NCBI RefSeq assembly: GCF_002896875.1
Contig: NZ_CP023278.1
Span: forward strand, 5,650,501-5,714,500
DNA: 64,000 nt
Source of the DNA: Nostoc sp. CENA543
Lineage (GTDB): Bacteria; Cyanobacteriota; Cyanobacteriia; Cyanobacteriales; Nostocaceae
Direction: 5' to 3'
Part shown: positions 1 through 64,000 of the stretch, piece by piece
Layout: each line of letters begins with the position of its first letter
Numbering within the stretch: the stretch's first letter is position 1
Notes under the pieces: generated by a model
The model's input: only the letters and a program-made list of their open reading frames with translations
Database searches by the model: none
What the model was told of the DNA's origin: nothing
Translations under genes and position numbers: made by a program

Positions 1-14
1 AGGCAGGGGAAGCA

Positions 15-68
15 GGGGGGCAGGGGGCAGGGGGCAGGGGAGACAAGGTAGACAAGGTAGACAAGGTA
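15..68. repeat. short tandem repeats before lpxB
   Basis: A G-rich heptad (caggggg, about three units near 20-40) is followed by three copies of a 9-bp unit (gacaaggta) at 42-68. Between 80 and 140 come degenerate copies of aatcccc/cagtccc. Short tandem repeats of this kind are typical of Nostoc/Anabaena intergenic DNA. No promoter was recognised here. Confidence 0.7.
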
Positions 69-152
69 GAATTTCTTACCAATCCCCAATTCCCAGTCCC
101 CAATCCCCAGTCCCCAATACCTAATCCCCAATCCCTAACTTTTGGATTTTCA

Positions 153-1319
153 ATGCGAATATTTATTAGCACTGGTGAAGTTTCTGGCGATTTGCAAGGC
201 TCGCTGTTGATTGCGGCGTTGCAGCGTCAAGCTGTGGCGGCGGGTATAGAATTGGAGATTGTCGCCTTGGGTGGTGACAAAATGGCGACGGCTGGGGCAA
301 AGATTTTGGGGAATACCAGTGGTATTGGTTCGATGGGTATTCTGGAATCTTTGCCTTATGTTTTGCCAACTTTAAGAGTACAGCGTCAGGCGATCGCCTA
401 TTTAAAACAATATCCCCCCGATTTAGTGGTGTTAATTGACTACATGGGGCCGAATATTGGCATCGGTAGTTATATGCAAAAGCATTTACCGAATGTGCCT
501 GTGGCTTACTATATTGCGCCGCAGGAGTGGGTATGGTCGATGAGTTTGCAAAATACTTCTCGGATTGTGGGATTTACCGATAAGTTATTGGCAATATTTC
601 CAGAAGAAGCCCGTTATTTTAGCCGGAATGGGGCGAATGTCACTTGGGTAGGTCATCCCCTCATTGACCGGATGCAAGACGCGCCTAGCCGGGAAATAGC
701 CCGTGCTGAATTAGGAATTGATGCCGAGCAGATAGCGATCGCACTTCTGCCTGCTTCCAGAAAACAAGAATTAAAATATTTACTGCCAGTAATTTTTCAA
801 GCTGCCCAAAATATCCAAAGCAAACTACCAACAGCTCACTTTTGGATTCCCCTGTCGTTGGAAGTTTACAGAAAGCCAATTGAGGAGGCTGTGAAAAGTT
901 ATGGACTGAGGGCGACAATTCTCTCAGGTAAACAAAAAGAAGTATTTGCGGCGGCTGATTTCGCCATTACCAAATCCGGCACAGTGAACTTAGAACTGGC
1001 TTTATTAAACGTGCCGCAGGTGGTAGTGTATCGTTTACATCCCGTCACCGCCTGGATTGCGAGAACTATCCTCAGAGGTTCTATTCCCTTTGCGTCGCCA
1101 CCTAACTTAGTGGTGATGAAACCAATTGTGCCGGAGTTATTGCAAGAACAAGCCACCCCAGAAAACATTACCCAAGCCGCAATGGAATTATTGCTGAATC
1201 CTCAAAAGCGAGAGCAAACCTTGGCAGATTACCAACAAATGCGCCAGTGTTTGGGAGAATTGGGAGTGTGCGATCGCGCAGCTCAAGAAATTTTGCAAAT
1301 GCTTGGGAGTGCTGAGTGA
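153..1319 (+). CDS. lpxB: lipid-A-disaccharide synthase
   Basis: Glycosyltransferase (GT19) that condenses UDP-2,3-diacylglucosamine with lipid X to make the lipid A disaccharide at the inner face of the cytoplasmic membrane. The 388-residue length is normal for LpxB. The N-terminal GEVSGD motif (residues 8-13), the EWVWS segment near residue 126 and the C-terminal KSGTVNLELAL donor-binding region near residue 274 are characteristic. The ATG at 153 starts directly on the family N-terminus (MRIFISTGE). In cyanobacteria lpxB commonly ends an lpxC-fabZ-lpxA-lpxB cluster, so the missing partners probably lie to the left of the window; that is inference. Confidence 0.93.
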   Translation: MRIFISTGEVSGDLQGSLLIAALQRQAVAAGIELEIVALGGDKMATAGAKILGNTSGIGSMGILESLPYVLPTLRVQRQAIAYLKQYPPDLVVLIDYMGPNIGIGSYMQKHLPNVPVAYYIAPQEWVWSMSLQNTSRIVGFTDKLLAIFPEEARYFSRNGANVTWVGHPLIDRMQDAPSREIARAELGIDAEQIAIALLPASRKQELKYLLPVIFQAAQNIQSKLPTAHFWIPLSLEVYRKPIEEAVKSYGLRATILSGKQKEVFAAADFAITKSGTVNLELALLNVPQVVVYRLHPVTAWIARTILRGSIPFASPPNLVVMKPIVPELLQEQATPENITQAAMELLLNPQKREQTLADYQQMRQCLGELGVCDRAAQEILQMLGSAE

Positions 1320-1495
1320 TGAGTAGTGAGTTGGGTGGAAAATGGTAGTGATGATTCTGGATTTTAAATTTTGAATTCAGCCCTGTTGCCAAAATATGGT
1401 TGAGACACCATAATTCGTCTTAAACGTTGATAAAAATCGCTAATCAAAAAGCTTAAATGTGAATCAGGGTTAATCAATCAGCCTCACAGTTAGAA

Positions 1496-2815
1496 ATGAG
1501 ACTCAGCACCCAGCACCCAGCACCGGCTAAACGCCGCGCTACCGCTAACAGCACTCAGCACTCACTCACCACTCAAAAACGTCCCATCGCAGTAGATTTG
1601 TTTGCGGGTGCGGGTGGAATGACCCTTGGTTTTGAGCAGGCTGGCTTTGATGTGTTGGCGGCGGTGGAAATTGACCCAATTCACTGTGCTACCCATGAGT
1701 TTAATTTTCCGTTCTGCACGGTGTTGTGTAAAAGTGTAGAACAGACGACTGGTTTGGAAATTAGGGAGCGATCGCTCATTGGTGATCAAGAAATAGATGC
1801 GGTAATTTGTGGTTCTCCCTGTCAAGGTTTTTCGTTGATGGGTAAACGGATTTTTGATGATCCCCGTAATTCTTTGGTGTTTCATTTTCATCGGTTGGTT
1901 TTAGAGTTACAACCAAAGTTTTTTGTAATGGAAAATGTTCGGGGAATTACCATTGGTGAACACAAACAAATCCTCAAACTATTAATTGATGAATTTAAAG
2001 CTTACGGTTATCAAGTAGAAGAACAATATCAAATTCTTAATGCTGCTAATTATGGTGTTCCTCAAGCGCGGGAAAGATTATTTTTGCTGGGTGCGAGAAA
2101 AGATATCACCTTACCCAATTATCCCCAGCCAATTACCCAAATAGCCAAACCCCATCCAAATTTATCTGATAACTCAGAATTACCAATTTGTCCCACAGTT
2201 TGGCAAGCGATCGGCGATTTACCAGAGGCGGAAGATTATTCAGAGTTATTACATAGAGATTGGGTAATTGCAGAATATAAAAAACCTAGTATTTATGCTG
2301 AGGTGATGCGCGGAATCAGGACTACTACAGATAATTATGCTTATCCTCGTCAATTTGACACCCGAATTTTATCTTCCAGTCTGAGAACAAATCACTCAGA
2401 AACTACAAGACAACGTTTTCAGGAGACTCACCAAGGAGAGAGAGAACCTATTAGCCGATTTCATAAGTTACATCCGGCTGGTGTGTGCAATACTTTGAGG
2501 GCGGGAACGGATAAATATAAAGGTTCTTTTACCTCGCCTCGACCAATTCACCCTTTTTCCCCCAGATGTATCACTGTGCGGGAAGCTGCGCGTCTACATT
2601 CTTACCCAGATTGGTTTAGATTCCACATCACCAAATGGCATGGTTTTCGTCAAGTCGGGAATTCTGTACCGCCTTTATTAGCTAAAGCAGTAGCTCAAGA
2701 GATTATTCGCAGTTTAAAGATATCGCCTGTTAAACCTAGTATTGAGTATCAATTGGGAGAAGAAAGGCTTTTACAGCTAAATATCTCCCAAGCTGAACAA
2801 TATTATTACTTTTAA
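1496..2815 (+). CDS. DNA (cytosine-5-)-methyltransferase
   Basis: Transfers a methyl group from S-adenosylmethionine to C5 of cytosine in DNA. Motif I is VDLFAGAGG (residues 33-41). Motif IV is GSPCQG with catalytic Cys109, motif VI is ENV (146-148), motif VIII is near RERLFLLG (about 192-199), and motif X is QVGNSVPP near residue 397. The 439-residue length fits a complete enzyme. No ATG, GTG or TTG lies between the ATG at 1496 and motif I, so the first 30 residues, partly encoded by a dispersed repeat, must be translated unless the start is further upstream. No cognate restriction endonuclease is adjacent, so it may be a solitary cyanobacterial methylase. The recognition site cannot be read from the sequence. 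Confidence 0.95.
   Translation: MRLSTQHPAPAKRRATANSTQHSLTTQKRPIAVDLFAGAGGMTLGFEQAGFDVLAAVEIDPIHCATHEFNFPFCTVLCKSVEQTTGLEIRERSLIGDQEIDAVICGSPCQGFSLMGKRIFDDPRNSLVFHFHRLVLELQPKFFVMENVRGITIGEHKQILKLLIDEFKAYGYQVEEQYQILNAANYGVPQARERLFLLGARKDITLPNYPQPITQIAKPHPNLSDNSELPICPTVWQAIGDLPEAEDYSELLHRDWVIAEYKKPSIYAEVMRGIRTTTDNYAYPRQFDTRILSSSLRTNHSETTRQRFQETHQGEREPISRFHKLHPAGVCNTLRAGTDKYKGSFTSPRPIHPFSPRCITVREAARLHSYPDWFRFHITKWHGFRQVGNSVPPLLAKAVAQEIIRSLKISPVKPSIEYQLGEERLLQLNISQAEQYYYF
1524..1554 (-). repeat. 31-bp dispersed repeat inside a coding start
   Basis: Read on the minus strand this is a near-copy of the 31-bp unit found twice at 16252-16313 and twice at 51260-51321 (it begins gtgctgttagcggtagc). It is flanked by gagtgct-type heptads, as at the other loci. 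Here it lies inside the first codons of the DNA methyltransferase and encodes about residues 10-20 of that protein. Confidence 0.85.
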
Positions 2816-2948
2816 GTTTTGAATTGGCATTATGTCGAAGCGCGGAAAAATTTACTAATTAGCCATCATGAACTACATACACAAGAAAACATGAAAAAGT
2901 CTTTCCCTTACACCCCTACACCCCTTTTTCAAGCTAGAACAGTAACCC

Positions 2949-3914
2949 ATGAGCCAGGAAAGAGAAAGAACCGATAATGATTCACCGTGGAAAGAAATTT
3001 TAGAAGCGTACTTTCCCCAAGCAATGCAGTTTTTCTTCCCCCAAACAGCCGCACTAATTAACTGGGAACGTCCCCACGAATTTCTCGACAAGGAATTTCA
3101 ACAAATAGCCAGGGAGGCTGAACAGGGTAGAAGATACGCTGATAAATTAGTCAAAGTTTGGCAACTTCAAGGAGAGGAAATTTGGCTATTGATTCATGTA
3201 GAAATCCAAGCCAAACCAGAAGATAACTTTGCCGAAAGGATGTTTTCTTATAACTTGCGAATCTTTGACAAATTTGGTCAACCTGCCATCAGTTTAGCAA
3301 TTTTGTGTGATGCTGACTCAAATTGGCGACCAAATCAATACAGTTATAATTATCCTGATTGTGCCTTGCATTTTCGATTTGGTAGTGTCAAGTTACTCGA
3401 TTATCAAAATCGTTGGGCAGAATTAGAAGCTAGTGATAATCCTTTTGCTACTGTGGTAATGGCACATTTAAAGACACAGCAAACCACTAAGCAACCAGGA
3501 GAACGCAAAGCATGGAAATTTAGCCTGATTCGGCGATTGTATGAACAAGGACTACAAGAAAGGGATATTCGTAACCTTTATCGTTTCATAGATTGGGTGA
3601 TGATTTTGCCAAAACCTTTAGAAGCAGAATTTTGGCAAGAGTTTAAACAATTTGAGCAGGAGCGTACTATGAGTTACATTACCACAGGTGAGCGCATTGG
3701 CTACGAGCGCGGCAAGGAAGAAGGAAAACAGGAAGGTGAGCAAGCACTTGTACTACGGTTACTGCAAAAACGGGTGGGAGATTTACCCGCAGAAGTTCGG
3801 GAACAGATTCAAAGTCTTTCTCTAGAACAGTTGGAAACACTGGGTGAAGCTTTATTAGATTTTAGTGCGATCGCTGACTTATTCAACTGGCTCGATGCAA
3901 ACCCCACCGTTTAA
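2949..3914 (+). CDS. Rpn-family nuclease/transposase-like protein with DUF4351
   Basis: A 321-residue protein of the Rpn (recombination-promoting nuclease)/PD-(D/E)XK transposase-like family that is abundant in cyanobacteria. The core spans roughly residues 15-200, with a predicted nuclease strand at LLIHVEIQAK (about 81-90). The C-terminus (about 265-315) is a DUF4351 helical domain (LLQKRVGDLP, LSLEQLETLGEALLDF), joined by a charged linker rich in G, K and E (GYERGKEEGKQEGEQ). It lies 133 bp after the methyltransferase on the same strand. Whether it is mobile or acts on DNA in this organism is unknown; there are no terminal inverted repeats around it. Confidence 0.85.
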   Translation: MSQERERTDNDSPWKEILEAYFPQAMQFFFPQTAALINWERPHEFLDKEFQQIAREAEQGRRYADKLVKVWQLQGEEIWLLIHVEIQAKPEDNFAERMFSYNLRIFDKFGQPAISLAILCDADSNWRPNQYSYNYPDCALHFRFGSVKLLDYQNRWAELEASDNPFATVVMAHLKTQQTTKQPGERKAWKFSLIRRLYEQGLQERDIRNLYRFIDWVMILPKPLEAEFWQEFKQFEQERTMSYITTGERIGYERGKEEGKQEGEQALVLRLLQKRVGDLPAEVREQIQSLSLEQLETLGEALLDFSAIADLFNWLDANPTV

Positions 3915-3990
3915 CTAATTGCTGAAAACCTCCCCTGTTCAATCACCATCGGGCTTTTGAGGATGCTGTAAAGTTTTTCACCCCAAAAAT

Positions 3991-6987
3991 TTAGTTACTT
4001 TGCAATGGTGCATTCAAAGCTTTTTCGATGCGATCGCGTGTTTCTAATAAATGGGCTTTGGTATACTCATCATTAGTATTCACCTGTTGCAGTCTTTCAT
4101 TTAGCTGTTTCAGTTTATACCAAGCCAGTGAACGGGCATCTTCTGGGACTCGTTCTCGACGTAACACCATAGCAATCAAAATATCCAAATATTCCCTTTG
4201 CAAACCGCGCCGGAAACTTGTGATTTTCAGCGTTCCTTTTTGCGGCTGTATGACTTCAGTCCAAATACCAGTTTGTAGAGTATCAAATAATTCTGGTAAA
4301 GTGAGGGCTTTGTTGGGTGGGCTTTTGAGTTCAATGTCTTTAATTAAGGAAAGGCGACTACCTGAAAGTAAGTCTCTTAAAACTGCACCTTGAAATAGCA
4401 ACACCAAATCATGCACAGGATAATCTAAACGCCCCACTACTGGAGAACTCCCCCAATGTCGCCACCGCGAAGGTGCTAATTTATTAATTAAATCTGGGGG
4501 AAAATTCCAAGCATTGTCAGCAAAAACATATTTTTGCAGAGTTGTTAAAGCTTGTCTTTGTTTTTCGACTGGCACTTGAGTAAACGGTAATCTGGGTGAT
4601 AAATTCCCCAAGTTGCTAGATGAAATTTCTCTAGCTTGCATCCGATAAAAAGACTGTCCACCAATATATTTTGTGGTGTAGAAAATATTATTTAAGTAGT
4701 TGCCAAGAACAGTGTTAAATCTGTATCTGACATCACTGTAGCTATCTCCCGCCATTGGGTAACGCTGATTTAGACGTTCCCACATTACCCGTAAATTATC
4801 TAGTTGCCACTGGGAATAAACTAGGACATTGCTACTATAGTCCCAAGCATCGGCAGTGGGATCAAGAACTGAGACATCCTCATCGGTAGCGTAACTCAAC
4901 TCAGGTTTTTCAGACTGGCTGGCGATTTCTTGTAATATCGGCTTTTCGGCGATGGGGGTTTGGGCGCGAGTGACTGTGTAACCGTATTGAATCGCCCACT
5001 GATCATAAACGCCAACCATTTTGGGAAAATAATCTCCCTGTTTTTTGCCTTGGGGGGCAATATTGGGAGGAATGTAATCCATTACCGAAGTTGTCAAACC
5101 TTTGGTACGAGTAATTTCAGGATTATTCATTTCTTCTGGGGAAAGGAAGTTACTTCCCCGGAAGTTATGACGTAAACCCAAAGTATGACCAACTTCGTGA
5201 GCAATAATTAAACGTAAATATTCATGGATATACTGTTTAACTTCTTCTTGGGAGGGGGGTTTGTCTTGTAATAGCGACATCGCCATAGCACCAAACTCAA
5301 ATTGATTGGCGGCTTCTATGCCGTAGCACACATCGTATTTACTGGCTAATAGGGATAATCGCTGTAAGATTTGATGGGCTTGGCTATTATCTGAGTTTGT
5401 GAGACGATTTTGACACAAACGGCGATCGCGGATTAATTCTGTTAAGGTAGTGCGATTTGTAGCTTGATTAGGTTGTACCAGTTTTTCATATTGGCCTTTG
5501 AGAAAGCGGACAAAACTGGCATCGACTAAGATATCTGCATCTAAAATTTCCCCAGTTAAGGGGTTAACACGGGATGGCCCCATTGCAAAATAACCATCGA
5601 CAGTGTTAATCCAGCGAATGGTATTGTAGCGAATATCTGCCGGGTGCCAAGTGGCGTTATCTGGCATTTGTTTGGCTTCGATAGCATCCTGAAATCCGGC
5701 TTTGAGAAAGGCTTGATTCCACATAAGTATCCCTTCTCTAATGGCATCACGATACTCTAGCGGCACGGCGTTATCAATCCAAAAAACTATCGGCTTTTTC
5801 GGGCGAGATATGGCGGCTTCAGGGTTTTGTTTTTCTAAATGCCAACGATTAATGTAGCGGACAAAGGGATCATCGCGATCATCTTTGGATAAGTCTTGGT
5901 AGGCGGTGATAAAGTAACCCACCCGTTCATCAGCAAAGCGGGGACGATAGTTATTATTTGGTAGTTGGGATAGACTATAGTGAACTCGGAGTGTAAAACC
6001 CCGATTGTCAGCTAACGATGACACATCGAGAGCTTCATTATTTTTGCTCGTAATGCCCGTAAAATTCAACACTGATTCCACTTCCAGATTTTGAGGGAAG
6101 GCTTTAGCGTTACCAAAATAGGATTGTTCAGTATTGGGGGCAACACCTATACTAAAACCTAATCCGGCTAAATCTGTGAGGAGTAAATCACCCAAGTCAA
6201 TCAATATGGTTTGACGTTGGGGATGAATGCTTTTGATAGTGACAGAGTATAGCAGTGAATCGCTAAAAGACCTAGCTAGCGATCGCACTTGCGGATCACC
6301 TTCACGGGTGCGAAAATTCACATTACGCACGACAAAATTTAATTTATTATCTACGCGTTGGAAATAAAATAAAAATTCTTGCAATGGCAGTCCACTATAA
6401 ATTCCCTTTTCCCCAATTCCAGATTCTAGGGTGGTGGTAGCTAAGAAATTTTTATTCAGTTGTTCTGGTTTAATTTCTAAATAGATTTTATTCTTTTCTT
6501 TATGGCGATATAAAGTAAATAAACCGTCTAACTTTTCCGTATCTTTAATAACTTCGTTAAATGCTTCTAATTCATCTTTCTTTGCTGGCTTAGATGCTGT
6601 CTGTGGTTTCTTTTCTGCTGTATCTGTTGGTTTCTCGGTTTTGAGTAATGGTTGTGTCCATGATGTTTGAGAATCTTGTGCTAGCCAATAGAAAGACTGG
6701 CTTTTTACCTGTTGCTGCTGATCTATTACCCATACTTGTTGCGGTTGCTGCACCACAGATTGCGGAGTTAACTTGAGAGTCGAAGTTACTAATTGCTGGG
6801 ATGGTATTTGAGGTCTTTTATATATAGGTGGTTTTTGATTGATATTTACCTGGAATTGAGCAGCTATATTTTGTCTATTTTTATAACTTTGATGATTTAG
6901 ATTCTGAGGCAGTGATTGAGCTTGAGCCGTGGCGATCGTCAACAAAAAACTATGCAGCCCAATCACATAAAAACTTAACCTCTTCAT
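3991..6987 (-). CDS. secreted zinc-dependent metalloprotease (DUF5117/DUF5118 type)
   Basis: A 998-residue protein with an N-terminal signal peptide (hydrophobic residues 5-22, then AQAQS). The metzincin-type zinc motif HEVGHTLGLRH is at residues 597-607 and is followed by a Met-turn-like SVMDY, so the zinc ligands are probably His597, His601 and His607 with Glu598 as catalytic base. The region before it (about 150-400) matches the DUF5117 module usually paired with this protease domain. A low-complexity Gln/Lys/Pro/Thr linker occupies about residues 60-140. The substrate is unknown; periplasmic or extracellular action is inferred from the signal peptide. It is transcribed away from the pentapeptide gene across a 777-bp gap. 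Confidence 0.88.
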   Translation of the reverse strand: MKRLSFYVIGLHSFLLTIATAQAQSLPQNLNHQSYKNRQNIAAQFQVNINQKPPIYKRPQIPSQQLVTSTLKLTPQSVVQQPQQVWVIDQQQQVKSQSFYWLAQDSQTSWTQPLLKTEKPTDTAEKKPQTASKPAKKDELEAFNEVIKDTEKLDGLFTLYRHKEKNKIYLEIKPEQLNKNFLATTTLESGIGEKGIYSGLPLQEFLFYFQRVDNKLNFVVRNVNFRTREGDPQVRSLARSFSDSLLYSVTIKSIHPQRQTILIDLGDLLLTDLAGLGFSIGVAPNTEQSYFGNAKAFPQNLEVESVLNFTGITSKNNEALDVSSLADNRGFTLRVHYSLSQLPNNNYRPRFADERVGYFITAYQDLSKDDRDDPFVRYINRWHLEKQNPEAAISRPKKPIVFWIDNAVPLEYRDAIREGILMWNQAFLKAGFQDAIEAKQMPDNATWHPADIRYNTIRWINTVDGYFAMGPSRVNPLTGEILDADILVDASFVRFLKGQYEKLVQPNQATNRTTLTELIRDRRLCQNRLTNSDNSQAHQILQRLSLLASKYDVCYGIEAANQFEFGAMAMSLLQDKPPSQEEVKQYIHEYLRLIIAHEVGHTLGLRHNFRGSNFLSPEEMNNPEITRTKGLTTSVMDYIPPNIAPQGKKQGDYFPKMVGVYDQWAIQYGYTVTRAQTPIAEKPILQEIASQSEKPELSYATDEDVSVLDPTADAWDYSSNVLVYSQWQLDNLRVMWERLNQRYPMAGDSYSDVRYRFNTVLGNYLNNIFYTTKYIGGQSFYRMQAREISSSNLGNLSPRLPFTQVPVEKQRQALTTLQKYVFADNAWNFPPDLINKLAPSRWRHWGSSPVVGRLDYPVHDLVLLFQGAVLRDLLSGSRLSLIKDIELKSPPNKALTLPELFDTLQTGIWTEVIQPQKGTLKITSFRRGLQREYLDILIAMVLRRERVPEDARSLAWYKLKQLNERLQQVNTNDEYTKAHLLETRDRIEKALNAPLQSN

Positions 6988-7764
6988 TGAGTTTATCCCT
7001 AATCACTATAATTAATTAACTTGATGCCCAATAGATATTTTTACTGGTAGCTATTAGTTTTAACCGACCAGTTACCGACAATTTGCCAATCAAGATACTT
7101 TTAATAAATATTTTTATTCTTGTTGTCTAATTGTGTTGTAGTATTTTTTATAACAATCATTTGATTTGCCAACATCACAGATTATTTTGGCATTGGCGTA
7201 GTTAAATTAGCTCCACTAGATACCATATTTTAGTCAAAATAGTTGAAAATGACTAGTTTTTCTGAAACAATTACGAAATTATAGGACGCATATCCGAGTT
7301 CTGAACGGAAATCAGGATATTTTTATTCCTTCTTCCTTCCTTCCTGAGCAAATGATTTCAGAATCAAAGCAGATTCCTACACCAGTTTAAAAATTCCATT
7401 TTAATCAGAAAAATACTTTGCTACTCAAAATTTTGTAGATGGCTAACTAAGCTTAATTACTGATGGCTAATTTATACAGCTTTCTTAAAAAGATAGGTTT
7501 TATCCAATACAGACTGCGCCAACAATACTAATTCAGTCTTTCCCATCAGCTAAGGCACTTACAACTAAAGAAATATACTATCACTGTGTAGGCAAAGGGG
7601 CAGGGGGAGTAAAGAAAAATATCATTAAATAAATTGGATAATTTATTCTCTGGAAGTCTCTAACAGCACTTTCTAATTAGCTTACAGGAAATACTAAAAA
7701 CAAAAAGCTTTAACTCCTAGTCTCCTACTTCTAAAATCTTAATAATCAAAAATAATTAGTATTA
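6988..7764. other. intergenic region between divergent genes
   Basis: 777 bp, AT-rich, between the divergent protease and pentapeptide genes. No convincing gene was found. A short hairpin (ATATCC at 7290-7295 pairing with GGATAT at 7315-7320) followed by TTTTTATT could be a weak plus-strand terminator or the end of a small RNA. A pyrimidine tract of ttcctt repeats lies at 7326-7344, and a remnant of the ggggcag repeat lies near 7590. Promoters for both flanking genes should lie here but none could be assigned. Confidence 0.5.
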
Positions 7765-9495
7765 ATGGCTAAAAAAATGTCACAATTACCTCAAGTTTGG
7801 AAACTACTGCAAAGTTACGTTAAAAGCACTAGGTCACAAGATAGACCACTGAAAAAAAACTTAATACCATCACAGATTTTAAACCCTAGAAACTACAGGC
7901 AAAATCGAGAGCCAAACGTTAAAACTAATCAAGATAATTTCCAAAAAGATATTTTCCTTAAAGAGTTACAAACTAAATTAGAAACGTGGACAAACACAGG
8001 AAATGATAGCGAGTTTTATCTGAGCGATCGCCAACTGTATACAGAAATTTATGATTTGTTGGGCAGCAGTGCCTTGACAGTAGAAATAGTAGATAAACTG
8101 ACAAAATCGCTGATATTAGCCCAGCAATGGCAACCCATAGCACTATTTCACCGCTTATTAGGTTTTTATCAGCGTTGGTGTCAAGGAGAATTTATCGATG
8201 CACCTCCTAGTGATAACCTACCACAGCAGAAACTGATGGCAATGGTAGCAAAAAATCAGGCGATCGGGCTAAGACAAGTAGATATATATACAGGTTTAAA
8301 TGTACTAATTTTACTCTTAGAAATACATCGATATGCTCAAAAACAAGAAGATTTACCGCATCAAATTAACTTTTATTCATCTGGAGAACCAGACACAGAT
8401 AGCTTTTTTACATCTCAACTCCTGCGGATAATTAATTATAGTGATGCCATAGAGATTGGTAATTTTAGTAACATCGTTGGGCAATTTCTCAAAGGTGCTA
8501 ACTTGCAAGGTGCATATTTAGGTGATGCCAATCTCACCGGTGTCAATTTGAGTAGCGCAAATCTGACTGGAGCATATCTAGGAGACGCTAACTTAACTGG
8601 TGTCAACTTTCAAGATGCTAACTTAGCAGGTGCTAACCTGGGTGATACTAATCTTAGTGGGGCCAATCTCCAAGGGGCAAACCTCTCTCACGCAGACCTC
8701 AGCAGTGCTAACCTGACAGGGGCAAACCTCACAGGGGCAAATCTGAGTCGTGCTGACCTCAGTCGCGCCGACTTGAGTAGTTGTCAACTCAATGATACTG
8801 AACTCTGTCACACTAATTTGAGTGGTGTTAACCTCCGAGATGCTGTACTCTCGCGCGCCAACCTCACCAACGCCATACTGTTTGGGGCAAATCTCAGTGA
8901 CGCTGACTTGAAAAATGTTCACCTCAACCACGCTGATCTTTGTCGTGCTGACTTGAGTGGGGCTGACTTATCTGGGGCTGTTCTCAATGGCAGCAACCTC
9001 AGCGACACAATTTTATTCAGCACTAACTTAAGCGCAGCCAGCCTCGTTTCCGCCGACCTCAGCTATGCGAAACTCAACGGTGCCAAACTCAGCGATGCTC
9101 AACTCAACGGTGCTATGTTCTTAGGTGCTGACTTGAGTGGCGTTGACCTCAGTCGCGTCATTCTCAACGATGCTGACTTGAGTGGTGGTATTCTCAGTGA
9201 AGCTGACTTAACAGGCGCAGACTTAAGTGATGCGGTGCTTCTAGGTACTGATTTGAGTTTTGCTAACCTCAATAGTGCCAATTTAACTGGTAGTAACCTG
9301 AGTGGTGCCATGCTGAATGGTGCAGACTTAACAGCAGCTAATCTCACCTACAGTATTCTTGATGATACAGATGTTACCGAAGCCAACTTAGAAGTCAGTC
9401 ACTGGGGTGAAAAGCAACAATGGGAAGGGGTGCGGGGTTTAGAGACAGCATTAAACGTCCCTGTGACGTTAAAGAGGCAGTTGGGTTTAGAATAA
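7765..9495 (+). CDS. pentapeptide-repeat protein with helical N-terminal domain
   Basis: A 576-residue protein. Residues about 240-542 are roughly 60 consecutive pentapeptides of the A(D/N)LxX type (GANLQ, DANLT, SADLS), predicted to form a right-handed quadrilateral beta-helix. The first 230 residues are not repetitive, look mostly helical and were not recognised. The last 30 residues cap the helix. No signal peptide is visible, so a cytoplasmic location is likely. The repeat region has a clear 15-bp periodicity in the DNA. Function is unknown: some pentapeptide proteins mimic DNA and protect gyrase, but nothing here shows that role. Confidence 0.93.
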   Translation: MAKKMSQLPQVWKLLQSYVKSTRSQDRPLKKNLIPSQILNPRNYRQNREPNVKTNQDNFQKDIFLKELQTKLETWTNTGNDSEFYLSDRQLYTEIYDLLGSSALTVEIVDKLTKSLILAQQWQPIALFHRLLGFYQRWCQGEFIDAPPSDNLPQQKLMAMVAKNQAIGLRQVDIYTGLNVLILLLEIHRYAQKQEDLPHQINFYSSGEPDTDSFFTSQLLRIINYSDAIEIGNFSNIVGQFLKGANLQGAYLGDANLTGVNLSSANLTGAYLGDANLTGVNFQDANLAGANLGDTNLSGANLQGANLSHADLSSANLTGANLTGANLSRADLSRADLSSCQLNDTELCHTNLSGVNLRDAVLSRANLTNAILFGANLSDADLKNVHLNHADLCRADLSGADLSGAVLNGSNLSDTILFSTNLSAASLVSADLSYAKLNGAKLSDAQLNGAMFLGADLSGVDLSRVILNDADLSGGILSEADLTGADLSDAVLLGTDLSFANLNSANLTGSNLSGAMLNGADLTAANLTYSILDDTDVTEANLEVSHWGEKQQWEGVRGLETALNVPVTLKRQLGLE

Positions 9496-9562
9496 TTGAT
9501 ATTCTCAGACTAACTGGCTTGTAGTAAGGGCTTTAGCCCTGGTTCATAAGCTTAGAGTCAGA

Positions 9563-10297
9563 CTAACTTATGGCTGGTGGCGGCGGTGGCTGGCTGTAGT
9601 CTATAGATAAATCATACCCAGCTTCATCATAGATAGCATTCAGCACAGCTTGTAGTTCCAGTACAGCATCGGGGTCGCCTTCGCAAAGCGGAACGGGTAT
9701 TTTTGGGAGGGTATCCTGTAACTTCACAGGCCACACATCAATTAAACCAGACCCAGCCCGCGTTAAAGTGATCAAGTAGGGAACATCTGGAAGGCGGGGG
9801 TGGTTAAATGGTCGATTTCCCCGACGCAGCAAATCAATTTCAATTAAATGAACGTTGGCATTATATAAACGTTGTCGTTTCTTCCGATAGTCAGTAATAC
9901 CTGGTTCACGTTTGTTAACGGGGGAGAGAATTTCGATACAGGATACTAGTCGGTTGTTGGCTGTATCCCGAATTTCGACTGTGGGGATGCGGACTGCAAC
10001 AGGTTGGATAACCGGAAGTGTCAGAGGTGCTGGGGTTGTGGCAGTATTTGATGAGGGAACGGGAGCACTTAAATCACGACGTTCTCTAATCTTTAATACC
10101 TCAACATCTGGGTACAAAATACCAATTTCACTAGCAGGAGAAATATCTTCCACAACATACACTTCTAGCCTTGCAGCATATTTAGGACGCAACTGTGGGG
10201 CGAGAAAAGCACGGATTTTGCTAGCAAGGGCGTTGTGTACGTCACTCCACAGATAGCCTTCAAGATATGGATCCATACCGGGGAACGGAGAAGGCAT
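9563..10297 (-). CDS. DUF4058 family protein
   Basis: A 244-residue protein starting MPSPFPGMDPYLE, the hallmark N-terminus of DUF4058 proteins, which are widespread and multicopy in filamentous cyanobacteria. Central segments EILSPVNK (about 122-129), HLIEIDLLRRG (about 150-160) and YLITLTRAG suggest a PD-(D/E)XK-like alpha/beta fold, with the E..D..L residues as possible active-site positions; this is inference. The C-terminus is a proline run. It lies 30 bp after the WD40 gene on the same strand and is likely the last gene of that operon. No function is established. Confidence 0.88.
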   Translation of the reverse strand: MPSPFPGMDPYLEGYLWSDVHNALASKIRAFLAPQLRPKYAARLEVYVVEDISPASEIGILYPDVEVLKIRERRDLSAPVPSSNTATTPAPLTLPVIQPVAVRIPTVEIRDTANNRLVSCIEILSPVNKREPGITDYRKKRQRLYNANVHLIEIDLLRRGNRPFNHPRLPDVPYLITLTRAGSGLIDVWPVKLQDTLPKIPVPLCEGDPDAVLELQAVLNAIYDEAGYDLSIDYSQPPPPPAIS

Positions 10298-10327
10298 TTT
10301 ACAAGCTCACTTGACTGCACTTTTATT

Positions 10328-11836
10328 CTAAACTGACGAACGTTCCCATAATCTAATTGTTTTATCTTTGCTTCCACTTACCAAAGTTCGACCATCAGAG
10401 CTAAAGGATACTGATGTTACTGCTTCCTTATGTCCTTTTAGAACAGAGATTTCTTTTCGTCTGTAAACATCCCAAAGTTTTATAGTACAGTCATCACTCC
10501 CACTAGCAATTATTTGACCATCAGGACTAAAAATTACTGTGTTTATCGATTCTAGGTGTTGTGCCAGAGTAGTAATTTCTTTTCTTGTATAAGAATCCCA
10601 AAGCTTTACACTACAATCATCTCCACCACTCACAAAAGTTTTGCTGTCTGGACTAAAAGCTAATGTTCTAACTGGTAAACGAATATTAATTTGGTCAATT
10701 TCTTGTCTAGTTTGCCAATTCCAAATCTTAAGATCTCCATGATCATCGCCACTAGCCATTAATTTTCCATCTGGACTAATTGCTATCGTTCTAACTGTGC
10801 TTGAATGTCCATATAGCCTACCTAGTTCACCACTACCAGAAACATCCCAAAGAAAAATTGTTTTCTCTGCACCAGCACTCACTATAATAGTGTTATCAGG
10901 AGAAAAAGTTACTGCATGAATTCTACCAAAAATGTTGCTTCCAATTATTCCCAATGAAGAACTTTCAAAGTCTACAATAGGACTGATTATATCTTCCTTA
11001 GAGTTCCAAATATTATTAATATCCCAAATTTTTAGAAGATTTCGGTCTCCTTGGTCAATAATTGCAGTAGCTACAAATCTACCATTCTGACTTATGCTAA
11101 CTGGAGTAGGAGAATCAGCAGTCAGTTTTCTCTTTAGAAACAATTTTTTAGATTGCTGTTTTCTCCAATTAGCAATCATCACTGTTCTTTCATAACGATA
11201 TATGATACTTTCTTGGTCAGGTACATACACCACAGAAGTAATTTCTCCATCATAGTTTTTCGTACTCAAACTCTCCCATAATTTACTTTGGTTCAATTGT
11301 GATGAGTTTTCAATTGATTTCTGATGTCTAACATCTAGATCACAATTTTTAAGCTTGATATATTTCAAGCTGTTATTCAAGTGGTTATCTTCTATCCAAG
11401 TCAAAGTTTCTACAGCAATAGCAGGGTGAGAAGTTGTAGTATTCCAAAAATCCTGATAGTGAACTATTATTTCTTGATGAATTTCTTCTATATTTTTCTG
11501 AGTGACTACAACATCCGGTTGTAATCCTTTAAAAACAATACCTTCTATTAAATCAATTTCTCTGCCAAATGAATCTTTTAATACTCCCTGTCCTTCAAGT
11601 CCTGTATTTTCCGATGTTGCTTCAATGACACGGAAAACTAAAGTGAGATCACCCACTTTAGAATTATGAATTTCACGGTAGTAGGCAGTTCCAATTTCTG
11701 TTAAGTCTCCACCTGCTGCTTTAGCTAGTAGGCTTGACGTTTTTGATTCACACATAAAGCTGGGAGCAACTATGGTTCTATAGTCAAGGTATTGATTACA
11801 CCCAACCAGAAAAGGCCAAGCCTGAATATCTGTCAT
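10328..11836 (-). CDS. WD40-repeat protein with an uncharacterised N-terminal domain
   Basis: A 502-residue protein. Residues about 196-502 hold about seven WD40 blades; the last five are clear (FSPDN..FLWD, ISPDG..KIWN, FSPDS..KLWD, FSPDG..KLWD, FSSDG..RLWE), enough to close one propeller. Residues 1-190 form a separate domain that was not recognised; its conserved-looking segments include WPFLVGCNQYLDYRTIVAP and LLAKAAGGDL. No signal peptide or membrane segment is visible. It begins 17 bp after the GTPase gene ends on the same strand, which suggests cotranscription. The propeller is probably a protein-interaction platform for the GTPase; that is inference. Confidence 0.88.
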   Translation of the reverse strand: MTDIQAWPFLVGCNQYLDYRTIVAPSFMCESKTSSLLAKAAGGDLTEIGTAYYREIHNSKVGDLTLVFRVIEATSENTGLEGQGVLKDSFGREIDLIEGIVFKGLQPDVVVTQKNIEEIHQEIIVHYQDFWNTTTSHPAIAVETLTWIEDNHLNNSLKYIKLKNCDLDVRHQKSIENSSQLNQSKLWESLSTKNYDGEITSVVYVPDQESIIYRYERTVMIANWRKQQSKKLFLKRKLTADSPTPVSISQNGRFVATAIIDQGDRNLLKIWDINNIWNSKEDIISPIVDFESSSLGIIGSNIFGRIHAVTFSPDNTIIVSAGAEKTIFLWDVSGSGELGRLYGHSSTVRTIAISPDGKLMASGDDHGDLKIWNWQTRQEIDQINIRLPVRTLAFSPDSKTFVSGGDDCSVKLWDSYTRKEITTLAQHLESINTVIFSPDGQIIASGSDDCTIKLWDVYRRKEISVLKGHKEAVTSVSFSSDGRTLVSGSKDKTIRLWERSSV

Positions 11837-11853
11837 AAAAAATTTTTGGTTGT

Positions 11854-13035
11854 CTAGAGTTTTTTTAGATTAGATGCAGGAAATTTAGATTCAAGTTCAT
11901 CCGTAAGCGAAATAAAGCAGTTAACAACGTGTTTAAGTGCCGTTTCTTCATCAGTAACTTTTCTCAAAGATTCGGCTTGTTTACGACGGAGTTCTTCTGT
12001 TCTTTTTGCTGCTGCTTCTAGCTTCTGTTGGGCAGGCTTCTCCCAATCATCAAGAAAATCAATTAAGTTCTCCAAAATATCTTCAGCGAACCTGTATTTT
12101 ATAGGCAATATTTGTTTTAATATGCCAATACCAACTTTCCCTACGCCTCCAACAACCTGTCCTAACCTTTCCCAAAAACTCAAATTAGGTTTTACTTCAA
12201 TTGGTTGACTTATTCTTTCTTGCTTTTTCTTGATTAATTCCTCTAAGGTAATTTTAATCATGTCAGGCAAAATACAGGCTAGAGGCATTTCTACTAAAAA
12301 TGGATTAGGTAAGCTGCCTGTTTTAGCCATACTTCCATCTGGTTGAAGTTCTGCAAAGCCCACGCCTACTGAACTAATCGGGATAAGTCGAACTGGTAAA
12401 CGAGCTTCATTACGTGCTTGAATTAAGTTTCTAAATTCCTCAATCTCTAGCAAACGATCTCGTAGTTGCTCTAAGCTATATTCATTGATGAGGGTATCCC
12501 ACTTACTAATAACAAAATGAATGGGTTTTTGACTCCCTTGCATTATGTTCAACATATTAGGTAGTTCATTGACTACCCAAAATAACCCTAGCTTTTCATT
12601 ACGCATTAATGCCTTTAGTCTTTGACCATCTAACAGTCCTAGTAAAGCATCAGCATTTTGCAGTTTACTTTCAAAAGAAGTATCCTCATCTTCCATTTCG
12701 TCTGTAAGTCTGCCACCTGCATAATCAAGATATTTAAACCGACAAGCTGAATAAATCGGTAAATTTCCTGTCTGAACACGACAGGTGAAAGTCCATTCTG
12801 ACACCTCATCGTAAGTTGTTCCTTTTGGCCATTTTTCATCAATGGCGATTTGGGTGTATATGTTATGGAGACGCTTACGCTTTTCTGAGCTATCAACTTC
12901 CAAGAAAAAACCTTGTTTGCCTTGCGTAGACAACTTTTTATACATACTCGCCAGATACACAGTTTTACCAGAACCTCGTGGGCCGAGCATAATAACCGTG
13001 TAAGTATTTAAACTATCACTCATGGGAAGATACAT
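11854..13035 (-). CDS. TRAFAC-like P-loop GTPase
   Basis: A 393-residue P-loop NTPase. The Walker A motif GPRGSGKT is at residues 18-25. A DYAG segment (FKYLDYAGG) matches G3, SKWD (FVISKWD) matches G4, and ISSVGVG could be G5, so it is GTPase-like rather than an ABC or AAA ATPase. After the G domain, about residues 270-320 are partly hydrophobic (VGGVGKVGIGIL), and residues 330-375 are a charged helix, probably a coiled coil. The second ATG (residue 5, first base 13023) is an alternative start. It is the first gene of a cassette with the WD40 and DUF4058 genes. It resembles GTPases found in predicted bacterial conflict systems, but that assignment is tentative. Confidence 0.82.
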   Translation of the reverse strand: MYLPMSDSLNTYTVIMLGPRGSGKTVYLASMYKKLSTQGKQGFFLEVDSSEKRKRLHNIYTQIAIDEKWPKGTTYDEVSEWTFTCRVQTGNLPIYSACRFKYLDYAGGRLTDEMEDEDTSFESKLQNADALLGLLDGQRLKALMRNEKLGLFWVVNELPNMLNIMQGSQKPIHFVISKWDTLINEYSLEQLRDRLLEIEEFRNLIQARNEARLPVRLIPISSVGVGFAELQPDGSMAKTGSLPNPFLVEMPLACILPDMIKITLEELIKKKQERISQPIEVKPNLSFWERLGQVVGGVGKVGIGILKQILPIKYRFAEDILENLIDFLDDWEKPAQQKLEAAAKRTEELRRKQAESLRKVTDEETALKHVVNCFISLTDELESKFPASNLKKL

Positions 13036-13345
13036 AGAAAGATAAAACTTTATTTAGACTTAGTATTCCCAGATGACAGACGACAATACCTCAATAAGTT
13101 CATTACCCTAACGCAAATAAGCGATACAGACAGCATTTAACGGTTAAGAGGTAAGCCGGTCTTCATTAAAAATGATAGTTGGTCGATCTTTAACGCCGTA
13201 CAGTAACCCCAAACGTTAAAGCTCTCAAATTTCTTGTTAAGACGGTGGCTAAAAACTTTGTTTTGACGATTCAGAAAATATACATGGTGCATTTAGATAT
13301 AATAATGACTCATTAATTATTGTGTTTTCCTAAGTGGAGAAACAA
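13036..13345 (+). promoter_or_regulatory. argG upstream region with candidate -10 box
   Basis: 310 bp between the divergent GTPase gene and argG. A perfect TATAAT at 13298-13303 lies about 43 bp before the argG ATG and is the best -10 candidate. No TTGACA-like -35 is found at 16-18 bp spacing (TTGACG at 13263-13268 is too far), so activator dependence is possible. Nothing else was recognised. Confidence 0.45.
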
Positions 13346-14545
13346 ATGGGTCGCGCCAAAAAGGTTGTGTTGGCATATTCTGGTGGAGTCGATACCTCCG
13401 TTTGCATTCCCTACCTCAAGCAAGAGTGGGGAGTAGAAGAGGTAATTACGTTAGCAGCAGATTTAGGTCAGGGTGATGAATTAGAACCAGTCCGAGAAAA
13501 AGCTCTAAAATCAGGTGCAAGTGAATCTCTGGTGGTGGATGTAAAAGATAGTTTTATTAAAGACTATGCTTTTGCAGCTATTCAAGCTAACGCTCTTTAT
13601 GAAAATCGTTATCCTCTAGGAACTGCCCTGGCTCGTCCGTTAATTGCTAAAATATTGGTCGAAACTGCACAAAAATATGGTGCGGATGCGATCGCACATG
13701 GTTGTACAGGTAAAGGTAATGACCAAGTCCGCTTTGATGTCTCCTGTGCAGCATTAAATCCTGAATTAAAGATTCTCGCACCGGCGCGGGAATGGGGTAT
13801 GAGTCGTGAAGAAACCATCGCCTACGGTGAACAATTTGGGATTCCTGCCCCTGTGAAAAAGTCTTCTCCCTATAGTATTGATAAAAACTTACTAGGTCGC
13901 AGTATCGAAGCTGGTGTGTTGGAAGATCCCACATTTGAACCACCAGAAGAAATTTATGAAATGACCAAAGCGATCGCTGATACCCCCAATGAGCCAGAAT
14001 ATTTAGAGATTGGATTCATTCACGGTATACCCACTACCCTCAATGGGATAGCCAAAACGCCCGTCGAATTAATCCAAGAACTCAATCAAATTGTGGGAAA
14101 TCATGGTGTCGGTCGTATCGACATGATTGAAAACCGTTTGGTAGGGATTAAATCACGGGAAATTTACGAATCTCCCGCCATGTTGGTGCTAATTCAAGCT
14201 CACAGAGATTTAGAAAGCCTCACCCTCACCGCAGATGTTACCCACTACAAACGGGGTATTGAAGAAACATACACCCAAATGGTCTATAACGGCTTGTGGT
14301 ACAGTCCCCTGAAAACTGCTTTAGACGCTTTTATCCAGAAAACTCAAGAACAAGTATCTGGAACTGTTCGCTTGAAGCTGTTTAAAGGTAACGCCACTAT
14401 CGTTGGTCGTTGGAGCGATAATTCACTCTATACCCCTGATTTAGCCACCTACGGCGCAGAAGATCAGTTTGACCACAAAGCAGCCGAAGGTTTCATTTAC
14501 GTTTGGGGACTACCGACTCGTATTTGGGCTAAACAAACTAGATAA
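13346..14545 (+). CDS. argG: argininosuccinate synthase
   Basis: Catalyses ATP-dependent condensation of citrulline and aspartate to argininosuccinate, the penultimate step of arginine synthesis, in the cytoplasm. The N-terminal PP-loop is [10 protein letters not shown] and is followed by family segments GNDQVRFD and [13 protein letters not shown]. The protein has 399 residues, normal for the family. An in-frame GTG at 13334 is possible, but the ATG at 13346 is preferred: it has a GGAGA ribosome-binding site 7-8 bp upstream and gives the canonical [14 protein letters not shown] start. A large inverted repeat follows the gene. Confidence 0.97.
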
Positions 14546-14572
14546 ATAAAGGTAAAAGGCAAAAGGCAAAAA

Positions 14573-14626
14573 GTTTGTAGTAAGGACTTTAGTCCTAAGA
14601 TGAGGACTGAAGTTCCCACTACAAAC
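14573..14626. terminator. inverted repeat between convergent argG and dedA-like gene
   Basis: Arms GTTTGTAGT (14573-14581) and ACTACAAAC (14618-14626) are perfect complements. Inside them are further pairings: aggacttt/agtcct on the left, aggact/agttcc on the right. Outside, aaaggcaaaa and ttttgccttt also pair. The position between convergent stops suggests a bidirectional terminator. The arm motif (gtagtaaggactttagtcc) recurs in related form near 9520, so it belongs to a repeat family. Confidence 0.6.
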
Positions 14627-14650
14627 CTTTAATTTCTCTTTTGCCTTTTC

Positions 14651-15280
14651 TTAGTCTTCTGCGGCTTGTTTAACTTGACGCGATTCTAACCATAAGGGAA
14701 TAGCAATCACTGCTACAAGTATCAGTAAAGCCAAAATTGCAAATTGACTCACCCAAGCCACCAATTGTTCAAGGGAAACAACCCTACCAGCAAAAAAGGC
14801 TAATGTCACCATCAAACTAGCCCACGCTGTTGCTCCTAAAATGTTGTATATCAAAAATTTGGCGAAAGGCATCTCAGCTATACCAGCTAATGGAGCAGCA
14901 AAAATTCGCAATAAGGCAAAAAAGCGACCGAAAAAGACTGCTTTAGCTGCATTTTCACTAAATTGCGCTCTGATACTCAACAATTTTGTTTCACTAAATC
15001 GAAATATTTTTCCTACTTGTAGTAAAAAAGACCACCCCCCCAGCCTACCAATCCAATAGCCGAAAATTCCCCCCATCACTGCACCAGTAATGGCAAGGGC
15101 TAAAACTATCCAATAATTAAGTTCATTACTACCAGCCAGAAAGCCACCTACTAAGGTTACGGTTTCACCAGGAAGAGGTATACCCAAGTTCTCTAGCAAT
15201 ATTCCAAAAAAAATAGCCCAGTAACCGTAATGATGGGCAAACTCCTGGATGTTTTCTAGTGAAATCAACTCAAGAGACAT
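14651..15280 (-). CDS. DedA family membrane protein
   Basis: A 209-residue integral membrane protein of the DedA/SNARE-associated (VTT) superfamily; family members act in phospholipid flipping and undecaprenyl-phosphate recycling. About four to five hydrophobic segments are seen (near residues 15-35, 55-80, 110-150, 175-200). The signature motif region is FFGRFFALLRIFAAPLAGIAEM (about 116-137), with the conserved F-x-R-F-x-P/A-x-x-R pattern, and ENLGIPLPGE near residue 31. The exact substrate in cyanobacteria is not known. Confidence 0.9.
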   Translation of the reverse strand: MSLELISLENIQEFAHHYGYWAIFFGILLENLGIPLPGETVTLVGGFLAGSNELNYWIVLALAITGAVMGGIFGYWIGRLGGWSFLLQVGKIFRFSETKLLSIRAQFSENAAKAVFFGRFFALLRIFAAPLAGIAEMPFAKFLIYNILGATAWASLMVTLAFFAGRVVSLEQLVAWVSQFAILALLILVAVIAIPLWLESRQVKQAAED

Positions 15281-15779
15281 CCCGCACCGCCGCCTTTACA
15301 ATTTTTTACTTTATATACATCTTTGCTTGTTTTTACCTGGGGTGTCAATCAAGCCACTATATTCAGCAGTTCAAAAAGCCATTGTCACTTGGGACATCTC
15401 GAAACTCTGGTATAGTTCTAGACCTATAAATTTGATTATTAATCCATAATTGACAATCAAGTATCTATCAGTTACTAGCACAAACGCATAAAGATAGTGA
15501 TAAAGCAATAACATTTGATTAAAAATTCATAAAAAACTTAAAAAAATATAAAGGTTCTGTAAAAGATACTTTTGATACGGAAATCGTTAAGCGTTTGTGC
15601 CTATATTGGGGAATGTTAAAACAAATTATACGGAATAAATACTTAAGCAAATGCTAGAGAACTTGTAGTTGAATCTACTGTTTACTGTAGATGTAACCAC
15701 AATTTCACACACAGCATTGCTCTGGTATTAGTTCCTGCGACCTGCTTTTGTTAAGTGTTTCAACTACTTGGTTAAATTT
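15281..15779. other. intergenic region before the STAS gene
   Basis: 499 bp between divergent genes. It holds the 123-bp inverted-repeat element at 15478-15600, listed separately. TTGACA at 15450-15455 with TACTAG 17 bp downstream is a weak promoter candidate, and it straddles the left edge of that element. No ORF worth calling was found. Confidence 0.45.
15478..15600. repeat. 123-bp element with 18-bp imperfect inverted ends
   Basis: The left end (15478-15495) and right end (15583-15600) are inverted copies matching at 16 of 18 positions, with a perfect 10-bp core GCACAAACGC/GCGTTTGTGC. The trinucleotide CTA lies immediately outside each end (15475-15477, 15601-15603) and could be a target duplication. 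The interior is AT-rich and non-coding. It may be a small MITE or a pair of operator sites; the sequence alone does not decide. Confidence 0.55.
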
Positions 15780-16133
15780 ATGACACTCGCACCAGAATTA
15801 CAAGTGGTTTTGTTTAAACCTCAAGGCAGCATAGACTTACAAAGTGGTATGTCCTTGAGCGAACAGATGTCTGAAATCACTCCTCAGCCTCATCAACTTT
15901 GGGTGATTGATCTGGCATTAGTAGACTTTATGGATAGTTCCGGTTTAGTTTCATTAGTCAAGGGATTAACGTTAGCAAGACAAAATGGCTGCCGTCTAGT
16001 TTTGTGCAACGTACAGACTCCTGTCCGCTTAGTCTTAGAACTTACACAGTTGGATTCAGTATTTGAAATTTTTGACACTTACGAAGACATCTTTAGTGTC
16101 GTCAATGACAAACAAGTATCATTAGCAAGCTAA
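15780..16133 (+). CDS. STAS-domain anti-anti-sigma-factor-like protein
   Basis: A 117-residue single STAS domain of the SpoIIAA type, covering the whole protein. The LWVIDLALVDFMDSSGL segment carries the DSSGL motif, whose first serine is the usual phosphorylation site for a partner anti-sigma kinase. The ATG at 15780 gives the standard family N-terminus; a TTG four codons upstream is less likely. No RsbW-type kinase or SpoIIE-type phosphatase lies nearby, so its partner is elsewhere in the genome. Confidence 0.9.
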   Translation: MTLAPELQVVLFKPQGSIDLQSGMSLSEQMSEITPQPHQLWVIDLALVDFMDSSGLVSLVKGLTLARQNGCRLVLCNVQTPVRLVLELTQLDSVFEIFDTYEDIFSVVNDKQVSLAS

Positions 16134-16545
16134 CATTCTATTATAATACCTAAATCCGGCAATGTCAAAACAGTTGGTTAAAAGTCTAAATGAGCCGATT
16201 GCTTTTGACCATTGCCCGTGGTTTATTTTAATTTTTGTGAGTAGTGGTGAAGTGCTGTTAGCGGTAGCGGGGCGTTTAGCCCGTGCTGTTAGCGGTAGCG
16301 GGGCGTTTAGCCCGTGCTGAGTGCTGAGTGCTGTGTTGGTTAATATTCGGTGTTAATTTTACCAACGCTTCAATCATTGTATCTATCTGAGCAAGTTGTC
16401 ATCGAATTTAGATAGACTCACAAAAATATATTTTTGAGTCAATAAATATAAAATACTCAAGAATATCTAAAGAATATCAAAAAATGTTTAGCTTTTTGCC
16501 TAATTTATCCTCAAATTAAGCATTTTTTGTAGTAGAAATATTGTG
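16134..16545. other. repeat-containing intergenic region
   Basis: 412 bp between convergent genes. It contains two tandem 31-bp repeats (16252-16313) followed by gagtgct heptads (to about 16335). The rest is AT-rich with no gene. A poly-A/T stretch near 16420-16500 could serve termination, but no strong hairpin was found. Confidence 0.55.
16252..16313 (+). repeat. two tandem copies of the 31-bp dispersed repeat
   Basis: Two identical 31-bp units in tandem (16252-16282 and 16283-16313), each starting gtgctgttagcgg and ending gtttagccc, followed by gtgctgagtgctgagtgctg heptad-like sequence. The same unit is at 51260-51321 (two diverged copies) and 1524-1554 (one copy, opposite strand). Confidence 0.95.
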
Positions 16546-17076
16546 TTAGCTGGATGCGGGACGGGGAAAGTTAGGTAGATCAATTCCACTATGGCTAGAA
16601 GTGCGCGTTTTGAGAGCTAAACGATAACTGACACTTTGCAATTCGGCTTGTAGTTGGCGATTCTCTCTTTGCAGTTGAGCTACTTTTTCTCTGACTGGAG
16701 CCATGCGTTCTTCAAATTTCCGGCGGTAAATTTGTGGTAGTTCTTGTACTACTTGTTCTAACATCCGACTGCGGTCAGTTAACTCTTGGACGGACTGACG
16801 CAGTTGATAAATTTCCGCGTCACGGACAGCGATTTGTTCTTGATAGAATGTGACTTGTTGCTCAACAGCCTGTAATTGTTCTTGTAAAGCTTTGAGTTGA
16901 GTCAAATCTTGTTCCGGCTCTAGCTTGGGGGGTATAAAATTAGTATTGCCCTTGACTAGCCGGAAAAGTTCTTGTGATAGCTGTTGGACGAGTTGATCCC
17001 GTAGCTGCAATTCTTGGCGCAGCTGCGACATTTCTGTAGATAGAGCTTGGATGTCGGGTAGTTCAGTTTGGCTCAC
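16546..17076 (-). CDS. hypothetical coiled-coil protein
   Basis: A 176-residue protein with strong heptad patterns rich in Leu, Gln and Glu at about residues 10-45, 58-105 and 115-155, predicting two or three long coiled-coil helices. It has no signal peptide and no catalytic motif. The C-terminal 20 residues are Ser/Pro-rich (SSHSGIDLPNFPRPASS). Function was not recognised. It lies about 220 bp upstream of rpsF on the same strand's far side; no functional link is evident. Confidence 0.8.
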   Translation of the reverse strand: MSQTELPDIQALSTEMSQLRQELQLRDQLVQQLSQELFRLVKGNTNFIPPKLEPEQDLTQLKALQEQLQAVEQQVTFYQEQIAVRDAEIYQLRQSVQELTDRSRMLEQVVQELPQIYRRKFEERMAPVREKVAQLQRENRQLQAELQSVSYRLALKTRTSSHSGIDLPNFPRPASS

Positions 17077-17296
17077 AGTGGCTTAAAGCTCCGATTGAAG
17101 AATATTTTCCAACCTTGGATATACTGCGATCGCTTGCTTGGGGCAGGCAATGTTAATCTAGCATTCCCAACTCAATTACAAAATAAGGCATCAAAATAAA
17201 ATTTTTTCTGATTATATGTTTTTATTCTAGTTTTGTCCGTGGAGAAAACTGAGTTATTAATACTCAATTTTCCACACAGGTCATTTAACAATTGTC

Positions 17297-17623
17297 TTAG
17301 ACTGTCGCAGCAACTTCTTCTGCTTTGTCCTGAGATACTTCTTGCTTAATGGTGAGGTAGCGAATTACTTCTTCGCTCAAACGCATGGCGCGTTCTAAGG
17401 GAGCAATCACTTTTCCAGGCCCAGTGTAGTTTACTTGAACATAGATGCCATCACGATTTCTATCAATTTCGTAAGCCAGACGACGCTTGCCACGATTTTG
17501 GATTTCAATGTTATCAGCACCTTGTTCTTTGAGCAAGTTCTGATACTTGGCGATCGCTTGCTCTACTTGTTCATCTGTGAGGTCTGGGCGCAGAATATAT
17601 AGTGTTTCGTAAACTGTGGACAT
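17297..17623 (-). CDS. rpsF: 30S ribosomal protein S6
   Basis: A component of the small ribosomal subunit platform that binds 16S rRNA together with S18. The sequence runs from [12 protein letters not shown] to [14 protein letters not shown] and a C-terminal Ala/Glu/Val tail; the 108-residue length is typical. The start at 17623 is preferred over an in-frame codon 24 bp upstream, because AAGGAG lies about 9 bp before this ATG. Unusually for bacteria but normally for cyanobacteria, rpsR is not adjacent. Confidence 0.96.
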
Positions 17624-18018
17624 GGTTGTAATTCTCCTTTTGGACAACTGGCTGCTGATATTGATTTATACGGTTAGATATAAAAATCCTCAGTATTAAT
17701 CAACATCTGAAGCAACAAGGAAATATAATCTTACCAGTTTTCTATTTTAATCATCAGCCCCATCTGCCAAAATTGGCCTTGTTGATGGGAAGCGTGGAGA
17801 AAAAAAGTAAAAAGGTGAGCCATTGCGGTAGACGGGTTTCCCGGCATACAGCAAATGGCGTTAGCGCAGCTTTAGTGACGCATGAGCGTCACCCGTTGGC
17901 GCAGTCTCTCGTAAAGAAGGGCAAAAGAACCTTTTCTTTTTACTTTTGCCTTTTTACTTTTGCCTTTTACCTTTACCAGTTCCCAGTCCCTCACTTGATA
18001 AGGATTTTGATCAAATTT
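17624..18018. other. intergenic region between rpsF and the FAH gene
   Basis: 395 bp between divergent genes, carrying the rpsF promoter region. From 17800 to 17935 it holds repeat-like sequence with inverted pairs (gacgggtttcccggc near 17832-17846; tgacgcatgagcgtca near 17876-17891), then aaaag/ttttgcc heptads. An open frame runs through it into the FAH gene, but its translation is low-complexity and repeat-derived, so it is not called as coding. Confidence 0.55.
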
Positions 18019-18792
18019 ATGGCCCAGCGTTATGTGCGAGTTCAAAATCAAGAAGGAAAGATTTACTATGGGTTGTTGCAGCTGTCTCTTAATGTGCAGG
18101 TGCTTGATGCTCCACCTTGGCTACAGGGACAGCTAACAGATTTAGTTCTAGAACCGGATAATTACCAAATTCTTGCACCTTGCGCTCCTTCCAAGATTGT
18201 GGCGGTGGGAAAGAATTACGCTAACCATGCTGCGGAAATGGGAAGTCTTGTACCAGTTGAGCCATTAATTTTTTTAAAACCACCCACAACAATTATTCCT
18301 TCAGAGACAATAATTCAGTATCCTCAGCAGTCGCAACGAGTGGATTATGAAGGTGAGTTAGCTTTAATCATTGGCGATCGCGCCTGTAAATGTACACCAG
18401 AGGAAGCCCAAACTAAAATTTGGGGTTATACCGTCGCCAATGATGTTACTGCTAGAGATTTACAACAAAAAGATGGTCAATGGACTCGCGCCAAAGGGTT
18501 TGATACATTTTGTCCTCTCGGCCCTTGGATTGTGCGAGAGTTAAACCCTGGAGCTAGATTGCAGACTTTTATTAATGATGATCCCGATCCAGTGCAATCT
18601 GCGGGTATTGATCAGATGGTGTTTGCCCCTGATTTTCTGGTTGCTTATATTAGTCAAGTCATGACCTTACTACCTGGAGATGTGATCCTAACTGGTACAC
18701 CAGAAGGTATTGGCCCATTAAAGCCAGGCGATCGCGTCCGCATAGAAATTGAAGGTATTGGTCGCCTAGAGAACACCGTAGCATCTCCCTAA
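18019..18792 (+). CDS. fumarylacetoacetate hydrolase family protein
   Basis: A 257-residue protein of the FAH superfamily (hydrolases, decarboxylases or isomerases acting on 2-oxo or acylpyruvate substrates). Landmarks are VGKNYANHAAEMG (about 59-71), the metal-binding DYEGELALIIG (Glu/Asp ligands), VANDVTARDLQ, and the C-terminal TGTPEGIGPLKPGD. The start at 18019 is chosen because the open frame upstream is repeat-derived and the family N-terminus begins near MAQRYVRV. The specific substrate is unknown; acylpyruvate or oxaloacetate-type activity is possible. Confidence 0.92.
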   Translation: MAQRYVRVQNQEGKIYYGLLQLSLNVQVLDAPPWLQGQLTDLVLEPDNYQILAPCAPSKIVAVGKNYANHAAEMGSLVPVEPLIFLKPPTTIIPSETIIQYPQQSQRVDYEGELALIIGDRACKCTPEEAQTKIWGYTVANDVTARDLQQKDGQWTRAKGFDTFCPLGPWIVRELNPGARLQTFINDDPDPVQSAGIDQMVFAPDFLVAYISQVMTLLPGDVILTGTPEGIGPLKPGDRVRIEIEGIGRLENTVASP

Positions 18793-18796
18793 ACTG

Positions 18797-19276
18797 TTAA
18801 CGTACTTGTGCATAAACTGCATCGGAAATTGTTGGCAGTTCCGCGTAACGTCCTAGTAGGGATTGAATCATAGAATACACTACTGTTCCAACAATTACTA
18901 CGAAAAATAAGTTGGATATTGTTTCTATGGCAAAGCCAGTATTAGGAATGAATCCTAGAAGGTCTCTCAGAACTTCACACAGAAATATCACAATGTTGAG
19001 CAGTATTGCCTGCATAGTATTAAAACGAATGAAATGGACTATTTTTTCGTTTCTGACCACAAACATAAACAAGGCAAAGAAAAGGAGTAATCGACCTAAT
19101 TGTCCCAAGCCCATATACAAGACCAATATTGGTTGTAGAGGTATTAATAGTAACTGTAATATAGGAAACCTACTTAACAAATAACTCCCAAATACTAAAC
19201 CGTTAATTATGGGCATAAGATAAGGTAAAGAGGCGAAAATGCGGTCAGTAATTGATGTAGTCCCACGCCAAACCAT
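18797..19276 (-). CDS. Tic20-like membrane protein
   Basis: A 159-residue protein with four predicted membrane helices (about residues 15-35, 40-60, 62-80, 90-112, with a further one near 120-142). The N-terminal TDRIFASLPYLMPIINGL segment and the FIRFNTMQAILL motif are typical of the Tic20 family, homologues of the plastid inner-envelope translocon subunit. In cyanobacteria the role is not settled. Its stop codon lies only 4 bp from the end of the convergent FAH gene. Confidence 0.88.
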   Translation of the reverse strand: MVWRGTTSITDRIFASLPYLMPIINGLVFGSYLLSRFPILQLLLIPLQPILVLYMGLGQLGRLLLFFALFMFVVRNEKIVHFIRFNTMQAILLNIVIFLCEVLRDLLGFIPNTGFAIETISNLFFVVIVGTVVYSMIQSLLGRYAELPTISDAVYAQVR

Positions 19277-19478
19277 TATGCGTTCTCCTATGATAAAAAT
19301 TTCAGATTTCCCTGACCATAGGATAACGCAGTTAAACTACCTTGTTGGCTTTAACTTAAGTAAGTCGGTGAGAAAAAACCTGACTATCTTCAGAAATGTA
19401 AACTAGGCTAAAATCCTCTTTTCCCCTGCTCCCTTACCCTCTGCCTAATCAGAACTACAAATATTTACCCTGTTCTAA

Positions 19479-19676
19479 TTATTCTATCTGGGCTATGCGA
19501 AAACCCATTTGACATTCATACTGTTCTGGTTGCTGTTGTGTAAGCTGGCGAATAGCTTGACCACAAGTTAACTTTCCTTTGCGCCAACGTGGTTGACCAC
19601 TACTATCAGCTAGTAAGCAAGACTGACAAACTTGCTCAGGAACTAGGATTTGCTCGTCCATGAGAATGACTAACAT
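19479..19676 (-). CDS. small conserved-looking Cys-containing protein
   Basis: A 65-residue protein with four cysteines in the pattern CQSC, then C after 17 residues, then C after 16 (residues about 17, 20, 38 and 55), compatible with a small metal or redox site. The ATG at 19676 is supported by AAGGAGAG about 8 bp upstream; an internal ATG at 19661 lacks this. The product was not recognised, although the sequence QPRWRKGKLTCGQAI looks like a structured domain. Confidence 0.7.
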   Translation of the reverse strand: MLVILMDEQILVPEQVCQSCLLADSSGQPRWRKGKLTCGQAIRQLTQQQPEQYECQMGFRIAQIE

Positions 19677-20249
19677 CTCAATCTCTCCTTCTTACTCTAC
19701 TGCCGAGAGATTCTTGCTTACAGGTAGTAGGGCTACGACATTTACAGGCAATTCACTGAACTTGACTCTGAGCAGCCCGATAGCGCGTCTCTCACAGCTA
19801 ATTAAATAAGTCTAAATTAATATACTGCCCACACAGAGGACTAAATTTTGATGAATTTGACTAAAAAATTCAGGAATATTTGAGGATTTATTAGGTATTG
19901 ATGCTCATATTTTAGCACATCCTGCAAGTATCTTGGTGAAAGCTGATTTTCTGAAAAACCTCCAACTAGCATGGTGGCTCACTAGCAAAATATAGAAGAA
20001 ACACTATTTTCTTCCCTTACACCCTTACACCCCTAATTTTCTTAAAAGTATCAAAGTTGATATTTTCGTAAACAGGTTTATGATCATAAATCTATGAAGT
20101 TAGTCGGCAGCTGATAATTCCCAACGGAATACATCATGTTTGGATAGCAGTTCAAGAAGATAGCAATCTTGATTGTCAACTGTTAACAGATAAGCCTGTC
20201 CGCCGATCGCATTAACTTTCGTAGAAACTGCTATTAGGTATATGTTGAA
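19677..20249. other. glyA upstream region
   Basis: 573 bp between divergent genes. It contains a cccttacaccc direct repeat near 20013-20034 and AT-rich DNA. No riboswitch-like structure, hairpin or gene was convincing; short reading frames here end within 15 codons. Confidence 0.5.
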
Positions 20250-21533
20250 GTGACTAGAACAAATTCAGACTTGCTTGCTACCTCCGATCCCGCGATCGCA
20301 GAATTAATTAATCAAGAACTCCAACGCCAACGCGGCCATTTAGAACTGATCGCCAGTGAAAACTTTACCTCGGCGGCTGTATTAGCAGCCCAAGGTTCAG
20401 TCCTCACCAATAAATACGCTGAAGGTCTACCTGGTAAGCGTTATTATGGCGGGTGCGAATTCGTTGACAAAATCGAACAAATAGCTATTGATAGAGCCAA
20501 ACAGCTATTTGGCGCGGCTCATGCCAACGTCCAACCCCACTCCGGCGCACAGGCGAATTTTGCAGTTTTTCTGACTTTGTTAGAACCTGGTGACACAATC
20601 ATGGGGATGGACTTGTCCCACGGCGGACACCTCACCCACGGTTCCCCTGTGAACGTCTCTGGTAAGTGGTTTCAAGTCCGTCACTACGGCGTAAGTCAAC
20701 AAACAGAAAGACTAGACTACGACCAAATTCGAGAGCTGGCGTTAAGGGAGCGTCCTAAGCTTTTGATTTGTGGTTATTCTGCCTATCCGCGCATTATTGA
20801 TTTCGCTAAATTCCGTAGTATTGCTGATGAAGTTGGTGCTTACTTACTCGCAGACATCGCCCACATTGCGGGGTTAGTTGCCACCGGCTTACATCCTAAC
20901 CCAATTCCTTATTGTGATGTCGTCACCACCACCACCCATAAAACCCTGCGTGGCCCCAGAGGTGGGTTAATTTTGACCCGTGATGCAGAATTGGGTAAAA
21001 AATTAGATAAGTCCGTGTTCCCTGGAACTCAAGGCGGCCCCTTAGAACACGTGATTGCCGGTAAAGCTGTAGCTTTTGGTGAAGCCTTAAAACCAGAATT
21101 TACCAATTACTCACAGCAAGTAATTGATAATGCTCAAGCCTTAGCCACTCAACTGCAAAATCGTGGTTTAAAACTGGTATCTGACGGTACAGATAACCAT
21201 TTAATGCTCGTCGATCTGCGTTCAATTGGGATGACAGGTAAGAAAGCAGATCAGTTAATGAGTGAAGTGAATATTACTACCAACAAGAATACAGTTCCTT
21301 TTGATCCCCAATCACCATTTATTACCAGTGGTTTGCGCTTAGGTTCTCCCGCCATGACAACTAGAGGGATGGGAGTCGATGAATTTATCGAAATTGGCAA
21401 CATTATCGCTGATCGCCTGCTCAATCCAGACTCAGCAACCGTAGCCCAAGACTGTCAACGTCGGGTAGCTGCATTGTGCGATCGCTTCCCCTTATATCCT
21501 CATCAGGAAATTCCTGTACCAGCTTTGGCTTAG
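20250..21533 (+). CDS. glyA: serine hydroxymethyltransferase
   Basis: PLP-dependent enzyme that converts serine and tetrahydrofolate to glycine and methylene-tetrahydrofolate, feeding one-carbon metabolism and photorespiratory glycine/serine exchange. The 427-residue length is typical. Motifs are [32 protein letters not shown], and the PLP-lysine segment [16 protein letters not shown] (Lys in THKT). The start is a GTG at 20250, giving MTRTNSDLL. It appears monocistronic. Confidence 0.97.
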
Positions 21534-21555
21534 GGATTGGGGACTGGGAAGATGG

Positions 21556-21626
21556 GGAAGTGTGGGGAGTGTGGGGAGAGAGGGGGAAAGATTTCTTCCC
21601 ACACCTCCTACCCCTCCCACACTTCC
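21556..21626. repeat. inverted repeat after glyA
   Basis: GGAAGTGTGGG (21556-21566) and CCCACACTTCC (21616-21626) are perfect complements separated by about 49 bp of G-rich then C-rich heptad-like sequence (tggggag / ccccatt). It could act as a terminator for glyA but has no T-tract; more likely it is repeat-family DNA. Confidence 0.5.
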
Positions 21627-21758
21627 TTCTTGCCCCATTCCCCATGCCCCATTCCTAATATCCAAATTCTTATGCTGATTTAGGCCTGAAATGTAGTAAA
21701 AATATGAAGGAAACGTCCTTGGCCAATTTTTGTTAATAAACTTTCTAAAAAATTACAG

Positions 21759-22820
21759 ATGCCTGCTCAGATATATCATCTGATCGCCTTCCTCGTCGCC
21801 GCAGTAGTCGTCCTTTGGACTACACCTGATGTCAAAAAGATTGGCATTAAAAGTGGACGCGTAGATCAACCTGGTGGTCGCAAAATTCATGACCGTCCAA
21901 TGGTACGCCTGGGAGGAGTATCCATCTTCGCAGGTACAATACTATCTTTAATGATTGTGTGGTGGTTGGGTGGCTTTGCTAATCTGCCTCCCGAAAAAGA
22001 ATGGCAAATCTGGGGTGTAACTTTAGGCGGTCTTGGCTTTTTTTTGATTGGTTTAGCCGATGACTTATTAAGTTTATCTCCTCTAACAAGACTGTTAATG
22101 CAAATAATTGTTGCTGCCGGTGCTTGGAAAGCTGGTGTCAGCATAGATTTTATTACTGTTCCTACTGTTGGTATTGTTGACCTTAACTGGCTCAGTTTGC
22201 CTATTACGGTAGTTTGGTTAGTCGGGATGGTCAACGCCATCAATTGGATTGACGGCTTAGACGGTTTGGCGGCTGGGGTTTCTGGGATTGCGGCTGTCGT
22301 TATGCTATTCGTATCCTTATTTATGCAGCAACCCGCCGCCGCTTTAATTGCAGCCGCCTTAGCTGGTGCAGCTTTAGGATTTCTCCGCTACAACTTCAAC
22401 CCAGCACAAATTTTTATGGGTGACGGTGGCTCATATTTTATGGGTTTTACTTTAGCCTCCGTGGGTGTGATTGGTTTAGTCAAAATCCCCGCTTTCACCG
22501 CCGTTCTTTTACCATACTTAATTTTGGCTGTCCCCATTGTAGATATGTCTGCCGTGATTCTGGCTCGTCTACGTCAGGGAAAACGACCTTGGGTTGCAGA
22601 TAAATGTCACCTCCATCACCGTCTTCTGCAAGCGGGGTTATCCCATCGCTGGTCAGTATTATTTATCTACTGCCTTACTTTGTGGGTAGGAAGTTTAGCA
22701 CTGTTTGTAGCTGGTGTACCTAGCAGTATTGCTTACATTTGTGCAACCACTTCACTTTTAAGTTACGTCTGTTGGAGAGTCCGCAAGTTTTCTCAGCAAA
22801 ATCGTAAATTACAAAAGTAA
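21759..22820 (+). CDS. WecA/MraY-family undecaprenyl-phosphate sugar-1-phosphate transferase
   Basis: A 353-residue polytopic membrane protein with about 10-11 hydrophobic segments. It is predicted to transfer a sugar-1-phosphate (usually GlcNAc-1-P) from a UDP-sugar to undecaprenyl phosphate, starting polysaccharide synthesis. Family motifs are GLADDLLSLSP (about 103-113), the NWIDGLDGLAAG loop (about 163-174), FMGDGGSYFMG (about 219-229) and the C-terminal HLHHRLLQAGLS (about 284-295), which distinguishes WecA/TagO-type enzymes from MraY. It is followed by a strong hairpin and so is probably transcribed alone. Confidence 0.93.
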   Translation: MPAQIYHLIAFLVAAVVVLWTTPDVKKIGIKSGRVDQPGGRKIHDRPMVRLGGVSIFAGTILSLMIVWWLGGFANLPPEKEWQIWGVTLGGLGFFLIGLADDLLSLSPLTRLLMQIIVAAGAWKAGVSIDFITVPTVGIVDLNWLSLPITVVWLVGMVNAINWIDGLDGLAAGVSGIAAVVMLFVSLFMQQPAAALIAAALAGAALGFLRYNFNPAQIFMGDGGSYFMGFTLASVGVIGLVKIPAFTAVLLPYLILAVPIVDMSAVILARLRQGKRPWVADKCHLHHRLLQAGLSHRWSVLFIYCLTLWVGSLALFVAGVPSSIAYICATTSLLSYVCWRVRKFSQQNRKLQK

Positions 22821-22865
22821 TTAATATGGCACTCTAAATTCAAAACGACATTAACCAATCTTCTC

Positions 22866-22898
22866 AGGGTGTGTGACGCTTTGGCGTGAACACACCCT
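22866..22898 (+). terminator. hairpin after the WecA-type gene
   Basis: AGGGTGTGT (22866-22874) pairs perfectly with ACACACCCT (22890-22898), with an inner ACGC/GCGT stem and a short loop, followed by attta. It lies 45 bp after the stop codon. The T-tract is weak, so it is a likely but not certain terminator. Confidence 0.65.
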
Positions 22899-22960
22899 AT
22901 TTATTGATTTACTAACTAAGTCGTGTGTTAACCTGATACCAATCACTATCAGTAATAGCA

Positions 22961-22999
22961 ATTCGCAATGGACTAATGTCCCGCTACGCTAACGCAATT
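22961..22999 (+). repeat. 39-bp dispersed repeat, copy 1
   Basis: A 39-bp sequence beginning attcgcaatggact and containing ccgctacgctaacgc. It recurs at 42147-42185 with one mismatch. Both copies are intergenic and are preceded a short distance upstream by ataccaat. Confidence 0.85.
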
Positions 23000-23082
23000 T
23001 AGAAGGCTTTATCTGACAAGGTAATGTTTAAGAATTGCTTTTAAATCCAAAATTATATTTTTTACTTTTGACAGAAAATTCA

Positions 23083-24333
23083 ATGAGTGCAGAAATCATT
23101 TGTGTTGGTACTGAACTTTTGCTGGGAGATATCCTCAACGGCAATGCCCAATATCTAGCCCAACAACTAGCCCAATTAGGAATTCCCCACTACCATCAAA
23201 CCGTGGTTGGAGATAATCCAGAACGCATCAAACAAGTTATTGAAATTGCTATTTCCAGAGCTAATATTCTCATTTTTACTGGTGGACTAGGCCCTACTCC
23301 CGATGATCTCACCTGTGAAACTATCGCTGATTTTTTTGGCGCACCTTTAGTAGAAGACGCAACAATTATTGAAGATATTACCCATAAATTTGCTCAACGT
23401 GGTCGGGTGATGACTTCCAGTAACCGCAAACAAGCCTTGATTCCTCAAGGTGCGGATATTTTACCTAACCCCAGTGGTACAGCACCTGGGATAATCTGGC
23501 AACCCCGCCCAGATATTACCATTTTGACTTTCCCTGGTGTTCCGAGTGAGATGCACCGAATGTGGGAAGAAACAGCAGTACCATTTTTGAAAAGTCAAGG
23601 TTGGGGTCAAGAAATTATCTATAGCCGCAGTTTGAGGTTTTGGGGAATTGGGGAATCTGCTTTAGCAGAAAAAGTCAGTGCTTACTTTAATTTACCGAAT
23701 CCCACAGTTGCACCCTATGCAGGTAAGGGAGAGGTGCGGCTACGTGTTTCAGCTAAAGCCACCTCACCAGCAGCAGCCGAGGCGTTGATTGCACCTGTAG
23801 AACAACAAATTAAAGAAATTGCAGGTTTGGACTTCTATGGTGTGGATGACGATACCTTAGCTTCTGTTGTCGGGCAATTATTGCGGACATCAGGAGAAAC
23901 CTTAGCAGTAGCTGAATCCTGCACCGGTGGGACTTTGGGGCAAATGTTAACAGAAATCTCTGGTAGTTCCGATTATTTTTGGGGTGGTGTAATTTCCTAT
24001 GATAACTCTGTGAAGGTTGGGTTATTGGGAGTAAAGCCGGAAGATTTAGCAGAATTTGGGGCAGTTAGTGATAGCGTTGCTGAACAAATGGCAATTGGTG
24101 TCAAAACCCGCCTAGCAACTACCTGGGGATTAAGTATCACAGGGATTGCTGGCCCCACTGGAGGGAGTGAGACTAAGCCTGTAGGATTGGTTTATATTGG
24201 GTTAGCAGGGCCAAATGATGAAGTCAAGAGTTTTAAATATCATTTTGGTACAATGCGCGATCGCTTTTTCATTCGTCATTTGAGTGCTTGTACAGCCCTA
24301 GATTTATTGCGACGGCAGTTATTGACCAGGTAA
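23083..24333 (+). CDS. cinA: CinA family protein (competence/damage-inducible)
   Basis: A 416-residue two-domain protein. Residues 1-170 form a MoCF/COG1058 nucleotide pyrophosphatase-type domain (VGTELLLGDI, TGGLGPTPDD, FPGVPSEM). Residues about 255-416 form the CinA C-terminal domain, typically an NMN deamidase (AVAESCTGG, ISGSSDYF, GLSITGIAGP). The likely role is pyridine nucleotide recycling; the historic link to competence is family knowledge. The ATG at 23083 is chosen over an upstream in-frame codon because it gives the canonical MSAEIICVGTE start. Confidence 0.95.
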   Translation: MSAEIICVGTELLLGDILNGNAQYLAQQLAQLGIPHYHQTVVGDNPERIKQVIEIAISRANILIFTGGLGPTPDDLTCETIADFFGAPLVEDATIIEDITHKFAQRGRVMTSSNRKQALIPQGADILPNPSGTAPGIIWQPRPDITILTFPGVPSEMHRMWEETAVPFLKSQGWGQEIIYSRSLRFWGIGESALAEKVSAYFNLPNPTVAPYAGKGEVRLRVSAKATSPAAAEALIAPVEQQIKEIAGLDFYGVDDDTLASVVGQLLRTSGETLAVAESCTGGTLGQMLTEISGSSDYFWGGVISYDNSVKVGLLGVKPEDLAEFGAVSDSVAEQMAIGVKTRLATTWGLSITGIAGPTGGSETKPVGLVYIGLAGPNDEVKSFKYHFGTMRDRFFIRHLSACTALDLLRRQLLTR

Positions 24334-24338
24334 TTGAT

Positions 24339-25061
24339 TTAAGCTACCGTACCAGACTGCAAAAACAGCTTTGCTTCTGCTAGTCTGCGTCGCTTTAATC
24401 CTTTCTCTACTGGACTGCCGGGATTAATGTATAGCACTAAAGCTGTTTCTATCTCATCCCATGCCTGATTTTTCAAAACTCTGGTGATAGTCTCAAAATT
24501 TTTCGCCCCGTAGAAATTAGCACCTAAATTATAAGCAAAACTTAACAATGCTCCTTGCTGTGCAGCAGTCAGATCATCCCATCCAGGGATTTTCTCTAAA
24601 GGTGGGAGATAATCACTTTCTAGTTGCAAAATGAGTAACTCATCTGCTTCTTGCTGGGTAATTTTGTCCTCTAGTTTCCACTCGCTACCATCTTTTTTGC
24701 GAGTACAACCCCAGCCAATAGTGTATGGTTTACCCTTAGTGCGCGGGTCAGGATAGGCTTGTAGCTTACATCCTTCAAAGTCTTTAATCAAAGCCACACC
24801 AGGAAGTGGTAATTTACCATTTTTCCCACCGTATAAATTTGATTGAATCAACTGATTTAAAGCTATTTGAGTTTTTAATCCTACTATCCCATCAGCTTCA
24901 AGACCTTGCTGTCCTTGGAATTTTTTCACAGCAATTTCAGTCTTGTCACCAAAAGTACCATCTATGCGGCCTGGGTCTAATTTGAGTTGAGTTAATATTT
25001 CTTGTAGTTGTTTAACTTCTAAACCTTTTGACCCTTTCTTGAGTGTTTGAGAGATAGTCAT
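24339..25061 (-). CDS. GH24 lysozyme (endolysin type) with peptidoglycan-binding domain
   Basis: A 240-residue protein with an N-terminal PG_binding_1 domain (residues about 8-72: GSKGLEVKQLQ, DGTFGDKT, DGIVGLKT) and a C-terminal phage-type lysozyme domain (about 88-235). The catalytic triad is predicted to be Glu96, Asp105 and Thr114, from DFEGCKLQAYPDP and YTIGWG. No signal peptide or holin is present, so its export route is unclear. Such genes are often of phage origin, but no other phage genes are nearby. It converges on cinA with a 5-bp gap. Confidence 0.9.
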   Translation of the reverse strand: MTISQTLKKGSKGLEVKQLQEILTQLKLDPGRIDGTFGDKTEIAVKKFQGQQGLEADGIVGLKTQIALNQLIQSNLYGGKNGKLPLPGVALIKDFEGCKLQAYPDPRTKGKPYTIGWGCTRKKDGSEWKLEDKITQQEADELLILQLESDYLPPLEKIPGWDDLTAAQQGALLSFAYNLGANFYGAKNFETITRVLKNQAWDEIETALVLYINPGSPVEKGLKRRRLAEAKLFLQSGTVA

Positions 25062-25153
25062 ATGCTTTAAGTTAATTTTGATGATTAATTAGTTTAATTA
25101 CTAAATAAAATGCGATTTTTCGTCATCTGCAATCACTCTGTAATAAATTGTGA

Positions 25154-25729
25154 TTAGCTATGACCAGACAAAAAAGCAAACTCTGATTGAATATGCCAGC
25201 CTTGACCATCGTGTATAAGTAAGGTTAACTTGTCAGCAATAAATTCAAAATGTAGCTGACGTTTGCTAAACTCTGCCCAAGCAGCATGAAAGTTTTGTTT
25301 GCTTAAGTCTCGAAAGGCAACTGTCATGTGAGGTACAAAGGGACGCTTTTTACCTACCTTTTCAATAATCGCTAATTGGGTTTCCATTTGGGTCAATAAC
25401 TGAGTTTGTAATGACAACAATTCTGGACTTCGCACCACATTTATATAGATAACGCGGGGTGGAAAGGCAGCAAAGCCACTCAATGTGACGGAGAATGGTT
25501 GCTGTTGGCGACTAAATTCACTTAAGACCGCTTGTAAAAGTGAGGATTGATCAACTCGCCATTGAAAGGGCGGTTGTAGTGTAATGTGTGGTGGGGATTT
25601 TTGGGCGTGTTTGCTGGCGTAGTGGTCAGCAAAGTGCTGCTTGATGTCGTTGGCGTAATCTTGAATCTCTTGCGGTGGTAGCAAGGCGACAAAAAAAAGT
25701 CTCTGGGAAGAATTCAAAATGCAAAACAA
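25154..25729 (-). CDS. 2'-5' RNA ligase-like (2H phosphoesterase) protein
   Basis: A 191-residue protein of the 2H phosphoesterase superfamily. The two HxT motifs, PHITLQPPF (about residues 45-53) and PHMTVAF (about 137-143), define the catalytic pair of His-Thr dyads. Family members cleave or join 2'-5' or cyclic phosphodiester bonds in RNA; the physiological substrate is unknown. No ATG is available; the frame opens with TTG at 25729, with another TTG at 25717 as an alternative. The start is therefore uncertain. Confidence 0.87.
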   Translation of the reverse strand: MFCILNSSQRLFFVALLPPQEIQDYANDIKQHFADHYASKHAQKSPPHITLQPPFQWRVDQSSLLQAVLSEFSRQQQPFSVTLSGFAAFPPRVIYINVVRSPELLSLQTQLLTQMETQLAIIEKVGKKRPFVPHMTVAFRDLSKQNFHAAWAEFSKRQLHFEFIADKLTLLIHDGQGWHIQSEFAFLSGHS

Positions 25730-25780
25730 GATAATCTTTAAAGATATTAGAACACAAGATTTCTAGAGGTTTTCATTCAG

Positions 25781-26047
25781 ATGCCGTGGTTTGTCAAGAT
25801 AGAAGAGGGCAAAGTCGATAAAACTACCTTTGACCAATATGTACCTGCCCATAAAGCTTATGTGCAAGAGTTGATTGCTCAAGGACACAAAGCTAAAACC
25901 GGTTACTGGGCAAAGTTGGGTGGTGGGATGTTACTGTTTGAAGCCACTTCAATGGAGGAAGCCGAGAAAATTGTGGCGCGTGATCCCTTGGTAAACAACG
26001 GTTGTGTCAACTACAAATTATACGAATGGAAAATCGTTGTCGAATAA
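25781..26047 (+). CDS. YciI family protein
   Basis: An 88-residue ferredoxin-like alpha/beta protein of the YciI/YCII family. It begins MPWFVKIEEGKVDK and contains the conserved PAHKAYVQELIAQGH segment (about 22-36; a His-Asp pair is typical of the family) and the DPLVNNGCVNYKLYEW C-terminus. Function is not established; some relatives are dehalogenase- or peroxidase-like. It starts about 50 bp from the divergent RNA-ligase-like gene and ends 38 bp before the SRP RNA. Confidence 0.88.
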   Translation: MPWFVKIEEGKVDKTTFDQYVPAHKAYVQELIAQGHKAKTGYWAKLGGGMLLFEATSMEEAEKIVARDPLVNNGCVNYKLYEWKIVVE

Positions 26048-26072
26048 TACTCATTTACACAAAATTTGATGT

Positions 26073-26078
26073 TATACT
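26073..26078 (+). promoter_or_regulatory. -10 box of the SRP RNA gene
   Basis: TATACT ends 7 bp before the first paired base of the SRP RNA (26086), the expected distance to a transcription start. No good -35 hexamer was seen at the usual spacing. Confidence 0.55.
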
Positions 26079-26085
26079 TTGTTTA

Positions 26086-26179
26086 GACCTGGATCTATGC
26101 GGCTGCAACGCCTAAACCTTGTCAGGACCGGAAGGTAGCAGCAACACGGGATGCTTGTAGTAGGCGTAGTCTCCGGGTC
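26086..26179 (+). ncRNA. ffs: 4.5S-type signal recognition particle RNA
   Basis: The conserved SRP domain IV core ggaccggaaggtagcagca is present near 26126-26145, flanked by complementary arms. The ends pair: GACCTGGA (26086-26093) with TCCGGGTC (26172-26179), one G-U pair. The total of about 94 nt fits the small bacterial SRP RNA, which binds Ffh and targets membrane proteins to FtsY/SecYEG. Exact ends are inferred from the helix. Confidence 0.93.
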
Positions 26180-26209
26180 GCCCTATTTGACTAGGAGCAA
26201 TCAGCAGCA

Positions 26210-26590
26210 ATGCCTGGTTTTGGAGATTTAGTTCAAAAAGCTTTTTACCTTGGTGTCGGGTTGGCTTCTTACGCTGGTGAGAAAGCCGGAGGAAAGTTAT
26301 CTGAACTGCGATCGCAAGTCCAAAAACTGGCAGATGAAATGGTGGCAAAGGGCGAAATGACTACGGACGAAGCCCGCCGCTTTGTGGAAGATATGATGAA
26401 ACAAGCTCAACAGCCACAGCCACCTGCTGAGACTGCTGAAAAAACACCGCCTTCTGAACCTCGTCGCATCGAAATTATAGAGGAAGACGAAGAACCCACG
26501 GTGAAAGAGGAATCGACTGATAACGTAGATCAATTACGCCGACAAGTGCTAGACCTGCAAGAAGAGTTAAAGAAATTGCAGAACGATTAG
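26210..26590 (+). CDS. phasin-like coiled-coil protein
   Basis: A 126-residue protein. Residues 1-70 resemble a cyanobacterial phasin-like/polyhydroxyalkanoate regulator fold (GFGDLVQKAFYLGVGLASYAG, a segment rich in small residues, then VQKLADEMVAKGEMTTDEARRFVEDM). A Pro/Glu-rich acidic linker (70-105) follows, and a leucine-zipper-like C-terminal helix (VDQLRRQVLDLQEELKKL). Whether the cell makes PHA is not shown here. It begins 30 bp after the SRP RNA, so readthrough cotranscription is possible. Confidence 0.8.
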   Translation: MPGFGDLVQKAFYLGVGLASYAGEKAGGKLSELRSQVQKLADEMVAKGEMTTDEARRFVEDMMKQAQQPQPPAETAEKTPPSEPRRIEIIEEDEEPTVKEESTDNVDQLRRQVLDLQEELKKLQND

Positions 26591-26740
26591 AGAGTGCTGA
26601 GTGCTGAGTACACTCGCAAAAGTTTGGTAGAATGTCAGCCCTTAAGAATTTATAATATACATTACCTGGGGTGAACTTAGAGTGCTTCAAGCCAAGCAGC
26701 CCTAAGCGTCCTGTCGGGAAGAATTAAGGGCGTAACATTT

Positions 26741-27136
26741 ATGGAACAGTGGCAAAAAGATTTGATGGAAATTGTAGAAACGATGGCTGATGAAGTGGAG
26801 CGTTTCTTCCTGGGAATGACTGATATGGTAGATGCTTTTTTTGAGTTAACAGAAGAGATTTCTGAACAAGTCCAGACTTCTATTGTGACTGAAGTGGATC
26901 AGTATTTACAGGAGATTACTGAACCATTTTTAGAAGCTTATTGGGAACTGGAAGACTTGGTTGTTGATGCTGATCCTGGCTTTCCTTACTCAGTGGAAGC
27001 TACAGCAGAACAAAATCCGGCTTGTGTTGGTTGTCAGAATTATCATGGTCATGTGTATGGGGGGAACTTGTTAGTTTGTGCTATGCACCCCCACGGCTGG
27101 GATGATGGTAATTGTCCAGACTGGGAACAAGGATAA
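26741..27136 (+). CDS. conserved-looking hypothetical protein with C-terminal Cys/His cluster
   Basis: A 131-residue protein. Residues 1-80 are acidic and helical (MEQWQKDLMEIVETMADEV, FFELTEEISEQ). Residues about 92-128 hold four cysteines and three histidines (PACVGCQNYHGH, LLVCAMHPHGW, GNCPDW), a good candidate zinc or iron-sulfur site. I do not recognise a named family. It sits between the phasin-like gene and queF on the same strand, with gaps of about 150 and 104 bp. Confidence 0.8.
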   Translation: MEQWQKDLMEIVETMADEVERFFLGMTDMVDAFFELTEEISEQVQTSIVTEVDQYLQEITEPFLEAYWELEDLVVDADPGFPYSVEATAEQNPACVGCQNYHGHVYGGNLLVCAMHPHGWDDGNCPDWEQG

Positions 27137-27240
27137 AGGCAAAAGGTAAAAGGCAAAAGGCAAAAGGCATTCATGAAAAAAGGTTAAAATTAGAACTTGT
27201 ACGGTTTTGAAATTGACTTGATATTTTTACCTTTTGACTT

Positions 27241-27651
27241 ATGAGTAATTCCTCACCTGAAACTGTATCTGAGTCTAGCCAAGAAATGAAGTATGGCGAA
27301 CGCATCATTGCGGAAGGACAGCTAATTACGTTTCCTAATCCGCGTGTGGGTAGACGTTACGATATTAATATTACTTTGCCGGAATTTACTTGTAAGTGTC
27401 CATTTTCCGGCTATCCTGATTTTGCCACTATTTATATTACCTACGTTCCTGATGAGCGTGTGGTAGAGTTAAAGGCACTGAAGCTTTATATTAATAGTTA
27501 TCGCGATCGCTACATTTCTCACGAAGAATCTGCTAACCAAATTCTTGATGATTTTGTCGCTGCCTGTGACCCTCTAGAAGCGACGGTAAAAGCAGATTTT
27601 ACTCCTCGCGGTAATGTTCACACTGTGGTAGAAGTACGACATCAAAAGTAA
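27241..27651 (+). CDS. queF: NADPH-dependent 7-cyano-7-deazaguanine reductase
   Basis: Reduces preQ0 to preQ1 in queuosine tRNA modification. The 136-residue unimodular (YkvM-type) form is seen. The catalytic Cys lies in KCPFSGYPDFA (about residues 57-67) and the NADPH-binding ELKALKLYINSYRD motif follows (about 78-91), with HEE (about 94-96) completing the substrate pocket. No preQ1 riboswitch was recognised upstream, only aaaaggc repeats. Other que genes are not in the window. Confidence 0.95.
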   Translation: MSNSSPETVSESSQEMKYGERIIAEGQLITFPNPRVGRRYDINITLPEFTCKCPFSGYPDFATIYITYVPDERVVELKALKLYINSYRDRYISHEESANQILDDFVAACDPLEATVKADFTPRGNVHTVVEVRHQK

Positions 27652-27688
27652 GCTGTTACCCGCCGAATTTTAGATTTTGGATTTTGCG

Positions 27689-27728
27689 GAAAGTTCTGTA
27701 GGCGGGTTTCCCGCCGTAGGAAACTTTT
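27689..27728. terminator. hairpin between convergent queF and ccs1
   Basis: A perfect stem GGCGGG (27701-27706) TTT CCCGCC (27710-27715) sits inside outer arms gaaagtt (27689-27695) and aaactttt (27721-27728). It is positioned to terminate both convergent genes. The arm and stem layout resembles that inside the 34544-34743 element, so it is probably a dispersed hairpin repeat. Confidence 0.55.
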
Positions 27729-27798
27729 CAAGACGGATTTTGGATTGACTCTAAAATCCAAAATTGTTTAACTGTGAACAGTCAGATACAGCTAATAT

Positions 27799-29178
27799 TT
27801 ACTTGGTGACTGGAACTGCTTCAGAATTAGCACTCAAACTATCTAAAATTTCTAAAACTTCGCTCTCAAAGGCTACTTGAGCGCGATTAGTTTTACCACC
27901 AATATACAAGCGATCGCCTGTTTTTAATGCCCAAATTTGCGAGTGGGAAAAATAACTCATGACTGTACCCAACATCAACACCGCAAACCCAACATAAACA
28001 ATGGGAATACCTGGGTCGGCTTTAATTTGTAACCCTGTACTACCAACTACATCGACAATTTTTAAGGTGATACCGTTGACTTGAGTAGACATCCCTGTGC
28101 GGACGGTATCAACTAATTTACCTTGAGCATCATAAATTAACACCATCCCTTGCAAATCTTTAGCTAATAGGGAAACGCCTTCACTTAAATCTGGCTTTGT
28201 GGGAATCCAAGTCCCCCAAATGCGTCCTTGACCTTTCGTATCTAATAAGGCCATTGGTAGCTGAAATACAGGACTTTTATTCAGCCGCACACGCACAGAG
28301 GAAATCCCCCAATCTGTTTGGTAAAAAGTAATGCCATGATAACGCAGGGGTTGGTTGACAAATATCTTTTTGTGGTCAACTTCCTGTCCCTGATTATTTA
28401 AAACTGACATATCTGAATAAAATTGATCAATGCCACCTTTGGGTGTGTAATCAATCCAAAATCGATTTACCCGTACAGACCAATCTTTAGGAACTGGCGC
28501 AGCTAAAGGCCCTGCATCGATAATATTTTGAATTTGAAAAGTATCGCCGCTAGCAATCATTTCTTGGGCGATAAATCCTGTCATTGCGCCCCAAATTCCC
28601 CCTAAAAGAATTGTGACAATTCCAATATGTACGATAATGGGGCCAATGCGTCCAATTATGCCTTTACGGGCATAGAGAATACCATCTTTTTCTTGAAAAA
28701 TTTTATAACGGCGATTTTGTAATAAGGGTGTTAAAGATTCCACAGAACCATTATCTAGTTCTGCACTTAAGGCGAGTTTTTGAAATTGTCGTGGTTCTTC
28801 GTAATATTTCCAGCGACGTGCGGCTTTTAAGGCTGGTAGCTGACGGGTAAAAGTGCAAGCAGTTAAGCTAGTCCCAAATAAAACGAGTAAAGCTAGAAAC
28901 CACCAAGTCCGATAAACATGATCTAAACCGACTACTTGAATTACCTTCCAAGTCAGAAAACCAAATAAAGCCGGGTGTTCTGGGTAGTTGGCTTGGTAAA
29001 ATGCTGGTGATTGACCTTGCTCGATGACTGTACCAGTGACGCTAAATAAAGCGATGATGAGTAAGAGTGCGATCGCTAATCTTAAATCTGTCAGTATCGG
29101 TAACAACTCTTTTCGCAAGTATTTTCCTGGTACAGTCCACCAAGGAGAGTTTGTCGGCGCGGAATTATCTATAGTCAT
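27799..29178 (-). CDS. ccs1: cytochrome c biogenesis protein Ccs1 (ResB family)
   Basis: System II cytochrome c maturation protein that, with CcsA, delivers heme to apocytochromes in the thylakoid lumen or periplasm. The 459-residue length and layout fit: three N-terminal membrane helices (about residues 33-50, 88-108, 185-205), a large lumenal domain, and a C-terminal helix (about 398-416) followed by the cytoplasmic tail. Segments [23 protein letters not shown] and [16 protein letters not shown] are typical. It is downstream of ccdA with a 59-bp gap, consistent with an operon. ccsA is not in the window. Confidence 0.92.
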
Positions 29179-29237
29179 TGCTTACGAAAAACATTGGGTG
29201 TAGGAGAAGTAGGTGTTTACTTTTGTTTGTGAATGGC

Positions 29238-29978
29238 TTACAAACTACCAAAGGGAATCCGAGAAATAAGAGAAAATACACCAAAACCAACTAAAAGTGC
29301 GCCACTAACTGGATTAATCCAACCAGACCAGCGACGTAATTCTAATAGCTTTTTAATAGACGCAGTGAACGTACCCGCCAAAATCAATGGTGCAACATAG
29401 CCTGCTGTGTAGGAAATTAACAATGCAGCACCCAAAATTAAGTCCTGGGTATTGGCTACCCAACCCAACAAACTAGCTAAAACAGGGGTGCTGCAAGGGG
29501 AAGCCACTAAACCAAAAGTTAACCCCGTTGCATAGGAACGCACCCCAGAGGGTAAATTTGGAGAAATCCAGTTAGTATCACCAAAAGATGGCAGTTGCAG
29601 GGGTATGGCTTCTAGTAAGTTCAACCCCATGAAAATGACAATAATACTGACAATAATCGGCAATCCCCAGCCTATTTGACCGTATACTTTGCCTAGTAAA
29701 GCTGCTATGATACCAAGTCCGGCGAGGGTAGTTGCTAATCCCAGAGCGAACCATGTTGATTGTAGAGCTGCTTGCCATCTGCTTTTGGCTTCATAGCCGC
29801 CAATATAGCCAATGGTAATTGGCAGCATGGAAAGCATACAAGGTGTGAGGCTAGTAAGTAACCCTGCTGTGAAAATAATGCCAATACTCAGCAAGTTTAG
29901 GTGTGTCAGTTGTTGAGAAACAAGAGTGTTGGCAAATTGCTCTAGTTGGTAAAGTTGGGTTTGCAGATTCTCCAGCAT
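29238..29978 (-). CDS. ccdA: cytochrome c biogenesis protein CcdA
   Basis: A thiol-disulfide transporter of the DsbD/CcdA family that carries reducing power across the membrane to keep apocytochrome CXXCH cysteines reduced. The 246-residue protein has six predicted helices. The two key membrane cysteines lie in SLTPCMLSMLP (about residue 47) and LVASPCSTPVL (about residue 161). It precedes ccs1 in the same direction, forming a System II pair. Confidence 0.93.
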   Translation of the reverse strand: MLENLQTQLYQLEQFANTLVSQQLTHLNLLSIGIIFTAGLLTSLTPCMLSMLPITIGYIGGYEAKSRWQAALQSTWFALGLATTLAGLGIIAALLGKVYGQIGWGLPIIVSIIVIFMGLNLLEAIPLQLPSFGDTNWISPNLPSGVRSYATGLTFGLVASPCSTPVLASLLGWVANTQDLILGAALLISYTAGYVAPLILAGTFTASIKKLLELRRWSGWINPVSGALLVGFGVFSLISRIPFGSL

Positions 29979-30079
29979 GGGGTGTTAGTAGGCAAGAAAT
30001 GCTTGATCTGCTTGCATTGTAGCTTAATTTGGATTGTCCTTGGTGATTTGAAAACAGGGTATGGATATTAATTTAAGTC

Positions 30080-31354
30080 TCAGCATTTCTCAAAACACAC
30101 GACGGGTAATTTGACAGTTACCCTAGTACCTGTAGTTTGATCAGAATTAATCAACAATTCCCCGCTATGAGCATTAATGATGCGTTTGGTGATGGCGAGT
30201 CCTAAGCCAGTGCCTTGAGGTTTAGTAGAGAAGAATGGCTTGGTTAACTTTGGTAGTACCTCTGGCGGAATTGCTTCACCACCATTCCAGACATGAATAT
30301 CAACTTGATTGTCACAGGAGTTATCTACTTCTAATTTAATCTCACTTTCGGGCGTAACTGCCTCACAAGCATTGCGAACAATATTAATTAAAACTTGTTT
30401 GAGCTTATCTTGATCTGCTAAAACTTTGACTGTAGATGATGCAGAGATAAATTGAATTTTTCTTGAATCTGCCTCTGGCATTTCATAAATAGACTTCAAA
30501 AATGCACTAATAAATTTATTAACATCGACTTCACATAGTTGTAAAACCTGTGGCTTGGCATATAGTAAAATTTCACTCAAAAGATTTTCTAAACGATTTC
30601 CTTCACTGAGTGCTAACACTAATCGCTCTTGTGCCGCTTCACTTAAAAGGTGTTTTTTGGCATATTTCAATCCCATATTCATCGTTGTTAAGGGATTGCG
30701 AATTTCATGCACAATCATGGCAGCAAATTCACCGATAGCTGCTAGTCGTTCTTGTTCTACCAGTTTTTCTTGTGTTGATTTTAATTCTGCGGTACGAGCT
30801 TCGACTTCAGTTTCGAGAATCTGATTAAATCGACATTGTTGCTCATACAAATGATAATTATCAATAGCTGTAGCGGCGCGTTCTGCAAACAGTTCTGCTA
30901 GTTGAATTTCTTCTAAAGAAAATTCTCTCGGTTGTTGATGAAAACAGCAGATAGTGCCAATTACCTCTCCTGCGGCTATTCTTAAAGGTATTCCTAAATA
31001 AGCACAATAACCTTCAGGAGCTTTGCCGTATTCTGGATGTTTATTGGCATCTTCCACCGCTAAGGAATGACCACTTTCTATGACAGTATTGGTCAGTGAA
31101 CCATGCAATGAATAAAGGTGTTCACCTGCTCCCATATCCAGGCTACTAGCCAGTACCTTTTCAAAGCCTTGCTGACATAGGGTAACTACTGACCAATCTA
31201 ACTCCAGTAATTCACTGACTCCACAGGCAATATCATGTAGATAACTCGGTAATTTCCCCGTGCGATAGTTCAAGGAAGATAAAAGTGCGATCGCTCTTCG
31301 CTCCCTCTGCCATCTTTGATTGTCTAAGATTTTCTTATCAATGGCTTTGATCAT
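30080..31354 (-). CDS. GAF-domain sensor histidine kinase
   Basis: A 424-residue soluble kinase. A GAF domain spans about residues 25-165 (LLELDWSVVTL, YLGIPLRI, VIGTICCFH). A coiled-coil linker (about 170-205) leads to the HisKA domain with the phospho-acceptor in IVHEIRNPLTTM (about residue 216). The HATPase domain has the N box NIVRNACEAV and the G boxes TGLGLAI and TGTRVTV. No membrane segment is present. The GAF domain has no obvious bilin cysteine, so a small-molecule or redox signal is as likely as light. No response regulator is adjacent. Confidence 0.92.
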   Translation of the reverse strand: MIKAIDKKILDNQRWQRERRAIALLSSLNYRTGKLPSYLHDIACGVSELLELDWSVVTLCQQGFEKVLASSLDMGAGEHLYSLHGSLTNTVIESGHSLAVEDANKHPEYGKAPEGYCAYLGIPLRIAAGEVIGTICCFHQQPREFSLEEIQLAELFAERAATAIDNYHLYEQQCRFNQILETEVEARTAELKSTQEKLVEQERLAAIGEFAAMIVHEIRNPLTTMNMGLKYAKKHLLSEAAQERLVLALSEGNRLENLLSEILLYAKPQVLQLCEVDVNKFISAFLKSIYEMPEADSRKIQFISASSTVKVLADQDKLKQVLINIVRNACEAVTPESEIKLEVDNSCDNQVDIHVWNGGEAIPPEVLPKLTKPFFSTKPQGTGLGLAITKRIINAHSGELLINSDQTTGTRVTVKLPVVCFEKC

Positions 31355-31572
31355 AAGTGTTTATGAATGATTCTGCAAATATTTATTTATAAGCCAAATA
31401 TTAAAGTTTAAATTTTGCTGAGAAAATCCTAAGAAATTTTTAGACAGAATATCACATTTTACCAAGGCATTTCCTTAGATATTCATAATTTTTAAACTAC
31501 TTATTTCAGACATAATCAATCTTAAGTCAACAACTTGCAACTAATAATTATTGCACTCAGGGATTTTAAGTT

Positions 31573-32103
31573 ATGAAATCGCAATATTTGCTGGGATTGG
31601 GTCTTGTTTCTTTACTAATGGTTAGTTCTGTGAAAGAAGCATCAAGTAAACAGTTACCGACAAACTTTGTGAGTGAAAATGCAAATACTCCTATTCTTTT
31701 GAGTAAAATGCAATCTGTTGATAATTTTGCGAAATCTTCATCTACAACTACTATTAAATCTGGTTCATTCGTTTCTGGAGAACATACAACTCAAGGCACA
31801 GTCAACATTGTGACTCAAAATGGCAAATCATTTATTGAACTTGAGCAGTCCTTTAAAACCTCTAGCTCTGGGCCAGATTTAGTAGTAGTTTTACACCGTT
31901 CTCCTAACGTTATTGCTTCAACTCGTCCTCCAGCTTATCCTCTCAAAAGAGGAGATTATATTGTCATCGCTCCATTACAAAAATTTCGAGGTTCGCAACG
32001 TTATCTCATACCGCAAAACGTTAATTTAGCAGATTATCAATCTGTTGCTATTTGGTGTCGCAAATTTAATGCCACTTTTGGATCTGCCACTGTCAAAAGT
32101 TAA
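31573..32103 (+). CDS. secreted DM13-domain protein
   Basis: A 176-residue protein with an N-terminal signal peptide (hydrophobic residues 5-20, cleavage probably near residue 25). Residues about 65-172 match a DM13 domain (GSFVSGEHTTQGTVNIV, GPDLVVVLHRSP, QNVNLADYQSVAIWCRKFNA). The near-invariant Cys in AIWCR is present; in DM13 proteins this is proposed to take part in redox or electron-transfer chemistry. Periplasmic location is likely. It precedes the SDR and FMN-reductase genes on the same strand with a 41-bp gap, so it may be cotranscribed. Confidence 0.87.
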   Translation: MKSQYLLGLGLVSLLMVSSVKEASSKQLPTNFVSENANTPILLSKMQSVDNFAKSSSTTTIKSGSFVSGEHTTQGTVNIVTQNGKSFIELEQSFKTSSSGPDLVVVLHRSPNVIASTRPPAYPLKRGDYIVIAPLQKFRGSQRYLIPQNVNLADYQSVAIWCRKFNATFGSATVKS

Positions 32104-32144
32104 AAATTAATCAAAAGATAACTAGCAGTTAACCAAACAAAACT

Positions 32145-32942
32145 ATGAATTTAGCAGGTAAAGTTGCCCTAGTTACAGGTAGTAGCCAAGGCATTGGACA
32201 AGCAATTGTTTTACGTCTAGCTCAAGCTGGAGCAAATGTTGTGATCAACTACCGTTCTCATCCAGAAGGCGCAGAGGAAACTTTAGCTAAGGTCGAGGCG
32301 GTTGGTGGTAATTGTTATATGGCACAATGTCATCAATCTCATGGCTACACTCTCAAAGCTGACTTGGGTAATGTGGAGGAAGTGCGTCAATTAATTACAG
32401 AAAGTATTGAGCATTTCGGCAAGTTGGATATTTTAGTAAATAATGCTGGTATTGAAAAACACGCACCTTTTTGGGAAGTGACAGAAGCTGATTATGATGC
32501 AGTCATGAATGTGAATTTAAAAGGTTTTTTCTTCGCCGCTCAATGCTTTGTCCAACACTTAATTACAACCCAACGCACAGGCAAAATTATTAATATTAGT
32601 TCTGTGCATGAAGAATTACCATTTCCCAATTTCACAGCTTATTGTGTCAGTAAGGGTGGGATGAAAATGCTAACTCGTAATTTAGCAGTGGAGTTGGGAG
32701 CATTGGGCATTACTATTAATAATGTTGCCCCAGGAGCTATAGAAACGCCGATTAATACTAAATTGTTAAATGATCCAGAAAAATTGGGAGCTTTACTACA
32801 AAATATCCCCCTGGGTCGTTTAGGAAAACCCCAAGATGTAGCTTCCTTAGTGGCTTTTCTAGCTTCTGCTGATGCTGATTACATTACAGGTAGTACATTC
32901 TTTGTAGATGGGGGACTACTTTGGAATTATCAAGAACAGTAG
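32145..32942 (+). CDS. short-chain dehydrogenase/reductase (glucose 1-dehydrogenase-like)
   Basis: A 265-residue classical SDR. The cofactor motif is TGSSQGIG (residues 11-18), followed by NNAG (about 100-103), catalytic Ser in ISSV, and YCVSK (Tyr and Lys). The C-terminus GSTFFVDGGL is typical. Ser/Arg choice after beta-2 (NYRSHPEGAEE) favours NADP. Compared with the usual family, there is an extra segment of roughly 13 residues before TLKADLGN that carries two cysteines and two histidines (CYMAQCHQSHG). Substrate unknown. It lies 12 bp before the FMN-reductase gene. Confidence 0.9.
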   Translation: MNLAGKVALVTGSSQGIGQAIVLRLAQAGANVVINYRSHPEGAEETLAKVEAVGGNCYMAQCHQSHGYTLKADLGNVEEVRQLITESIEHFGKLDILVNNAGIEKHAPFWEVTEADYDAVMNVNLKGFFFAAQCFVQHLITTQRTGKIINISSVHEELPFPNFTAYCVSKGGMKMLTRNLAVELGALGITINNVAPGAIETPINTKLLNDPEKLGALLQNIPLGRLGKPQDVASLVAFLASADADYITGSTFFVDGGLLWNYQEQ

Positions 32943-32954
32943 CTAGAAAAAATT

Positions 32955-33536
32955 ATGCTAGATTCAGCTTTATTTATTCCCGTGATCCTTGGTACTCCTC
33001 GTCAGGGTCGTCAAAGTGAATATGTGGCTAAATTTATTGTGGAGCAAATTGCCACACGCGATCGCCTCACCACTGAATTAATTGATATCAGAAATATAGC
33101 CATAGCTACCAATGATGCAGGCGAATCAATTAAAAATCCAGAATTTTCCGCCACTATGGAACGTGCGGATGGGTTGATTATCGTTGTACCAGAGTATAAC
33201 CACGGCTATCCAGGGTTACTCAAACACGTACTTGATACCTGCCTCAAAGAATACATTCATAAAGCCGTTGGACTGTGCGGCGTTTCCGCAGGTGCTTTTG
33301 GTGGGACAAGAGTTATTCAAAATCTCTTACCTGTAATGCGTGAGTTGGGGTTAGTTACTATTTTTTATGACCTCAACTTTAGCAACGTACAGACACTATT
33401 TGATGAATCTGGAAATTTGATTGATAAACCAACTTACATTCGCCGCATGGCAAGATTTATGGACGAGTTAGTTTGGATGTCAACAGTTTTGAAATATGGG
33501 AGACAAGACTCTAGTTTGACTAAATCTTCCACCTAA
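32955..33536 (+). CDS. NADPH-dependent FMN reductase family protein
   Basis: A 193-residue flavodoxin-like oxidoreductase. The phosphate-binding loop GTPRQGRQSE (about residues 13-22) and the flavin-binding segment PEYNHGYPGLLKHVLD (about 79-94) are diagnostic of the NAD(P)H-dependent FMN reductase/azoreductase group. Gly-rich GVSAGAFGG follows. It forms a likely operon with the SDR immediately upstream, and could supply or use reduced flavin in the same pathway; this is inference. Confidence 0.9.
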   Translation: MLDSALFIPVILGTPRQGRQSEYVAKFIVEQIATRDRLTTELIDIRNIAIATNDAGESIKNPEFSATMERADGLIIVVPEYNHGYPGLLKHVLDTCLKEYIHKAVGLCGVSAGAFGGTRVIQNLLPVMRELGLVTIFYDLNFSNVQTLFDESGNLIDKPTYIRRMARFMDELVWMSTVLKYGRQDSSLTKSST

Positions 33537-33561
33537 ACCTCAGCCACTAGAAATTCCACAA

Positions 33562-33951
33562 TTAAAACATCTGCAAATTTTCCTGACGAAACAGTTTAAA
33601 GGCTCTAGCAGCTTCTGGAATTAGCTCAATATACCAATAGCCACTGATTTCATCAGCAAACCAACTCACAATTGCTAATGCGGGTTGCCCAAAGTCATTT
33701 TTTTCCATGCCAAAAAACTCGCCAAACTTTGCACCTAAATGACCGATTTGACCAGACGCATCGCCTTTGTATCCAGCAGCCTCTGACAATTCCCAAGTTC
33801 GTAATCGGCGATTATTTTTCATAAAGTAACAATGCTGATATAACTTCTCCAAAATAGCTTTGTGTCCTAAAGTCAAATCATGATAAATTGCCCGAAACGC
33901 TTCTAGGTACTCCTCTTGTGAAGGAATATAGCGTTCATGATGTAGTGACAA
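33562..33951 (-). CDS. hypothetical protein
   Basis: A 129-residue protein that was not recognised. It begins MSLHHERYIPSQEEY and contains aromatic-rich segments (FGEFFGMEK, VSWFADEISGYWYIELIPEAARAF). The start is a TTG at 33951, supported by AGGAG about 7 bp upstream; no ATG is available near the N-terminus. It is divergent from msrB and convergent with the FMN reductase. No signal peptide or membrane segment is seen. Confidence 0.72.
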   Translation of the reverse strand: MSLHHERYIPSQEEYLEAFRAIYHDLTLGHKAILEKLYQHCYFMKNNRRLRTWELSEAAGYKGDASGQIGHLGAKFGEFFGMEKNDFGQPALAIVSWFADEISGYWYIELIPEAARAFKLFRQENLQMF

Positions 33952-34043
33952 AATATTACTCCTTTAGTTTTTAATTGGGTGATTCTTTAATAGCATTCAC
34001 AACTGTAAATGTCGATATATTTACCTTAATTGACCCCCAAAAT

Positions 34044-34538
34044 ATGAAAAAACGCTATTTTTTACAAGCTGGTGCAGTCACGATAGCCACAGTTTGGTTG
34101 TCACGTTATTTAACAGATAGGTCACAAGTTATGGCACTTCCAAAAAATCAATTTGAAATTACAAAAAATGATGCAGAATGGCAAAAAATCTTAACGCCAG
34201 AACAGTTTTATGTATTGCGAAAACATGGAACTGAACGCGCAGGTACTAGTCCGCTTGATAAACAATATGCCAAAGGTACTTATATCTGCGCTGCTTGTAA
34301 TTTACCTTTGTTTGCGTCTACAACTAAATTCAACAGTGGTACAGGCTGGCCTAGCTTTTACGCACCTATTGATGGCGCAATTGGTACATCTATAGATAAG
34401 TCATTATTCATGACCAGAATAGAAGTGCATTGTCGTCGCTGTGGTGGACACTTGGGTCACGTATTCGATGATGGCCCCGCACCTACAGGTAAACGTTACT
34501 GCATGAATGGGGTAGCAATGAAATTTGTTGCTAGTTGA
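34044..34538 (+). CDS. msrB: peptide-methionine (R)-S-oxide reductase
   Basis: Reduces methionine-R-sulfoxide in proteins. The 164-residue protein has an N-terminal hydrophobic leader (MKKRYFLQAGAVTIATVWLS), suggesting export to the periplasm or lumen. The MsrB domain follows (about 40-162) with zinc-binding CAAC and CRRC pairs, GTGWPSFY, HCRRCGGHLGHVFDDGP and the catalytic Cys in RYCMNG (Asn-Gly replaces the common Asn-Ser). The ATG at 34044 is preferred to an upstream in-frame codon at 33975. Its TGA stop lies within the 9-bp duplication flanking the MITE-like element that follows. Confidence 0.94.
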   Translation: MKKRYFLQAGAVTIATVWLSRYLTDRSQVMALPKNQFEITKNDAEWQKILTPEQFYVLRKHGTERAGTSPLDKQYAKGTYICAACNLPLFASTTKFNSGTGWPSFYAPIDGAIGTSIDKSLFMTRIEVHCRRCGGHLGHVFDDGPAPTGKRYCMNGVAMKFVAS

Positions 34539-34543
34539 ATTAA

Positions 34544-34743
34544 CGTGAATTCGACAACCTCTCCCCAAACCCCTCTCTCTTGAAAAGTTCTGTTCGGAGG
34601 AAACCTCCGCCCAGACTTTTCGCTCCGACGCGGAGAGGGGCTTAGATATATTGCAAATAAAGGAAAAATGAAGGTTTTGAAGGTACTCTACGAGAAGAGC
34701 TTCGCTCTATGGAGAGGGGTTTTTTAAATTCGTCGAACTCACG
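34544..34743. mobile_element. 200-bp MITE-like element with 9-bp target duplication
   Basis: The ends are 12-bp inverted repeats with one mismatch (CGTGAATTCGAC at 34544-34555; GTCGAACTCACG at 34732-34743). The nonamer TTGAATTAA lies directly outside both ends (34535-34543, 34744-34752), as expected for a target-site duplication. The interior has no ORF and is built of hairpins: CGGAGG-AAA-CCTCCG at 34595-34609, CTCCG-ACG-CGGAG near 34623-34635, and agagcttcgctct near 34696-34708. It is non-autonomous; any transposase would be supplied from elsewhere. Confidence 0.8.
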
Positions 34744-34843
34744 TTGAATTAATATTGTTACTGTTGCCAAAGCTAAGGGGTTGTAAATTCACTTGATTAA
34801 GAAAATTATTCAACCTATGAATTACAACGCTGATTAAATTTGC

Positions 34844-35563
34844 TCATGCACGATGGAGTTGTCCGCGAATATCTCCGTAAAAAGTTTGCCCTTTGGTATG
34901 TAAGTTAAAGTAAAGTTCGCCTTTTTGGAGAATGTATTCCATACCTGCAATTGTTTTCACCTTATCTGATGTACCTGGAACAATTGGACATCCCGCCGTA
35001 AATGCACCAACTATTCCACGTCCAGATTTACTGGTTTTTTCAATATGTGCATTGTTGATTTCTACTGAAAACACACCATCAGCAATATTTTCTTGAATAT
35101 TACCAGCAAGAGCAAAATCAACTAAGATGGGGCCAAGTTGATCAGGTCTACCGCAGTGAATGTGAAACATGACAACATCTTTAGGGTTGACATTTTCAAC
35201 CTTGACATCTACATAAGCTTTACTTAAGTCACTGGTGAAACGTACTACTCCATGACCGCGTGATTTGCGCTCATTTCTCAGCAAAGATGGTGCAGTAGAC
35301 CGAAATTCTTGGGGAGTGATGGAGGGTGTGTCTTTCTCTTCACCTGGTTCTTGCTGTGGACTTAAAAAAGCTTCGTACACAAAACCAACTTTTTCGCGTC
35401 TATTCAGGTCAAAGTTAATAGATGTAGGTTGAACTGCGATGTTTCCACTATTGGGGACGGAAGCTAAGGCGTTAGAGTTAATAGTTGTCTGGTTGATGTA
35501 AATAAACAGCCACAAAATCAAGGATAGACAGGTGATGAGGACAAAAGTATATCTTTTTTTCAT
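34844..35563 (-). CDS. CHRD-domain protein with N-terminal signal/anchor
   Basis: A 239-residue protein. The start at 35563 (MKKRYTFVLITCLSL) gives a clear signal or membrane anchor at residues 4-24; a longer in-frame start at 35626 adds 21 residues before it and is less likely. A CHRD domain covers about residues 60-238 (YEAFLSPQQEPG, VRFTSDLSKAYVDVKV, MFHIHCGRPDQLGPI, DIRGQLH). CHRD domains occur in chordin and in bacterial secreted proteins of unknown function. Two cysteines (in HIHCG and TAGCP) could form a disulfide. Confidence 0.85.
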   Translation of the reverse strand: MKKRYTFVLITCLSLILWLFIYINQTTINSNALASVPNSGNIAVQPTSINFDLNRREKVGFVYEAFLSPQQEPGEEKDTPSITPQEFRSTAPSLLRNERKSRGHGVVRFTSDLSKAYVDVKVENVNPKDVVMFHIHCGRPDQLGPILVDFALAGNIQENIADGVFSVEINNAHIEKTSKSGRGIVGAFTAGCPIVPGTSDKVKTIAGMEYILQKGELYFNLHTKGQTFYGDIRGQLHRA

Positions 35564-35821
35564 AGTCGTTTGCTCTAGGTAAAATGCACCTGGATAAAAC
35601 TCGTCCAATGTCAAGTTAAATTCCAAACAACTATTATATTTAAACTTTTTGATACAGCAATGCTAAATATTTTTTGGTATATTAATTTACACTAAAGACT
35701 CTGATCTTATAGCTACTTATCCAGTAATTTAAAACTAACAATGAAAAAAATGTAATATTAAAGACTTTTAAAAGTATGTAATGAAACTTAGATATCAATA
35801 AGAAATAAGTAGTAAAAATTA

Positions 35822-36184
35822 CTAAATGCGATTAGGGAATGATATTTCTAAAACTATACAGCCGATATCAGTTTGGAATGGGCCATGAATCTCGCCTGGT
35901 AGTCTGCTAGCGTAATGTCCGGTTTCTAACCACATATCAAAAGCTTGGTCATAAAGACGACCACTAACTACAAAAATCTCTTCAGGATAGGGATGACTTT
36001 TTGCACCAAAAGGAGTGGTATCAGCACCAGGAAAAAACCGAGTTAGACGGGTGTATTCGCCAGTTTCTTCATCTATGCTGAGAGTTAGTTCTTCCGCAAT
36101 TGTTTCTAAGCCTGGAATTGGTTGCCATTTGTCTTGATTTGCTGCAATCAAAGGATTCCAGTAAGTTTTGGTGGATTTTGCCAT
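35822..36184 (-). CDS. cupin-domain protein (ChrR-like)
   Basis: A 120-residue single cupin. The metal-site pattern is degenerate but visible: SHPYPEEIFVVSGRL (His and Glu ligands, about 63-77), and a downstream HGPFQ (about 100-104). The layout resembles anti-sigma ChrR-type or acetylacetone-dioxygenase-like cupins. It is the last of three co-directional genes (36652-37131, 36197-36619, 35822-36184), separated by 12 and 32 bp, and is likely cotranscribed with them. Substrate unknown. Confidence 0.82.
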   Translation of the reverse strand: MAKSTKTYWNPLIAANQDKWQPIPGLETIAEELTLSIDEETGEYTRLTRFFPGADTTPFGAKSHPYPEEIFVVSGRLYDQAFDMWLETGHYASRLPGEIHGPFQTDIGCIVLEISFPNRI

Positions 36185-36196
36185 ATTTGCTTGATT

Positions 36197-36619
36197 TTAT
36201 GGTTTCTGATTTTCTTTTATTGTATGTGGCGTTTGCCACAACCAAAAAATGAAAGCAAAGGCAAAGAGGAGATCACCGCATCCAGCGAGTAAGAAGGTAA
36301 ATGATAAATCACCTTGAAACCAGAAGATGAAAAATAAGATAGCGATCGCTATCTTACAAGCGGCGGCAACAGCAATAAAAAATTTCTCTGGTTTAGCTGT
36401 GATGGCTAGCCAACCATAACTCGCACCTAAGATAAAAATCCAGGAAGCTATGACCCAATGGACGAAGATGGCATCTTTTGGCAGTTCCACCGTATTCGCC
36501 CCATAGTAAACTGGAGGGGCAAATCTAATTGCACCAAACAGATTAAAAATGGTGGTGAGCAATAAACAGTATCGAAACCATGTTGCTACAGGCTTTTGGC
36601 TCACTGGAGATGTAGTCAT
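36197..36619 (-). CDS. small integral membrane protein
   Basis: A 140-residue protein with four predicted membrane helices (about residues 14-32, 46-66, 78-98, 105-127). No catalytic motif was recognised. The middle gene of the SnoaL/membrane/cupin operon, 12 bp before the cupin gene. Confidence 0.78.
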   Translation of the reverse strand: MTTSPVSQKPVATWFRYCLLLTTIFNLFGAIRFAPPVYYGANTVELPKDAIFVHWVIASWIFILGASYGWLAITAKPEKFFIAVAAACKIAIAILFFIFWFQGDLSFTFLLAGCGDLLFAFAFIFWLWQTPHTIKENQKP

Positions 36620-36651
36620 AAATGTTCTAATATTTTATGCAAACTGAGCTT

Positions 36652-37131
36652 CTATGCAGATTTCTGCAATAGTTTGGATGCTATTCCTTTGAAGATGTGT
36701 GGCAATAATTTGAAACCAGGCAAAAAAACGATCCCTAACTGCTGCATCAGTCCGAGTGCATCGCCTTGACCCCAATGCTCAACTATTTTCCCATTCTCAA
36801 CTCGATCAATGTGCATGATCGATAAACTGATTTGCTTACCTGTTGGTGGGAGTCCTTGAAATTCTCCGAGATGCGTGGCTGTAAATTTTCCGCAGGTTAC
36901 AACTTGATCATGAGAAACAATGACCTTATCAAAAACATGCTGACCTTGACTGAATGCTAAATAAAACGACATCCCAAATTTATTAAACCCTTCCTTGTCT
37001 AAAGGTTCGTGTACACCTGCTAGATGAGCAATAAAATCATCTGCCAGAAGATCCACAGCTTGTTCTATTTTGCGGTCATCAAAAGCTTTGTAAAACTGGA
37101 GTACGATCGCTTTGTTTGGTTCAGTCAGCAT
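36652..37131 (-). CDS. SnoaL-like ester cyclase family protein
   Basis: A 159-residue NTF2-fold protein. The N-terminal VLQFYKAFDDRKIEQAVDLLADDFIAHLAG and the central GKFTATHLGEFQGLPPTGKQISL, with HIDRVENGKIVEHWGQGD after it, are the standard SnoaL polyketide-cyclase-like signature. His and Asp residues in the HWGQGD region are the probable polar site. It is the first gene of a three-gene unit. The substrate is unknown and no polyketide synthase is nearby. Confidence 0.87.
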   Translation of the reverse strand: MLTEPNKAIVLQFYKAFDDRKIEQAVDLLADDFIAHLAGVHEPLDKEGFNKFGMSFYLAFSQGQHVFDKVIVSHDQVVTCGKFTATHLGEFQGLPPTGKQISLSIMHIDRVENGKIVEHWGQGDALGLMQQLGIVFLPGFKLLPHIFKGIASKLLQKSA

Positions 37132-37274
37132 AGGGAATGGCGTTTTGAGCTAAATTGTAACGCGTCTGCTATACCTGTATGAACAAGTTCCCTGTAGAAA
37201 ATTGGTTGATGATTTGCGATCGCCTATGCTGGGTTGTGTTTGTAGTAAGATGATCGTGCTGGGAAAATAGTTTT

Positions 37275-37934
37275 TTACCCTAACATATCCTGAAGATTTG
37301 GTATGTAACTGAATAGGGGAAAGCCAATGTTAGTAAACTTACCTTCTGCTTGTGCTTGGTTGTACTCCTCAAGTTTGTTTTGAGCAAGCTGTATTGTACT
37401 CACGGAAATGCCGGAATTTTCTGCAAGTTGTAAAAATTCTTGTTGATGATTCACGCCAATTTCCGTAATTAGCCAGGCTAAAACATTATGGCGACTGCTA
37501 CCATCAAGCATATCAAGCAAACGAAACATCCGAGGAGCATCATTTAAGCTCAGAAATGGACTAATTGATACAGTCGCACGTCCTGCAAATTGGGGGTACT
37601 GCTCAATTATTCGGAATAGTTCATTGACGATGAGTTGGCGTTGTGATTCTGTGACAGCTTCAGCTTTAACATTTTGAAAACCAACAGTAGCAGCTAATGC
37701 CAAATAAGGAACATTATCGTCTCTCAAACCTTGAAGCAAGTAGTCAATACGCTGGTGTTTAGGAATAAGAGTATAAATAAGTATGTTGGCAACTGCTTGC
37801 GGTGGAGACCAATCTGCAAGAATTTGTTGAATATGTGCAGAATCATCGTCATCTAGTTTACCAATCTCTTGAAGAGCGCGGAGTGCATCGTCAAGATCCT
37901 CTGCTTTGAGGAATTTGCTTAATTTAGGATTCAT
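37275..37934 (-). CDS. hypothetical HEAT-like helical protein
   Basis: A 219-residue protein, mostly predicted helices with repeat-like spacing (LDDALRALQEIGKLDDDD, VANILIYTLIPKHQRIDYLLQGL, RMFRLLDMLDGSSRHNVLAWLI). It may be a short alpha-solenoid. The ATG at 37934 is preferred; an in-frame TTG 36 bp upstream would add a short hydrophobic stretch. It was not recognised as any named family. Confidence 0.7.
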   Translation of the reverse strand: MNPKLSKFLKAEDLDDALRALQEIGKLDDDDSAHIQQILADWSPPQAVANILIYTLIPKHQRIDYLLQGLRDDNVPYLALAATVGFQNVKAEAVTESQRQLIVNELFRIIEQYPQFAGRATVSISPFLSLNDAPRMFRLLDMLDGSSRHNVLAWLITEIGVNHQQEFLQLAENSGISVSTIQLAQNKLEEYNQAQAEGKFTNIGFPLFSYIPNLQDMLG

Positions 37935-38127
37935 TAACCAATAACTTAATGTGAATACAACAAAAAACAAAAATACAGTTAAATGTTCTAACTGCGGGGG
38001 CTATTGTTCAGATATTGTACTATCGCAGTTGGTTGACTGTTTTGACGGCCACGAGTTGATGAGTTGCCTAGAGAGATTTTTTGATTTAACATTCTAGGCT
38101 AGAGTGTGGATGGAATGAGATTAACCG

Positions 38128-39792
38128 TCAAATTCCATAAGATCGGGGGTAGGGCTTTAAAAGTGTCTTAGCCTGATAGACATAAATCATATTGATTACC
38201 ACCCCGCCACGTTTGATTGGTATTGTTTCAATCTCAGTTAGGCTACTAAAGTAAGTTCGATAATTAGCCATCAAATCTTTTCTATTCTTAAAGGACGCAG
38301 TAGTAATGTACAGGGCGTTTTCCCCTACCCATTGCTCCGCCCTTGACCAAAAAGCAAAACCACGCATATCGTTGCCAATGTCAAAGCAAGTAATCGGGAC
38401 GTTCGCTAAAGGTAAGAGGGACATTGCAATTGGGCCACCTAAATAATAGCGATTGGTAAATATAAAGCTAGAGTTCTTTAGGGCAGCACTTAAGACCGGA
38501 GAAACAACAAAGCCACGCCGTAGTTGCTGAATATCAATTAGTTCTGTAGAAGGGTCATCCTTGGGAGACAAGAACCCCCCCATGAAAGCGTATTGACTGG
38601 GCTTTTGAAGTATTCCTGTTGTCACTTGCAGCAGAGCAATCAGTAAAATGCTGGCTACCATAATTCCCGAACCTACAAGCCATCGCCGCACCCAACGTCG
38701 CCCGTGCTGCTCCCAGATGACTGCATGTTGCCCTAATAACAAAGTTGCTGCCCAAAATCCCGGCATTGGCCACGCTGGCAAAATTTGCCGATATCCTCCT
38801 ATGAGAGTAAACCCTAAAATTAAGGGCAAGGATACCCATAAATTCAATAATTTAGTCGCATCTAAATCTCCCTTAGAGATTAGTGATTTGTGAAAAACAT
38901 GAATTATTCTTAACAACGCAAGTCGTAAACTAACCCACCATAGTGGCAATCCTATGGTGGGGAACAGGTACGCTACCCCGCCTAAATAGACACCAGCTAC
39001 ACTCAGCAGATTGTACCCACCCCTTGGCATCGCTCGCTCTGATTGAAAACGAAAAGACACCCAATCATGCTGCATATTCCAAAACCACATAGGGAAGATA
39101 GTGATCACAAATAAGCCTAACCCTAGCCATGCCCAAGGCGAACGCACAACACAGCGATGAGGTGGACTCGTTAAACAAAAACCAATTAGCCCCAGTCCTA
39201 AAACAAACCCGTGATATTTGCTATTGCAGGCTAATCCTACTAGGATACCAAGATAACTCAAGCGATAACTAGGCACATATAAATTAGATGCGCCGGACTT
39301 ATTCTTCAACAGGCTATGCTTTTGATTTCCAGAATGCCGCCAAAATTCATTGACTGCACAATATAAACTGGCTGACCAAAAAAACATCAGTGGACTATCA
39401 GGCAGGCTTAGTATGCCAAAGCCAATTTGAAAAACTGGACTGATGGTGGCAATAGCCAATGTCAAGCAAGCTGCTTTAGCAGAGAATAGTCTATTGCTAG
39501 TTAAATACAAGAACACCAAACTGCCTGTATATAAAATCAGTGTCCCCAGGCGAATCGTGAATTGGGATACATCTCCAGTTAACCACGGGCCAAAACCAGT
39601 TGTTAGAGCTACAAAAGCTGGATGATCAAAATAGCTCCAGTCTAGATGCAGACTGTAGAGGTAGTAATAAGCCTCATCAAAGGTAGGGTAAAGCCAGAAA
39701 GCAATGAAGGAGCGAAACAGCAATCCCCCAACCAGCAACATTACCACTAACTGATTAGTTTTTTGAGCCGACCATTTCTGGAATTTTTGCAT
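38128..39792 (-). CDS. GT39/ArnT-like membrane glycosyltransferase
   Basis: A 554-residue polytopic protein with about 10-12 membrane helices, of the dolichyl/undecaprenyl-phosphate-mannose (PMT, GT-C) family. The catalytic-loop acid is expected in YPTFDEAYYYLYS (about residues 35-47) just after the first helix, and HLDWSYFDHPAF follows. It probably transfers a sugar from a polyprenyl phosphate carrier to an exported acceptor (protein, lipid or polysaccharide); the acceptor is unknown. No paired polyprenyl-phosphate transferase is adjacent. Confidence 0.88.
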   Translation of the reverse strand: MQKFQKWSAQKTNQLVVMLLVGGLLFRSFIAFWLYPTFDEAYYYLYSLHLDWSYFDHPAFVALTTGFGPWLTGDVSQFTIRLGTLILYTGSLVFLYLTSNRLFSAKAACLTLAIATISPVFQIGFGILSLPDSPLMFFWSASLYCAVNEFWRHSGNQKHSLLKNKSGASNLYVPSYRLSYLGILVGLACNSKYHGFVLGLGLIGFCLTSPPHRCVVRSPWAWLGLGLFVITIFPMWFWNMQHDWVSFRFQSERAMPRGGYNLLSVAGVYLGGVAYLFPTIGLPLWWVSLRLALLRIIHVFHKSLISKGDLDATKLLNLWVSLPLILGFTLIGGYRQILPAWPMPGFWAATLLLGQHAVIWEQHGRRWVRRWLVGSGIMVASILLIALLQVTTGILQKPSQYAFMGGFLSPKDDPSTELIDIQQLRRGFVVSPVLSAALKNSSFIFTNRYYLGGPIAMSLLPLANVPITCFDIGNDMRGFAFWSRAEQWVGENALYITTASFKNRKDLMANYRTYFSSLTEIETIPIKRGGVVINMIYVYQAKTLLKPYPRSYGI

Positions 39793-40112
39793 TTACTCGA
39801 ATTCTTATTCTTGATAGACAACCCAACTCATCAACTCCAGCTAGATAAAAACCTAGATGAAAAGCCTAAATTAAAAGCCTAAATTAGAAGCACACAGCAG
39901 GGCAAATTTTTGCGTAGTTTTTTGACTCAAAAACTCATTGAATCAACATGAGCTGCTACTTATCGCGATGGATTGAGACTAGCGATCGCCTCATTTTAAT
40001 CCTCATTCGCTAACTATAAATAATTCTCATTAAGTCTTAATTCCACACTCAGCACACAATAGAGCTAATCATCGATAATCCATATGTAACTCGGCAGCAA
40101 GAGTATTGATTT
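39793..40112. other. intergenic region before the debranching enzyme
   Basis: 320 bp between divergent genes. It holds a near-perfect 13-bp tandem duplication (aaaagcctaaatt, about 39860-39886) and one HIP1 octamer (gcgatcgc near 39983). No gene or clear promoter was found. Confidence 0.5.
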
Positions 40113-42095
40113 ATGTGTATGGAATTTGGGCGCGAAATCTGCGGTAATCTGGAAACGGCTGAATCGAGGGAATGGTTAGTTACCAATGGAATTGGTGGTT
40201 ATGCTTCGGGTACAGTAGCGGGTTTACTGACTCGCCGTTATCACGGTTTATTGGTAGCAGCTTTGCAACCGCCTTTAGGTCGTACTTTACTGCTGGCAAA
40301 ACTAGATGAGATCGTTACATATAATAGTTGCTTTTATCCCCTCAATACTAATCGCTGGAGTGATGGGATAGTCAGTCCCCACGGATACCGACATATTGAG
40401 CGTTTTACTTTGTCAGGTACAGTCCCTGTCTGGCGGTTTGCCGTGGCTGATGCTGTGTTAGAAAAACGAGTGTGGATGCAACAAGGTGCTAATACAACCT
40501 ACGTTCAATATACTTTATCTCGCGCCACCCAACCGCTTCAACTCACACTCAAAGCAATGGTTAACTACCGTGATTATCACGGCGATACCCAGAGTAATGG
40601 TTGGCAAATGTCCCTAGAAACGGTGGAAAAGGGGATTTGTATCACGGCTTATCCCAGTGCTACACCATTCTATTTAGTCAGTGACTCTGGGAATGTATCC
40701 CTGGTTCACAATTGGTATTATGGCTTTGATTTGGCTGTGGAACGTTATCGGGGACTGAGTGACACAGAAGACCATCTCCACGCCGCTACTCTAGAAGTTA
40801 CACTCAATCCTGGGGAATCATTGACTTTTGTCGCCAGTACAGAAAAACAACCCAATTTGCAAGGTGAAACTGCGCTCAAGTTACGTCAAACTCATGAACA
40901 AAAGTTAATCGCAATTGCTAAAGCCCATCAACCCCTTGATAGTCAAGAATTACCACCCTGGATTGAGCAGTTAATTTTAGCTGCTGACCAGTTTATCGTA
41001 GACCGTCCACTCCCAGAAGAACCAAACGGTAAAACTATCATTGCTGGTTATCACTGGTTTAGCGATTGGGGAAGGGACACAATGATTAGTCTACCAGGGT
41101 TAACAATTTCCACGGGTCGAATAGAAATAGCACGCTCAATTCTCCGCACCTTTGCTAAATACGTCAATCAGGGAATGTTACCTAATCGCTTTCCCGATGC
41201 GGGGGAAGAACCGGAATACAATACAGTGGATGCTACGTTATGGTACTTTGAAGCAGTCCGCGCTTATTACAGTGCTACCAAGGATGATCATTTACTGGCG
41301 GAACTGTTTGGGGTGTTAGTTGAGATCATTGATTGCCATTGTCGCGGTACACGCTATAACATCCATTTAGACCCCGCCGATGGGTTATTGTATGCTGGGG
41401 TTGCAGGTGTGCAGTTAACTTGGATGGATGCGAAGGTAGGAGACTGGGTTGTTACACCCCGCATTGGTAAGCCCGTTGAAGTTAATGCTCTTTGGTATAA
41501 TGCGTTACGCACAATGGCAAATTTTGCCCGTCAACTTGGTAAACCGCATCAAGAATATCAAGCAATGGCGGATAGAGTTTTAGCGAGATTTTCGCGGTTT
41601 TGGCATGATGGCTTGGGTTATTGTTACGACGTAATTGATAGTCCTGATGGTGATGATTTATCGTTGCGTCCCAATCAGATTTTTGCGGTGTCATTACCGG
41701 AAAGTCCCCTCACACCTACCCAACAAAAGTCTGTGGTAGAGATTTGTGGGCGAATTTTGTTAACTTCCCACGGATTGCGATCGCTCTCTCCCGACCATCC
41801 CCAATATCAAGGAAAATACGGTGGTGGTCAGTATCAACGTGATGGTGCGTATCATCAAGGTACTGTTTGGGGTTGGTTAATAGGTGCGTTTGTACAAGCA
41901 CACCTGCGCGTTTACAACAATCCTCAGCAGGCGCGTCAATTTCTCGAACCAATGGCAAATCATCTGACTGCACATGGTGTTGGTAGTCTCAGCGAAATTT
42001 TTGATGGTGAACCGCCAATGAATCCCAGGGGATGTATTGCCCAAGCTTGGACTGTGGCAGAAGTTTTGCGTACTTGGTTAGCAACTTCAGGCTAA
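40113..42095 (+). CDS. amylo-alpha-1,6-glucosidase (glycogen debranching enzyme type)
   Basis: A 660-residue glycoside hydrolase related to the glucosidase half of eukaryotic debranching enzyme (GH133-like). The N-terminal domain (about 1-270) starts EFGREICGNLETAESREWL and contains NGIGGYASGTVAG. The catalytic (alpha/alpha)6 domain (about 290-655) includes WFSDWGRDTMISLPG, NRFPDAGEEPEYNTVDATLW and GKPVEVNALWYNAL; the Asp and Glu in these are probable catalytic residues. The likely role is glycogen degradation, complementing GlgX. A possible second ATG lies at residue 3. Confidence 0.92.
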   Translation: MCMEFGREICGNLETAESREWLVTNGIGGYASGTVAGLLTRRYHGLLVAALQPPLGRTLLLAKLDEIVTYNSCFYPLNTNRWSDGIVSPHGYRHIERFTLSGTVPVWRFAVADAVLEKRVWMQQGANTTYVQYTLSRATQPLQLTLKAMVNYRDYHGDTQSNGWQMSLETVEKGICITAYPSATPFYLVSDSGNVSLVHNWYYGFDLAVERYRGLSDTEDHLHAATLEVTLNPGESLTFVASTEKQPNLQGETALKLRQTHEQKLIAIAKAHQPLDSQELPPWIEQLILAADQFIVDRPLPEEPNGKTIIAGYHWFSDWGRDTMISLPGLTISTGRIEIARSILRTFAKYVNQGMLPNRFPDAGEEPEYNTVDATLWYFEAVRAYYSATKDDHLLAELFGVLVEIIDCHCRGTRYNIHLDPADGLLYAGVAGVQLTWMDAKVGDWVVTPRIGKPVEVNALWYNALRTMANFARQLGKPHQEYQAMADRVLARFSRFWHDGLGYCYDVIDSPDGDDLSLRPNQIFAVSLPESPLTPTQQKSVVEICGRILLTSHGLRSLSPDHPQYQGKYGGGQYQRDGAYHQGTVWGWLIGAFVQAHLRVYNNPQQARQFLEPMANHLTAHGVGSLSEIFDGEPPMNPRGCIAQAWTVAEVLRTWLATSG

Positions 42096-42125
42096 ATTTA
42101 ATTCAAAATGGCAGAATTTATACCA

Positions 42126-42185
42126 ATTCGCAATTCGCAATTCGCAATTCGCAATGGACTAACGTCCCGCTACGCTAACGCAATT
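42126..42185 (+). repeat. heptad tandem repeat plus 39-bp dispersed repeat, copy 2
   Basis: Four attcgca heptads (42126-42153) run into a 39-bp unit (42147-42185) that matches 22961-22999 with one mismatch. Outer ends ATACCAATTC (42120-42129) and GAAATGGTAT (42241-42250) are inverted with one mismatch, so the whole 42120-42250 block could be an element reaching the GNAT stop codon. No clear target duplication was found. Confidence 0.65.
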
Positions 42186-42249
42186 AAAAAACTTAGATGC
42201 AGCAAAGCTTTTAGGGTTTACATCGTATCAGGTTTTTCGTGAAATGGTA

Positions 42250-42750
42250 TTAGCGTAATGGTGTAGTTAACAACCAACACATTCCAGATTCAAAATCAGG
42301 ATATTGGTGAATGCGTTGGAATCCAGCTTTCTCGTAAGCACGTAAAGCAATTTCATTTTTGATGGACGCACATATACTAGCTACAGGTGCGGTAGTAGTA
42401 GCTGCAAGTAAAGATAAAAGCGATCGCAATGCTGCTGTCCCAATACCTTGACCAATTAGCGATCGTTCACCAATAAAGATATCAATGTCAATAGAATTGG
42501 GAACTCCACTCAAACCGATTTCCTCAAGTTGACTAGCAGACCACAATTCCCAACGTAAGTAACCAACTGGCTGATTATCGAAAATTATCATAGCTTGTTG
42601 CGTCGTGGGTAGAACTTGGATGGCTTCTTGCAAGTTTCCCTCTGGATTACCCCACCACTCAAGTACGTGTGGGCTGTATAACCATTGCCGTAGAAGTTCG
42701 GCGTGCATAGCAGGGTCAAATGGTGCTAGGTTTATTTTACTCATCACCAA
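42250..42750 (-). CDS. GNAT family N-acetyltransferase
   Basis: A 166-residue acetyltransferase of the AAC(6')/RimJ-like type. Landmarks are LRQWLYSPHVLEWWG at the N-terminus, NQPVGYLRWE, the acetyl-CoA pyrophosphate-binding segment LIGQGIGTAALRSLL (about 98-112), and RAYEKAGFQRI at the C-terminus. The acceptor substrate is unknown; aminoglycosides are possible in this subgroup but not shown. An internal ATG (residue 3) could also be used. Confidence 0.88.
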   Translation of the reverse strand: MVMSKINLAPFDPAMHAELLRQWLYSPHVLEWWGNPEGNLQEAIQVLPTTQQAMIIFDNQPVGYLRWELWSASQLEEIGLSGVPNSIDIDIFIGERSLIGQGIGTAALRSLLSLLAATTTAPVASICASIKNEIALRAYEKAGFQRIHQYPDFESGMCWLLTTPLR

Positions 42751-42811
42751 ACCTCAAGTTGATATTTGATTAATTAAATTATTAACCTTCCTAAATCAGT
42801 CGTGAGAAAGC

Positions 42812-42844
42812 AGAACCCCGACTTCTTGGAGAAGTCGGGGTTCT
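42812..42844. terminator. perfect 15-bp hairpin
   Basis: AGAACCCCGACTTCT (42812-42826), loop TGG, then the perfect complement to 42844. It has no T-tract. It lies downstream of the DUF2808 gene on the minus strand and before the GNAT gene start, so it may terminate the former. It is likely a multicopy extragenic repeat in Nostoc-type genomes. Confidence 0.65.
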
Positions 42845-42897
42845 GAACACAAAATTAATTGGGTGGATTTATTGATGTCCACCTATTTAGCAAAACT

Positions 42898-43389
42898 TTA
42901 GCTCTTATCAGGGATATCAACTCTCGCTGTACCAACGGGAATTTCTCCCTGTAATCCAGTTCTCTTGGCAGTTACGCCATAAAGCAAAATCCTACCACTA
43001 GAAGTTCTGGCTTGCACACCCGTAAATTGCACTTCCAAAGAACTTCCAGAAGTTATGGGTTGATCAAAGGTAATCGATAAACGTTCATTAGTAAGTTCTG
43101 TTTTAGCTGCAATATCTCTCCCCGATTTATCTCTAATTTTCACTCCCTGAAAACGTTCCATTTGGCTAGGTAAAGCAATCATGATGTCTTCTAGAGACAT
43201 TCCTACTACTGCAACTCTAATAAAGTGAGTGTTGTTTCTGACACCAGAATTAGTAATATGAGGAACATTAACTGGTAATGAAATCTGTTGAGTTTTTGGC
43301 GTAGCTTCATAATTTATCGGCATAGCCATTGCTGGAGAAGTTATAGCTAACAAAAGCATCGACAATCCACTATAAATTAAATTCTTCAT
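42898..43389 (-). CDS. DUF2808 family secreted protein
   Basis: A 163-residue protein with a signal peptide (residues 1-22, ending AMA). The DUF2808 domain fills the remainder (PHITNSGVRNNTHFIRVAV, LEDIMIALPSQMERFQGVKI, LYGVTA). It is cyanobacteria-specific and of unknown function; periplasmic location is likely. It is divergent from the histidine kinase gene across 356 bp, so the kinase might regulate it; that is inference. Confidence 0.88.
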   Translation of the reverse strand: MKNLIYSGLSMLLLAITSPAMAMPINYEATPKTQQISLPVNVPHITNSGVRNNTHFIRVAVVGMSLEDIMIALPSQMERFQGVKIRDKSGRDIAAKTELTNERLSITFDQPITSGSSLEVQFTGVQARTSSGRILLYGVTAKRTGLQGEIPVGTARVDIPDKS

Positions 43390-43745
43390 GATGCAATTTT
43401 TCCTGTTTTTGTGTTATGACGTTAATACAAATCCTGAACTGATAATAAATAGATTGCTGTATAAATATGAGTTCACGCTGATTGATAAATTAAGGGATTG
43501 TGAGATTTTACTGTTAATAAACTGATAAATTTTCCTACCTCACTAAAGATAAAACCCTTGATACATAAGGTTTTATAGATTTCTCATCAAAAGCTATAAG
43601 TCCATTCAGGGAAAACTCATTTTTCTTTTCGAGACTTATATTAAATTAAAAATATATAAATTAAGATTTATTGATTTTTATAAAAATCTGGTTATGAAAA
43701 CTAAATTTTTTAGCTGAAATCACACACAACAGGAGATGTCTGGCT
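43390..43745. other. intergenic region between DUF2808 gene and kinase
   Basis: 356 bp, strongly AT-rich, between divergent genes. No repeat, hairpin or operator was convincing. An acaggag ribosome-binding site lies near 43728-43734, before the kinase ATG at 43746. Confidence 0.5.
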
Positions 43746-44882
43746 ATGAGTGTTCTAGAGGACTTATATAAAAGACTAGCTAAACTTACGCTATTAATAG
43801 TCAACCCTACTTCCTTACATTTCCGCCTCACTGTGGGAATTGTCACTATTTTTGCATTGGGAATGAGTAGTTTTGTTATGTGGATCAGTTGGGAAATTCA
43901 ACAGTTCCTCATCACTACTAGTCAACAGCAAGAGATATCTCATCACTACGCTAGGCTGTTAACAGTTTTTCATAGCCTAGGGATGGTTAATTTTTTAGCG
44001 ATCGCCACTACAGCCATTTTTGCTATGGTGTTGATTAGAAAATTACTTTTACCCTTGCAACAAATTAACCAGTGGATGGGTAATGCAACTGTTTCGGAAC
44101 TCAATCTGTATCAACTCAATTTCTATCAGACACCCAGTGAAGTCAAAGCCCTGGTGCTGGCTTGTAAACAACTGTTAACGCAGATTCAAGAACTCAAACG
44201 ACAACAACAACAGTTTACCAAAGACTTAGCCCACGAATTACGCACACCTTTAAGTATGGTGTACGCATATCTGCAAAGAACTCAGCAACGCAGTCAAACT
44301 TTAACAGACAACCAAAAAGAAGCCCTCGCAATGGCTGTGTTAGAAGCCGAACGGATGACGCAAATTTTGCAAAACTTATTAGATATGGTTAGGGCAAGTA
44401 ATAGTATGATGCCCTTACAACCAGAATCATTACTACTAAATGATTTAGTGGTAGATATAGCCCAAATGACGCAAAAATTTGAGCATCGAGAAATTCATCT
44501 AGAACTTGTTCCCTTTCCGGTGAGAGTCACAGCAGATCGCAATCAACTGATGCAAGTGTTAAATCATTTAATTGATAACGCGGTGAAATATTCTCAAGCT
44601 AGTGAGTTAATCACCATCAAACTCACTCAACATCGGGGATGGGCGATTATTCAAATCAGTGATCAAGGGGAAGGTATCCCTGTTTCAGAACAATCTCGGA
44701 TTTTTGCACCCTTTTACCGCGTTGATCCTTCCCGCACTCGCGCAACTGGGGGGATGGGTTTGGGTTTATCTATAGTTAAAGGCTTAGTAGAAAACATGGA
44801 TGGTATGGTTGCAGTGCAGTCAGAACCAGGAAAAGGTAGCACTTTTACCTTAAAATTACCCACGATAGGAGCAAAAAGATGA
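43746..44882 (+). CDS. membrane sensor histidine kinase
   Basis: A 378-residue transmembrane kinase with two membrane helices (about residues 28-52 and 80-102) bounding a short external loop, then a HAMP-like linker. The HisKA phospho-acceptor is in DLAHELRTPLSMV (about residue 163). The HATPase domain shows HLIDNAVKYS (N box), DQGEGIP (G1), FAPFYRVDPSRTRATGGMGLGLSIV (F and G2 boxes). Its stop overlaps the start of the response regulator gene by 4 bp (ATGA at 44879-44882), so the two are translationally coupled. The signal is unknown. Confidence 0.95.
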   Translation: MSVLEDLYKRLAKLTLLIVNPTSLHFRLTVGIVTIFALGMSSFVMWISWEIQQFLITTSQQQEISHHYARLLTVFHSLGMVNFLAIATTAIFAMVLIRKLLLPLQQINQWMGNATVSELNLYQLNFYQTPSEVKALVLACKQLLTQIQELKRQQQQFTKDLAHELRTPLSMVYAYLQRTQQRSQTLTDNQKEALAMAVLEAERMTQILQNLLDMVRASNSMMPLQPESLLLNDLVVDIAQMTQKFEHREIHLELVPFPVRVTADRNQLMQVLNHLIDNAVKYSQASELITIKLTQHRGWAIIQISDQGEGIPVSEQSRIFAPFYRVDPSRTRATGGMGLGLSIVKGLVENMDGMVAVQSEPGKGSTFTLKLPTIGAKR

Positions 44883-45553
44883 CAGCACATATTCTGCTGG
44901 TAGAAGATGAAGTTAAACTAGCGCGCTTTGTAGAATTAGAACTGAGTAGTGAAGGCTACAAAGTGAGTGTCGCCCATGATGGTATTTCTGGTTTGACCTT
45001 AGCACGGGAATCATCACCAGATTTAGTAGTCTTAGATTGGATGTTACCAGGACTCACCGGATTAGAACTGTGTCGCCGTTTGCGTACCACGGGCAGCAAA
45101 ATTCCGGTAATATTGTTGACAGCGAAAGATGAAGTAAGCGATCGCGTAGCAGGATTAGATGCCGGAGCAGATGATTATGTCGTCAAACCCTTCAGTATAG
45201 AAGAACTCTTAGCCAGAATTCGCGCCCATCTGCGTCGCACTCAAGAAACAGATCATGATTTATTGCAGTTTGAAGACTTAAGTTTAAATCGTCGCACCCG
45301 TGAAGTATTTCGCGGTAAACGGTTAATTGAGTTAACCGCCAAAGAGTTTGATTTATTAGAATATCTGCTTTCCCATCCCCGACAAGTATTTACAAGAGAC
45401 CAAATTTTAGAAAAAGTTTGGGGTTATGATTTCATGGGTGATTCTAATATTATTGAAGTTTATATTCGTTATTTGCGGCTGAAGTTAGAAGAAAATAACG
45501 AGAAACGTTTAGTACATACAGTCCGTGGTGTGGGTTATGCGCTGCGGGAGTAA
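44879..45553 (+). CDS. OmpR/PhoB-family response regulator
   Basis: A 224-residue regulator. The receiver domain (1-115) has acidic residues at EDE (about 9-11), phospho-acceptor Asp in LVVLDWMLPG (about 53), and Lys in YVVKPF (about 103). The C-terminal winged helix (about 128-222) has the typical ELTAKEFDLLEYLL and IYIRYLRLKL-type recognition helix (EVYIRYLRLKLEE). It is the partner of the kinase immediately upstream (4-bp overlap). It resembles RppA- or ManR-type cyanobacterial regulators, but the target cannot be assigned. Confidence 0.94.
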   Translation: MTAHILLVEDEVKLARFVELELSSEGYKVSVAHDGISGLTLARESSPDLVVLDWMLPGLTGLELCRRLRTTGSKIPVILLTAKDEVSDRVAGLDAGADDYVVKPFSIEELLARIRAHLRRTQETDHDLLQFEDLSLNRRTREVFRGKRLIELTAKEFDLLEYLLSHPRQVFTRDQILEKVWGYDFMGDSNIIEVYIRYLRLKLEENNEKRLVHTVRGVGYALRE

Positions 45554-45616
45554 TTTTGAAAATCTAAATTTTAAATAAAAGAGATTAATGCACAACAAAG
45601 AATAAAAAATTCAGAT

Positions 45617-46069
45617 ATGCAAATTAACTTCAAATTAGCAGACAACAATGATTTAGATACGCTGTTGCAATTCATCCAAAAACTTTACGAAGTTGACGGT
45701 AGTATTGCTTTTAATGCTGTTGTTGCTCGTCAGGCATTAATACCACTACTCAGTGATGAATCAATAGGACGAATCTGGTTAATTCAAAACCAAAATTACA
45801 GCATTGGTTATGTTATTCTCACATTCAGCTACAGCTTGGAATATGGAGGAAAAGATGCTTTCATTGATGAATTTTACATTGATACAGTTTACCAACGTCA
45901 AGGTATAGGTAAGCAAACAATCAAATTTCTGGAAGAGGTTTGTATCTCTTTTAACGTTCAAGCACTACATCTAGAAGTTGAAAAAGAGAATACTTCGGCT
46001 CAAAGCTTTTATCACCAAGTTGGATTTGTAGATCATGACCGCTATCTGATGACAAAACACATAAATTAA
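45617..46069 (+). CDS. GNAT family N-acetyltransferase
   Basis: A 150-residue GNAT protein. The acetyl-CoA-binding segment is YQRQGIGKQTIKFLE (about 94-108), preceded by the strand AFIDEFYIDTVY and followed by ALHLEVEKENTSAQSFYHQVGF. The acceptor is unknown. It is convergent with the peroxiredoxin-like gene, and the two stop codons share the tetranucleotide TTAA at 46066-46069. Confidence 0.87.
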   Translation: MQINFKLADNNDLDTLLQFIQKLYEVDGSIAFNAVVARQALIPLLSDESIGRIWLIQNQNYSIGYVILTFSYSLEYGGKDAFIDEFYIDTVYQRQGIGKQTIKFLEEVCISFNVQALHLEVEKENTSAQSFYHQVGFVDHDRYLMTKHIN

Positions 46070-46734
46070 TTCTTGCTAACCACAGAAATATTTTTTAGAA
46101 TACTTACAATTTCTATCGGGTCTAATCGCTTAGTATAATCTGGATTAACAAAAGCATAAACGACTCTTCCTGTTTGAGAAATTACATATGTGGCTGGCAT
46201 AGGTAGTTCAAAAGATTCATCTCCGTTGTATTTAGGTAAAACATGACCTAGTTCCTGAAATACTTGTCTTAAATACTCTGGGATTTTAAATACAATGCCA
46301 AACTGACGAGCCACATGATTATTGCGATCGCTTAATATTTCATACTCTATTTCATGTTTTTCTACAGTTAATTTTGTATAGTGCAGAGTCTGGGGTGAAA
46401 TAGCAACTAATGACGCTCCTAATCCCTGGATTGCTGGTAATGCTTGCTGGAGTGCTGCTAGTTCCAAGCTACAAAAAGGACACCAATGTCCTCGGAAAAA
46501 AGAAATTACTACAGCACCTTGAGCTAGTAGCTTTTGTAATTCTACCGACTGACTAAAAGCATTAGGCAGAACAAAGTTAGGGGCAATATCACCTAACTTT
46601 AAACTTTGTTCAACAATTTCTGAAGCAACTAGTTCATTAATGGATTTCACAATTAAGGAATGTGCATGAGTGGAAATGATGCCATTTTGTATATAACTCT
46701 GACTAATTTGCTCCAGAGATTCGGTAAAATTCAT
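46066..46734 (-). CDS. peroxiredoxin-like (AhpC/TSA) protein
   Basis: A 222-residue thioredoxin-fold protein. The active site is RGHWCPFCSLEL (two cysteines, CPFC, about residues 84-87), which is more thioredoxin-like than typical 2-Cys peroxiredoxins. VAISPQTLHYTK and the downstream LSDRNNHVARQFGI match the peroxiredoxin-like family found in cyanobacteria. The first 50 residues are helical. It probably reduces peroxides using cellular thiols. It is the last gene of a possible redox cluster with the DoxX and NDH-2 genes. Confidence 0.88.
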   Translation of the reverse strand: MNFTESLEQISQSYIQNGIISTHAHSLIVKSINELVASEIVEQSLKLGDIAPNFVLPNAFSQSVELQKLLAQGAVVISFFRGHWCPFCSLELAALQQALPAIQGLGASLVAISPQTLHYTKLTVEKHEIEYEILSDRNNHVARQFGIVFKIPEYLRQVFQELGHVLPKYNGDESFELPMPATYVISQTGRVVYAFVNPDYTKRLDPIEIVSILKNISVVSKN

Positions 46735-46844
46735 AGTAATTTTACTGTCTATTGATTTATGCTTGTCTCTACCTTTTTAGTGGTTACTAGAGAAATACAG
46801 TTGCAGTAAAATTACTGAAAAACCGGGAAATAGATGAGGAGATT

Positions 46845-47360
46845 TTACATCTCATCAATAGGTGGAGTCAGGCTATAATCAGCTGATGCTTGAGTGCGAC
46901 GACGACTCATTTTTTGCTCGTAAGCGTCGTAAGCAATGCACATCCAAATTAAAGTCATAAATAGGATGTTTTTGTTAAAACTTTCTGCACCATTAGGAAA
47001 CAAAGTACCAGCAGGGACAATACCAAAAGCCAAAATAATGCTAAAGGTCATGAGTATTAGTAATAATCCTGTCCACCGCACCCAATAGTTAAGAGCAAAT
47101 AACGCACCTAAAACAATCTCTGCTAAAGGTAGTAACCAGCCGTAAGGAATAGCAATGAACCAAGGTAATGGCCCTACACCCTCCCATCCCGGTGGAATTC
47201 CAGGGCCGATAAATTGCAGTTTCCAAGTGATGACTGTTTGGTAGAAGCCGTTAGGAACGCTGAAGTTAAGATAATTAGCAATACCAGAGATGAAAAAGAA
47301 AACGCCCATTGTCACACGATTGACGATATAAGCTGTGCGGAGATTGAGTAGGTAGTTCAT
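46845..47360 (-). CDS. DoxX-like membrane protein
   Basis: A 171-residue protein with four predicted membrane helices (about residues 12-30, 65-85, 92-112, 125-145). The layout and the RVTMGVFFFISGIANYLNF and PLAEIVLGALFALNYWVRW segments fit the DoxX superfamily, associated with quinone-linked or thiosulfate oxidation in some organisms. It is 58 bp after the NDH-2 gene in the same direction, so a redox partnership is plausible. Confidence 0.75.
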   Translation of the reverse strand: MNYLLNLRTAYIVNRVTMGVFFFISGIANYLNFSVPNGFYQTVITWKLQFIGPGIPPGWEGVGPLPWFIAIPYGWLLPLAEIVLGALFALNYWVRWTGLLLILMTFSIILAFGIVPAGTLFPNGAESFNKNILFMTLIWMCIAYDAYEQKMSRRRTQASADYSLTPPIDEM

Positions 47361-47418
47361 AGTTTGATTCCAAAAGATTAAGATTTTTCACGCAAAAGTG
47401 CAGAGAAATCAAGAAAAT

Positions 47419-48834
47419 TTATCGAGTAGGGGGGGTCAGTTGATTTAATAATGTTGGGATACCTGACCAACTAAAATTCTGTTGAAATTGGGTAGGTTGG
47501 GCAGCACGCCAAACTAGGGGAGTAGCTAAAATCATTGCCGCCGCAGTAGTCGCCATCCCAGCTACAAACGGCGTTTGTCCGAGTTGCATATGGGTAATGG
47601 AGCGATCGCGTTGAAATAATTCATCAGTCAGCCATTCTGCGGTGACTTTGCGATTATGAGCAGCATTCGGTAAAAGTTGTAGGTAGGTGGCTTCGCGAAT
47701 TAAATGGCCGGCTTGTCCTTTGATTTGAACTTTGTTGAATAAGTTCGCCACACTTTCATTGAGTCCCAATTTCATCAAAGTTCCGCGCATCGAGATTTGC
47801 ACAGGCACACTAGGCTTACTTTCGATCATGCGCTTGAGATTTTGGGCGATCGCAATTCCTTGTTGATAGGCGACTTGCGCTGTCGGTGGTTGGGGATTAT
47901 CGCTAGTTGTCGCACAGTCTCCCGCCGCAAACACTTCGGGAAAGTCTGGTAGTTGTAAAGTCGGTGTCACCAATAGCCGTCCTCGATTGTTAGGGACTGG
48001 TAACTCCATCAATAAAGGATGGGGTGCAGTTCCCGCAGTCCAAGCAATGGTTCCCGCTTGTAATACCTTGGTTTGCTCGTTTTGTTTGTACTCTACGCCA
48101 TCGGCTGTAATTTGGGTGACAGCTGCATCAAATAGAAAATCTACAGGAATCACACGATTTTTCAAAGCACGTTGAGCTATACAGCGTAGATGACTATTAA
48201 CATCACCTTTGAGGATTTCTCGACTCCGGTTAATCAGAACAACTCGCACCTCAGCCGCATCACCGCCTAATTCGTCATACCAAATCGGTAATAAATCCGC
48301 TAAAGTACAAGCCAATTCAATACCGGCTGGCCCTGCACCGATGATAGCGACAGTCAACAGCAACCGCCGACGAGCTACATCTTGAGTTTGAATAGCTTGA
48401 TATAATCTGTGGCGTAAGTGTTTGCGGAGTGCGATCGCCTGTTCTCCAGATGTTAATGGCATGGCATATTCTGCTGCACCTGGAGTATTAAAGTACGTAG
48501 TTTTACTACCTAATGCTAAAACTAAATGACTATAGTTAAATTTTTCACCAGAATCTAGACTTACTTGTTGCTGATGTAAGTCAATGGCTTGCACTGTATT
48601 TTGTACAAAGTTGACATGACTACCAGCCAAAAGGTCTTTGTACTTGGGATAGACTTGTTCGCAGCGTAATTCACCGCTTAATAGTTCATATAGTAATGGT
48701 TTGAAAGTGAAGCGATCGCGCTGTTCAATTAAAATAATCGGATGCGAGTAGTTTTGCTGGCTTAAGTATAAAGCTGTAAACAGCCCAGCGAAGCCACCAC
48801 CCAGGATGACTGTAGGATGAGATGCTTGCTGCAT
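47419..48834 (-). CDS. type II NAD(P)H dehydrogenase (NDH-2)
   Basis: A 471-residue FAD-dependent oxidoreductase that oxidises NAD(P)H and reduces quinone without proton pumping. The N-terminal FAD site is ILGGGFAGLF (about residues 10-19), the NAD(P)H site is AIIGAGPAGIELA (about 163-175), and the second FAD motif is VFAAGDCA (about 298-305). A C-terminal hydrophobic helix (ATTAAAMILATPLVW, about 430-445) fits peripheral membrane attachment. Length is near the usual 430-470. It forms a likely unit with DoxX downstream. Confidence 0.93.
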   Translation of the reverse strand: MQQASHPTVILGGGFAGLFTALYLSQQNYSHPIILIEQRDRFTFKPLLYELLSGELRCEQVYPKYKDLLAGSHVNFVQNTVQAIDLHQQQVSLDSGEKFNYSHLVLALGSKTTYFNTPGAAEYAMPLTSGEQAIALRKHLRHRLYQAIQTQDVARRRLLLTVAIIGAGPAGIELACTLADLLPIWYDELGGDAAEVRVVLINRSREILKGDVNSHLRCIAQRALKNRVIPVDFLFDAAVTQITADGVEYKQNEQTKVLQAGTIAWTAGTAPHPLLMELPVPNNRGRLLVTPTLQLPDFPEVFAAGDCATTSDNPQPPTAQVAYQQGIAIAQNLKRMIESKPSVPVQISMRGTLMKLGLNESVANLFNKVQIKGQAGHLIREATYLQLLPNAAHNRKVTAEWLTDELFQRDRSITHMQLGQTPFVAGMATTAAAMILATPLVWRAAQPTQFQQNFSWSGIPTLLNQLTPPTR

Positions 48835-49149
48835 AGGTGTATAGTACCAATTTTGGATTTTGGATTTTGGATTTTGGATTCTGGATTAAAAGCCTAGATT
48901 CTTAGGCTATTCCAGAATCTCGAAACAATACTACCTATCCCAATTCGGTATAAGTTGCTTTTGTGAGTTGTTCTTAGTATCGCGGTACTCAGCAACTTTC
49001 AAGTGATGCAAAGTTAAAGCTTGGCTGAGAAATTCAGGGGAATTTGCAACGAATTTTTCACCACTTTCTCAGCAATAACTCAGATTGTTGATAGTCATTA
49101 GTCATTAGTCATTAGTCATTAGTCATTAGTCATTAGTCAGCGACTTTTT
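48835..49149. repeat. intergenic region with two heptad tandem arrays
   Basis: 315 bp. A ttttgga heptad is repeated four times plus a variant at 48851-48885. A second heptad, agtcatt, is repeated six times exactly at 49093-49134 with a partial seventh to 49140, adjacent to the DUF411 gene end. Between them is unique AT-rich DNA with no gene. Such short tandemly repeated repetitive sequences are known in heterocystous cyanobacteria. Confidence 0.85.
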
Positions 49150-49638
49150 CTATTGCTTATTTCCTTGGTGTTTTTGAAAGGCTTGGGTTTCTCCTTTGTG
49201 GTTAAATGCCATGACGGTAAATGAGTCTTTTTCATTGCCTAATTCCATACCTGGGGAACCTACAGGCATTCCAGGAACGGCTAAACCTGCAATTTGTGGC
49301 TTTTGTTGGAGAAAACGCTTGATATCTTCGGCGGGAATATGTCCTTCCATAACGTAGCCATCGATAATTGCTGTGTGACAAGATGCTAATTCTGGGGGCA
49401 AATTGTATTTTTCTTTAATTGCGTCTATGTCGTCAGTTTTGATATCTGCTTGGATATTGAATCCTTGCTTTTGAATGTGGTCTAGCCAATTACCACAACA
49501 GCTACAACTGGGACTACGATAAACTTTTACTTGTGGTGTTACTAAAGTTTCAGCAATGGCAGATGACGCACTAATTCCTGTAATCAACCCCATCACCATC
49601 ATCATCACTAGCAAGAACGAAAGTAATAGTTTTTGCAT
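49150..49638 (-). CDS. DUF411 metal-binding secreted protein
   Basis: A 162-residue protein with a signal peptide (hydrophobic 4-28, then AIAE). The DUF411 domain follows: VYRSPSCSCCGNWLDHI (Cys-rich CSCC, about 41-44), ELASCHTAIIDGYVMEGHIPAEDI (Cys-His, then His), and GLAVPGMPVGSPGM. The Cys/His/Met pattern suggests copper or other soft-metal binding in the periplasm; relatives are linked to copper tolerance. No copper transporter is adjacent. Confidence 0.88.
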   Translation of the reverse strand: MQKLLLSFLLVMMMVMGLITGISASSAIAETLVTPQVKVYRSPSCSCCGNWLDHIQKQGFNIQADIKTDDIDAIKEKYNLPPELASCHTAIIDGYVMEGHIPAEDIKRFLQQKPQIAGLAVPGMPVGSPGMELGNEKDSFTVMAFNHKGETQAFQKHQGNKQ

Positions 49639-49767
49639 TATTAATACCTCTCCTATAAAATTATCATCTAAATTTAAAATTACCCGTCAGATTAATTAAT
49701 ACTGATATAAATATCAATCTAAATAAGATTAAATTGCGATCGCACCCTGTGGCTTAAGTACAAATAT

Positions 49768-49968
49768 TTAGTCTTCACAGTCCTCATGAATCCATTCCCT
49801 TGCAGCTTTTTCGGCTGTATGGGGTGTGAAATAGATTTTACGTTCTCCAAACACCGCACCACCTACAGTTAAGACTCGAAACTGCCAACAGTCATCTGTA
49901 GTAAAAACCAATAAGGTTGCACCTTCGATACCAAGAAGCTGGTGAATTTTGACTTGCTTATTTATCAT
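49768..49968 (-). CDS. small conserved-looking hypothetical protein
   Basis: A 66-residue protein with no signal peptide. Segments TLLVFTTDDCWQFRVLT and ERKIYFTPHTAEKAAREWI suggest a small alpha/beta fold. Not recognised as a named family. It lies 129 bp upstream of the DUF411 gene in the same direction. Confidence 0.65.
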   Translation of the reverse strand: MINKQVKIHQLLGIEGATLLVFTTDDCWQFRVLTVGGAVFGERKIYFTPHTAEKAAREWIHEDCED

Positions 49969-50130
49969 TATTACTCAGCCATCAATAATTGCTAATTAGA
50001 CCAATCATTATGGCAAAGCAAATTAGAATTGACGACTGTGGAAAGAGATAAAATTGTGAACATAACTCAAAATACCCCTAACACCAAAGCTAGAGGTATT
50101 TCTGTTGTGACAGTCAACAGTTAACAAAAT

Positions 50131-51147
50131 TTAAATAGAATAATACAAAGGGAAGGATTTAGCATCCTTGGGTTTTACATAAACTTTTTGCTGTGCTTCT
50201 AACTCTAATTCGTTGAAGCGATCGCGTGTTAAATGAGCATTCACCACTTGACCATCATCTAGTGTTAACTCTACCTGAATTTCCCAGCCCAGGTGAATTA
50301 AGCGAGTGACTGTTGCAGGCGCAGTTGTGCCATTAGATTGCTTTTGAATCACCACATCTTGTGGTCGTAAAAATACCTCTGGGTGTGGTGAATCAAATCC
50401 TGTACTTTGGAAAATCTTTGATGTGCTAGGTAAGACGTTAACTGGCCCGATAAAACTCATCACAAAAGCACTAGCAGGATTATCATAAATCTCCGCCGGT
50501 GTTCCTACTTGTTCGACTCTTCCTTTGTTCATGACCACGACTTTATCAGAAACTTCCATTGCTTCTTCTTGGTCATGGGTAACGAAAACTGTAGTGACAT
50601 GAACTTCATCATGAAGACGACGTAACCAAGCACGTAAATCTTTACGAACTTTGGCATCTAAAGCCCCAAATGGCTCATCTAATAGTAATACACTCGGTTC
50701 TACAGCTAAGGCTCTAGCTAAAGCTACGCGTTGTCTTTGTCCACCAGATAATTGTGAAGGATAGCGATCGCCTAATCCACTCAACTGCACTAATTCTAAC
50801 AACTGCTCTACACGCCCCTGCACCTTTTTTACCGGAGTTTTACGAATTTCTAAGCCAAAAGCAATGTTTTGCCGCACAGTGAGATGCTTAAATAGTGCAT
50901 AGTGTTGAAACACAAATCCAATGTTTCTTTCTTGCACACTTTGATGTGTGGCATCTTTGCCCGTGAGAATAATCTTGCCGCTATCTGGAGTTTCTAAACC
51001 AGCAATTAAACGCAGTAAAGTAGATTTACCAGAACCGGAAGGCCCCAATAAAGCCACTAGTGAGCCACTTTCAATTTCTAGACTAACCTCATCAACAGCT
51101 TTAAAACTGCCAAACTGCTTGGATACGTTTTCAACTACTATGCCCAC
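50131..51147 (-). CDS. cysA: sulfate-type ABC transporter ATP-binding protein
   Basis: A 338-residue ABC ATPase. Walker A is GPSGSGKST (about 35-43), the signature is [15 protein letters not shown] (about 132-146), Walker B is [11 protein letters not shown], and the H-loop is [13 protein letters not shown]-terminal TOBE-like domain (about 235-335) includes EVFLRPQDV, typical of CysA of sulfate/thiosulfate importers. The permease (CysT, CysW) and binding protein are not adjacent, which is unusual, so pairing with distant genes or another importer is possible. The family assignment is strong; the substrate is inferred. Confidence 0.88.
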
Positions 51148-51259
51148 AAACTCTGTACCTCTGCAACTCTAAGTACGGATCATTGCTAGGATTACCGTAT
51201 CTTACATATACCATACTTAACCCTGTTTGGATAAATAAGATTTTGTTCAGTAGTAGTGA

Positions 51260-51321
51260 GTGCTGTTAGCGGTAGCGGGGCGTTTAGCCGGTGCTGTTAG
51301 CGGTAGCGCGGCGTTTAGCCC
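51260..51321 (+). repeat. two diverged copies of the 31-bp dispersed repeat
   Basis: Units at 51260-51290 and 51291-51321 match the 16252 units except for one or two substitutions (ending tagccg instead of tagccc in the first; gtagcgcggc instead of gtagcggggc in the second). The copy at 1524-1554 carries both these variants, so it is closer to this locus than to 16252. Flanked by gagtgct-type heptads. Confidence 0.92.
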
Positions 51322-51356
51322 GTGCTGAGTTTTGAGTTTTGAGTGCTGAGTATTGA

Positions 51357-51483
51357 TCTGACTTTTCATTATTATGTGGAAAAGTCTACGGAAAATATAA
51401 CTTCCGATCCTGAAATTCAAAGTCTCTCTCCTCGCAGGAGAGAGATTTAGAGAGAGGTTGTCTAGATACCGTGAAAAGTCAGA
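51357..51483. mobile_element. 127-bp MITE-like element
   Basis: The ends are perfect 12-bp inverted repeats (TCTGACTTTTCA at 51357-51368; TGAAAAGTCAGA at 51472-51483). The interior has a perfect 10-bp hairpin TCTCTCTCCT-CGC-AGGAGAGAGA (51423-51445) and no ORF. It sits within gagtgct-type heptads on both sides, so a target duplication cannot be told from the background repeat. Confidence 0.6.
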
Positions 51484-51514
51484 GTGCTGAGTGATGACTA
51501 TTTAAGCTGAAAGA

Positions 51515-52975
51515 TTAGCTACCTAGAACCTGAAATTTCAATTGACCCAGAAAGTCAACGTTTGCTTTACCTTCTAAACTAAACAAAAACACCTGATAAT
51601 CACCCGTGTTTGGAAACTGACAAGAAATTTGAGTCTCCTTAGCTGCATTGATTTGACTGCGACATCTGCCGATATCTTGTTGTTTTATTTGTTGATTTTT
51701 ATCACTTTCCAAGAAATCTCCAGAACTGGGCAAATCCCAAGATGAAGATTCTGTTGTTTGTACTTTAGTAAACAGAGCAACTATCCTCTTCTGGTAACTA
51801 GGATAAGTAGCAATTTTAATTTCAGCACTTTTCTGCACCTTTGTTTGATATTCAGTGGGAGAAACCAACGTTAATTTATCTATAGCAAATTGAGGTGTGA
51901 TAACTGGTTTATTTTCAAAGGTATTGTAATCTTCTAGATGTTGTAACAATTGCCAGTTTAAATGTTTAGGAAAATGACTTATGCTCATGACTTGAGGCGG
52001 GATCATCAGGTAGTTTGTGCTATATGAAGAACCGAATTCACTAGAATTACCATCATCCCAAGTTGTATCAACTAATTGCCAATTATCTAAAATTTTGACT
52101 GCATTCCAAGCATGATTAGTCCAGTCATAATCAGAATTTAAGAGTCTAAACAATTTAGGAATTAAGTCTATAGGAGCTAAATCCCGACGAATTTTTCCGC
52201 TAATATAGACAACATCTACACCCATGCTTTGACCCAAAGCCATAAATAAATTAGCATAGCCCTCACATACTGCTTTGTGTGTGCGGAATACGGTTTGAGC
52301 ATCTTGAGACGGACGTATTCCTGTTTTCAGCACATCTAAATCATAAGTGACGCGGCTAACAACATAGTCATGGATAGCTTTAATTCGTAAATATGGGTCT
52401 GATTCATTTTGAGCAATATATCGAGCAACAGATTCAATAGTTGTTTCTATATTGGCTGGCATATTTGCAACAACTGGATGAATTGCCTCATGATCTTTCC
52501 ACGGCCAAGGTGAATTTAATGTGGGTGGCGCAGGTTTATGCACTACAAAGTCAATAAAATTATTAATTGGTTGGTGAATAAATGATGGATTACTTTGATA
52601 AATGAGTGCGATTAACAGTAAACCCCAACCCAAAACATATTTTCTTTTTACCTGTTTTAATCGGCTAAACTGCCAAGATATTGATGTCAATAATGGGTGG
52701 TTACTATATTCTAAAATTTGACGATTTTTGATTAGAAAGATTAATAATCTGACAACTAAAACTAGTCCCAAAACACTAAATATCAATATTGATATACCAG
52801 TGATTAAATTACCTGTAAGTAGGATAGAAGCACCTTGATAACATGAATATGCTAGCCCACTCACTAAAATCAAGAGAAGCAGTATTAATCCCACTCTCCA
52901 CATCAAGAGTTTTCTTTGTTTCTGCTTCAGCTTCCGAACTTCTTTAAAAAAACTGGCTTCAAGATTGTCAGGCAT
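51515..52975 (-). CDS. membrane-anchored transglutaminase-like protein
   Basis: A 486-residue protein with three N-terminal membrane helices (about residues 27-46, 55-82, 112-126). The transglutaminase-like core lies at about 195-320 with a complete Cys-His-Asp triad: Cys237 in KAVCEGYAN, His288 in TNHAWNAV, Asp303 in LVDTTWDDG. Such cysteine-protease-fold domains act as peptidases or amidases. The C-terminal 150 residues are beta-rich and not recognised. Orientation suggests the catalytic part lies outside the cytoplasm; this is inference. Confidence 0.87.
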   Translation of the reverse strand: MPDNLEASFFKEVRKLKQKQRKLLMWRVGLILLLLILVSGLAYSCYQGASILLTGNLITGISILIFSVLGLVLVVRLLIFLIKNRQILEYSNHPLLTSISWQFSRLKQVKRKYVLGWGLLLIALIYQSNPSFIHQPINNFIDFVVHKPAPPTLNSPWPWKDHEAIHPVVANMPANIETTIESVARYIAQNESDPYLRIKAIHDYVVSRVTYDLDVLKTGIRPSQDAQTVFRTHKAVCEGYANLFMALGQSMGVDVVYISGKIRRDLAPIDLIPKLFRLLNSDYDWTNHAWNAVKILDNWQLVDTTWDDGNSSEFGSSYSTNYLMIPPQVMSISHFPKHLNWQLLQHLEDYNTFENKPVITPQFAIDKLTLVSPTEYQTKVQKSAEIKIATYPSYQKRIVALFTKVQTTESSSWDLPSSGDFLESDKNQQIKQQDIGRCRSQINAAKETQISCQFPNTGDYQVFLFSLEGKANVDFLGQLKFQVLGS

Positions 52976-53394
52976 AATATACCTTAATAGGTAATCAGAC
53001 TAAGGGTAGTATTTCGGTCATAATACAAAAAATTATACCTAATAAATCCCTTTTATACCCACACTAATACGCGATTTTAGTTACCACAGCTACCACAATC
53101 TAAAGTTCCACAAATAGTCAATAGTCAATAGTCAACAGTCAATAGTCAATAGTCAATAGTCAATAGTCATTACTCATTACTCATTACTCATTACTCATTA
53201 CTCATTACTCACCACTCATTACTCACCACTCATTACTCACCACTCATTACTCCTCCCTTGCCCTCCTTATCTACCCCAATACCCTAAACTTTGTATCGAA
53301 ATATTAAGGAATGTTGCATTTATGTCAAAACCTGAAGGGAGAGCGAGAAATCAGCCAAAAGACCGTGGTACGATGCTTTCGGTAAACGGTAAAT
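52976..53394. other. chlP upstream region
   Basis: 419 bp between divergent genes. About a third is the heptad array at 53116-53251, listed separately. The remaining 140 bp before chlP (53252-53394) should carry the chlP promoter, but no -10/-35 pair was convincing. Confidence 0.55.
53116..53251. repeat. long heptanucleotide array with unit switching
   Basis: About 19 heptads in uninterrupted register. The first seven or so are agtcaat (one variant agtcaac), one hybrid agtcatt joins to actcatt units, and the last units alternate actcacc and actcatt. The phase is kept at 7 bp throughout, so the array grew by duplication after point changes rather than by independent insertion. No coding role. 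Confidence 0.93.
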
Positions 53395-53415
53395 GTGAAG
53401 ATTGGGAGAAGACCT

Positions 53416-54636
53416 TTGACACTACGGGTTGCTGTTGTTGGGTCAGGCCCAGCTGGTTCCTCTGCTGCTGAAACACTAGCAAAGGCTGGGATTGAAACCT
53501 ACCTGTTTGAGCGTAAGCTCGATAACGCCAAGCCTTGCGGGGGTGCGATACCTCTGTGCATGGTGAGTGAATTTGATCTACCACCAGAAATTATTGATCG
53601 GCAAGTGCGGAAGATGAAAATGATTTCACCTTCCAATCGTGAGGTTGATATCAATCTATTAAATCAAGAAGAATATATAGGAATGTGCCGCCGCGAAGTG
53701 CTAGATGGCTTCTTGCGGAATCGGGCGGCGAAATTGGGTGCGGTTTTAATTAATGCCACTGTTCATAAAGTAGATATACCATCAAATAACACTGATCCAT
53801 ATACTATTCACTATGTTGATCATAGTGAAGGTGCTGCAACAGGGATTGCTAAAAGCCTGAAAGTGGATTTGATTATCGGGGCGGATGGTGCTAATTCCCG
53901 CATAGCGAAAGAAATGGATGCTGGGGATTATAACTATGCGATCGCATTCCAAGAGCGAATTCGCCTGCCCGAAGATAAAATGGCATACTACAACGAACTT
54001 GCCGAAATGTACGTTGGTAACGACGTTTCCACAGACTTCTACGCTTGGGTATTCCCCAAATATGATCACGTTGCGGTGGGAACCGGCACCATGCACGTTA
54101 ACAAAGCCAGCATCAAACAACTGCAAGCTGGTATCCGCGCCCGTGCTACCGAAAAACTAGCAGGTGGTAAAATCATCAAAGTAGAAGCCCATCCCATCCC
54201 TGAACATCCCCGTCCCCGTCGTGTTGTAGGACGAATTGCCCTAGTGGGAGACGCAGCAGGCTATGTCACCAAATCTTCTGGTGAAGGGATTTACTTTGCT
54301 GCTAAATCTGGAAGAATGTGTGCAGAAACCATTGTGGAAGTTTCCCAAAACGGTAGCCGCATTCCCACCGAAAAAGAAATCAAGCTGTATCTCCAACGCT
54401 GGGATAAAAAATACGGACTCACTTACAAAGTCCTCGACATCCTACAAACAGTCTTCTATCGTTCCGACGCAACCCGCGAAGCATTCGTCGAAATGTGCGC
54501 TGACTTGGATGTCCAAAAGCTGACCTTTGATAGCTATCTGTATAAAACAGTCGTCCCCGCTAACCCCATCACTCAGTTAAAGATTACCGCCAAAACCATT
54601 GGTAGTTTGCTGCGCGGTAACGCTTTAGCACCCTAA
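53416..54636 (+). CDS. chlP: geranylgeranyl reductase
   Basis: FAD/NADPH-dependent enzyme that reduces geranylgeranyl to phytyl side chains for chlorophyll a and tocopherol. The 406-residue protein shows the dinucleotide motif VVGSGPAGSSAAE at its N-terminus, KPCGGAIP, and the second FAD segment VGDAAGYVTKSSGEG. The start is not an ATG: TTG at 53416 (MTLRVAVVG) has GGGAGA 7-8 bp upstream; a GTG at 53395 seven codons earlier is an alternative. A strong hairpin follows the gene, and it is convergent with rpaA. Confidence 0.95.
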   Translation: MTLRVAVVGSGPAGSSAAETLAKAGIETYLFERKLDNAKPCGGAIPLCMVSEFDLPPEIIDRQVRKMKMISPSNREVDINLLNQEEYIGMCRREVLDGFLRNRAAKLGAVLINATVHKVDIPSNNTDPYTIHYVDHSEGAATGIAKSLKVDLIIGADGANSRIAKEMDAGDYNYAIAFQERIRLPEDKMAYYNELAEMYVGNDVSTDFYAWVFPKYDHVAVGTGTMHVNKASIKQLQAGIRARATEKLAGGKIIKVEAHPIPEHPRPRRVVGRIALVGDAAGYVTKSSGEGIYFAAKSGRMCAETIVEVSQNGSRIPTEKEIKLYLQRWDKKYGLTYKVLDILQTVFYRSDATREAFVEMCADLDVQKLTFDSYLYKTVVPANPITQLKITAKTIGSLLRGNALAP

Positions 54637-54973
54637 TTCTAGGGCATGGGGCATTGGGCATTGGGCATTAGGGTACAATCTACCTTGTCCACCTTGTCTA
54701 TTAATTTCCCATTCCCCATTCCCCATTCCCCAATTTAAATAGCACTCCCTAGATTCTGCCAATAGGGAGTGCTATTTAGTTTCAGCAAGATTTAGCTTTG
54801 ATTTGTAGCGATGTGTTTGTCAATTTGCGAGTAAAGCTTACTTGTAGGGTAATCAATACAGAGACATCTAGACACGCGCAGGGCGACTGCTTGAAGAGTA
54901 GAATCTACCGTAATTCCCTACATTGCAAACTGCACCTTCCTCTGTTCCATTGTTCAGGAAATTGAGCAAGATT
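54637..54973. other. intergenic region between convergent chlP and rpaA
   Basis: 337 bp. It holds gcattgg and ccccatt heptads near 54645-54732, the chlP terminator hairpin (54737-54777), and then about 190 bp of unique sequence (54780-54973) with no gene recognised. Confidence 0.6.
54737..54777. terminator. chlP terminator hairpin
   Basis: AAATAGCACTCCCTA (54737-54751) and its perfect complement (54763-54777) form a 15-bp stem with an 11-nt loop, 100 bp after chlP. Short A and T runs at the base make it usable in either direction. Confidence 0.8.
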
Positions 54974-55717
54974 TCATTCAACTACTGATGTGGTAGCACC
55001 CTCACTTGATGGTGGGAGGCTGGGCAATTCTAGACAGTATCCCGCACCATACACAGTTTTAATATAGCGAGGGTGGCGGGGATCAGGTTCTAGCTTGGTT
55101 CGGAGGTGACGGATATGCACACGAATGGTCTCTATGTCATCGTCAGGGTCGTATCCCCAAACTTCTCTGAGGATTTCACTGGGTGAGACGGTTTGACCAT
55201 GACGTTGCAGCAAACAATGCAGTAATTCAAATTCAAGGTGAGTAAGTTTTACCGTTTGGTGAAACCAAATCGCCTCGAATCTTTCTGGAACTAGGGTTAA
55301 AGGGCCATAGTTCAAAATTTCGCTATGTTTTGCAGCTTGAGGAATGCGGTCAGTCCGTCGCAGTAGGGCGCGGACTCGCGCCAGCATTTCTTCCACCTCA
55401 AAGGGTTTGGTGAGATAGTCGTCTGCGCCAGCGTTGAAACCTTCTACCTTATCTTGAGTTTGACTAAGGGCAGTCAGCATCAAAACGGGTATTTCGGCTG
55501 TACGTTCGTCCCGACGCAGGCGTTGACAAACTGTAAAACCATCCACTCTTGGCAACATCAGATCAAGCATGATCAAGTCTGGTTGCAACTGGAGAGCTAG
55601 GGCTTGACCTTTAATTCCATCTTCGGCTTGACTTACATCGTAGCCAGCCATTTCCAAGTTGACGGCAACGAGTTCTGAAATTGCTGGGTCATCGTCTATG
55701 ACAAGAATCCTCGGCAT
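54974..55717 (-). CDS. rpaA: circadian output response regulator RpaA
   Basis: A 247-residue OmpR-type regulator, target of the SasA kinase, that drives clock-controlled transcription and phycobilisome-photosystem association. The receiver (1-118) has DDD (9-11), phospho-Asp in [13 protein letters not shown] (about 52), and Lys in [11 protein letters not shown]. The DNA-binding domain (about 135-230) contains [38 protein letters not shown], split here only by description, which is very highly conserved in RpaA. Adjacency to chlP (convergent) fits Anabaena-type genomes from memory. sasA is not in the window. Confidence 0.93.
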
Positions 55718-56248
55718 TCTTAAAAAATTATTACTACTTATTAAGGATAAATAAGAACCTTTGGTAGATACAAAGATTTCTGTCTTGATTATAAAAAAGA
55801 TTTTAAATCTAACATAAACCTTAAAACTAACGAAATTGTGAAATCAGGAATAAATTACCTGAAATCCGCGCTCTAATGTGTTACGCTCCCTACAAATCCT
55901 CTAGGTTTGTCCAAAATTGATTGTAAGCTGCCAACGGGGAAATACATAATTCTTAAAACACAATTCTTAATACAAGGTGACTTTTCTGAATTTTAGGCGT
56001 TTTGAGCAAATGTTGGGATGGAACTTGGGCTAGATCAGCAGTCAAAATGCTGGTCACAAAGTTTTCACCCGTGATGTTATCACATGGTCATAAAATGAGT
56101 GAGCGATCGCAGCAAAAATATTTTGAGATCACCTGTAATTCGCTGAATCATTCAGCTACATAAACAAAGCCTGCTGTTGCAGGCTTAATGTATAAAGTAG
56201 TCAAATACTGTTTCAATCAGGCTAGCTTCTATTTTTCAGTTTGACTGA
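55718..56248. other. rpaA upstream region
   Basis: 531 bp between rpaA and the PEP-CTERM gene (same strand). AT-rich with no long repeats. A 38-codon frame at 56047-56163 (plus strand) was seen but shows no ribosome-binding site or familiar sequence. The rpaA promoter should lie in 55718-55900 but could not be placed. The hairpin at 56167-56186 is listed separately. Confidence 0.5.
56167..56186 (-). terminator. terminator of the PEP-CTERM gene
   Basis: AAGCCTGC-TGTT-GCAGGCTT is a perfect 8-bp stem with a 4-nt loop. On the minus strand it is followed by TGTTTATG and it lies 62 bp after the PEP-CTERM stop codon. Confidence 0.72.
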
Positions 56249-56914
56249 CTAGATAGATGCTGGCTTTTTCTTGAGTAATTGGCTTCCTAATGATGCGACA
56301 GCCAATAAACCTAAAATTGCTCCAGGTTCAGGAATCAATGTAGCTGTTAACTGACCACCATTATCTAAGCGACAATTGGGGAAAGTATCACAAATTTCGG
56401 GAGACAGGTCATCTTTTAAGAAAATTCTAGCGGTTTCTAGTCCTTCTTCTGGATTTACGTAGGTGTAGAAATATAAACCTGAAACTGTGCTGTTGAAGTC
56501 AATCCCTAAATCAAAACCATTGGCTGTGTCAAAGTTACCAGTTTGCAATACTTTTTTGGTAACTGTATCAAAGTTGAAATTAAAACTCGTATCAGCAGGA
56601 TTAGGCAAACTGTAATTAAATGCCTGAAGAAGATTGCCACTGGGGTCAAAGAAGGAAATCGCAAACTCACTCAGCTGATCTTTAGAGATGACACTGCCTT
56701 GATAAATGTCATCATAGCTGAATTCTCCTGTGGCTGTATAACCTTGATCTCCCCTCCAATCCAGCTTAAATGCAGCAGCATCAGCACTTTCAACATTAAA
56801 TAAAGCAGCCATTGAGGTAACAGCAATAACGGCTACTTTAGCTGTGATTCGGTTACAAATACTTTTCATTGTCTTGATAATGCTAGTAAATTCTGATGTG
56901 GTCGCAACCATCAA
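56249..56914 (-). CDS. PEP-CTERM sorting-domain protein
   Basis: A 221-residue exported protein. The signal peptide is near residues 20-47 (AKVAVIAVTSMAALFNVESADA). The C-terminus has the PEP-CTERM signal: IPEPGAILGLLAVASLGSQLLKKK, i.e. PEP, a hydrophobic helix and a basic tail, recognised by exosortase-type sorting. The mature part is beta-rich and was not otherwise recognised. The first ATG gives 15 residues before a second ATG (first base 56869), which makes a more normal signal peptide; the start is uncertain. Confidence 0.85.
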   Translation of the reverse strand: MMVATTSEFTSIIKTMKSICNRITAKVAVIAVTSMAALFNVESADAAAFKLDWRGDQGYTATGEFSYDDIYQGSVISKDQLSEFAISFFDPSGNLLQAFNYSLPNPADTSFNFNFDTVTKKVLQTGNFDTANGFDLGIDFNSTVSGLYFYTYVNPEEGLETARIFLKDDLSPEICDTFPNCRLDNGGQLTATLIPEPGAILGLLAVASLGSQLLKKKPASI

Positions 56915-57434
56915 GTTTTTTGCTATTTATAAACAAAAAACGCTGATTTTTATGACAAAGGTGATATACAAAAAGCAGATTAATCAATCCAAATAAACAC
57001 GTAAACCCTCATGGAACAGATGAACAGCGCAAATTGTGCATCATATCCAGATACGTTTTTATTTGTTTATTCGTAATTAAAATTACGCCGAATAGGATTA
57101 ATTAATCTTTAAATCACCTTTGCGGAAATTCTACCACTAGATTCATTCTGTTCAAAGTTTTTATATTTATTTTTTCTGAAAAACATAAATAACAAAAATA
57201 TTTTAGATTGTTTTTTAATGTCTATTAATTCAATCTTAATCTATTATTAAACAAGTATTGTTTTCCAATCAATACACATTAAAACAAGCAAAAATCTTTA
57301 TAATTTTCATACTTTGCTATTCCTATTAGCATCTATTTCCTGGATTCAAAACTATTAGTTAAATCAATCATTACCTCACCTTAATCAAAACTAACTAACT
57401 TCTAACTGGCATTTGATGTAACCAAAAAATCTTT
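56915..57434. other. intergenic region between PEP-CTERM and PhoX-like genes
   Basis: 520 bp, very AT-rich, between divergent genes. Its main feature is the candidate Pho box at 57224-57253, with a second weaker match at 57380-57409. No gene or repeat family was seen. Confidence 0.55.
57224..57253 (+). promoter_or_regulatory. candidate Pho box before the PhoX-like gene
   Basis: Three 8-bp units separated by 3-bp AT-rich spacers: ATTAATTC (57224-57231), CTTAATCT (57235-57242), ATTAAACA (57246-57253). They match the cyanobacterial Pho-box consensus YTTAAYYW at 6, 8 and 6 of 8 positions. A second perfect unit, CTTAATCA, is at 57380-57387, followed at 11-bp steps by CTAACTAA and CTAACTGG, which match less well. 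The AT-rich background raises the chance of coincidence. Confidence 0.45.
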
Positions 57435-58751
57435 ATGCAATTATCAAGACGCAAATTTTTTACATTAGCGGGTGCAAGTGCTGCTGGTACTGTGTTGGCT
57501 TCTCCCTTAGAAGGTCTGATTGCGAGAAAAGCTTTTGGCCAAGTTGCTGGAATAGGATATGGGCCACTTCGTTCAGATCCCAACAGATTGTTAGATTTGC
57601 CAGCCGGATTTAGCTATACAACCTTCTCTCGCACCAACGACCTCATGAACGATGGTTCTAGAGTGCCTGGTTCACACGATGGGATGGCTGCATTTGCCGG
57701 CCCCAGAAACACAATCATCTTAGTGCGTAACCACGAACTTAGCCCTGGTTTAACTGGGTTACGCGCACAAGTGCCAGAACCCTACGATGCGATTGCTAGA
57801 GGTGGTACAACAACTCTGGTTGTTAATCAAAATGGTCAGTTAATCAAACACTTTGCTTCTCTGGGTGGAACTATCCGTAACTGTGCAGGTGGCCCAACAC
57901 CTTGGGGTTCTTGGATTAGCTGTGAAGAGAACGTAGATATCCCCAATGGAAGTAATGGCTTGACCAAACCACACGGCTACAACTTTGAAGTTCCAGCAAG
58001 TGCCACATCTCCTGTTAAGCCAGTACCTTTAGTTGATATGGGACGGTTTAATCATGAGGCTGTAGCTGTAGATCCCAAAACTGGTATTGTATATGAGACT
58101 GAAGATGCCTCGAATAGTCTCTTCTATCGTTTTATCCCCAAAGTACCCGGCAAATTAGCAGAAGGTGGCACTCTTCAAGCTCTGAGAATAAAAGATTACC
58201 CAGAAGTCAACACCTCAACTTTTGGCTTTCAACCCTTCCAAAAACTTTCTGTAGATTGGGTAACTATTCCTGAGCCAAACCCAACTACAGTAGATAATGT
58301 GAGAGTGCAAGGTCGGACTTTGGGCGCAGCTCGTTTTGCTCGCGGAGAAGGCATTTGGTATGGCAAAAACAAAAACACTGGTAAGAGTGAACTTTACTTC
58401 TGCTGTACAAGTGGCGGTGCAATTGGTGCTGGTCAAGTTTGGCTTTACATTCCTGAAGATGAGACTATCGAACTGTTTGTAGAGTCTACATCTAGAGATG
58501 AGCTTGATGCTCCTGACAACATTGTTGTCGCACCTTTTGGGGATCTCATCCTCTGCGAAGATGGGGGCGGAGAACAGTACCTAAGAGGTGTAACACCTGA
58601 TGGGAAACTCTATAATTTTGCGCGTAATGCTCTCAATACCAGTGAATTTTGCGGAGCTTGCTTCTCTCCCGATGGTAAGATTCTATTTGTGAATATCCAA
58701 AGCCCTGGTATTACTCTTGCTATTACAGGCCCCTGGCATACAAAAGCTTAG
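57435..58751 (+). CDS. PhoX-family (DUF839) alkaline phosphatase-like protein
   Basis: A 438-residue protein exported by the Tat pathway: the N-terminus has LSRRKFFTLAG (twin Arg at residues 5-6) and AFGQ as a probable cleavage site. The DUF839/PhoX beta-propeller follows, with metal-ligand-rich segments LVRNHELSPG (about 95-104), WISCEENVD (about 160-168), RFNHEAVAVD and LCEDGGGEQYL (about 373-383). PhoX enzymes are calcium/iron-dependent phosphomonoesterases induced by phosphate starvation. This one is shorter than classical PhoX, so catalytic identity is likely but unproven. Confidence 0.88.
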   Translation: MQLSRRKFFTLAGASAAGTVLASPLEGLIARKAFGQVAGIGYGPLRSDPNRLLDLPAGFSYTTFSRTNDLMNDGSRVPGSHDGMAAFAGPRNTIILVRNHELSPGLTGLRAQVPEPYDAIARGGTTTLVVNQNGQLIKHFASLGGTIRNCAGGPTPWGSWISCEENVDIPNGSNGLTKPHGYNFEVPASATSPVKPVPLVDMGRFNHEAVAVDPKTGIVYETEDASNSLFYRFIPKVPGKLAEGGTLQALRIKDYPEVNTSTFGFQPFQKLSVDWVTIPEPNPTTVDNVRVQGRTLGAARFARGEGIWYGKNKNTGKSELYFCCTSGGAIGAGQVWLYIPEDETIELFVESTSRDELDAPDNIVVAPFGDLILCEDGGGEQYLRGVTPDGKLYNFARNALNTSEFCGACFSPDGKILFVNIQSPGITLAITGPWHTKA

Positions 58752-58799
58752 GGACAATTGTGAAATTTTACTACTCTTGTAACCCTAGTTGAAAAAAAA

Positions 58800-58831
58800 C
58801 GATCGCCTACTAGTATTAAATCAGGCGATCG
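58800..58831. terminator. hairpin built on HIP1 sequence
   Basis: CGATCGCCT (58800-58808) and AGGCGATCG (58823-58831) form a perfect 9-bp stem with a 14-nt loop between the convergent PhoX-like and Uma2 genes. The right arm contains a full HIP1 octamer (GCGATCGC at 58825-58832). An A8 run precedes it (58792-58799), which reads as a T-tract for the minus-strand gene. Confidence 0.65.
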
Positions 58832-58835
58832 CTTC

Positions 58836-59423
58836 CTATAAATTGCTAATCACTGGTGGTAACATCTCTAACACCAGAATCTCTACATCAGGAAAATGTA
58901 AGGGTGCGATCGCTTTATCTTCTGCCAAAATTGATCTACTTTGGTAGCCTTCTGGACTCGGTTCACGGAAAACGTATAGTTGACGACTCACTACATCTAA
59001 CACCCAGTAATCGGAAATTCCAGCTTGTGAGTAAGCTTTGGCTTTAATTTCACAATCTAGTTTCAGGCTGCTATCTGCCACTTCAATAACAAGATACACT
59101 TCAGATGGCGTAGGGTGATGATCTGCGTAGTCCAATTGGTCTATCTTGACAACTGCAATATCAGGTTCTGGTTCAGATCGTTCATTTAACCTGATAGGGT
59201 CTTGAATAGATACCCAAGCGCGTTCTCCCAGCTTGTTTTTGATTAAATAGTCTGTTCTCCCCACCGCCGACCGATGGGCTGTTCCTTTGGCGACCATCCA
59301 AATAATTTTTCCTTCTAAGAGTTCAACTCTTTCCTCAGCACCAAAAATCCCCGCCTCAGCCATCCGGTGGTAATCTTCCACTGTCCAGAGGCGCAGTTGT
59401 AATGTAGTTTCTGAGTTTTGCAT
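58836..59423 (-). CDS. Uma2 family endonuclease (first of two)
   Basis: A 195-residue PD-(D/E)XK-fold protein of the Uma2/DUF820 family, which is expanded in cyanobacteria. N-terminal WTVEDYHRMAEAGIFGAEERVELLEGKI, then PEPDIAVVKIDQLDYADHH (nuclease Asp), VYLVIEVADSSLKLDCEIKAKAYSQAGISDYWVLDV (Glu, Lys; described here in parts). The active-site pattern PD...E.K is complete, so nuclease activity is plausible. Biological role is unknown. The paralogue at 59488-60075 is immediately upstream on the same strand. Confidence 0.88.
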   Translation of the reverse strand: MQNSETTLQLRLWTVEDYHRMAEAGIFGAEERVELLEGKIIWMVAKGTAHRSAVGRTDYLIKNKLGERAWVSIQDPIRLNERSEPEPDIAVVKIDQLDYADHHPTPSEVYLVIEVADSSLKLDCEIKAKAYSQAGISDYWVLDVVSRQLYVFREPSPEGYQSRSILAEDKAIAPLHFPDVEILVLEMLPPVISNL

Positions 59424-59487
59424 GAGTTTTTGCCAACGGGGAAAGTTTTGTTATGTTAAATTTGACAGATAAGCAATAATATGTATA

Positions 59488-60075
59488 TTAAATTCCATCT
59501 TTCTCCACAGCATCAAAGATTTGGGAAACTTGCAGATTTAGCTGACTAAATTGAGGAGAAACGACTAAATCATCACCAGCGAAATTACCAGATTCTGTGT
59601 AAGTATTACCAGTTAATTCTAAAACTAAAACAGTTTTCGCTTCTGGGTCAATAATCCAATATTCAGGAATACCACAGTCTTGATACTGTATCCGTTTGGC
59701 GATGAAATCTCGATGTCGTTGTAATTCCCCTGGGCTAACTACTTCTATTACTAGTAGGGGCGGTAGCATAGTCAGGCGAATAGTATTACGCTGTGCTAAC
59801 TGTTGAATATGTTCTTCTCGAATAATAGTTAAATCAGGATAACGGTTTCTCGGTTCGCCTCTGACTTCTAATTCCAAACCATGTCCCCGCACTCTTTTGT
59901 AACCTAAGAATGAAGCAAACTGAATTAATAAAAATGTCGCGATTTCTACATTAATGCCTGATTCTGGGGGCATCTCAATTAACTCACCATTAAATAGCTC
60001 ATAGAGTTTATCTGTACCATCATCATAGGATAGGTATTCCTCAAAACTTTGGAATTGATGTTTAATTTGGAGCAT
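59488..60075 (-). CDS. Uma2 family endonuclease (second of two)
   Basis: A 195-residue Uma2-family protein of the same length as its neighbour at 58836-59423 but clearly diverged. FQSFEEYLSYDDGTDKLYEL at the N-terminus, NRYPDLTIIREE (Asp), PPLLVIEVVSPGE and KRIQYQDCGIPEYWIIDPE (Glu and Lys region). The catalytic pattern appears complete. The 64-bp gap to the next Uma2 gene suggests they are cotranscribed; low identity suggests an old duplication or separate acquisition. Confidence 0.88.
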   Translation of the reverse strand: MLQIKHQFQSFEEYLSYDDGTDKLYELFNGELIEMPPESGINVEIATFLLIQFASFLGYKRVRGHGLELEVRGEPRNRYPDLTIIREEHIQQLAQRNTIRLTMLPPLLVIEVVSPGELQRHRDFIAKRIQYQDCGIPEYWIIDPEAKTVLVLELTGNTYTESGNFAGDDLVVSPQFSQLNLQVSQIFDAVEKDGI

Positions 60076-60285
60076 CAGATTTCCTCCATGAGATATCTAA
60101 TTCCTATTATGGTGGTTTATCAAAAAAAGTTAGGTTTAAAATTTCGCCCCTGGTGGAGAAAAAATCTAATGCCAATTCTCTCAAGTCGGGAAACCCGCCC
60201 ACGCCACTCCCCCTTGTGACTGGCTGTCTTGAATTTTGAATTTTGTAGCTTGCTTCCCGTAGGGTATTTTGAATTTTGAATTGAT
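60076..60285. other. repeat-containing gap
   Basis: 210 bp between the Uma2 and HAD genes. It contains gggaaacccgcc-type inverted-repeat sequence near 60187-60200, related to the hairpin at 27701-27715, and ttttgaa heptads at 60230-60285. No gene was found. Confidence 0.55.
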
Positions 60286-61020
60286 TCACTGGCTGGTAAT
60301 TTGAATTTCATCGAGTCTGTGAATTACCACATCAGCACCTTGAACATTATCTGGTTTGTCTATCCAAGTAATGCCAATACAACCTGCAGCTTGAGCATGG
60401 CGCGCCATTTGCATATCGCCCACGGAATCACCTACCATTAAAGTATGTTTTGCTTCTACCCCCAAAACTTGACAAGCGTGAATAAATAAAGCTGGATCTG
60501 GTTTACTCAACCCCTCATCTACACCTATTTGGGCTTGGATGTAATCAGTTAATTGATATCTGACTACAAAATCTTTTACTTCTGCGGTGGGAGCTGCGGA
60601 CAAAATACCCAGCTTTAACCCAGCTGATGAGAGGTACTGTAAAACCTCTAGAGTACCTGGAAATAGGGGTGCGGGGGTTGTGTTAGTATATTTTTCCGCT
60701 TCATCTAAATATTGACGCGCTACTTTTAACGATTCAAACCAACCTCTACCAGTTTCAGCGATATAGGCGGCAGTGGCGATTTCTGTTTCTCGACGGCTGG
60801 CGACTGCCATTAATCCCCTATGATCTAAAGTGTTGCCATTAATCCCATAGGCCATTAACAATGGTTCGCCAATTCCAGGGATTTGAGCATCGATTAACCT
60901 AGCGGCTTTTTGTCCGAGCGATCGCAAATAAACTTCCGAGTCTTCTAAAGTACCATTTTTGTCAAAGAAAATTGCTTGAATGTGTTCAAACTTGGCATTT
61001 CCACAATGAATAGTCAGCAA
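60286..61020 (-). CDS. HAD-superfamily hydrolase with Asn in motif I
   Basis: A 244-residue phosphatase-like protein. Motif I is FFDKNGTLED (Asp20, Asn22): the usual second Asp of DxDGT is Asn here. Motif II is the Ser in LGILSAAPT, motif III is the Lys in LSKPDPAL, and motif IV is VGDSVGDMQMA. Cap domain lies between residues about 30 and 100. The Asp+2 normally acts as general acid/base, so phosphatase turnover may be reduced or another reaction catalysed; this is inference. The gene lies just after rpsA on the same strand but behind its terminator. Confidence 0.87.
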   Translation of the reverse strand: MLTIHCGNAKFEHIQAIFFDKNGTLEDSEVYLRSLGQKAARLIDAQIPGIGEPLLMAYGINGNTLDHRGLMAVASRRETEIATAAYIAETGRGWFESLKVARQYLDEAEKYTNTTPAPLFPGTLEVLQYLSSAGLKLGILSAAPTAEVKDFVVRYQLTDYIQAQIGVDEGLSKPDPALFIHACQVLGVEAKHTLMVGDSVGDMQMARHAQAAGCIGITWIDKPDNVQGADVVIHRLDEIQITSQ

Positions 61021-61056
61021 AATATTTCCCTCCTCTCAAAGTTTTTCATTAACCAT

Positions 61057-61085
61057 AAAAAAAGAGGGATTTCCCCTCTTTTCTT
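61057..61085 (-). terminator. rpsA terminator
   Basis: AAAAGAGGG (61060-61068), loop ATTTC, CCCTCTTTT (61074-61082) form a perfect 9-bp stem; on the minus strand it is followed by seven T residues. It lies about 35 bp after the rpsA stop codon. Confidence 0.88.
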
Positions 61086-61117
61086 AATGCTTTAATGTTT
61101 TGAATTAAAGTAGTTTA

Positions 61118-62137
61118 TTATTCTTCAATCGCTGCGGGAATCTCTTCCACTAATTCTTCAGTTTCGGTAGCTGCGGGAATTTCTTCTTCAACAGCACTAA
61201 TCTCTTCTGCACCTTCTACGGGGAGAGTAATACCTTGCTGTTTAGCCAGCATTTGTTCTCTGTACTTAGCTGCCATTTCTTCGGCTTTATCATAAACCAA
61301 ATCACGGTTTTTAATCATATCGCCGGGTTCTGGCTCTAACTGCTTAGTAGACAGAGAAATTCTACCTCTTTCAGCGTCTAAATCAATGATCATGACTTTA
61401 ACTTCATCATTCACATTGAACACACTGTGGGGTGTATCGATATGTTCGTGAGAAATTTCTGAAATGTGCAGCAAGCCACTAACACCACCGATGTCAATAA
61501 ATGCACCGTAAGGCTTTATACCGCGCACTGTACCGATAACTACTTCGCCTACTTCCAGGCGGTTCATCTTGCGTTCAACTAACGCGCGACGATGAGATAG
61601 AACTAGACGGTTACGTTCTTCGTCTACTTCCAAGAATTTTAAAGGCAGTTCTTCACCGACTAAATCTTCTTTTGGTTTGCGGGTGCTAATGTGAGAACCA
61701 GGGATAAAACCACGTAAACCCTCAATTCTCACCAATGCTCCCCCACGGTTGGTGGCGAATACGCCTGAACGCACGGTAGCATCTTCTGCTTGTAGCTGTC
61801 TAACACGCTCCCAAGCACGCATATATTCAATCCGACGGATGGAAAGGGTTAACTGTCCATCTTCATTTTCATCGGTGAGGATGAAAAATTCCCTGGTTTC
61901 GTTGGATTGTAAAACTTCTTCCGGGGCATCAACCCGGTTTATAGACATTTCTTGTATAGGTATATATGCTGCTGTTTTAGCACCAATGTCAATCAGAGCG
62001 CCACGCGGTTCTATACTAAAAACTGTACCTGGTACGATATCTCCGGGGCTAAAATGATAATCGTACTTGTCTAAGAGGGCAGCAAAATCTTCGTGAGTAA
62101 ATCCAATTTCTGTAGCGGTTAAGTTCTGATTGACCAT
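61118..62137 (-). CDS. rpsA: 30S ribosomal protein S1
   Basis: A 339-residue S1-repeat protein that helps mRNA binding to the 30S subunit. Three S1/OB domains are visible: about 31-100 (GDIVPGTVFSIEPRGALIDIG), 118-185 (VFATNRGGALVRIEGLRGF) and 197-268 (GEVVIGTVRGIKPYGAFIDIG). The third is the most canonical. The tail from about residue 305 is rich in Glu, Ala and Ile. Cyanobacterial and chloroplast S1 proteins have three domains rather than the six of E. coli, so the length is normal here. A strong terminator follows. Confidence 0.95.
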   Translation of the reverse strand: MVNQNLTATEIGFTHEDFAALLDKYDYHFSPGDIVPGTVFSIEPRGALIDIGAKTAAYIPIQEMSINRVDAPEEVLQSNETREFFILTDENEDGQLTLSIRRIEYMRAWERVRQLQAEDATVRSGVFATNRGGALVRIEGLRGFIPGSHISTRKPKEDLVGEELPLKFLEVDEERNRLVLSHRRALVERKMNRLEVGEVVIGTVRGIKPYGAFIDIGGVSGLLHISEISHEHIDTPHSVFNVNDEVKVMIIDLDAERGRISLSTKQLEPEPGDMIKNRDLVYDKAEEMAAKYREQMLAKQQGITLPVEGAEEISAVEEEIPAATETEELVEEIPAAIEE

Positions 62138-62428
62138 GCTGATTTGTTCCTGGTTCTAGTCTCCGTAAAGGTTATGCCATAATAGCGATTATGTATGCAA
62201 CTGCCTAATTCGGTAGTGTACATTTAATTATCTTTCAATCCTAGCGCAGAAAAGCTGGTGCTAACACACTTCAACTTCCAGACAGATTATTATATCATAA
62301 ATTGTTGTGCCAGGTAGAGACAGTTTGCCACAAGAGGGTATTGGATTTGGGTAAAAGAGTTGCTGAGTCTTGATTAGACAACTACTTTAAATATTTTTGG
62401 CATTTAGAATTACTTAACCCCTTAATTC

Positions 62429-63538
62429 TTAGAATTGGTAGATATCTTCTGAGTCAGGGTTTAAGTATGTACGCTCCATGTCAATTCCCATACTAGAAAA
62501 TTGCTCAATTATCGATTTCATTCTCTCTTCTGGTAATTGATTTCCCTGTTCCCAGGATAATAACAATCCATTGGCAATTAATTGGCAACGGTGCATTCCG
62601 AAACTTTCCTGATTTGTCAATTTTTGCGCTACTTCTTCCGCTAGTCCCATTCCTGGTGCGAGGTATTTGGTAAATAATGGCACTTGGGGTTGGAAGTATT
62701 GCTGATGACTGCTGTATATGCTTTGAATGATCGGACGAATAGTCGCATAGTCTCTTTTATCGAAGTACAGCACTCCTGAATCATAACGCCCGTAATCACC
62801 TGGATTATACAAAACCTTGAAACTAAAAGGTATGCTAATTTCATTGAGAGCCTGGGATATTGCTCCCATCAGAGCAATTGCACCTCTACTAGTCAAATTC
62901 AGATAAATTCTGACCATAATAGGACGAATATCCAGATTTTGTCCATAATTTGCTCCTGCATCACCTACAGCCATATAAAAGCCTTTTGTGAGCAAACTTT
63001 TGGGCATTTTAATCGATACACTATCACCAACATTTGCATTTTGTTGTAATTGGGACAGATGTTTGGCGCGTTCTATATGTAGTTTTAATCCTTTTTTGGT
63101 GACAACTAAATTACCGTCATCTTCTTGTTTGATAATCTGCCAATTTGCGTCAAAATATCCTGTACCGTAGTTATTGGCATCGATTTGTTGATGAAAGTCA
63201 GCGTCTATATCCGAAAAAGCATGATTTTCAACATCTAAACGTTGGTTGGATGGTGTTTGATCGAGTCTTAACTTAGATTGAAGAGAGCCATTATAATAAA
63301 TGCCGTAAATATAAGTACGTAATTGTAGACTGAGATATTGTTTTTGAGTTTCTGGTGGCATTTGAGAAAAACATTCAACCATATTAGGCGCAAGTGCCAA
63401 AGGTTGATAATGAGGGTGATGGATGGAAAAATCAGCATGGATGGCAATTTTTTGAGTAATGTCTTGTAATGTGTCAATTAATGAAGTGTTGACAGTTCCT
63501 TGATTGGATATTTGGAAAAAATTAAGTAATTGCATCAT
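62429..63538 (-). CDS. HopA1-domain protein (lanthipeptide lyase-like)
   Basis: A 369-residue protein resembling the T3SS effector HopA1 family (PF17914). Supporting segments are TYIYGIYYNGS (about residue 92), VSIKMPKSLLTKGFYMAVGDAG (about 184-205, cited in parts), RIYLNLTSRGAIALMGAI, and FKVLYNPGDYGRYDSGVLYF. In class V lanthipeptide clusters, a HopA1-like protein acts with an APH-like kinase as the dehydratase/lyase half. Here it begins 21 bp after a truncated APH-like kinase gene on the same strand, so they are likely cotranscribed. No precursor peptide was found in the window. The start is an ATG pair at 63535-63538. Confidence 0.85.
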   Translation of the reverse strand: MMQLLNFFQISNQGTVNTSLIDTLQDITQKIAIHADFSIHHPHYQPLALAPNMVECFSQMPPETQKQYLSLQLRTYIYGIYYNGSLQSKLRLDQTPSNQRLDVENHAFSDIDADFHQQIDANNYGTGYFDANWQIIKQEDDGNLVVTKKGLKLHIERAKHLSQLQQNANVGDSVSIKMPKSLLTKGFYMAVGDAGANYGQNLDIRPIMVRIYLNLTSRGAIALMGAISQALNEISIPFSFKVLYNPGDYGRYDSGVLYFDKRDYATIRPIIQSIYSSHQQYFQPQVPLFTKYLAPGMGLAEEVAQKLTNQESFGMHRCQLIANGLLLSWEQGNQLPEERMKSIIEQFSSMGIDMERTYLNPDSEDIYQF

Positions 63539-63559
63539 AGTTTTTAGAAAGTAATTTAC

Positions 63560-64000
63560 TTAAGCGATCGCAGGCTGATTGATGAATTCACGAGCAGCAT
63601 TACCAAAGATAGTGGGAATTGATTGTTCAGGACGACATAACAAACTTTTAGCTACTTGTAGTAAGCAAATTCCAGTATTATCAAAGGTGCTTTGATAGTG
63701 CAGCATCACACGAATTTGTTGAATCAAGGCAAAACCAGCACATTGTATGAGTTGTGGGATAAAATTTGGTCTATCTACTAATATTTCTGGAAATTCTTGG
63801 AGATAAGCCTGGGTTAAAGCTGCAATAGTAGGTTGAATTTTTTCTAGTGGTGTATTCGCTAATCTTAAGGATTGTTCAATAGTGAGAGATTGACTAAAGA
63901 GTAAACTATTCAGCCAAATCAGCAGATAGCTACCGATGAGTTTACCTAAATCCAATGCTGGATCTCCCCAAGTGGAGCGTTCCCAATCAATGAGGCGAAT
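63560..64000 (-). CDS. APH-fold phosphotransferase, C-terminal part (runs off the window)
   Basis: The frame is open to the window edge; 147 residues are visible and the N-terminus lies beyond 64000. The visible part begins IRLIDWERSTWGDPALDLGKL, the kinase-fold segment in which the Asp of IDWE binds metal (equivalent to DFG) and GDPALDLG is typical of aminoglycoside/choline kinase-like (APH) proteins. The catalytic HxDxxxxN loop should lie just outside the window. The remainder is helical, with two cysteines in the C-terminal part (ICLLQVAKSLLC). It precedes the HopA1-like gene by 21 bp. Confidence 0.8.
   Translation of the reverse strand: MRLIDWERSTWGDPALDLGKLIGSYLLIWLNSLLFSQSLTIEQSLRLANTPLEKIQPTIAALTQAYLQEFPEILVDRPNFIPQLIQCAGFALIQQIRVMLHYQSTFDNTGICLLQVAKSLLCRPEQSIPTIFGNAAREFINQPAIA

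What the first reader, a model, noticed from the sequence alone, without database searches (positions are those of the whole stretch)
62429..64000. APH-like kinase plus HopA1-like protein: a class V lanthipeptide-type pair at the window edge
Two adjacent co-directional genes, 21 bp apart, encode the two families that together phosphorylate and eliminate Ser/Thr in class V lanthipeptide maturation (APH-type kinase and HopA1-type lyase). The kinase part shows IDWE and GDPALDLG; the HopA1-like part has the family segments. No LanB/M/KC/L gene is in the window, and no precursor was seen, so this may be either a RiPP cluster continuing to the right or an uncharacterised two-component protein modification system in cyanobacteria.
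Basis: partly seen in the sequence, partly recalled or inferred. Interest (0 to 1): 0.82.

Follow-up and report, generated by a model that had tools for sequence, protein, structure and literature searches.

The report
Peptide-dehydrating enzyme pair with relocated precursors
Two neighbouring cyanobacterial genes look like the kinase and lyase that make reactive residues in a small peptide, and the likely peptide genes now sit far away on the chromosome because a genome rearrangement cut their gene cluster in two.

Summary
A 386-aa APH-type kinase (its 5' part lies beyond the window) and a 369-aa HopA1-type protein lie 21 bp apart. Both keep their catalytic residues. The HopA1 model's best PDB match is LxmY of the lexapeptide dehydratase. 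The pair belongs to the cyanobacterial HopA1/kinase group already published as RiPP "Family 1A" (PMC8153245).

No precursor was found beside it. Comparison explains why. In 8 of 8 other genomes checked psbB adjoins rpsA. In the window genome and two relatives HopA1 adjoins rpsA, while psbB adjoins an array of 52-aa double-glycine precursors. The breakpoint maps to one short interval. A further relative, which lacks this pair, keeps related precursors and export genes at the pair's upstream neighbour. Best reading: the maturase half of a split cluster, acting in trans. All 15 full array copies keep Thr8 and Cys11 in the 14-residue core, which predicts a Dhb and perhaps a methyllanthionine.

Side finding: a precursor-less paralogous pair lacks the lyase's general-base lysine at 31 of 31 loci.

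The parts
62429..63538 (-). HopA1-type (LanY-like) phosphopeptide lyase, 369 aa, with R210, K241, R251, Y258 and H41 intact
   Evidence: PF17914 192.9 bits; residues; AF2 model pLDDT 87.1, pTM 0.85; best PDB match LxmY 9dk3_B, TM 0.69, E 6e-17
63560..64000 (-). C-terminal part of the APH-type (LanK-like) kinase; the whole gene runs to window-equivalent 64720 (L013:9560-10720, 386 aa)
   Evidence: PF01636 38.9 bits, NF038156 E 5.2e-24 below cut-off, catalytic K54, H219, D221, N226, D245 intact in 3 of 3 window-type kinases
62300..62428 (.). rearrangement breakpoint interval between rpsA and HopA1; in relatives the rpsA side continues into psbB
   Evidence: homology of the psbB-rpsA loci of G390, G129, G392 and G087 to the window genome ends at L013:8299-8308 (window 62299-62308)
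61118..62137 (-). rpsA (S1-domain ribosomal protein), new neighbour of the pair; not part of the system
   Evidence: S1 domains; adjacent to psbB in 8 of 8 other genomes checked

Best explanation
The pair is a class V-type (LanK + LanY) peptide dehydratase: the kinase phosphorylates Ser/Thr in a precursor core and the HopA1-type lyase removes the phosphate, leaving Dha/Dhb. It is the maturase half of a RiPP cluster that a chromosomal rearrangement split. Its likely substrate is the 52-aa double-glycine peptide encoded six times in tandem beside psbB (G000:C1:258826-260448), modified in trans. Invariant Thr8 and Cys11 of the 14-residue core predict one Dhb next to one Cys, perhaps closed to a methyllanthionine; a C39-type ABC transporter would cut after GG and export the product. 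Shown: families, fold, intact residues, both junctions, joint retention, purifying selection. Inferred: enzyme-substrate pairing, the chemistry, ring closure, export.
For: Fold and active-site match to LxmY/CaoY. Kinase residues intact. dN/dS 0.12-0.13 (kinase) and 0.16-0.25 (HopA1) among three genomes. Precursors sit beside the pair at 58 of 60 loci outside the L015 and window clades, and downstream of HopA1 in sister loci L030, L032, L051, L063 and L072. Array peptide and window-type HopA1 occur in the same 3 of 13 genus genomes. psbB-rpsA adjacency in 8 of 8 others, HopA1-rpsA and psbB-array in these three, breakpoint mapped. G087 joins the AI-2E gene to precursors and SurA-HlyD-PCAT; that export block is 82% identical over 5.5 kb to the one beside the G107 array, and the first leader is 79% identical to the array leader in DNA. 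Thr8 and Cys11 invariant in 15 of 15 copies.
Against: No expression, binding or product data. The three genomes look like close relatives, so the co-occurrence is one event. No genome with pair, array and exporter still together at the AI-2E site was found. The G107 array runs over two contig ends. In G129 and G178 the two ancestral sites lie on the same strand, so one simple inversion from that layout does not give the observed orientation. No free LanC was found, only a LANC_like match in a 1106-aa frame. Three other pairs in the genome could serve the array. Core Thr4 and Ser14 are not conserved.
Confidence: 0.66

Rival explanations
1. A trans-acting dehydratase for other precursors: the pair is active but serves other double-glycine peptides of the genome (those at L016 or L017, or the single one at C1:2031043), not specifically the psbB-side array.
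For: The genome holds 12 leader-profile matches at E below 1e-6 in four places, and many sequence-diverse leaders are shared by this enzyme family.
Against: The L016 and L017 peptides have their own pairs in cis. The junction evidence ties this pair to the array.
Confidence: 0.17
2. The pair has left RiPP biosynthesis and modifies a cellular protein or small molecule.
For: No precursor in cis at 3 of 3 window-type loci; stable position between AI-2E and rpsA genes; APH enzymes commonly act on small molecules (established knowledge).
Against: Catalytic lysine kept in 3 of 3, unlike the L015 type; nested in a clade with cis precursors; the precursor half still exists and has been retained.
Confidence: 0.1
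3. The array is matured by another enzyme, for instance the LANC_like (probably LanM-type) protein at C1:843646, and the window pair is a remnant.
For: The genome has one LANC_like match in a 1106-aa frame close to a C39 peptidase match.
Against: dN/dS far below 1 for both genes of the pair since the split; this leader family is tied to HopA1/kinase loci (58 of 60).
Confidence: 0.07

Closest known systems
Cyanobacterial HopA1/phosphotransferase 'Family 1A' RiPP clusters (Eyles et al. 2021, PMC8153245; passages read)
   Same: Adjacent kinase and HopA1 genes in cyanobacteria; several double-glycine precursors with conserved leader and variable core.
   Different: Here pair and precursors are in two places after a rearrangement; the array core has an invariant Thr and Cys, whereas the paper reports no conserved Ser, Thr or Cys for Family 1A cores.
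Class V lanthipeptide dehydratases LxmKY and CaoK/CaoY (PMC12141560 and PMC9486802; passages read)
   Same: Kinase plus HopA1-type lyase, same lyase fold, Arg/Lys/Arg/Tyr at matching spacing (31/10/7 here, 32/10/7 there).
   Different: 18-19% identity to LxmY in the fold alignment; no LanX or cysteine decarboxylase noticed beside the pair; different, double-glycine leader; no exporter in cis.
Thioamitide TsaC/TsaD (PMC8153245, passages read)
   Same: APH-type and HopA1-type proteins both needed for a Thr dehydration.
   Different: No YcaO/TfuA thioamidation genes were noticed at the window locus (not searched by profile).
Pseudomonas syringae HopA1 effector (PDB 4rsx, 4rsw; search listing only)
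   Same: Same Pfam family; weaker fold match (TM 0.39).
   Different: A secreted effector of a plant pathogen; nothing here suggests secretion of the enzyme.

Membership tests
Class V lanthipeptide dehydratase (LanK + LanY) | APH-type LanK kinase with intact catalytic residues | tested here: met
   PF01636 over cut-off, NF038156 E 5.2e-24 but below its equivalog cut-off, residues intact
Class V lanthipeptide dehydratase (LanK + LanY) | HopA1-type LanY lyase with Arg/Lys/Arg active site | tested here: met
   PF17914, LxmY fold, R210/K241/R251
Class V lanthipeptide | precursor with Ser/Thr and Cys in the core, encoded with the enzymes | tested here: inconclusive
   Not in cis; a candidate array with Thr8 and Cys11 lies elsewhere in the genome
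Class V lanthipeptide | (methyl)lanthionine in the product | not testable with these tools
   Needs mass spectrometry of the product
Class V lanthipeptide | LanX and (for AviMeCys) cysteine decarboxylase in the cluster | not tested
   None noticed among the ORFs around the pair; no profile search was made
Cyanobacterial HopA1 Family 1A | cyanobacterial HopA1 protein beside a phosphotransferase gene | tested here: met
Cyanobacterial HopA1 Family 1A | double-glycine leader precursors linked to the pair | tested here: inconclusive
   Linked at 58 of 60 loci outside the L015 and window clades; for the window pair only through the reconstructed rearrangement. Leaders were not compared with the paper's own logo

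The most novel reading that the evidence does not exclude
In this cyanobacterial family kinase/HopA1 pairs have left RiPP clusters at least twice. The window pair did so by a rearrangement yet remains a trans-acting dehydratase for a distant array whose product is a small methyllanthionine peptide. The L015-type pair left for good: in 22 of 24 HopA1-bearing family genomes it has no precursor, usually lies beside a DUF815 ATPase gene and often beside phylloquinone (men) genes, and has Gln/Glu/His for the general-base lysine under strong purifying selection, so it would be a phosphorylating, non-eliminating enzyme on an unknown substrate.
Probability: 0.35. Interest if true: 0.75.

Novelty: new variant of a known kind. 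Interest (0 to 1): 0.57.

Why it matters
It shows that a precursor-less HopA1/kinase pair need not be an orphan: mining that looks only at neighbouring genes would miss both halves. It names one enzyme-substrate pair to test, with a 14-residue core and a single invariant Thr/Cys couple, in a group of cyanobacterial RiPPs for which I saw no described product in the listings of my searches (open-licence papers only). The lysine-less paralogue asks whether a peptide dehydratase can turn into a dedicated kinase complex.

Tried and rejected
Led nowhere or rejected. (1) A precursor beside the window pair: ORFs of 20 aa or more around it were listed and L013 was scanned with an iterated leader HMM; none. 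(2) A degenerate DNA leader pattern in L026: no match. (3) NF038167 (CTB bacteriocin) as precursor finder: only matches below its cut-off. (4) A plain single inversion: not claimed, because in G129 and G178 the AI-2E and psbB-rpsA sites lie on the same strand. (5) AI-2E next to rpsA as the old order: rejected; rpsA was not found in the roughly 7 kb fetched beyond the AI-2E gene in 5 of 5 other genomes. (6) search for related loci in genome contigs gave 2 loci, one useful. (7) The 3-of-13 co-occurrence is not used as statistical proof. (8) Genus g6 (G191, G334, G375), which has the L015-type pair only, gave 0 leader matches at E up to 0.01, but so did G205, whose locus L041 holds divergent leaders, so this negative is limited. 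(9) A literature search for split clusters gave 0 papers with at least 4 of its 5 terms, which says little.

Rows dropped: by my count one search lists 106 HopA1 matches, 102 of them not the window genome's; 80 were fetched (47 of 47 in family f1) and 22, mostly low-scoring or truncated, were not. Nif11-type peptides were left out of precursor counts. Four fused proteins were cut to one half for alignments and tree. L050 has no kinase and is absent from the kinase alignment. Fetched flanks are short at contig ends (L057: 4.5 kb), so zero counts there are weak. One L046 ORF holds X from unread bases.

Full report
OBSERVATION. The two ORFs are real. The HopA1-like gene (window 62429-63538, minus strand) encodes 369 aa. 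The kinase starts beyond the window and encodes 386 aa (L013:9560-10720). They are 21 bp apart. Pfam gives HopA1 at 192.9 bits and APH at 38.9 bits; NCBIfam gives class V LxmK at E 5.2e-24, well under its cut-off. The window genome (G000, 7.2 Mb) has four such pairs: L013 (window), L015, L016, L017.

FAMILY. Of 388 genomes drawn from the class, 68 carry HopA1. I examined 85 loci: 4 own, 1 of Nostoc sp. CMAA1605, and 80 of the 102 other matches. A kinase is adjacent or fused at 84 of 85 (exception L050) and fused at 4. An iterated leader profile found double-glycine peptides at 58 of the 60 loci outside two clades; the exceptions are L050 and L106. This matches the published cyanobacterial 'Family 1A' (570 peptides, 183 clusters; PMC8153245, passages read); PMC9486802 likewise reports cyanobacterial 'type-B' candidates (passages read). 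Most cores lack Cys: 27 of 160 contain one.

TREE. The HopA1 tree puts the window protein with L026 and L091 (support 100/100) inside a 10-row clade (100/99). In other members precursors lie downstream of HopA1 (L030, L032, L051, L063, L072), followed in four of them (not L032) by divergent genes of the same clusters as the SurA-, HlyD- and PCAT-like genes of L017. The three window-type loci have no precursor and share the order AI-2E transporter, kinase, HopA1, rpsA.

MECHANISM EVIDENCE. The AlphaFold2 model of the lyase (mean pLDDT 87.1, pTM 0.85) matches LxmY best (9dk3_B, TM 0.69, E 6e-17), then the P. syringae HopA1 effector, then, weakly, class III lanthipeptide synthetases. In CaoY, K219A lost lyase activity, R187A nearly so, and R229Q was inefficient; Tyr236 was assigned by alignment and His57 proposed as helper (PMC9486802, passages). 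By the printed LxmY alignment (residues counted by me) and spacing these correspond to K241, R210, R251 and Y258 of the window protein, intact in 3 of 3 window-type proteins. That H41 equals CaoY His57 is my guess. Kinase catalytic residues are intact. dN/dS is 0.12-0.13 for the kinase and 0.16-0.25 for HopA1.

WHERE THE PRECURSORS ARE. A genome-wide leader search found, besides peptides at L016 and L017, a six-copy array at C1:258826-260448 (ends) and a single peptide at C1:2031043. The array encodes 52-aa peptides with leader ...GEDSFIHELNEQEISDVLGG and cores such as LRITVAWTLICVES, between psbB (CP47) and a carotenoid isomerase gene. Among 13 genus genomes the array peptide (82% identity or more) and the window-type HopA1 (75% or more) occur in the same three: G000, G107 and G394. 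G394 is Nostoc sp. CMAA1605 by matching contig coordinates and identity. The three look like close relatives, so this is one event by descent.

THE SPLIT. psbB adjoins rpsA in 8 of 8 other genomes checked. In G000, G107 and G394 psbB adjoins the array and rpsA adjoins HopA1. Mapping four reference psbB-rpsA loci onto these genomes puts the break in one interval (for L207: psbB side to 1188, rpsA side from 1334-1342), between window 62300 and 62428. At the other end G087, which lacks this pair, has AI-2E, four precursors, SurA, HlyD and PCAT in a row, then further on rpe and two neighbours (rpe). Its SurA-HlyD-PCAT block is 82% identical over 5.5 kb to that beside the G107 array, and its first leader is 79% identical in DNA to the array leader. 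G107 has the same rpe-side neighbours beyond PCAT. Simplest history: AI-2E > kinase > HopA1 > precursors > < SurA < HlyD < PCAT, broken between HopA1 and precursors; G087 later lost the pair. Against a plain inversion: in G129 and G178 the two sites lie on the same strand, so more than one step may be needed. In G107 the array runs over two contig ends, so continuity is inferred. In G000 no exporter lies beside the array, but the genome has 11 C39-peptidase matches.

PRODUCT PREDICTION. In 15 of 15 full copies (6 G000, 3 G107, 6 G394) the core keeps Arg2, Trp7, Thr8, Cys11 and Val12; Thr8 is the only invariant Ser/Thr. One Dhb with a Cys three residues on would allow a small methyllanthionine ring. 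The only LANC_like match is in a 1106-aa frame elsewhere, so ring closure is a guess.

SIDE FINDING. The L015-type pair occurs in 22 of the 24 HopA1-bearing genomes of family f1 (which I take for Nostocaceae, because CMAA1605 belongs to its genus). None of the 22 loci has a precursor in the fetched flanks. A DUF815 gene is near in 19 of 22, a 4HBT thioesterase gene in 13, and MenE/MenC/MenA genes in 10. The lyase lysine is Gln (19), Glu (2) or His (1) in these 22, against Lys in 56 of 60 other proteins. In 13 of 13 genus genomes it is Gln; 9 are new, hence 31 of 31 without Lys. The main kinase residues are kept, except Asp245 in 1 of 22. HopA1 dN/dS is 0.06-0.09. I saw no paper on it in the listings.

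NOVELTY. Enzymes and leader association are known. The split cluster with mapped junctions and the defined substrate prediction are new as far as my searches of open-licence papers go.

Noticed in passing
G000:C1:4918792-4921304 (L015:7792-10304) and 30 further loci: A second, precursor-less kinase/HopA1 pair, often beside phylloquinone (men) genes, in which the lyase's general-base lysine is Gln, Glu or His at 31 of 31 loci while the kinase motif is kept.
   Followed up: partly
L095, L100, L105, L106: Kinase and HopA1 fused in one protein of about 790-820 aa (4 of 85 loci); three of these loci have a nearby precursor with an Arg-rich core, as do some unfused loci of the same clade.
   Followed up: no
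L050:6491-7582: The only one of 85 HopA1 loci with no kinase detected; Nif11-type peptides lie upstream.
   Followed up: no
L123:7044-7292 (G000:C1:2031043), L126, L127, L129: Single double-glycine-leader peptides away from any HopA1, with long Gly/Tyr/Ser-rich cores ending in Cys.
   Followed up: no
L030:5557-5742: The cis precursor of a sister-clade pair has the core SITICWQNKTTRWRSISICWD, echoing the ICW stretch of some array cores.
   Followed up: no
G000:C1:843646-844710: The genome's single LANC_like match, in a 1106-aa frame close to a C39 peptidase match; probably a LanM-type enzyme.
   Followed up: no
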